Virus record (IMG/VR): IMGVR_UViG_3300032797_000066
Span: 1-23,415 of that record
DNA length: 23,415 nt
Source of the DNA: a virus
Reading direction: 5' to 3' (one strand)
Of the stretch, positions 1 to 23,415 are shown piece by piece. Position 1 is the stretch's first letter; every line of letters begins with the position of its first letter. The notes under the pieces were generated by a model. The model saw only the letters and a list, made by a program, of their open reading frames with translations. It was not told the origin of the DNA and made no database searches. The translations under genes and the position numbers were made by a program.

Positions 1-259
1 CCGCTTGCGTACCGTGCCCGCTCTGAAAAATAAAGCGCCGGTCCGCTTGCGCGAGCCACATCAACCGCTCGCGAATATCGCTGGCCTCCGCGCGCTCGTT
101 GACCGCCAGCCGCACGGGCGTTTCAATCGCGCCGCTCGCCAACAGCAGCCGTTGCCAGCCGTAGACCTTTTCTAGCTTCATCGCCGCGAGCACGCCGTCA
201 TTCACCGGGTTGATGAGCCCGCGTGCGTTCGTACCGATGCAAAGCGCGCGGTAGATCAC
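1..259 (-). CDS. caspase-like protease (peptidase C14 / metacaspase type), 5' part only
   Basis: A GTG start at 259 overlaps the stop of the preceding gene (GTGA), and a GGGA lies about 7 bases upstream. The 86 visible codons run off the left edge. Residues 4-11 (RALCIGTN) match the first beta strand of the caspase fold. Residues 18-31 carry the PVND...A..L pattern that follows in metacaspases. Residues 61-70 look like the helix before the catalytic His, and residues 75-84 (RFIFQSGHGT) match the hallmark SGHGTQ motif, making His82 the predicted catalytic histidine. The catalytic Cys would lie beyond the window. Known members of this family are cysteine peptidases, often cleaving after basic residues. 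Placement after a holin-like gene and a lipoprotein-like gene suggests a late role in lysis or host-cell killing, but that is inference. The family call is strong and the function is open. Confidence 0.8.
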   Translation of the reverse strand, partial: MIYRALCIGTNARGLINPVNDGVLAAMKLEKVYGWQRLLLASGAIETPVRLAVNERAEASDIRERLMWLAQADRRFIFQSGHGTQA

Positions 260-627
260 GGCACGTCCCGCTTATACTGCGAGTAACTTGCGTCAAACTC
301 CGCGATACGCGTCTTGGCCTCGGGTACAAGGTCTTCACGCGCGCCCTTGCTGGAGCGCATCTGGTCCGCGATGGCTTCGACCGCGTACCACGCATCAACC
401 AATCCATCGCATGCCGCGACCACGCTGGTTAGTTGCGCCCCCTCGGGTAGCGCCGCGATCTGGTTCGCGCACTGTTGCTGAGCCGCCGCGTTCTGCGGCT
501 TGAGCGTGTGGTCGATCAGCTCCAGGATTTGCGCGGCCGTCGTTATCCCCGTCAGGATAGCCGGCAAGGCCACACCACAGCCGCACAAGGCACAAATGCA
601 GATAAACGCTACAAATAAACGGCGCAT
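256..627 (-). CDS. putative small lipoprotein in lysis region
   Basis: This 123-residue protein begins with two Arg and a hydrophobic stretch (residues 4-14), ending in L14-C15-G16-C17. That is an acceptable though not ideal lipobox, with Cys17 as the candidate lipidated residue. The rest is Ala/Gln-rich and probably helical, with no domain I recognise. If exported and lipidated it would sit in the periplasm facing a membrane. Many phages place a small lipoprotein (outer spanin or similar) next to the holin, which fits here, but no partner inner spanin is visible. The ATG at 627 follows an AAAGGGATAGG stretch. Its stop overlaps the start of the caspase-like gene, so the two are probably translationally coupled. 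A second ATG seven bases upstream opens another frame but gives a less protein-like product. Confidence 0.6.
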   Translation of the reverse strand: MRRLFVAFICICALCGCGVALPAILTGITTAAQILELIDHTLKPQNAAAQQQCANQIAALPEGAQLTSVVAACDGLVDAWYAVEAIADQMRSSKGAREDLVPEAKTRIAEFDASYSQYKRDVP

Positions 628-638
628 AAAACATAAAC

Positions 639-956
639 CTATCCCTTTCCGTTCAGCATTTTTATTAGATCGGTTCCGAGTGTTGCAAGGCCGATCACCA
701 ACCCACCATTGGGCGGTGATTTCGCGCTGCCACTTTGCATCTTCGCCCAGACGCCCGCGATCAGCGCGATCAGGCTAACGCCCAGCTCGATCGATACTTT
801 ACCGACTACCATAAGCAGGGTTATCGCGCATATCGCCAGGGCATCGATCACGGTATGCGCTACGATTGAAGCGACGGTTACGCCCTTGTTACTTTGGGCC
901 GGTTTCGACTGAACCGGCGCCGGTTGCGTTTTTGCTGTTTCTAGTTCGGTTGGCAT
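639..956 (-). CDS. holin-like small membrane protein
   Basis: This 105-residue protein has a polar, Gln/Pro/Lys-rich N-terminus of about 24 residues. Two clear hydrophobic segments follow (about residues 27-51 and 55-71), joined by the short charged turn GKVS. A third weaker hydrophobic stretch lies at about residues 84-100, and the C-terminus is basic (NGKG). Small size, two or three closely spaced membrane helices and a position at the end of the late genes are typical of phage holins, which permeabilise the inner membrane to start lysis. No sequence-specific holin family is recognised, so the call rests on topology and context. Three bases separate it from the 119-residue gene upstream. 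Confidence 0.6.
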   Translation of the reverse strand: MPTELETAKTQPAPVQSKPAQSNKGVTVASIVAHTVIDALAICAITLLMVVGKVSIELGVSLIALIAGVWAKMQSGSAKSPPNGGLVIGLATLGTDLIKMLNGKG

Positions 957-958
957 TG

Positions 959-1318
959 CTACTCCGTTATCAGTTTTTGCAGTTTGCTGAGGTCGGCTCG
1001 AATAGGCCCATCGCCGAGCGACGCCAACGGTTGCGGATGCAGCTCAATCTCCTCTTCTATCGTGAGGAGTGCTTCGAGATCCGCGATAAACTCCTTATAG
1101 CCAGGACTGGTGGCCTTGACCGCGCTATTGCCGTTTTCCTGTTTTTCGCCGTGCTTCGTAATCAACTCGTTACGGGATTTTTCAAACGCGGTAACCGCTG
1201 TTTGCAACCGCGCCAAGTCGCGGCCGAGCCAGTACTTAGTTTTTACCGGCAAGGATTCGTTGCATAGCGTCTGTAACGGGCCGACCGTTTCAAGAATTTC
1301 TTTTAGAGTAAGTTTCAT
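959..1318 (-). CDS. small helical phage protein, DUF1617-like
   Basis: This 119-residue protein begins MKLTLKEILE and continues with heptad-like Leu spacing (residues 1-60) including K..YWLGRDLARL and F.KSRNELITKHGE. It ends in an acidic helix (FIADLEALLTIEEEIEL). This resembles the pattern of small phage proteins of unknown function grouped as DUF1617, which sit near tail or late genes. That family resemblance is from memory and moderate. The product is likely cytoplasmic, all helical and possibly a coiled-coil dimer. Its ATG overlaps the stop of the 77-residue gene (ATGA), so the two are probably coupled and may act together. Confidence 0.55.
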   Translation of the reverse strand: MKLTLKEILETVGPLQTLCNESLPVKTKYWLGRDLARLQTAVTAFEKSRNELITKHGEKQENGNSAVKATSPGYKEFIADLEALLTIEEEIELHPQPLASLGDGPIRADLSKLQKLITE

Positions 1319-1548
1319 GGCGCATCCTTTACCGCGTCAAAGTCGTTCAGGAACGCGACATACTCTTGCTTCATCTTCGCGAACGGCGCGCGGGTGATTT
1401 CCTCCGCAATTTCCTGCGTAGTCACGGTGCCTTCATCGTCGGCTATGGTTACCTTCGTCCAGCAAATCATTTGTAGCGGCACCTTTTGCGTGCGTTCAAG
1501 TCGAACGCGCCCCTTGGCTTTCAGTCTCGTGTATTCGTTGATGTTCAT
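1315..1548 (-). CDS. hypothetical 77-residue protein
   Basis: I do not recognise this protein. It is short, starts with a basic stretch (residues 8-22, rich in Arg and Lys), then has a probable beta hairpin (MICWTKVTIADDEGTVTT) and an acidic helical end. There is no signal peptide or membrane segment. The start at 1548 has an AGGAG about nine bases upstream, in the 12-base gap after the tail fibre gene. Its stop overlaps the next start, linking it to the DUF1617-like gene. It lies between the fibre and lysis genes, where tail-fibre helpers or lysis accessory proteins are often found, but nothing in the sequence decides between them. Confidence 0.55.
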   Translation of the reverse strand: MNINEYTRLKAKGRVRLERTQKVPLQMICWTKVTIADDEGTVTTQEIAEEITRAPFAKMKQEYVAFLNDFDAVKDAP

Positions 1549-1560
1549 CTGTCTATTCTC

Positions 1561-3396
1561 CTATGTCCAATAGGGAACGTAGACTATCGTTCCCGCGTTT
1601 GTTTTCAGCGGATACCAACCCGCGTTATCGGTAAGCAAATTGGCCGTCTTATTCTTGATGGCAACCGTACCTGTGCTGTTCGCCGTCGGTGCCGTCGAGG
1701 TCTGGTGGTATGCGGCTATACTCGTTAGAGTGGTCGTAACCGCCAGCGCCGACAGTGTCAACGCCAGAACCGCCGTATTGTCGGTCTCGCGCGTGGTTTT
1801 GGTGATGTTGATCTTCAGTCCGGTTCCGCTGCCGCCCGTGGTAGCTGCACCCGTAACGCAAGTGCAGACGGTCCCAGCCGCGACCACGTGGCCGGTCAGT
1901 GCCTTGCCCGAGCCGTCTACCGTGTCGATCTGCCAAGTTGCGTCGTTCGCGCCGTTCGTAATCGTCACCGTCTCGGTCGCTACGTAGCCGCTGCCACCAT
2001 CGTTCAGCGTTGCCGTCACGATCCCGCCTACTACCGCTTGCGCGCCATAACAGTAGAAGTTGTGACCGCTTAGCCCCTGGCCGGTGGATATGCCCGAATA
2101 ATAATCTCGATCGCCACCTGCTTTATCCGTAGCTAATAGAGTACAGCCTCCGGAACCAAATGTAAGTTTGGAACCCGCCGTATTGGAAGTGGTGTGGCGT
2201 TCCAGGCCGACAGTACGCGCCGCGTCGCCGCCGAAAGAGAAATCATATGACGGCGCCATAGTATTTATCCCGACGTTTCCGCCTTTCTTAATATACAATC
2301 CTATATTAGCGATATCATCATCATTGAAATTAAGGCTGAAAACGGTTTCGATTCCGTAATATAAATTAAACCGATTAGAGTAGCCCGCCGGACCATTGAA
2401 AAAAATAATACCCGGCAGGCCACCTGGAAGGCTATAAAGTATTCGTCCTTTACAAGTATCACCAGTATATAAAAACCAACTTTGTATGCCTTCGTTGGTA
2501 ATCCATACTCTTTCATTATTATTTCTTCCAAACCAAGCTAGATAACTCTTCGATGGCGACAGCGTATCCGTTTGGTTTACCCGCAGGCCGTAATCATCGC
2601 CTGAGGTAGCCTTGTTCGTGGTGTACTCTAGGTTGTAGGCATATGAATTACCGGTAGCCGCATTCAAAAGCGCGGTCTGCAACACCTTGCCCTGATTGGT
2701 CACCGCAAACTTTTGCACCGTCGCAACGCAGAAGTTAGCGAAGTAATGCGTTCCGCTGCCAAGCGCCGTGTCGGTGCGGTTGATGTAGAGGTCGCAGCTT
2801 CCAGCCGTGCCGGTTTGCGTGTAGGTGGGGGAGATCGATAGCGCGGTATCCGTACCGCTTGCGCTCGCGCCCGCGAAGGTCTGCGTGATCGCGCCCGTGA
2901 TATCGCGGGTAACGTAGTCGGTGTTTTGGACGGCCGCAATCAGCTTGCCCGACGCAGCCTTGGTAATGCCCGCCAGTCCCGACACCATCGCGGGTAACAC
3001 CTCGCCAGCCGCAGCGCCGTGGGTTTGGGTCAGCGCCGCGTGGGCGGCCACCGCCGCCGCTGCTGCCGCCGCCGCTGAGCCGTCCACCACAAACACCGAC
3101 GTGCCCGAGTCCCAGAAATACAGCGTCTCGGCCGCGTACTCATCCGTGCCGCCGGCAAGCGCAACGGACGGCACGATTGCCAGATCGATCGGCATGGTCG
3201 CAGTCGTGTAAACCAGCGTCCACGCACCGCCCGCACCGAGGTAGATGCTTTTGAGCGCATACGCGCCGCCCGCCGTGGTGACGATGTAGTACGCACCCTC
3301 GACTACCGGAGGAGGAGCGCCGCCGTCAATTTGGCCGGTGATAACCAGATAACCCACAATATTAGAATTCTGTAAACTATGGGATAGATTAGGCAT
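1561..3396 (-). CDS. tail fibre / receptor-binding protein
   Basis: This 611-residue protein is modular. The N-terminal 100 residues (G/A/Y/V-rich, with EGAYYIVTTAGG and YFWDSGTSVFVVDG) look like a particle-attachment domain seen in phage fibres. Next come a poly-Ala stretch near residues 108-120 and HAALTQTHGAA, a common fibre linker. Around residue 370 is GGNVGINTMAPSYDFSFGGD, a variant of the GNVGIGTTSP motif common in trimeric fibres, followed by AARTVGLERHTTSNTAG. Residues of about 480-560 hold a Gly-rich beta repeat (GGSGYVATETVTITNG, GGSGTGLKINI). No enzymatic domain is visible. It would form the fibre that recognises the host surface. AGGAGG lies four bases before the start. The stretch at about 2260-2560 is markedly AT-rich compared with the rest, suggesting module exchange. 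Confidence 0.82.
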   Translation of the reverse strand: MPNLSHSLQNSNIVGYLVITGQIDGGAPPPVVEGAYYIVTTAGGAYALKSIYLGAGGAWTLVYTTATMPIDLAIVPSVALAGGTDEYAAETLYFWDSGTSVFVVDGSAAAAAAAAVAAHAALTQTHGAAAGEVLPAMVSGLAGITKAASGKLIAAVQNTDYVTRDITGAITQTFAGASASGTDTALSISPTYTQTGTAGSCDLYINRTDTALGSGTHYFANFCVATVQKFAVTNQGKVLQTALLNAATGNSYAYNLEYTTNKATSGDDYGLRVNQTDTLSPSKSYLAWFGRNNNERVWITNEGIQSWFLYTGDTCKGRILYSLPGGLPGIIFFNGPAGYSNRFNLYYGIETVFSLNFNDDDIANIGLYIKKGGNVGINTMAPSYDFSFGGDAARTVGLERHTTSNTAGSKLTFGSGGCTLLATDKAGGDRDYYSGISTGQGLSGHNFYCYGAQAVVGGIVTATLNDGGSGYVATETVTITNGANDATWQIDTVDGSGKALTGHVVAAGTVCTCVTGAATTGGSGTGLKINITKTTRETDNTAVLALTLSALAVTTTLTSIAAYHQTSTAPTANSTGTVAIKNKTANLLTDNAGWYPLKTNAGTIVYVPYWT

Positions 3397-3405
3397 GATG
3401 CCTCC

Positions 3406-3732
3406 TTAATTCAAATTATCGAGACAGGCCACGATGTCGCCCGTACCGCTAACGCGTGTAAATACCAAATAATAACGCGTGCCTTTGGTAGCTCCGCTGA
3501 ACTCCTCAACATAAGTCCAGGCCGAACCGGCGGGACCATTGGGCCATGTATAGGTAGTGATATCCTTTGCCGTGCCGGCCGGATTTACCTTGTGCTGTAA
3601 TTTGAAGGTTCCAACTAGCGTTCCAGTTGTCGCGATATCGAGCGTAAAGCAACCGTTGTTATTGCATCGAAACTCGGTACTAGTCACACTCGCGGAACCT
3701 GCAATCGCATTAATAATTTTTCCTGATTCCAT
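3406..3732 (-). CDS. small beta-rich virion-type protein
   Basis: This 108-residue protein is rich in Thr, Gly and aromatic residues with alternating hydrophobic and polar positions. It contains the patterns ASVTSTEFRCNNNGCFTLDI, GTLVGTFKLQHKV and RYYLVFTRVSGTGDIVACL. This resembles small beta-sandwich proteins that many phages carry among decoration or fibre-associated genes (STEF...G.F.L......G...LQ). No catalytic motif or signal peptide is present. AGGAG lies five bases before the ATG, and it sits nine bases from both neighbours, between the internal virion gene and the fibre gene. It is probably a virion component near the tail tip or fibre base. The fold is inferred from pattern only. 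Confidence 0.6.
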   Translation of the reverse strand: MESGKIINAIAGSASVTSTEFRCNNNGCFTLDIATTGTLVGTFKLQHKVNPAGTAKDITTYTWPNGPAGSAWTYVEEFSGATKGTRYYLVFTRVSGTGDIVACLDNLN

Positions 3733-3740
3733 ATTATCTC

Positions 3741-6521
3741 CTATGCCGACAATCTTTGGCTCTGTGTCATCTGATTTTTAGCCATATCCGGTACTCGCCT
3801 ATTTCCCGGCGTTAATCCCCGTTGCTCCTCGGTTTGACCCTGGTAGATCTTCTGTGAAGCCGCTATAAAACCCGGTTCCATGCTCGGATGAAGCGGCCGA
3901 TCAAGTAAAATCGAAAGGTCGATAAGCTGGCGGTACGGGAGCGCCTTTTTTTGATCTATTATCTTATCGGTAATCGCCTTTTCCAATTCTCCATAAAGCC
4001 GTGGGTAGACCGCCCGCAATGCTTCCGCGCCTTCTCGCGATACTCGCCCGTTGCCAAAATCTTTCATCACTTGCATCGGGTTTTCTACTGCATCCGAATA
4101 TCGCAAGTAACGCGCCATCTCGCCATCGCATACTCTCGGCCGCGTCTGTAAGTGCGCGAAAACATCCGAAGCGCGGGTAAGCGGGACGGGGCGCTTACTC
4201 TGTAGAAACTGCGCCTTCCGCATTTCAACGCCTACCAAAGATACCGCCACGGTCGGCGCTATTTCGCCCATGCCGCCAAGACTTGCTATCATATTTTCGG
4301 CTAGCTGCTGCTCGTTGTCATATCGTTCATGCTCAATCAGTTTTTGTTGGAATCGCTCCGATAATGGCCCACGCTCTTTGACCTGTGCGCCAGCCGGCCC
4401 GATCAATCGTTTGCCCCGCCGTAGGCCCTCTTCTTCTATGACCTTTGCCCGCTTTATAAAAGCGCCTACGTTTTTGTTTATCGCGTTTGTCGTCCGCGTT
4501 CTAATCGCGGCCCAATCCGCGACCTGGCGCGCGGCATCGGCAGCGTTGATCGCCTTTTGTATCATCCTACCCGGTAAAGTCTGGCCCAGAAATTCGGCGC
4601 GTTCGCGAGCAGCTTGCGCCATCGTCGATATAGTGGACGCTTTATCCATATTTTCGATGATACGCGCTTTTAGCCGCTGAGCTTCCGCCGCCATCGCCCG
4701 CATCTCCGGCCCGCCTTCATAAAGAGTAACTAGATCCTGAATTAAATCGGCCTGAGCTGGCACATGTTTAGTTAGCCATTTGGGACCAAGTTGGACATGT
4801 TCGCCCTGATATTTTTCACCCGCTGATTTTACTGCCGATTCGATTTTACCGGGATCAGCTATCGAAAGATCCTCTCTATACCGCGCCACCGATTTCGGCC
4901 CGTAATCCCTTTTCAATATTTGCTCCGCATATTTCCGACGGCTGTATATAAATCGTTCCCACGCAATGTTGGCAGGGCTTTGAATATCAACCGTGCTCTG
5001 CCCCCATGCTTCAGGGTCTAATAGATGTGTTCGTAGAGCTTCCGCATGTGCATCGATCGGCGCTATAACATAATCGTTATTGAGATTGGATAGAGTATGC
5101 TGAGTACGCCGCTTTAATTGATCAAGTTCGGCATATAGATCAGGCAAATTTTCCGCGGTCGGCCCACTCATCGCCATTTTTCTGATACGTTCTACCGCCG
5201 GATCAAGATATGGCCGCAAAGTGTTTTTTACTCTTCGTACATCGTCAATATTTAGTTGCATTCCGGGGTTATTTACAATATCATCTACGGTATTTTTTAG
5301 GCCGGTTACAATTTCGTCCGTCTTGGCGACAATATACGTTGCATCCAAAGTAGGAGGATCTTGCGCCATAGCTTTTTTTATCGTCTTTATCTTGCGCGCA
5401 ATAGTCAGTTCATTACGCGCCTTATCGTAATAAACCTCCAATTGTGAGGCATCGGCCCCGATTTCATGCGCTATATCGGTTTGTGTACCTTCCAGTTTAC
5501 GAAACGCTGCGCGTTCATTAACCGCGCGTTCGGCCATCATTGGTTGCGCTTCCTTTTCGGCCTTGACCGCTATCTGTTCAGCCGCGGTAAGTCTGGATAG
5601 ATCCTTTTCGGCTACCGTTGCTCCCCCGCGCAGACCGCTAACGGCCTCTCCGCCAAGTCGTCGCGCGGCCCCGAGTGCCCCGGCCAGCCCGCCCAATGCC
5701 AATGCACCGCCAGCACCCCAAAGCGCCCCGGTTTTTGCGCCGGCCAGCATCGCCTCGGCCAGCATATCGGGATCGTCGAGAACTTGCTGGATTGTCACTC
5801 CCGCGCGCGCCAGTTCGCCGGCACCCATGCCCGCACCATAGATCGCGCCCTCTAATCCGGTAACGGCCATCGATGTCGCCGTGCGCGCCGCCGCGCTTTT
5901 GCCTATAGCCGCTGCCGCTCCGGATTCCATAGCCCGCGCAGCCCGTGAGATAAGCGCCGCCGGTGTCGCCTTAATGCCAGCCGTTAGGATCTGGCGTAAA
6001 CCACCCTCGGCTCCGGCTCGTGCCGCCTCTTGTATCGCCGCCTTGCCGCCTATTTGGGCAGCACCCGCCGCACCCCGAGCCACGCCGCCGCCGATCAATG
6101 CCGGGAGGCCAAAGCCGACGAACTGACCGCCCATTTCAGCCAACGGGTTACGCGCCTTGCGCTCGGCCAGGCCTTGCGGATCGGCCCCGAGCGCTCGCAT
6201 AACCGGATCGGCCACGAATTCGGTCAACGCGCCGCGCGCTACGCCTTCCGCCGCCGCTCGTACCGGGGCCAAACCTTCGCCGTATTTCGCCTGCTTTTGC
6301 GCTTCTAAGAATTCGGCCGGGCTCGCCGGTCGGTATCCGCTGCCCGATCCTGTCTTCAAAAACTCATCGGCGGTCATCGTGCCGACCGTGTTCAGCGGGG
6401 AGACTACCGGAACGCGCGCTTGAGGGTCGGTCTCATACTGCCCGGATAAAAGCGCCGCGCCGAGCTGCTCGTCCGGCATCTCGATTATTGCGCCGGTCTT
6501 CTTGTCGCGGACTTGTGCCAT
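3741..6521 (-). CDS. large internal virion / DNA-ejection type protein (926 aa)
   Basis: The N-terminal 100 residues are polar. Residues of about 130-310 form a long Ala/Gly-rich, weakly hydrophobic region (GGQFVGFGLPALIGGGVARGAAG, GALWGAGGALALGGLAGALGAARRLGG) that could insert into a membrane. The remaining 600 residues are highly charged and helical with coiled-coil character. The C-terminus ends polar (PDMAKNQMTQSQRLSA). I see no lytic transglycosylase or peptidase motif. Size, composition and position directly after two other Ala-rich virion proteins match the internal (ejection) proteins of podoviruses, which leave the head with the DNA and build a trans-envelope conduit. The ATG immediately follows the stop of the previous gene (TAAATG). 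The family is not identified by name. Confidence 0.65.
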   Translation of the reverse strand: MAQVRDKKTGAIIEMPDEQLGAALLSGQYETDPQARVPVVSPLNTVGTMTADEFLKTGSGSGYRPASPAEFLEAQKQAKYGEGLAPVRAAAEGVARGALTEFVADPVMRALGADPQGLAERKARNPLAEMGGQFVGFGLPALIGGGVARGAAGAAQIGGKAAIQEAARAGAEGGLRQILTAGIKATPAALISRAARAMESGAAAAIGKSAAARTATSMAVTGLEGAIYGAGMGAGELARAGVTIQQVLDDPDMLAEAMLAGAKTGALWGAGGALALGGLAGALGAARRLGGEAVSGLRGGATVAEKDLSRLTAAEQIAVKAEKEAQPMMAERAVNERAAFRKLEGTQTDIAHEIGADASQLEVYYDKARNELTIARKIKTIKKAMAQDPPTLDATYIVAKTDEIVTGLKNTVDDIVNNPGMQLNIDDVRRVKNTLRPYLDPAVERIRKMAMSGPTAENLPDLYAELDQLKRRTQHTLSNLNNDYVIAPIDAHAEALRTHLLDPEAWGQSTVDIQSPANIAWERFIYSRRKYAEQILKRDYGPKSVARYREDLSIADPGKIESAVKSAGEKYQGEHVQLGPKWLTKHVPAQADLIQDLVTLYEGGPEMRAMAAEAQRLKARIIENMDKASTISTMAQAARERAEFLGQTLPGRMIQKAINAADAARQVADWAAIRTRTTNAINKNVGAFIKRAKVIEEEGLRRGKRLIGPAGAQVKERGPLSERFQQKLIEHERYDNEQQLAENMIASLGGMGEIAPTVAVSLVGVEMRKAQFLQSKRPVPLTRASDVFAHLQTRPRVCDGEMARYLRYSDAVENPMQVMKDFGNGRVSREGAEALRAVYPRLYGELEKAITDKIIDQKKALPYRQLIDLSILLDRPLHPSMEPGFIAASQKIYQGQTEEQRGLTPGNRRVPDMAKNQMTQSQRLSA

Positions 6522-8135
6522 TTATTCGGCTCCTACCGGACGGAAGGTTGAAGCGCCGGCGATAGATTCGTTATTCCGTGGCCGCCTGCCGCCGGGAATA
6601 TTTACCACTGGGGTCGATCGTTCGTCTACGTTTATTCGTTCATCATTTCTTATACTATCTATCGTCGCCTGATATTCCCCCTCGCTAAAATCAATAAATT
6701 TCGTGGGATTGGGCGCTAATTGTTCTAACAATTCCCAACTTTTGTCAGATCGTAACGGTAATTTTGCTCTATCGGCTATTTTTGTGGCCAATATCTTAGA
6801 TATTGTGATTATTCGCGACCGATCTTTGCTCGGTAATTGTCTAAAGTCCACAACTCCGCCGGCTTTCTGCCGATAACTGATTAATTCCTGTAAAAGAGAT
6901 GTAATTGATTCGGTTTCTGTGTGATCTTCGACTAATTGTTTATAGTCTTCGGGGGTATTTGCCACCGCGCCAGCGAATTTCACGTAGCGTGAAAGTTGCG
7001 CCTTATCTTTCGCCACATCGCGCCAATCTAAAAGCCCCTGCTCTTTCGCCGCTTGCCCGGTTAGATCCTGGGTTGTAATCGTGCGTTCCGGCATAGCCCG
7101 AGTAGCGAACGACTGACTAACCCGCGCGGTAGATGCCGCCTGTAACTGTGCCTCTTTCTGCGCGGCGATTACTCCCGCTCCTACTTTCATTTCTTCGGCA
7201 CGATTACCCACCTCTGTGCCTTGGTACTGGAGCGCCATGATTCCTAGCTGCCGTTCGACTTGTCGATAGGTCATTGCCGCCGCGGCTTCATTCTGCAAGA
7301 TTTTATCATCGTAAAGTCGAGAGGTGATGCCAATCGCGCCCCGTAATTCTCCGACATGCGCCCCGGCCAGATCCCGCGCCTCGCGTTGCGCTGCTAAATC
7401 GTCTTCGATTTTACCTTGAAGTATTTGCATCGCATAGTTCGGAGTCCGTGCCATCCCCGCGCCCATCGCCCCAAGGCCTAGCGATATTGCGGCCAGGATT
7501 CTATTGCCGGTATCCATACGCCCCCAATAACTCTGGGGCTTCATTTTAGAATAGGCGTCGCTTGCCTCTTGATATTTCTGGATATCCGCTGCAACCGCCG
7601 CGTTCTTTTGCTCATTGAGTTGCATCGCTCGGGCTTGCGCCGCTTCATCTACCGCCGCCGCATCTCGCGCAAACTTGACTTGCTGGTCGTAGTTCTTGAC
7701 CTGTTCGCCGAGGTGTTGCGCCTGGAGTTCGTTAAGTTCCTTTTCTTGTTTTATTGCATCGCGCGCCGCCTGCATTGCCTCGGGGGTCATCACCTCTTGT
7801 ACCGTCTGCGTCGGTCCGGGTATAGTAATGGTAGACGCGGGTATACGAGCTAACACGCGCGGCGCTTGTTCTACCGGGGCGGATACCATAGGAGCGGCCG
7901 ACGGCTGCGGAACCACCGCGGGGCCGGGCTGTAATGACCATGGCTCGCCGATCGCGGCTGAGGCTTGTCCGGCAGCCGGAACGGATTGCAAAGCGTTAGG
8001 ATCTTCATATCCGGCCGGTTTAGGGGGTTGCGGCGGATAAAGGAAGCGTTTTAGACCGCCTACGATATCCTCGCCGGTTATCGAACCTAACCCGGTTCCC
8101 GTCGCTGGCCCTCTTATTGATATTCCTTCGCCCAT
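6522..8135 (-). CDS. internal virion / DNA-ejection type protein (537 aa)
   Basis: The order is a Gly-rich start, a Pro-rich disordered region (about residues 33-110), and a long Gln/Ala/Glu coiled coil (about 118-200). A short hydrophobic helix follows after YWGRMDTG (NRILAAISLGLGAMGAGMA, residues 211-229), then NYAMQILQGKIEDDLAAQ and further charged helices. The pattern 'W.....G.RILAAI.LGLGA.GAG' followed by a helix ending in D..AQ recurs in uncharacterised phage virion proteins. With its neighbours it forms a three-gene set typical of podovirus ejection proteins. A GAGG lies four to five bases before the ATG. There is no enzyme motif. The protein probably resides inside the capsid or connector and is delivered with DNA. 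Confidence 0.62.
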   Translation of the reverse strand: MGEGISIRGPATGTGLGSITGEDIVGGLKRFLYPPQPPKPAGYEDPNALQSVPAAGQASAAIGEPWSLQPGPAVVPQPSAAPMVSAPVEQAPRVLARIPASTITIPGPTQTVQEVMTPEAMQAARDAIKQEKELNELQAQHLGEQVKNYDQQVKFARDAAAVDEAAQARAMQLNEQKNAAVAADIQKYQEASDAYSKMKPQSYWGRMDTGNRILAAISLGLGAMGAGMARTPNYAMQILQGKIEDDLAAQREARDLAGAHVGELRGAIGITSRLYDDKILQNEAAAAMTYRQVERQLGIMALQYQGTEVGNRAEEMKVGAGVIAAQKEAQLQAASTARVSQSFATRAMPERTITTQDLTGQAAKEQGLLDWRDVAKDKAQLSRYVKFAGAVANTPEDYKQLVEDHTETESITSLLQELISYRQKAGGVVDFRQLPSKDRSRIITISKILATKIADRAKLPLRSDKSWELLEQLAPNPTKFIDFSEGEYQATIDSIRNDERINVDERSTPVVNIPGGRRPRNNESIAGASTFRPVGAE

Positions 8136-8146
8136 ATTACCTCTAT

Positions 8147-9175
8147 CTATACTGCCGCTCCAAGGCCCGACGCACGGATCGCCGCCCCACCCATAGAACT
8201 CAATCCGCCCAATACAGCTCCGGTAAATTGCATCTGATTTGCCGCATTACCCGTTGCCGTCGCCTGATTTAATGCTTCCGCTTGCTGGTATGCTTGCTGT
8301 TTCAACTGCTCAAGGAGCATCTGGCCTTCCATGGTGCGCGTATCTATGTTGAACATTTGCGATAGCATATTCGTCATTTGTGCGTCGTCTATTTGCCGCG
8401 AGTTAAGCTCCGCCGCTACATTAGATATGGCCACTTGTTGTTGTAATTGTGCCTGACTCGTTGCCATGCCTCCGGCTATTTGCGCGCCTTGATAGCCTAG
8501 CCCCATCGCAGTGCCAACGCCGGTCGCGTATTCACCGCGCGCCGCCGCCATCTCTTGCGCGCGTAAAATGGCCTGCTGCTGGTTCGTTTGCGCCGCCAAG
8601 TTGGCCCCGGCAAACTGCGCGTTGCGTTGCGCCGCCATTGTCGCGCCCGTGCCGCCGCGCGCGCTCGCAGCCATCGAGGCTTGCTGGCCCAAGCCTTGCT
8701 CCATGCCCTGTTGTAACTGTAGTTGTGCCGCGCTCGGGGCATTACCCATAGCCGCGCCCTGCATTAAGCCAAGGGCCTGATTTTGCTGCGGTACATAACC
8801 GGCCGCGAGTCCCATACCGCGATTGAAGCCGGTCTGGTCAATGGTCGCCGCCGTTGCCTGGGGCACGGCGCGCGGGGCGGCCGTCGCCTGCCCTTTGACA
8901 AAGTCGCGCATATCCGTACCCGGATAACGAAAAGCTAACCCGCGATTCTGGGCGCCCGCACCACCGTAATAAGTAATGTTACCGTATTTATCGCGTACGG
9001 GATTGCCATTTTTGTCTAAGACAGGTTCGCCGTAAGGATGAGCGACGTATTTACTTTGCCCGGTTCCGAGGCCAAGCTTTTTAGCGCCGCTACCCAAAGC
9101 GTCGGTTACCGCGCCGGTCACCGTGTCTACGACATCGCTAACTACTGGTATACGAAAACCTAAATCTAAACCCAT
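8147..9175 (-). CDS. internal virion / DNA-ejection type protein (342 aa)
   Basis: The N-terminal 100 residues include a glycine-rich start (GLDLGFRIPVVSDVVDTVTG) and a Tyr/Gly region. From about residue 105 the protein is extremely rich in Ala, Gln, Met and Gly, with a long helical region (QLQLQQGMEQGLGQQASMAASARGG, QQQAILRAQEMAAARGEYATG). The end is small-residue-rich and weakly hydrophobic (FTGAVLGGLSSMGGAAIRASGLGAAV). This composition is typical of the smallest member of podovirus ejection protein sets (P22 gp7-like by composition only). AGGAGG lies four bases before the ATG, the strongest ribosome site in this region, consistent with a multi-copy virion protein. It follows the tail hub gene by eight bases. 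Confidence 0.62.
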   Translation of the reverse strand: MGLDLGFRIPVVSDVVDTVTGAVTDALGSGAKKLGLGTGQSKYVAHPYGEPVLDKNGNPVRDKYGNITYYGGAGAQNRGLAFRYPGTDMRDFVKGQATAAPRAVPQATAATIDQTGFNRGMGLAAGYVPQQNQALGLMQGAAMGNAPSAAQLQLQQGMEQGLGQQASMAASARGGTGATMAAQRNAQFAGANLAAQTNQQQAILRAQEMAAARGEYATGVGTAMGLGYQGAQIAGGMATSQAQLQQQVAISNVAAELNSRQIDDAQMTNMLSQMFNIDTRTMEGQMLLEQLKQQAYQQAEALNQATATGNAANQMQFTGAVLGGLSSMGGAAIRASGLGAAV

Positions 9176-9183
9176 ACATCCTC

Positions 9184-12100
9184 CTAAACCAGGGCAAAGT
9201 GCGGCAGCCGCATCGTACCCTTTATTCCGTATTCAAGCCTGAGCCCATTGATTTCCGCGCCTGCGCCATCCGGAGCCGTTGCGCCTGAGGTATCGATTAT
9301 AAACCTAAAATGTATCGATTCGCACCGCTGTTTAGGAATACCGATCTTTATTTGATACAGTTTACTATATTTCGCGACGATATCCGCCTTACTTATCACT
9401 ATAGTATCCGTTTCCAGCGTTTTATAGTTGTAATCAATGTATATCGTAAGCGCGTGTTCGCTCTTGTACTCGCCTAGCAGATATGCCCACCATATACGCT
9501 GATAACCCTGCAACCCCGCGAGCTTGATCCACGGCATACCAACGACAACTGGATAATAAGTATCCGTTGTAGGCGATATTTCATCATAATAATGCGCGCC
9601 TTGTACAAGCGTATTGCCGTTATTGGCGCTCAAGTAATGGACATTACTAATAACGGTTCCGCCGTAGGCCGTCGAGCCGCCTAGCGAATGAATGTGATCG
9701 GTGGAATAATTACCCCAGACTCCCCATTGATTGAACTCCCAATCATAAACTAAAACCAGTTTCACGCTGTGATCGTTTAGCGTGCCACATACCAAAAAGC
9801 GCGCCTGATGTTTATCGGGTATCGTTACCGCGCTAACCACGGTAAGCCCGTTATAATCATAAACGCCACCGCCGATATACTGCGGCGTTTGGCCGTTGAA
9901 CAGATGAAAGCCCTCGGCGCCCTTGAACATACATCCGCCGGGAATCTTTACCAGTGATCGCTGATCGATGAGTCCGATTTTATTGGCGATAATCTGAGGG
10001 CTCGTATAAGTGCCGCCCTGGCCTTGTGCGTTCGGTCCCTCGCCGTAGACAAGGCCGATCTTGTTGCGCCAGAATACCGCAAGTGACTGATTCAAACTTA
10101 CCAGCGCCAGCGGCCGATCCATGGTATCGTCGGTAGATATGGTTTGTACCGGATTGAACCACGGACCCTCACCTTCGCAAAACTCTCCGCTGTAGAAAAT
10201 ATTGCCATTCTCGGTATCTACGCCCCACAGCCGCCGCTGATGTATCTCAAGGCACTCGGTAGAGGGAGGTGCGCAACGTTCCAAAAGTCCGCCGGTCGTA
10301 TAAAGCAATTCGTTTTTTATAAGATCGGCGTCTATTGTACTATCGTGAAACTCTCCAACTTCATCCCACCAACAATCATCGGGCACCTTGGCGCGGGTAT
10401 TTGTGCGATAAAATATTGTGCCCGATGTACCGCCTTCGCCCGTGGTGCGATAAAGAGCGATTGTCGGAGCATTGGCAAAAAACCCGGTAAAAATACGATT
10501 TATCGCGCCCGTTAATTTTACCGATATATATTCACAAAGACTCGGGTTCTCAAAAATAAAGGGGTCGCTGAGTTGCGATTTATAGATATTACCGTACCTA
10601 TCCGTGATCTCATAAATCGCAATATAAATATAGGTGCCGGTAGGTACTGTCGGTACTTCGCCGCCGCCTTGATCAATGCTAATGATTTTGGGAGGATGAG
10701 TAAAGCCGATTTCGCGGTAGGTCTTACCATCGAACTCAAGCGGCATCCCCGCTGCGATATATACCTTATCCTGCGCGTTTACGGATAATAGGCTTTTTTC
10801 AAGATCAAGACTGAACCGGCCAATGCAAAGCGCCTCCACAAAATCAACGCCAATACTATTCGAATCAATTTGCACTCGGCATGTTGCGGCAAACCAATAT
10901 TCGGAGCCTATCAATATTAATTCAGGTATTCCATGAAGAAGAGAGATCCCGAGACTGGCGTACCCTACTTCCATTCCATACCGAAATTTCGCCACCGGCT
11001 CCAAGTAATCGCCGTCAGTGCCGTCTTTCAGTTGCACCGCATAATAAACACTATTTACATCCTGGACGCGCCCCACAATCATCGTCGGCCCGCGAGTGTC
11101 TAGAAGTCGTTTGGGTTTTGTCGCGATAAAGGCATCAATCTGTGATTTGCCTTCATCCTCCACGCCGGCCGAGGTAAGAAAATACCATTTTAATACATCC
11201 GGTTCCGTCTCGGGCTCGTATCGATAGAAAAAAACCCAACCGATGGCCCCGGTATAATTTATTTTCGAAGAGCAAGCGGTAACCTGCTCTATAGCTTCGC
11301 CCGCCGCGATGGCCCCGGCCGATGCGTATAAGATTACCGATCCACTAGGCAACGCCGGGTCAAGTATTGCCCAATGCACGCCCGAAACGGAATTCGCGAC
11401 TACCAGTAAAACTTGCGTCAACGATTCGTGCCTGACTATCGTTAGAGCAAGATCGGCTTTATGGTTTCCATAATCATAGCTTTTCAATATTGCACTGGCC
11501 GAGTTTATCTTTAATATTCTAACCCTTATTGTACCGTCAAGATTGACGTTACAGGCTATCCAGCCGTATGATTCCTCTTGCGATACATCGAATATTTCAT
11601 GGTCTTTATATACCAAGTTTTCTATAAGCAGAACCGGCGTGCCATGCCCGGACAGAGTAAGGGGACAGGAAACCAAATTAAATGCTTCCCCATTATCATG
11701 CGTATATATTGCAAGTATCGTATTACCGATAATAATTAATTGCCCATTATATCTATTGGCTGGGTATGTCTCATGATCCAACTTATAGCTATTTAGGAGC
11801 TGCAAAGTATCCTTGTCGTAAATATAGCACCACACGCCATCATACGTTCCGGCCGATGCTTCCGTTAATTTCACCAGAACATAAATATAAGTACTATATC
11901 CTATATCGAGTACGTCATAATTATAAAACGGCGAGGCATCCACTACCTTGGACTCGCAAGCCGCGATCATGCCCGCGCTATTATTCTTCCAGGTATTCTG
12001 CGCCGCGCTCCATTCGGCTACCCCTGCCGGGCCTATGCCAATAAGCGCCCCGGCTTGGTTTGCGCGCGTACCATTGCCCACCGGATTAGCCAAGTTTGCC

Positions 12101-12270
12101 GAGGCTTCAAGGAAGGTATATCCATGTCGTTTACTTATTGCCCCGGGCCGTACTATTTCGCCGTTTATAAGCTCCAAAAGCTGCGGCGCTTCCACCACTT
12201 TCGGATCAACTCGGGTTTCCTGGCCGTGGAAGCCGAGCGGAATATCGATATACTGTGGTTGTAGAGCCAT
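9184..12270 (-). CDS. tail hub / nozzle type protein (about 1028 aa)
   Basis: The N-terminus from MALQPQYIDIPLGFHGQETR, continuing with VDPKVV and LLELINGEIVRPGAISKRHGYT, matches the opening of podovirus tail hub proteins (P22 gp10 'stabilisation protein' and T7 tail tubular protein B types). Those have 'D.R.DP......L....N......G...KR.GY'. The remaining 950 residues are Tyr/Trp/Asp/Ile-rich with WD-repeat-like beta patterns such as YDYNGLTVVSAVTIPDKHQARF and VLVYDWEFNQWGVWGNY. Such patterns fit beta-propeller or barrel modules. It would close the tail below the connector and hold DNA in the head. The ATG at 12270 overlaps the previous stop (TGATG), with GGA seven bases upstream. An in-frame ATG at 12282 would add MDLL but overlaps the previous gene by 13 bases. 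Confidence 0.78.
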   Translation of the reverse strand: MALQPQYIDIPLGFHGQETRVDPKVVEAPQLLELINGEIVRPGAISKRHGYTFLEASANLANPVGNGTRANQAGALIGIGPAGVAEWSAAQNTWKNNSAGMIAACESKVVDASPFYNYDVLDIGYSTYIYVLVKLTEASAGTYDGVWCYIYDKDTLQLLNSYKLDHETYPANRYNGQLIIIGNTILAIYTHDNGEAFNLVSCPLTLSGHGTPVLLIENLVYKDHEIFDVSQEESYGWIACNVNLDGTIRVRILKINSASAILKSYDYGNHKADLALTIVRHESLTQVLLVVANSVSGVHWAILDPALPSGSVILYASAGAIAAGEAIEQVTACSSKINYTGAIGWVFFYRYEPETEPDVLKWYFLTSAGVEDEGKSQIDAFIATKPKRLLDTRGPTMIVGRVQDVNSVYYAVQLKDGTDGDYLEPVAKFRYGMEVGYASLGISLLHGIPELILIGSEYWFAATCRVQIDSNSIGVDFVEALCIGRFSLDLEKSLLSVNAQDKVYIAAGMPLEFDGKTYREIGFTHPPKIISIDQGGGEVPTVPTGTYIYIAIYEITDRYGNIYKSQLSDPFIFENPSLCEYISVKLTGAINRIFTGFFANAPTIALYRTTGEGGTSGTIFYRTNTRAKVPDDCWWDEVGEFHDSTIDADLIKNELLYTTGGLLERCAPPSTECLEIHQRRLWGVDTENGNIFYSGEFCEGEGPWFNPVQTISTDDTMDRPLALVSLNQSLAVFWRNKIGLVYGEGPNAQGQGGTYTSPQIIANKIGLIDQRSLVKIPGGCMFKGAEGFHLFNGQTPQYIGGGVYDYNGLTVVSAVTIPDKHQARFLVCGTLNDHSVKLVLVYDWEFNQWGVWGNYSTDHIHSLGGSTAYGGTVISNVHYLSANNGNTLVQGAHYYDEISPTTDTYYPVVVGMPWIKLAGLQGYQRIWWAYLLGEYKSEHALTIYIDYNYKTLETDTIVISKADIVAKYSKLYQIKIGIPKQRCESIHFRFIIDTSGATAPDGAGAEINGLRLEYGIKGTMRLPHFALV

Positions 12271-12596
12271 CAGAAGATCCATAAATCGATTTTACCGGCA
12301 CCAGAAGCTTGTAAGATTAATTTTTCTTTATCGCGTTCTATTTCCGAATACGCGTAAGTAATCGGCCATCCCGCCCTGACCACGAACCAGCCTCGCGGAA
12401 TACGATTAAGCCCGTGATAAATGGTCGCGGCGTGACCGCCGGCGAACTCGACATTTTCTTTGTAAACACCATCGAGAAAAGGAATCGCCTCCAAACGCTG
12501 GCCGCCGTCTTCTACGGCCGCGCTAAATTTTTCGAGTTGCGCCTCTAGTTTTCGATCCAGAGGAAGCAACCAGCGCGGAAGGCGAAAGATTTTCAT
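12270..12596 (-). CDS. small conserved podovirus structural-type protein
   Basis: This 108-residue protein has a helical N-terminus (LDRKLEAQLEKFSAAVED) and a beta-rich C-terminal half. The second half shows VEFAGGHAATIYHGLNRIP, then RGWFVVRA, and ends with a LWIF tail. The combination 'I.HGL.R.P.GW.VV......L.L.A.....LW.F' recurs in small proteins encoded beside podovirus tail hub genes. They are normally annotated hypothetical and are thought to be virion or tail accessory parts. Its ATG overlaps the stop of the 39-residue gene (ATGA), and its own stop overlaps the hub gene start. It is therefore translated as part of a tightly coupled block. The family pattern is recognised; the function is not known. 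Confidence 0.65.
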   Translation of the reverse strand: MKIFRLPRWLLPLDRKLEAQLEKFSAAVEDGGQRLEAIPFLDGVYKENVEFAGGHAATIYHGLNRIPRGWFVVRAGWPITYAYSEIERDKEKLILQASGAGKIDLWIF

Positions 12597-12712
12597 TTAC
12601 CCTTGCCCTTCTTGCCGCGCTTGCCGCCCTTGCCCCGGCCCTTGCCTTTACCCTTACCGCCACCGCCGCCTTTACAACCAGCACCGCAATTCGCGCAATA
12701 TTCCGTTATCAT
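12593..12712 (-). CDS. 39-residue Cys-motif, Gly/Lys-rich basic micro-protein
   Basis: This small gene has an excellent ribosome site (AAAGGAG, with AAAAC before the ATG) and fits exactly between its neighbours, ending in an ATGA overlap with the next gene. It begins MITEYCANCGAGC, giving a CxxCxxxC cluster that could bind a metal ion or form disulfides. The remaining 26 residues are almost entirely Gly, Lys and Arg (for example KGKGKGRGKGG). The strong positive charge suggests nucleic-acid or capsid-DNA contact, or a disordered tail, but this is inference. I do not recognise a named family. Exact fit, ribosome site and coding-strand-only openness argue that it is real despite its size. Confidence 0.72.
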   Translation of the reverse strand: MITEYCANCGAGCKGGGGGKGKGKGRGKGGKRGKKGKGK

Positions 12713-12722
12713 GTTTTCTCCT

Positions 12723-13430
12723 TTACGGCATTTCGTAAGATGACCGTATTTTTTCAGGCGAGCCGGTTACCCGATTACCCGCCGTGTTTTCAATATCCTG
12801 CCAAAGTTCATCCAATTCATTTTTGAGAGCGGTTATATCTTCTTCCTGATCCGTTTTGACCTTGATAGCCGCCTTGATTACTACCCATTCTTCCCATCCG
12901 AACCGACTATCGATATAATCGGTATCGGCCGACATCTCGTCTATTTCCGCATCGTCGGCCGAACCGTATCCCTCTTCCCAAGCTACGGCGGTAGGCACGT
13001 AATGCACGGTTACCGTATGTACCGCTATCGGTGTGGGCGTGAATCGTACCTGGCGGCCCTGCATTCGATGCCGCACATTCGTTGAGTCGGTGCTGCCGGC
13101 GCTCCATCCCTCAGCGCTTACCTCGGTATCTATATCATCGTTGCCGGCGCGAGGTATATCTATTCGATATCCGTCCAAAGTTACGCGAAAGAATTTCGCA
13201 ACAAAGCAGTCAGCGGGCATATCATAAAGGGCCTCACCCGCCTTGGTCGAGATTGTATCATTCTTATGCCGCCAATCTTGGCCATAAAGCGCGATAAGCC
13301 TTGATGTAAGTTGCCGGTTCGCCTCGTTCAGATAGCGCGCTATTTGAAGATTGGTTCTAAATTGCGAATCACCTAAACCGGATCGGTTGCGGACATCTTG
13401 GGTCATATTTACAAGCGTTCGGTTTAGCAT
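12723..13430 (-). CDS. head-tail connector / adaptor protein
   Basis: This 235-residue protein begins MLNRTLVNMTQDVRNRSGLGD, followed by ARYLNEANRQLTSRLIALYG. This is the helical opening of podovirus head-to-tail adaptors (P22 gp4 / T7 gp11-like and related phage adaptor families): short helix, then 'I...LNEA...L...'. The middle has the typical beta insert (YDMPADCFVAKFFRVTLDGYRI and VRFTPTPIAVHTVTVHYVPTA). A later helix follows ('DSRFGWEEWVVIKAAIKVKTDQEED') with a coiled end. It should form a dodecameric ring below the portal and join it to the tail hub, whose gene lies just downstream. Its start overlaps the end of the glycosyltransferase-like gene by seven bases. The family call rests on pattern and gene order. 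Confidence 0.72.
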   Translation of the reverse strand: MLNRTLVNMTQDVRNRSGLGDSQFRTNLQIARYLNEANRQLTSRLIALYGQDWRHKNDTISTKAGEALYDMPADCFVAKFFRVTLDGYRIDIPRAGNDDIDTEVSAEGWSAGSTDSTNVRHRMQGRQVRFTPTPIAVHTVTVHYVPTAVAWEEGYGSADDAEIDEMSADTDYIDSRFGWEEWVVIKAAIKVKTDQEEDITALKNELDELWQDIENTAGNRVTGSPEKIRSSYEMP

Positions 13431-14101
13431 TGCAATCCTAGTTCTTTCCTGAGTCGCGGCATTTCGCCACGGGCTTGGTTATAAAGCCGCCTTTCGTCGT
13501 GTGATAATTCTATCACCTCGGTTACATAGCTTGGTCCGGCCGGACAAATCATGAGTTTATTTCGCGACTTGTAAAAAGCCGATACCAAGGCCTCGTCATC
13601 GAGACTCGAATATTTATCCATCATCTCGGCCGTAGCAAATTCGGATGCCCAAAATTCGGCGATATCAACGCCGTAACCAAATACGATACACGCGTGAAAT
13701 ATCTCAAGTTTTTTATCTTGAGGAATAGGCTTATTAAAGTTTTTATGCCTTTTCCCGCTGAGCCATCCGCCCCAAGAAATTAAGCGAGCGCCCGTGCGCG
13801 CGAGTTCGTCGAGACCATGAGTAAAAAATCCAGGCTCGATATTAAGATCGTCATCAATAATAACAAACCGCTCTAAATCGGCCGCGAGACGCCAGCGTAA
13901 AACGTGGCCCCTTTCTTTTGTCGCGATAATGATTATCGGCTTTCCACTCAGATGGTCTTTTACCTCGGTGACATCGGTTAAACTATAACCATCGAGAATC
14001 AGCAATAAGGGAAAGCCCTGGCTTTCTGCCGTATCGGCCAGGCGCAGCATGTTTGCCTTACGCCACGGAACCGAGGCCATTATTACGCCTAGGCTAGTCA
14101 T
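13424..14101 (-). CDS. glycosyltransferase-like protein (GT-A fold, DxD motif)
   Basis: This 225-residue protein shows a GT-A pattern: an opening strand (SLGVIMASVPWR), a second strand ending in ILDGYS (residues 33-40), then FVIIDDDLNIEPGFF with Asp83-Asp85 as the likely DxD metal and nucleotide-sugar site. A later SLDDEALVSAFY provides a plausible acidic acceptor-side motif. It would transfer a sugar from a nucleotide donor, but donor and acceptor cannot be read. The gene sits inside the morphogenesis block, between capsid and connector genes, so possible targets are virion proteins, host surface glycans or modified DNA. GGGAG directly abuts the ATG and the start lies inside the previous gene (8-base overlap). 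A weaker in-frame start is Met8. Confidence 0.68.
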   Translation of the reverse strand: MTSLGVIMASVPWRKANMLRLADTAESQGFPLLLILDGYSLTDVTEVKDHLSGKPIIIIATKERGHVLRWRLAADLERFVIIDDDLNIEPGFFTHGLDELARTGARLISWGGWLSGKRHKNFNKPIPQDKKLEIFHACIVFGYGVDIAEFWASEFATAEMMDKYSSLDDEALVSAFYKSRNKLMICPAGPSYVTEVIELSHDERRLYNQARGEMPRLRKELGLQC

Positions 14102-14294
14102 CTCCCGGCCCTAGATCCTTTACCTTGTCCCACTCACTCAAAGCTTGTAAAACCACCGTATCATCTTCATCGCCCTTCAAAGCGGCGCGCAAGCGTTTTA
14201 CCGCCGCTAGACGCGGATCTAAACGAGAGCGGGACTCTGCCCGGCGAGGCTTGATACCGAGCAGAATCCCTAATCCGTTGCTCTCGTTACTCAT
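14094..14294 (-). CDS. hypothetical 66-residue charged protein
   Basis: I do not recognise this protein. The first 30 residues are basic (KPRRAESRSRLDPRLAAVKRLRAALKG), followed by a short acidic end (GDEDDTVVLQALSEWDKVKDLGPGDD). There is no membrane segment or signal. The ATG at 14294 lies four bases after the preceding stop and lacks a good ribosome site nearby, so reinitiation after the upstream gene is likely. Its last eight bases overlap the glycosyltransferase-like gene. It could be a small head-completion or assembly protein given the neighbours. Coding potential rests mainly on exact fit between flanking genes and on charge composition. Confidence 0.5.
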   Translation of the reverse strand: MSNESNGLGILLGIKPRRAESRSRLDPRLAAVKRLRAALKGDEDDTVVLQALSEWDKVKDLGPGDD

Positions 14295-14298
14295 GTTG

Positions 14299-14724
14299 TT
14301 ACGCTATTCCGCTACCGTCTTTAACCGGAAGCCATTTGCAAACCAGCTCAACGCAGATCCGGTTATTGGCATTCGCGGCGATATCCGCCAAAGCCAATGT
14401 TCCGGCGCCTTCGGTGAAATTACAAACGACGACGGTTCCGGCGGCCAAGTCGATGGCGCCGAGCTGAACGAGACTCAGCGCCGCCGATGCAAGTTGTAGC
14501 GAGCAATGCGCGCTGATAAGCCCGCGAAGCCCGCGATAACCCGCCTTGATCGTGATAGTCCAAATACCCGTGTTGGTATGGGCCACGGACGCGATCCAAT
14601 TTCCACGAATGCCCGCAGCAGCCGGCGTACCGGCCGTATTTGGGATAAAGCTACCCGATAGCCTTATCTCGCCCTTGTGTGTAGTTTCCGCGGTTTGCCG
14701 CGTCAACGCGTATGGAGCAGCCAT
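14299..14724 (-). CDS. small virion-type protein, paralog 2 of tandem pair
   Basis: This 141-residue protein is beta-rich (GEIRLSGSFIPN, GIWTITIKAG, VQLGAIDLAAGTVVVCNF) and clearly related along its full length to its upstream neighbour (14726-15148). Both share RxTxETTHK near the start, TPAAAGIRGNWI, SVAHT, TG.WTIT, GLISA, SLQLA.AAL, VQLG.IDL.AGT and a similar end. There is no enzymatic motif. Position straight after the major capsid gene and a compact beta fold suggest a capsid decoration or head-stabilising role, which is inference. GGGAG lies about six bases before the ATG. One base separates it from its paralog. Confidence 0.68.
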   Translation of the reverse strand: MAAPYALTRQTAETTHKGEIRLSGSFIPNTAGTPAAAGIRGNWIASVAHTNTGIWTITIKAGYRGLRGLISAHCSLQLASAALSLVQLGAIDLAAGTVVVCNFTEGAGTLALADIAANANNRICVELVCKWLPVKDGSGIA

Positions 14725-14725
14725 G

Positions 14726-15148
14726 TTATACTCCCGCCCCGTCGGGCACGTTGGCGTATTTGAACGTCAACGAAACGTGAATTTGGTTTCCCGTAGCCGC
14801 CGCAATATCCGCTGCCGCAAGTATGCCATAGATATCTTCCAAGAACGCCCTTACAACTATCGTTCCGGCGGATAGGTCAATGGTTCCTAGCTGCACGATA
14901 TTTAGCGCGGCTGTCGCCAATTGTAGCGAGACCTGAGCAGAGATCAGGCCTCGCACGTTTTTGTAGGGCTTAGACATTGTAATAGTCCAAACCCCTGTTG
15001 CAGTATGCGCTACCGAATCTATCCAGTTGCCACGAATGCCCGCAGCAGCCGGCGTACTCGACCCGTTAGGGGCAAATCCGCCGGCATACCGCACCTCGGC
15101 CTTATGCGTGGTTTCGAGGGTAGACCGTGCGAATCCATATGTAGCCAT
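14726..15148 (-). CDS. small virion-type protein, paralog 1 of tandem pair
   Basis: This 140-residue protein is a tandem paralog of the next gene (14299-14724). Conserved blocks span the full length: ETTHKAEVRYAGGFAPN, TPAAAGIRGNWIDSVAHT, GVWTITM, RGLISAQVSLQLATAALNIV and QLGTIDLSAGTIVV. The composition is Ala/Thr/Gly/Ile-rich and probably beta-sandwich. It lies 13 bases downstream of the major capsid gene, where phages commonly encode head decoration or stabilising proteins. The ribosome site is a GGGG/AAGGGG stretch about nine bases before the ATG. No specific family name is recognised. Confidence 0.68.
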   Translation of the reverse strand: MATYGFARSTLETTHKAEVRYAGGFAPNGSSTPAAAGIRGNWIDSVAHTATGVWTITMSKPYKNVRGLISAQVSLQLATAALNIVQLGTIDLSAGTIVVRAFLEDIYGILAAADIAAATGNQIHVSLTFKYANVPDGAGV

Positions 15149-15161
15149 GGACGCGCACCCC

Positions 15162-16382
15162 TTAGAAGATCAGGCGGCAGTTGCGGCCGGGATTGTTGCA
15201 GGTAAAGTTCCCGCGCGATTTCAGCTCGATATTCCAGATGTCGCCACTCGCGGCGCGCCGGATCAGCAAACCGTCGTCGTCGATCACGTGAACCAACTTA
15301 CCGACGCTTTGGCATTTCCATGTCTTCATATCCAGCAAGAGCCCGTAGCCGACTTGACAGCCGGGATCGGACACTATCGGAATGAAGCCGTTGGCGGTTA
15401 CGATCTGGATAGCATCGTAGCCGACGCGCCCGGTATAGTCCTTGAGCTGGACGCGGTTAAGACGGTCAGCGCCTAGAGAGTTCGCGAGCTGAGCCCATTT
15501 TACCGGATTCACCACGCCGACAGTGGCCTGGCCATCGAGCAGTTGCAGTTTCGCCGCAGCGTTCAGAAATGCCGATTCGATAGGCTCGCCGGTCGCCGTA
15601 TATCGCACCCCGCTAAGCCGGTTCACATCGAGGGTTCGATCCACGCCGAAAAACGCGGTAGCCGCGGGAGTGGCTGCGGGAATCCACGATAGAATCCCGG
15701 CCCACTTAGCGCCGAAGTCGCCTTCAGCAAACAGATAGTCATCCGTCGCGATTGACGCGATGGCTGACCAATATTCATCGCTCGTCAGAATGCCCGTGTT
15801 TCGATCGATCGCGGTCAGAGTGATCGCATCGCCCGAATCGCGTAACGAGCCGCTTGTCCCATCGGTCGCCGCGGCGCAAATTTCCATGTTCTCTTCGAAA
15901 TGGACCGCATCCTCGATGTTTTTCAGCGTGATTACGTAGTCTGTGCCGCCCGGAGTGGCTAGAACCTGACCACGCGCGCCGCCGATATTTCCGAAAGTCT
16001 GGAGGCGTAAATCCTTTTTGAGATTCGCGATTCCGGCTTCCATCTCGCAGTCGATGGCGTCAAAAAGAGCGTTCTCTTTATTCGCCATATCGTCCAGCGT
16101 ATTGCCGTCGATCTGGCAAAGCTGGTAGTTAGAGCCGTAGGTCACATCAAAACCGATGGTTTTCGACGATACGGCATTGGTTACGGCCGTGGCATGGACA
16201 GCCGATCGGCCTTGTGCACCCGTTCGGAGCAACGGAACGTGGATATAACGGCCTCCCGCTGCTTCTACCTTTTCCATCATGCCCAGCACCGGGCTATTTA
16301 CGATCAGCGCTTGCATGATCGCGTCGGGTTCGATCCAGCGTTCCTTGAGGTATGCTAGAGCTGCTGTTCTATCGAAAGACAT
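15162..16382 (-). CDS. major capsid protein
   Basis: This 406-residue protein follows a scaffold-like gene and precedes decoration-type genes, the normal slot of the major capsid protein. The N-terminal helix (SFDRTAALAYLKERWIEPDAIMQAL) and the strand-rich section GRYIHVPLLRTGAQGRSAVH agree with HK97-fold capsid proteins of podoviruses. So do DVTYGSNYQLCQIDGNTLDDMANKENALFDAIDCEMEA and the late VVNPVKWAQL and KDYTGRVGYDAIQIVTANGFIPIVSDPG. The last two match the A-domain beta region ('G...G..IV.A.G.IPIV.D...'). AGGAG lies about eight bases before the ATG. Hundreds of copies would build the icosahedral shell. The length is within the usual range. The fold assignment is by pattern and context. 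Confidence 0.85.
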   Translation of the reverse strand: MSFDRTAALAYLKERWIEPDAIMQALIVNSPVLGMMEKVEAAGGRYIHVPLLRTGAQGRSAVHATAVTNAVSSKTIGFDVTYGSNYQLCQIDGNTLDDMANKENALFDAIDCEMEAGIANLKKDLRLQTFGNIGGARGQVLATPGGTDYVITLKNIEDAVHFEENMEICAAATDGTSGSLRDSGDAITLTAIDRNTGILTSDEYWSAIASIATDDYLFAEGDFGAKWAGILSWIPAATPAATAFFGVDRTLDVNRLSGVRYTATGEPIESAFLNAAAKLQLLDGQATVGVVNPVKWAQLANSLGADRLNRVQLKDYTGRVGYDAIQIVTANGFIPIVSDPGCQVGYGLLLDMKTWKCQSVGKLVHVIDDDGLLIRRAASGDIWNIELKSRGNFTCNNPGRNCRLIF

Positions 16383-16394
16383 TTTTTATATCTC

Positions 16395-17312
16395 CTACAA
16401 GGCCGCGCCGTCCTTAGCGGCTTTTGCCTTGCGTATCGCGCGAGAACGGATTTGATCCGGCGTCATCGTCTTGAAATCGACTTCACCGGCGGCATCCTCG
16501 CTCATTTCGTTTGTGAGAGTTTCCGCGGGTTTTGCCCCGCCGTTTTTTTCTTTTGCTTTGGCTTTGCTCTGTACATAGCCTAGCTCGGCCAGGATCGCGA
16601 CGAATCGCGGAACCTTCGAGAGATCGGCGATTTGCTTTTTTACTATCGCCTCCCTTTGTGCTTCCACGGATTTAGCTATGACATGCTCGTCGGTATCTTC
16701 GCCCTCTGACATACGCCGTTGAAACTCGGCAACGATATCGTCACTGCCGCTGGTAATTCGAGTAAAGGCATAGTCCTCGGATTTGGTCACAAGATCGCGC
16801 GCATAAGCCCTCGCGGCTTCTTGCTGACTCTGTTGCGTTCGCTGTTGCTCTGCGGCTTCTTTGGCCTGTATTCTCTCCTCCAACTGCGCCATCCTTCGCT
16901 CGGCCGCGTCTACTCTGACGGCGGCTTCGTCTTTTGGCTTTTCGCCCTTGCCGACCAGCGTATCGGTCCAATCGGCGTAACTGCCGCCGAACTCCTCGAT
17001 CGCCCGGTAGCGCTCGCGTGGATCTTTCAAGCGGGCGACTAGCGCGTCATGCTCTTTCTTTACTTTTTCATGCTCTGTCAGGGCGGCCCTTGCCGCGCGC
17101 AAATCCCGCTCGGCCTTTGCATAGGCGTTGGCCAGCCGTTGCTGCTCGTCGGGGACCGCGGGCGGCTTCGGTGGCTCCGGCGCTTTAGGCGGAACGGCGG
17201 GCGGCGTTTCCGCTTTTGCCGCTTCTATCGCTGCTAAGGCCGTATCGCGCAATTCCGCTCCGGTCTTCGGTTGAACTATCGGTTGCTCGATTGTCGTCTG
17301 CTCGTTTGGCAT
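16395..17312 (-). CDS. capsid scaffolding protein
   Basis: This 305-residue protein lies between portal and capsid genes, the standard scaffold slot. After a polar start (MPNEQTTIEQPIVQPK) comes a Pro-rich segment (PPAVPPKAPEPPKPPAVPDE), then a long charged coiled coil with AYAKAERDLRAARAALTEHEKVKKEH and AAERRMAQLEERIQAKEAAEQQ. The Lys/Ala-rich C-terminus is typical of the capsid-binding end of scaffolds. It would direct assembly of portal and capsid subunits and then leave the prohead. I chose the ATG at 17312 because AGGAG lies nine bases upstream. A longer frame from 17378 starts inside the portal gene and adds an Arg-rich stretch with no good ribosome site. Confidence 0.78.
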   Translation of the reverse strand: MPNEQTTIEQPIVQPKTGAELRDTALAAIEAAKAETPPAVPPKAPEPPKPPAVPDEQQRLANAYAKAERDLRAARAALTEHEKVKKEHDALVARLKDPRERYRAIEEFGGSYADWTDTLVGKGEKPKDEAAVRVDAAERRMAQLEERIQAKEAAEQQRTQQSQQEAARAYARDLVTKSEDYAFTRITSGSDDIVAEFQRRMSEGEDTDEHVIAKSVEAQREAIVKKQIADLSKVPRFVAILAELGYVQSKAKAKEKNGGAKPAETLTNEMSEDAAGEVDFKTMTPDQIRSRAIRKAKAAKDGAAL

Positions 17313-17325
17313 TTGCTTTATCTCC

Positions 17326-19167
17326 TCAAGCCACGGCCCTAAGCGGTGGCGGCGCGCCCTGGCCCTGTGCCAAGGCAATCATCGCGGCGGGATTTTGCCC
17401 GCCTGGCATCTGTTGCTGAACGGCAGCCATCTCGGGCGCCATCTGCGCGGCCTGGACTGGAGCGGCAAGCCCGGCATTAGCGCGCTCAAGCAATGCAATG
17501 GCATCGTCTTTGTATTGTAAAAGCAGTTCAAGCCGGTCCTGTGGCGCCTTGCGCTGCCGGAACTTCTGGTAACTTTGAGTAGCGAGTTTTACGAGTAACG
17601 CCAGGTCATCGCTCGGCTCGGGTACTACGTATTCCCCGTCTTCGATCATGGTTTCGATCGAATCTAGGATCAGTTCTTTGCTCGCTAGATCCAGGCTCTT
17701 GAAGCCCTCAAGATCGGGAAAATCTAGAAGCTGTTTGAACTCTTGTTGATTAATAACCCCGGCCGAATACCAATCTTGCACGGTTGAAAGTCGGCCGGCA
17801 GTGGTGTCCGGCAGCGAACTTGCCGGCATTACCTCAAGCTGGTACTGATCGTCATCAAGCGCAACCTTCGACCAATCGATCTCGCGGAATATTACCGTGC
17901 TACCCTTGCGGATCTTTGCGTTTATCTTGATCGTTTCGTTGGAATCTTTTAGCTCGCGTACTACGAGCTTAGCGGTATCTATTGTAAATCGCTCGTCCGC
18001 TTTCGTCTTTGGTCTGAATCGCCGAGCGGCTGCATCTTGAAGTTCGCGTAGGGCGACCGCAGCCTCGATGCCGGGCGGCTTACTGCCGGTAGCCGATAGT
18101 TCGTTGATACCTAGTTCGCGGAATGCGCTCTCGATGGTATCTTGCCGCCATTGCCACCACTCCGAGGGCACGGCGTTTTGAGCCATGACGGTCGGCGGCT
18201 GGCCCGTACCCTTGATTGTAATTATATCTTGCGGCGAGGTCGTCATATGCTCGACGTTTACCTTGCAATTGGGATTATCCCAGACGACCATCTTCCCGCG
18301 CGATAGGTAATGCATACCGTCGCGAATACGTATGTCGATGTAGTTCAGCGTTCGCTGATGGGTGCGCAGTTGCTCTACGATACCGCGGCCGTAAAAGCCG
18401 CATTGGCGCTTCTCCCAGCGGTAGAAAGCAAACGGAAAGGTATCGCGATTCCACGGCTTAGCGTCGGTAAGAAGCCCCGCGGAGGTCGCGATTACATGCT
18501 TGCCGCCCGTGAAATTGCCTTTACTATCCTTGCGCCCCAAGTGCCAGGCCTCGATTACTAGGGCCTGATTCTCGGTCGATTTCCAGTTTAGCCACTGAAA
18601 AAGCGTTTTTAGTTCGCCCTCTCCCGTGGCATCGATGACCGTATCCTTACCCGGATAGAGTTCGCGTAATGTGTCGCGGTCTATTTGCTTTACCTGATAT
18701 AGGTTGCGAGGCTTGCCGTAGTAACCCTCGCGGATATCGCACAGGATCTCTCCGGGGAATACCCGCTCAATCTTGATCATCCCGTTATCGTTGTAGACTT
18801 TTACGCCGCCTAAACTGGATACGGCCGCATCTAGAAACGCCGCTTCCTTGAGATCGGGCCAGTCGTTATGGTAGAAAATGCCCTGAACGGCTAGCTCGCA
18901 ATCTCGGGCTTGACGGGTTAGCGTCCAATCTGCGTCGTTGGTTTGAAATTTGGGCTTTGGGTCGAGTGCGCCTATATGCGCCTGAGCCGTAAGTGTGGCG
19001 GACCGGACTAGATTAAACCGTAGCGAGTCTTTCGCTGCCTCTCCGGCGGCTCGGTCATCTCGCGGGCGTGATTCCCCATAGCCGACCACATCGTAGCTGC
19101 CGAACATACGCATAAAAAGCGCATCGTCGCGGCGGCGTGAAGAGTTGTCAGCCGCGATACGACGCAC
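17326..19167 (-). CDS. portal protein (start uncertain)
   Basis: This 613-residue product (from GTG at 19167) lies between the terminase region and the scaffold. Motifs expected of podovirus portals are visible: SRRRDDALFMRMFG near the N-terminus, FNLVRSATLTAQAHIGALDPKPKF, and FLDAAVSSLGGVKVYNDNG. Also present are FPFAFYRWEKRQCGFYGRGIVEQLRTHQRTLN with following residues, and a C-terminal Gln/Ala/Pro-rich tail. It would form the dodecameric ring through which DNA is packaged and ejected. The GTG at 19167 has no correctly spaced ribosome site. The frame stays open for 26 more codons upstream (19245-19168) and encodes portal-like sequence (PKKRWYRASGSDLASQLAEE), but contains no ATG, GTG or TTG. 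The true start may be a rare codon such as ATA at 19233. Confidence 0.85.
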   Translation of the reverse strand: MRRIAADNSSRRRDDALFMRMFGSYDVVGYGESRPRDDRAAGEAAKDSLRFNLVRSATLTAQAHIGALDPKPKFQTNDADWTLTRQARDCELAVQGIFYHNDWPDLKEAAFLDAAVSSLGGVKVYNDNGMIKIERVFPGEILCDIREGYYGKPRNLYQVKQIDRDTLRELYPGKDTVIDATGEGELKTLFQWLNWKSTENQALVIEAWHLGRKDSKGNFTGGKHVIATSAGLLTDAKPWNRDTFPFAFYRWEKRQCGFYGRGIVEQLRTHQRTLNYIDIRIRDGMHYLSRGKMVVWDNPNCKVNVEHMTTSPQDIITIKGTGQPPTVMAQNAVPSEWWQWRQDTIESAFRELGINELSATGSKPPGIEAAVALRELQDAAARRFRPKTKADERFTIDTAKLVVRELKDSNETIKINAKIRKGSTVIFREIDWSKVALDDDQYQLEVMPASSLPDTTAGRLSTVQDWYSAGVINQQEFKQLLDFPDLEGFKSLDLASKELILDSIETMIEDGEYVVPEPSDDLALLVKLATQSYQKFRQRKAPQDRLELLLQYKDDAIALLERANAGLAAPVQAAQMAPEMAAVQQQMPGGQNPAAMIALAQGQGAPPPLRAVA

Positions 19168-19249
19168 CTCTTCGGCGAGCTGCGAAGCAAGGTCGCTGCC
19201 GCTTGCTCGATACCAGCGCTTTTTTGGATCTATGCCGGGGCCGAGTTAC

Positions 19250-19516
19250 CTACTCGTCGGATTCAACGTGATAGGTATCCAGATCAACATCGGTTTTTTG
19301 CTCTGTTACCGTTTGCTCTGGAGCGGCTACAGCTCCTACCCCGGCGCTCGGCGGCATTGCCGACGGTGGGAAAAACTGCAATTGGATGCTGCCGACGACT
19401 ACGGTTTGTATGCCTTTACCGCGTAATTCGCTAGCTAGGCGCAAAACGATATCGACCGGATCTAGTTTGGCTTGATCCGTGGCGCCGACTAGCTTTACGG
19501 GCGGTCGGTTATGCAT
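19250..19516 (-). CDS. hypothetical 88-residue protein upstream of portal
   Basis: I do not recognise this protein. The first half has a predicted helix-strand-strand arrangement (DPVDIVLRLASELRGKGIQTVVVGSIQLQFF). The second half is Pro/Ala-rich and acidic, ending DVDLDTYHVESDE. There is no membrane or signal segment. The ATG at 19516 has only a weak AAGAG nearby, but a candidate promoter lies in the 53-base gap just upstream. Small proteins between large terminase and portal genes are common in phages and usually of unknown role. Its stop lies just upstream of the open portal frame, so termination-reinitiation could feed portal translation. Confidence 0.58.
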   Translation of the reverse strand: MHNRPPVKLVGATDQAKLDPVDIVLRLASELRGKGIQTVVVGSIQLQFFPPSAMPPSAGVGAVAAPEQTVTEQKTDVDLDTYHVESDE

Positions 19517-19569
19517 CTCTTAAAGCCTGTACCGATTATACGGGGTTGTCAAGTTTTTTTCTTTTGTGT
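19517..19569 (-). promoter_or_regulatory. candidate promoter region between large terminase and head genes
   Basis: This is the longest gene-free stretch besides the portal leader. On the minus strand it reads an A-rich tract (19553-19567), then TTGACA (19552-19547), six bases, then TATAAT (19540-19535). Each hexamer matches a sigma-70 consensus, but the spacing is 6 rather than 17. At most the TATAAT with the upstream A-tract is a plausible element, placing a start near 19528. That would give the head genes a short leader. No terminator hairpin with a U-run in the correct direction is visible. Confidence 0.3.
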
Positions 19570-20943
19570 CTAAAATTCATCATCGGTTTCCCAATACGGC
19601 CGCTGCTCCGGTTTGGGCTCCGGGTCATCGTCGCGATCAACCCACGCCGGCTGCCCGTCGCGTTCCTGGCTCGGTTCTTTGAGCATGTTCGCGTAAGCCG
19701 GGCATTCCCGCCAGCCGTAAAGCACAGCCTCGGATTCGTGGTCGTCCTGACCCTCGGCAAAATCGTCGCGCTCTTCGTTCCATTGCAAGGTTTTCCACTC
19801 CGCGTGCAGGCTATCGTTGCCATGAACGCTTACAAGTTTTCCGATTCGCATAGCGTCAGACTGAAATTCTATTGTCGCGCGCTTGACGCTCTTATCCGCG
19901 GCCTTGATAGCGATACCGTGACGCTTTACCAGTTCCGCGGCGTATGCCTTACCGAGCCCCCCAAGGTCGCCGACGATAATGTCAGGTTCCCATTCGTCAA
20001 CGAGCCCTTTGCTGATGTCGGCCGCTTCGCTCGGCGCCAGGCCCGCGCGCTTGAAACTTTTGAGCACGTAGACAATATCCCCGTATTGCGGATAACCGAG
20101 AATCGCCCATGCCGTAGACGCTACATGCCCATAGTCGTGAGTGAGAACATAAGACCAACCGCGGCCCTGCTCCGGTTCGTCTACGACGTTACGCGCTGGA
20201 TCGAACGCATAGACGCGGCGCTCTACGTCAAAAGTCCATAGGCCGAGGTACTCCCGCTGGAAAATCGGGTTATCTTCAGTCCAGCCGCGGCGTAGTAAAA
20301 GCGCCTCGATAAAAGCCTTCGCATCGATAAACGGATTGTCGAACGCGGTAAATCGGTGAACTGACCAGCCGGGTCGGCCCGCCGTGGTCACGTCGTACCA
20401 ATACCCGACGGGCACCAGGCCGGGCGTACCCGAGAGCCGCAAGCCGCCGCCCACATCCATCAGCCCCGGCTCCAAGACTTCCTCGGCCAAATACTGTAAA
20501 TGCGATGGCTTTTGCTGGCCGCACTCGTCGATAATCGCGCGCCTTAGCCGTGGTAATCCCCGGATTTTGTCTAGCTCCAGGTCGGTATTCGCGCCGACTA
20601 TGATACACGCCGCCCCGTTGTTATGCCTAACCTGTAGCGTGGATTCGCTGAACTCTAAACCCCACCCGTGTTGCTCGCTAAGCAGTTTCCACGGCCTCCA
20701 GACTTTGTTACGCGCGCTCGGCCGGGTCAGCTCTATAAACGCGCAGGTATCGCCGGGATATTCGGCTAGAGTTTCGGATAGGTCGAAGATATCCTCGATG
20801 GTTTTACCCGCGCGCCGGCCGCATAGCAGAGCCTTGAACTGTGCCGGGTCGTCCGCAACTTTGAGCTGAGCCGGGGAACGCAAGAGGCGACGGGCCTGCT
20901 TGATCTTCAACTGCACGGCTAGAAGTGCGTCAGAGGAGGTCAT
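19570..20943 (-). CDS. large terminase subunit (ATPase-nuclease)
   Basis: This 457-residue DNA packaging motor has all expected parts. Walker A is CGRRAGKT (residues 41-48), Walker B RRAIIDE (134-140, Glu140 catalytic) and the coupling motif SGTP (171-174). The C-terminal RNase H-like nuclease has VLTHDYG (Asp270), DIIVGDLGGLGKAYAAEL (Asp326) and a final acidic motif DDHESEAVLYGWR (about 400-412). It would cut concatemers and pump DNA through the portal. The length is normal. Its ATG overlaps the previous stop (ATGA), so translation is coupled to the 76-residue gene. The C-terminal 40 residues are very acidic and Pro-rich. The group of terminase (headful, cos or other) cannot be decided by eye. 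Confidence 0.93.
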   Translation of the reverse strand: MTSSDALLAVQLKIKQARRLLRSPAQLKVADDPAQFKALLCGRRAGKTIEDIFDLSETLAEYPGDTCAFIELTRPSARNKVWRPWKLLSEQHGWGLEFSESTLQVRHNNGAACIIVGANTDLELDKIRGLPRLRRAIIDECGQQKPSHLQYLAEEVLEPGLMDVGGGLRLSGTPGLVPVGYWYDVTTAGRPGWSVHRFTAFDNPFIDAKAFIEALLLRRGWTEDNPIFQREYLGLWTFDVERRVYAFDPARNVVDEPEQGRGWSYVLTHDYGHVASTAWAILGYPQYGDIVYVLKSFKRAGLAPSEAADISKGLVDEWEPDIIVGDLGGLGKAYAAELVKRHGIAIKAADKSVKRATIEFQSDAMRIGKLVSVHGNDSLHAEWKTLQWNEERDDFAEGQDDHESEAVLYGWRECPAYANMLKEPSQERDGQPAWVDRDDDPEPKPEQRPYWETDDEF

Positions 20944-21170
20944 TTCACGGTATATTCGATATCCGCAATATTGGCGAGCGGCGTAAACCTCACTACTCCC
21001 GCCATATCCTTGCGGCGGCGCTCGATGCCGCCCTGGACCTGCTCGATTATGAGATTTCCGTTGTCGCCGCCGTTATCGATATAGCCACAGACCTGATCGG
21101 CCTGCCCCATCTTGGCAACCTTCATCCTAAACCATACTCGCTTTATCTTGCGTTCCGTGTCTTTGTTCAT
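20940..21170 (-). CDS. hypothetical 76-residue protein in terminase block
   Basis: I do not recognise this protein. The first 20 residues are strongly basic (KDTERKIKRVWFRMKVAKMG), followed by a likely beta-rich section (CGYIDNGGDNGNLIIEQVQGG, GVVRFTPLANIADIEYTV). It could be a small nucleic-acid-binding or adaptor protein for the packaging complex, but that is only inferred from charge and place. GAGG lies about eight bases before the ATG, and the start lies inside the end of the acetyltransferase-like gene (44-base overlap). The stop overlaps the large terminase start (ATGA). Confidence 0.58.
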   Translation of the reverse strand: MNKDTERKIKRVWFRMKVAKMGQADQVCGYIDNGGDNGNLIIEQVQGGIERRRKDMAGVVRFTPLANIADIEYTVK

Positions 21171-21600
21171 TTGCTTTTTCCTCTTTCCAGTTGTTGTTAA
21201 TCAGCCATGCTTTGAAGCCGTCGCTGCGCGTCGGGTAAGTATACACGCCGCCGGACTTTTTGCAATGCTCTTGGATTAGCCGCCGCGCTATGCCCTGCCG
21301 CTTGTACGCATATTTTACATAGCAATAATAAATCCGGGTAGGCTCGGCACATAGCCAGCCGATGTAGCAGTCCGACTCGCCGGGGATCGATGCAAGCGCG
21401 GGCGGGTAGCTCTCAACCAGCGCCGTGATCCGGCGTAAGAACTCAGTTAGGGTCGGCGGCCATTTCTCATGCGGTTCGCGTAAAACGCGCATGTCAAACT
21501 GCCCTAGCTGCCAGAGTTGCGAGGTAATCCAGCTATGCAGGATAAAGTCACGCGCCGGGTCGTCGCGCTCAGTTACTATCCGGGTTTCTATCTCTAACAT
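21127..21600 (-). CDS. GNAT-like N-acetyltransferase within terminase operon
   Basis: This 157-residue protein contains YVKYAYKRQGIARRLI (residues 94-109). The RQGIA core fits GNAT motif A (R/Q-x-x-G-x-G/A), the acetyl-CoA pyrophosphate-binding loop before the helix. The preceding GWLCAEPTRIYYCYV matches the beta4 strand, and the following GFKAWLINNNW the usual late helix and strand. Family members transfer an acyl group from acyl-CoA to amines on proteins, antibiotics or metabolites; no acceptor can be read here. It lies between small and large terminase genes and overlaps both neighbours (32 and 44 bases), so it is expressed with packaging proteins. The ribosome site is weak (GAAAG). A role in modifying packaging or host proteins is inference. 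Confidence 0.68.
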   Translation of the reverse strand: MLEIETRIVTERDDPARDFILHSWITSQLWQLGQFDMRVLREPHEKWPPTLTEFLRRITALVESYPPALASIPGESDCYIGWLCAEPTRIYYCYVKYAYKRQGIARRLIQEHCKKSGGVYTYPTRSDGFKAWLINNNWKEEKANEQRHGTQDKASMV

Positions 21601-22057
21601 CGCTTTCTTTCTTTACATAGCCTAGCTCGGCTAGCTGCTTTTCAATTTCTTTGCTGGTCATTTCGGTTTTGTCTGTCTCTTTATCTCTAGGATCTTTAGA
21701 TTTTTCCGCAAACATGCCTTGATGCTTACCGAGCAGTTCAAGCGCTCGATTTGCTACGCTACCCTGGAAAACATATTCGCCTGTTTCTTTACCTTGCCTA
21801 TTCAAAACAGGTACGGCTTGCATCGATCGCTGAACCACTTCTAAAAGTCTCGCTATAACCCAATCTTGGGTTAATTCTGTCCGTTCATTTCTAGCTGCCA
21901 CGGCTTTCTTGATGGCCATCTGTATTTCAGGTTTCTTCAGGTTTTCGTAGCCTTGTTCGCCGGCGGTCCTTACTGAATAACCCGCTCTTACCGCTGCCTG
22001 GCTCGCGTTCAAATCAAGCAAATATTCCTGCACAAATCTTTTTTGACGAGCAGTCAC
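21569..22057 (-). CDS. small terminase subunit
   Basis: This 162-residue protein starts at a GTG with GGAG six bases upstream. The opening (TARQKRFVQEYLLDLNASQAAVRAGY, then ENLKKPEIQMAIKKAV) is the typical helix-turn-helix of the Terminase_2-type small subunits ('LT.RQ..F..EYL.D.N..QAA.RAGYS...A......L..P.I...I'). A central helical part follows (WVIARLLEVVQRSM, ANRALELLGKHQGMF), then a charged C-terminus that likely binds the large subunit. It would form a ring recognising the packaging site on phage DNA and activate the large terminase encoded about 600 bases downstream. The GTG overlaps the stop of the 46-residue gene (GTGA). Confidence 0.9.
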   Translation of the reverse strand: MTARQKRFVQEYLLDLNASQAAVRAGYSVRTAGEQGYENLKKPEIQMAIKKAVAARNERTELTQDWVIARLLEVVQRSMQAVPVLNRQGKETGEYVFQGSVANRALELLGKHQGMFAEKSKDPRDKETDKTEMTSKEIEKQLAELGYVKKESDVRDRNPDSN

Positions 22058-22194
22058 CCTTTGCTCCAGTCTGGCTCTTCGCTTACCAATTCCCCATGCG
22101 GATCATTTTTCCCGCTTTTCAATTTCGCGATTGCCTCCATCGCCTCACGCTTCGCGGCTTCGTATGCCTCGGGTACGGTTGGTGATTTACTCAT
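22054..22194 (-). CDS. 46-residue hypothetical protein between replication and terminase genes
   Basis: This small frame fits exactly between its neighbours. Its ATG overlaps the stop of the replication protein (ATGA), and its TGA overlaps the small terminase GTG (GTGA). GGGG lies about five bases upstream of the start. The product has one amphipathic helix (VPEAYEAAKREAMEAIAKLKSG) and an acidic end (GELVSEEPDWSKG). There is no domain I can name. Exact coupling on both sides and a plausible ribosome site support it as a real gene. Confidence 0.62.
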   Translation of the reverse strand: MSKSPTVPEAYEAAKREAMEAIAKLKSGKNDPHGELVSEEPDWSKG

Positions 22195-23270
22195 TTTAGC
22201 CCCACAACCGCCCGCAGCTCTGGTGGCATGGGCACACCGTCCGCGCGGGCCTTTTTCATTTTCGCTTCATACTCGGCCATTTGCTTTCGTTCGGCTTTTC
22301 GGTTTCGCTCGGCTTGCTGGTCGGCGGCCGTACGCCCGTCGCCTCGATCGGCTTTCGGCGGTGGCTCGTAGTACTGGCCGACGTTCGAGCAGAACGCGCC
22401 GATCGGGTAGGCGTGTTCGATGAGCCACGGGTCGGCGGAGTCCAGGAAATTCCGGTAGGCGATGCGCGCCACGTCCGCCGGCGGTCGCTTGCGTTCGGCA
22501 GCGATGGCCAGAATCTCGTCCACGCCGTCCTGGCGCTGTTGGTAGTCGCTCATTTTCGACCTGTACGGTAGGAGTCCGCGCGCCTTGCGGATCTCGCCCA
22601 CCAGGTCGGCAAGCGTCGAGGTGTCAAGGATTGCTTGACGGTTCGCCGGGTCGGCGGCCGGTGGTATGCAGTCGCGGCGGGGCGTCGGGCCCGCGGCTTG
22701 GGCCGGCGGGTAGAATCCGGGGGCTGCTCCGGGTCCGCTTGCCGGGGTATCCTCGCGCGCGCGCTCCGGATCTCCCTCCTGAGTCATGTGTCCTGAGTCC
22801 TGAGTCTTAGCACCGTAACATGGCTGTAACGTTACGGGGTTGTTACGCGTAACATTAACGCTTTCATCTTCTGGTATATCACCAGATATCTCTTTGTTTT
22901 CATTACGCTTTTTTGCCATACCCTTACGAGCGCGTTCCTTTTCTATCTCCCATTCCGCGCTTGTAATGTTACTCTTTTCGTAGTCGTGGAGCTGGTAATA
23001 ATCGCCTTTGTCTATCCACATCGGGCGTAACTTTTTCGACGTGTTACAAGTTGTTACGCGTAACAATTCCGTAACAAGTTCTGCGATATCTACGCCAACA
23101 GCCAGGGCCGGAACCATCCATTTAGGAACCCGTCCGTCGGTCATCTTGTCCGCGCAGTAGGCGATCGCCTTGGCGTGTAAACCGACCGCCGCCAGCGACA
23201 CGGAGCACACCTTTTCGTTGCTCCAGAAGGCGCCTTCCAGGCGGGCGTACCGGGTCTTGCGGTTGATCAT
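22191..23270 (-). CDS. phage replication initiator-like protein (winged-helix N-terminus)
   Basis: This 359-residue protein opens with RYARLEGAFWSNEKVCSVSLAAVGLHAKAIAYCADKMTDGRVPKWMVPAL. The pattern 'F.....KV...S..A..L....AYCAD..TDG.VP' typifies the N-terminal winged-helix domain of phage replisome organisers and DnaD-like initiators. Residues of about 80-110 hold the following YYQLHDYEKSN...A, also typical. A charged linker (residues 110-180) and Pro/Ala-rich part follow, then a helical C-terminal region (DGVDEILAIAAERKRPPADVARIAYRNFLDS). It would bind the origin and load the host helicase. The linker DNA carries repeats that could be the origin. The start overlaps the methyltransferase stop (ATGA), with GAGG just upstream. 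The N-terminal family pattern is strong and the replication role is inferred. Confidence 0.72.
   Translation of the reverse strand: MINRKTRYARLEGAFWSNEKVCSVSLAAVGLHAKAIAYCADKMTDGRVPKWMVPALAVGVDIAELVTELLRVTTCNTSKKLRPMWIDKGDYYQLHDYEKSNITSAEWEIEKERARKGMAKKRNENKEISGDIPEDESVNVTRNNPVTLQPCYGAKTQDSGHMTQEGDPERAREDTPASGPGAAPGFYPPAQAAGPTPRRDCIPPAADPANRQAILDTSTLADLVGEIRKARGLLPYRSKMSDYQQRQDGVDEILAIAAERKRPPADVARIAYRNFLDSADPWLIEHAYPIGAFCSNVGQYYEPPPKADRGDGRTAADQQAERNRKAERKQMAEYEAKMKKARADGVPMPPELRAVVGLK
22777..23076. repeat. candidate replication origin: palindromes, triple direct repeat and AT-rich segment
   Basis: Within the initiator gene I find several repeats. TCCTGAGTC occurs three times (22777-22785, 22791-22799, 22798-22806). 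The palindrome TGTTACGCGTAACA lies at 22841-22854, and a 16-bp version, TTGTTACGCGTAACAA, at 23051-23066. The 16 bases GTTGTTACGCGTAACA are identical at both places. Smaller related sites are GTAACA 22815-22820, GTAACGTTAC 22826-22835, GTAATGTTAC 22963-22972, TGTTAC 23042-23047 and GTAACA 23071-23076. Bases 22861-22920 between them are only 20 of 60 G or C, and contain the inverted repeat CTGGT-ATATC-ACCAG. Clustered repeats plus AT-rich DNA inside an initiator gene resemble the lambda O gene origin. The second palindrome and the triple repeat fall in linker-coding sequence. Alternatively the palindromes could be operators. Confidence 0.5.
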
Positions 23271-23415
23271 ACCTCGCCCCCGATTTCGTCGGCCGCCCTT
23301 TTGGGGTCACCCTTGACGAACACGAGAACGTTCTGGTGTGTCTTACACAACTTGCGTCCCGCTTGGAATTGCCGGGTTACCCGCATGGAGGCGGACCCTA
23401 CGGAAGTTACCAGAA
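23267..23415 (-). CDS. DNA methyltransferase-like protein, C-terminal end only
   Basis: Forty-nine codons before the TGA at 23269 are visible; the rest lies beyond the right edge. They include GSASMRVTRQFQAGRKLCKTHQNVLVFVKGDPKRAADE. The segment 'G....R....F...RKL...HQNVLVFVKGDPK.A' is the familiar C-terminal end of phage SAM-dependent DNA methyltransferases (adenine- or cytosine-N4 type), where it follows the catalytic region. The catalytic motif (such as DPPY) is not in the window. If correct, the product modifies phage DNA, possibly against host restriction. It is coupled to the initiator gene by an ATGA overlap, placing modification with replication. The call rests on this terminal pattern only. 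Confidence 0.6.
   Translation of the reverse strand, partial: LVTSVGSASMRVTRQFQAGRKLCKTHQNVLVFVKGDPKRAADEIGGEV

Follow-up and report, generated by a model that had tools for sequence, protein, structure and literature searches.

In host organisms, proteases of the caspase type are associated with programmed death and with immunity. To our knowledge, the gene for such a protease is not a known component of phage lysis cassettes. Whether a phage may carry one there is a question raised by a linear IMG/VR fragment of 23,415 bases (hereafter the window), at whose left edge a preliminary description, made from the sequence alone, had recognized a truncated caspase-like (peptidase C14) gene behind a holin-like and a lipoprotein-like gene. 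The C14 family itself is known, and its placement on the lysis side in phages appears to be undescribed in the open-access literature searched: a search there for papers that treat a caspase together with holin, endolysin and lysis cassette gave none, and one on phage caspases or metacaspases gave only a mention of giant viruses. Here we ask what the truncated gene encodes, whether its surroundings recur in other phages, and what the protein might do.

The left end of a late gene block

The window holds a late gene block on the minus strand (Table 1). At its left end lie small genes, the last three being the holin-like gene, the lipoprotein-like gene and the C14-like fragment. The frames of the preliminary description were recovered as it had given them: that of the fragment runs from its GTG start to the contig edge without a stop, it shares the GTGA with the end of the lipoprotein-like ORF, and the small hydrophobic ORF lies upstream. 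No Pfam or PHROGs family was found for the holin-like gene, and no endolysin was recognized among the window proteins scanned against these two collections. Taken by itself, the window thus gives modest evidence of a lysis module, in the form of the lipoprotein and its small membrane-protein neighbour. The one near-identical contig found (L002/L003) stops before the C14-like gene.

Table 1. Features of the window, with positions counted from its first base
Feature	Position	Strand	Remarks
C14-like fragment, 5' part, 86 aa	2..259	-	open at contig edge; GTG start; His82 in SGHGTQ
Lipoprotein-like gene, 123 aa	256..627	-	lipobox-like LCGC; stop overlaps GTG of C14-like gene
Holin-like gene, 105 aa	639..956	-	hydrophobic stretch within residues 25-72 (hydropathy)
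phrog_1401 gene, 119 aa	959..1318	-	unknown function; E 2.8e-9; next upstream, same late block
77-aa gene	1315..1548	-	unknown function; 4-base overlap with the 119-aa gene
Glycosyltransferase-like ORF	13424-14101		between structural genes; by reading only
Adjacent similar ORFs, 141 and 140 aa	14299-14724 and 14726-15148		directly downstream of capsid gene; apparently tandem paralogues
Acetyltransferase-like ORF	21127-21600		between terminase genes; by reading only
Large terminase-like gene	late block	-	
Portal	late block	-	P22_portal (Pfam), E 1.9e-6
Major capsid	late block	-	weak SU10_MCP match
Tail and fibre genes	late block	-	

Kinship of the fragment with C14 peptidases

The GC contents of the fragment by codon position (0.66/0.45/0.80) are gene-like and favour a coding sequence. 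The caspase/metacaspase pattern attributed to it earlier is borne out, with RALCIGTN at residues 4-11, PVND at 18-21 and FIFQSGHGTQ at 76-85; His82, numbered correctly, aligns with the catalytic His column of C14 relatives. Alignment A6 places in the fragment the first strand (ALxIGxN) and the ND helix characteristic of C14, and the (S/A)GHG His that follows strand 3 is likewise present. The catalytic-Cys region and the p10 small subunit would fall beyond the contig edge, the fragment representing the His-bearing first half.

The HMM searches proposed in the preliminary description gave a divided answer. The Pfam Peptidase_C14 model (PF00656) does not match the fragment at E 1 or E 10, and its curated cut-off is not reached. 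Since three true phage C14s, when shortened to 81-84 aa, still reach 47-55 bits with the same model, the miss is not due to truncation alone, and we therefore speak of a divergent C14-like protein and not of formal Pfam membership. By contrast, an HMM of the first viral set of C14 proteins, with the window sequence left out, scores the fragment at 29.1 bits, against 9.3 bits for the top of 5000 shuffles, and hhalign returns a probability of 97.6 (E 4e-12). A bacterial-only C14 HMM gives 6.3 bits, which is no proof of viral descent because the bacterial set is much narrower. The aligned fragment is 36-41% identical to the nearest phage C14s, and BLASTP against one of the relatives (L036) gives E 1e-7 in a small set. 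Single-sequence searches with the fragment found no relative in phages, plasmids, viral and genome contigs (tblastn) or PDB sequences; PHROGs holds no family for it, and the PADLOC defence models, run on the fragment only, gave no match at E 10. A weak Pfam match to RPN1_C (E 0.034) was dismissed as chance.

An AlphaFold model of the fragment, for which the input alignment included C14 homologues, has a pLDDT of 82 and comprises strand 3-10, helix 17-33, strand 49-54, helix 59-70 and strand 74-81. This beta-alpha-beta-alpha-beta order is that of metacaspases and also of the model of a full-length phage C14 (from contig L043, see below). Yeast-type metacaspases were the top PDB matches of the fragment model by Foldseek probability, with E values of 0.2-0.5 that are not significant. 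Judged from motifs, profiles and predicted fold, the window protein is a divergent C14-like protein with its His present and its Cys region beyond the edge.

Viral C14 relatives

Relatives were collected starting from an SGHGTQ-type DNA pattern, which led to contig L004, and the relatives of L004 led to L010 and a phage genome of 485 kb. An alignment of these C14s yielded 45 viral and 80 bacterial loci; with a later alignment 34 viral loci were obtained, many of which the first had not given. C14 genes are present in dozens of IMG/VR contigs. When INPHARED was searched by tblastn with five different full-length C14 queries, a single record of 50,697 matched, itself metagenomic, so that catalogued phages almost entirely lack C14. 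Of 54 viral C14s, 48 have both catalytic residues, His and Cys, in alignment, and the catalytic Cys stands in DxC(H/F)SG in 51 of 54 phage relatives. The homologue in L043 retains both residues, and its full-length model matches PDB metacaspases at E 1e-13 to 1e-9.

Two unusual architectures were observed among these genes. In L047 (4831-6795) and L048 (6516-8594) the phage C14 gene is interrupted directly after the catalytic SGHG (SGHG|CFAGDTR or CFSGDTR ... VFVHN|SQV) by an intein, recognized by Pfam Intein_splicing (E 1e-16 and 6e-21) together with HNH_3, a placement by which completion of the protease would need splicing. The C14 proteins of L050 (1837-2748), L051 (7872-8723) and L052 (7575-8378) have re-ordered segments: the first strand and ND helix are followed by the Cys segment with a small-subunit-like part, and then by a C-terminal SSHG-GDExDGxDE-DDE segment (segment HMM E 7e-11 to 3e-14), which is not a plain circular permutation. 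Small membrane proteins lie near all three of these genes, and L052 also has an M15 endolysin.

Recurrence of the lysis-side placement

The preliminary description had assigned the gene to a lysis-type neighbourhood and proposed a search for its gene order in related phages. Both points were upheld, the order being repeated in L043 (IMGVR_UViG_3300032397_000043), which gives the strongest support, and the placement recurring in further phages. Read from its sequences, L043 has baseplate J-type as well as tail-fibre genes. In this contig a 99-aa TM protein, a 142-aa lipoprotein-like protein, C14, two small genes and an Amidase_2 endolysin follow one another. Its C14 gene overlaps the upstream lipoprotein-like gene by 11 bases, and the endolysin (E 1.2e-20) lies about 0.66 kb past C14, in a region that in the window is beyond the contig edge. 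The lipoproteins of the two contigs align with a Smith-Waterman score of 90, where 5000 shuffles reach at most 62; this is the best score among 649 proteins, the next being 52. As the two are homologous, the lipoprotein-C14 pair is common to two phages. The other genes compared, over 12 kb of L043, show no similarity, and the lipoprotein profile A5 brought up no additional relatives. By analogy with L043, an endolysin probably lies just past the contig edge of the window.

Ten wall-hydrolase families were then searched for over the full length of 41 viral records that carry C14, which was located in 40 of them. A hydrolase was recognized in 15 contigs, and in eight of these it is within 1.5 kb of C14: Amidase_2 (L043), Amidase_3 (L038), M15 (L049 and L052), lysozyme (L035), NlpC/P60 (L010), muramidase (L018) and an SLT domain resembling tail lysozymes (L013). 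Uniform placement predicts 1.35 such cases (P 7e-6), a yardstick to be read with the facts that phage late genes are not uniformly placed and that several of the families were picked because C14 neighbours suggested them. Nor are all the cases independent, since L035 and L038 are sisters and L050, L051 and L052 are related. A family-blind test over the first 25 families listed pointed in the right direction and was not significant (6/147 neighbours at distance 1-2 versus 1/128 at distance 5-6; Fisher P 0.13), and in a control with the neighbours of bacterial C14 genes no wall hydrolase was among the 25 families listed of 87.

Membrane neighbours were also found where no hydrolase is nearby. 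In L032 a holin (PHROGs lysis, E 1e-6) is one gene upstream of C14, and in L140 small TM genes, for which no holin family match was obtained, precede C14 with a 4-base overlap. In eight of the ten lysis-side loci whose gene spacing was checked, C14 either overlaps the stop codon of the preceding gene or starts no more than 15 bases after it. Most C14 genes in long contigs have no recognized hydrolase near, and in L029, L031 and L147 the phage C14 gene is directly behind HAD-like or MazG-like genes; the lysis side is thus not the sole setting of phage C14. In a quickly built C14 tree, in which some branches are long, the lysis-side genes group together in part and require at least two label changes (four by parsimony); lysis-side C14 is therefore likely to have been recruited more than once or exchanged repeatedly.

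A possible role at lysis and its alternatives

These observations suggest, short of proof, that lysis in some phages draws on an enzyme of the caspase type. For the window, the reading we prefer, and hold with moderate confidence, is that it contains the start of a cytosolic C14-type cysteine protease belonging to a late lysis module and acting at or near lysis. The predicted protease would be co-translated with the lysis proteins late in infection and would stay in the cytosol, because a signal peptide would have no space before the first strand of the fold, which starts at residue 3. It might cleave host or phage proteins when the holin permeabilizes the membrane, or shortly before, and such cleavage would help to dismantle the cell, free virions or set the timing of lysis. 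Because the lipoprotein is predicted to be exported, the two proteins would meet only before export or after the membrane is breached. Type I metacaspases are often Ca2+-dependent. Gating of the protease by Ca2+ upon holin opening was considered and is not claimed, the relevant residues being off the contig and the acidic motif degenerate in L043 and the nearest relatives. A broader version, in which a caspase-type protease has been recruited into phage lysis on more than one occasion and forms a unit with a membrane partner (holin or lipoprotein), proteolysis triggering or being triggered by permeabilization as in a viral counterpart of the caspase-gasdermin pair, strikes us as unlikely.

A lesser but genuine possibility, and the main rival of this reading, is that C14 is accessory cargo of the moron type, placed at the tail/lysis junction and serving the host cell or provirus, for example against competing phages. 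That junction is a frequent site of phage cargo. The distribution of C14, which is patchy, diverged and located elsewhere in most long contigs, fits this explanation, as does the GC3 of the fragment (0.80) and lipoprotein gene (0.73), which exceeds that of the structural genes (0.54-0.67) and, for sequences this short, is a hint of later acquisition. Bacterial caspase-like proteins are moreover described in defence, at gasdermin loci and as Craspase (PMC9612521, PMC9729208). Against cargo of this kind speak the stop/start overlaps with lysis genes and the same-strand operons, a lipoprotein-C14 pair held in common by two phages of otherwise unlike genes, promoter or terminator signals at the junction that do not rise above shuffle level, and the PADLOC result.

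It is unlikely that the protease instead serves counter-defence by destroying a host immune protein during infection: rarity and patchiness would fit an arms race, yet a late-operon position is ill-timed against early defences and no conserved anti-defence neighbour was seen. That the gene encodes a caspase-fold pseudo-enzyme or is a broken remnant is decidedly unlikely. NPVND in place of GCVND, the absent Pfam C14 score and a Cys region that lies off the contig would be consistent with it, whereas SGHGTQ is intact, the frame is open up to the edge, and the catalytic pair is conserved in most relatives, as given above. Chance resemblance without caspase kinship, which the failure of the fragment alone to match Pfam, PHROGs, PDB sequences or, by pairwise tblastn, any relative might suggest, is extremely improbable given that profile, hhalign and predicted structure agree and that BLASTP links it to L036.

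Were caspases recurrent among phage lysis genes, a caspase would be found with the killer rather than the victim, and a protease would join the known lysis components. Full-length, testable C14 genes are now at hand in L043, L010, L018, L049 and L140, with which experiments on lysis timing and substrates are straightforward.

Comparison with known systems

With Peptidase_C14 (PF00656), the bacterial orthocaspases and the type I metacaspases (GSU0716, PDB 3bij; Yca1, 4f6o), the window protein shares the ALxIGxN strand, the (V)ND helix, the SGHG His after the third strand and the predicted order of the fold, and its full-length phage relatives share the DSC Cys and match metacaspase structures. 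It differs from them in falling below the Pfam model, in having NPVND for GCVND and NERAE for DERAT, in about nine extra residues before strand 2 and four fewer after helix 2, and in being phage-encoded among lysis-type genes.

A survey of operons published in 2012 described phage-related metacaspase operons in Clostridium botulinum and an amidase-containing metacaspase operon in Geobacter sulfurreducens PCA (PMC3501461). They gave an earlier indication of caspase homologues in operons related to phages and next to an amidase; no link to lysis cassettes was drawn there, whereas here the genes are on viral contigs and have a holin, a lipoprotein or an endolysin as neighbour. Bacterial gasdermin-caspase systems and Craspase couple a caspase-type protease to membrane permeabilization or cell death. 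They belong to host defence, whereas the neighbours of the window gene are holin-like and lipoprotein-like genes of a phage. With the phage lysis cassettes themselves, composed of holin, endolysin and spanin, the L043 locus shares a small TM gene, a lipoprotein gene and a downstream wall hydrolase.
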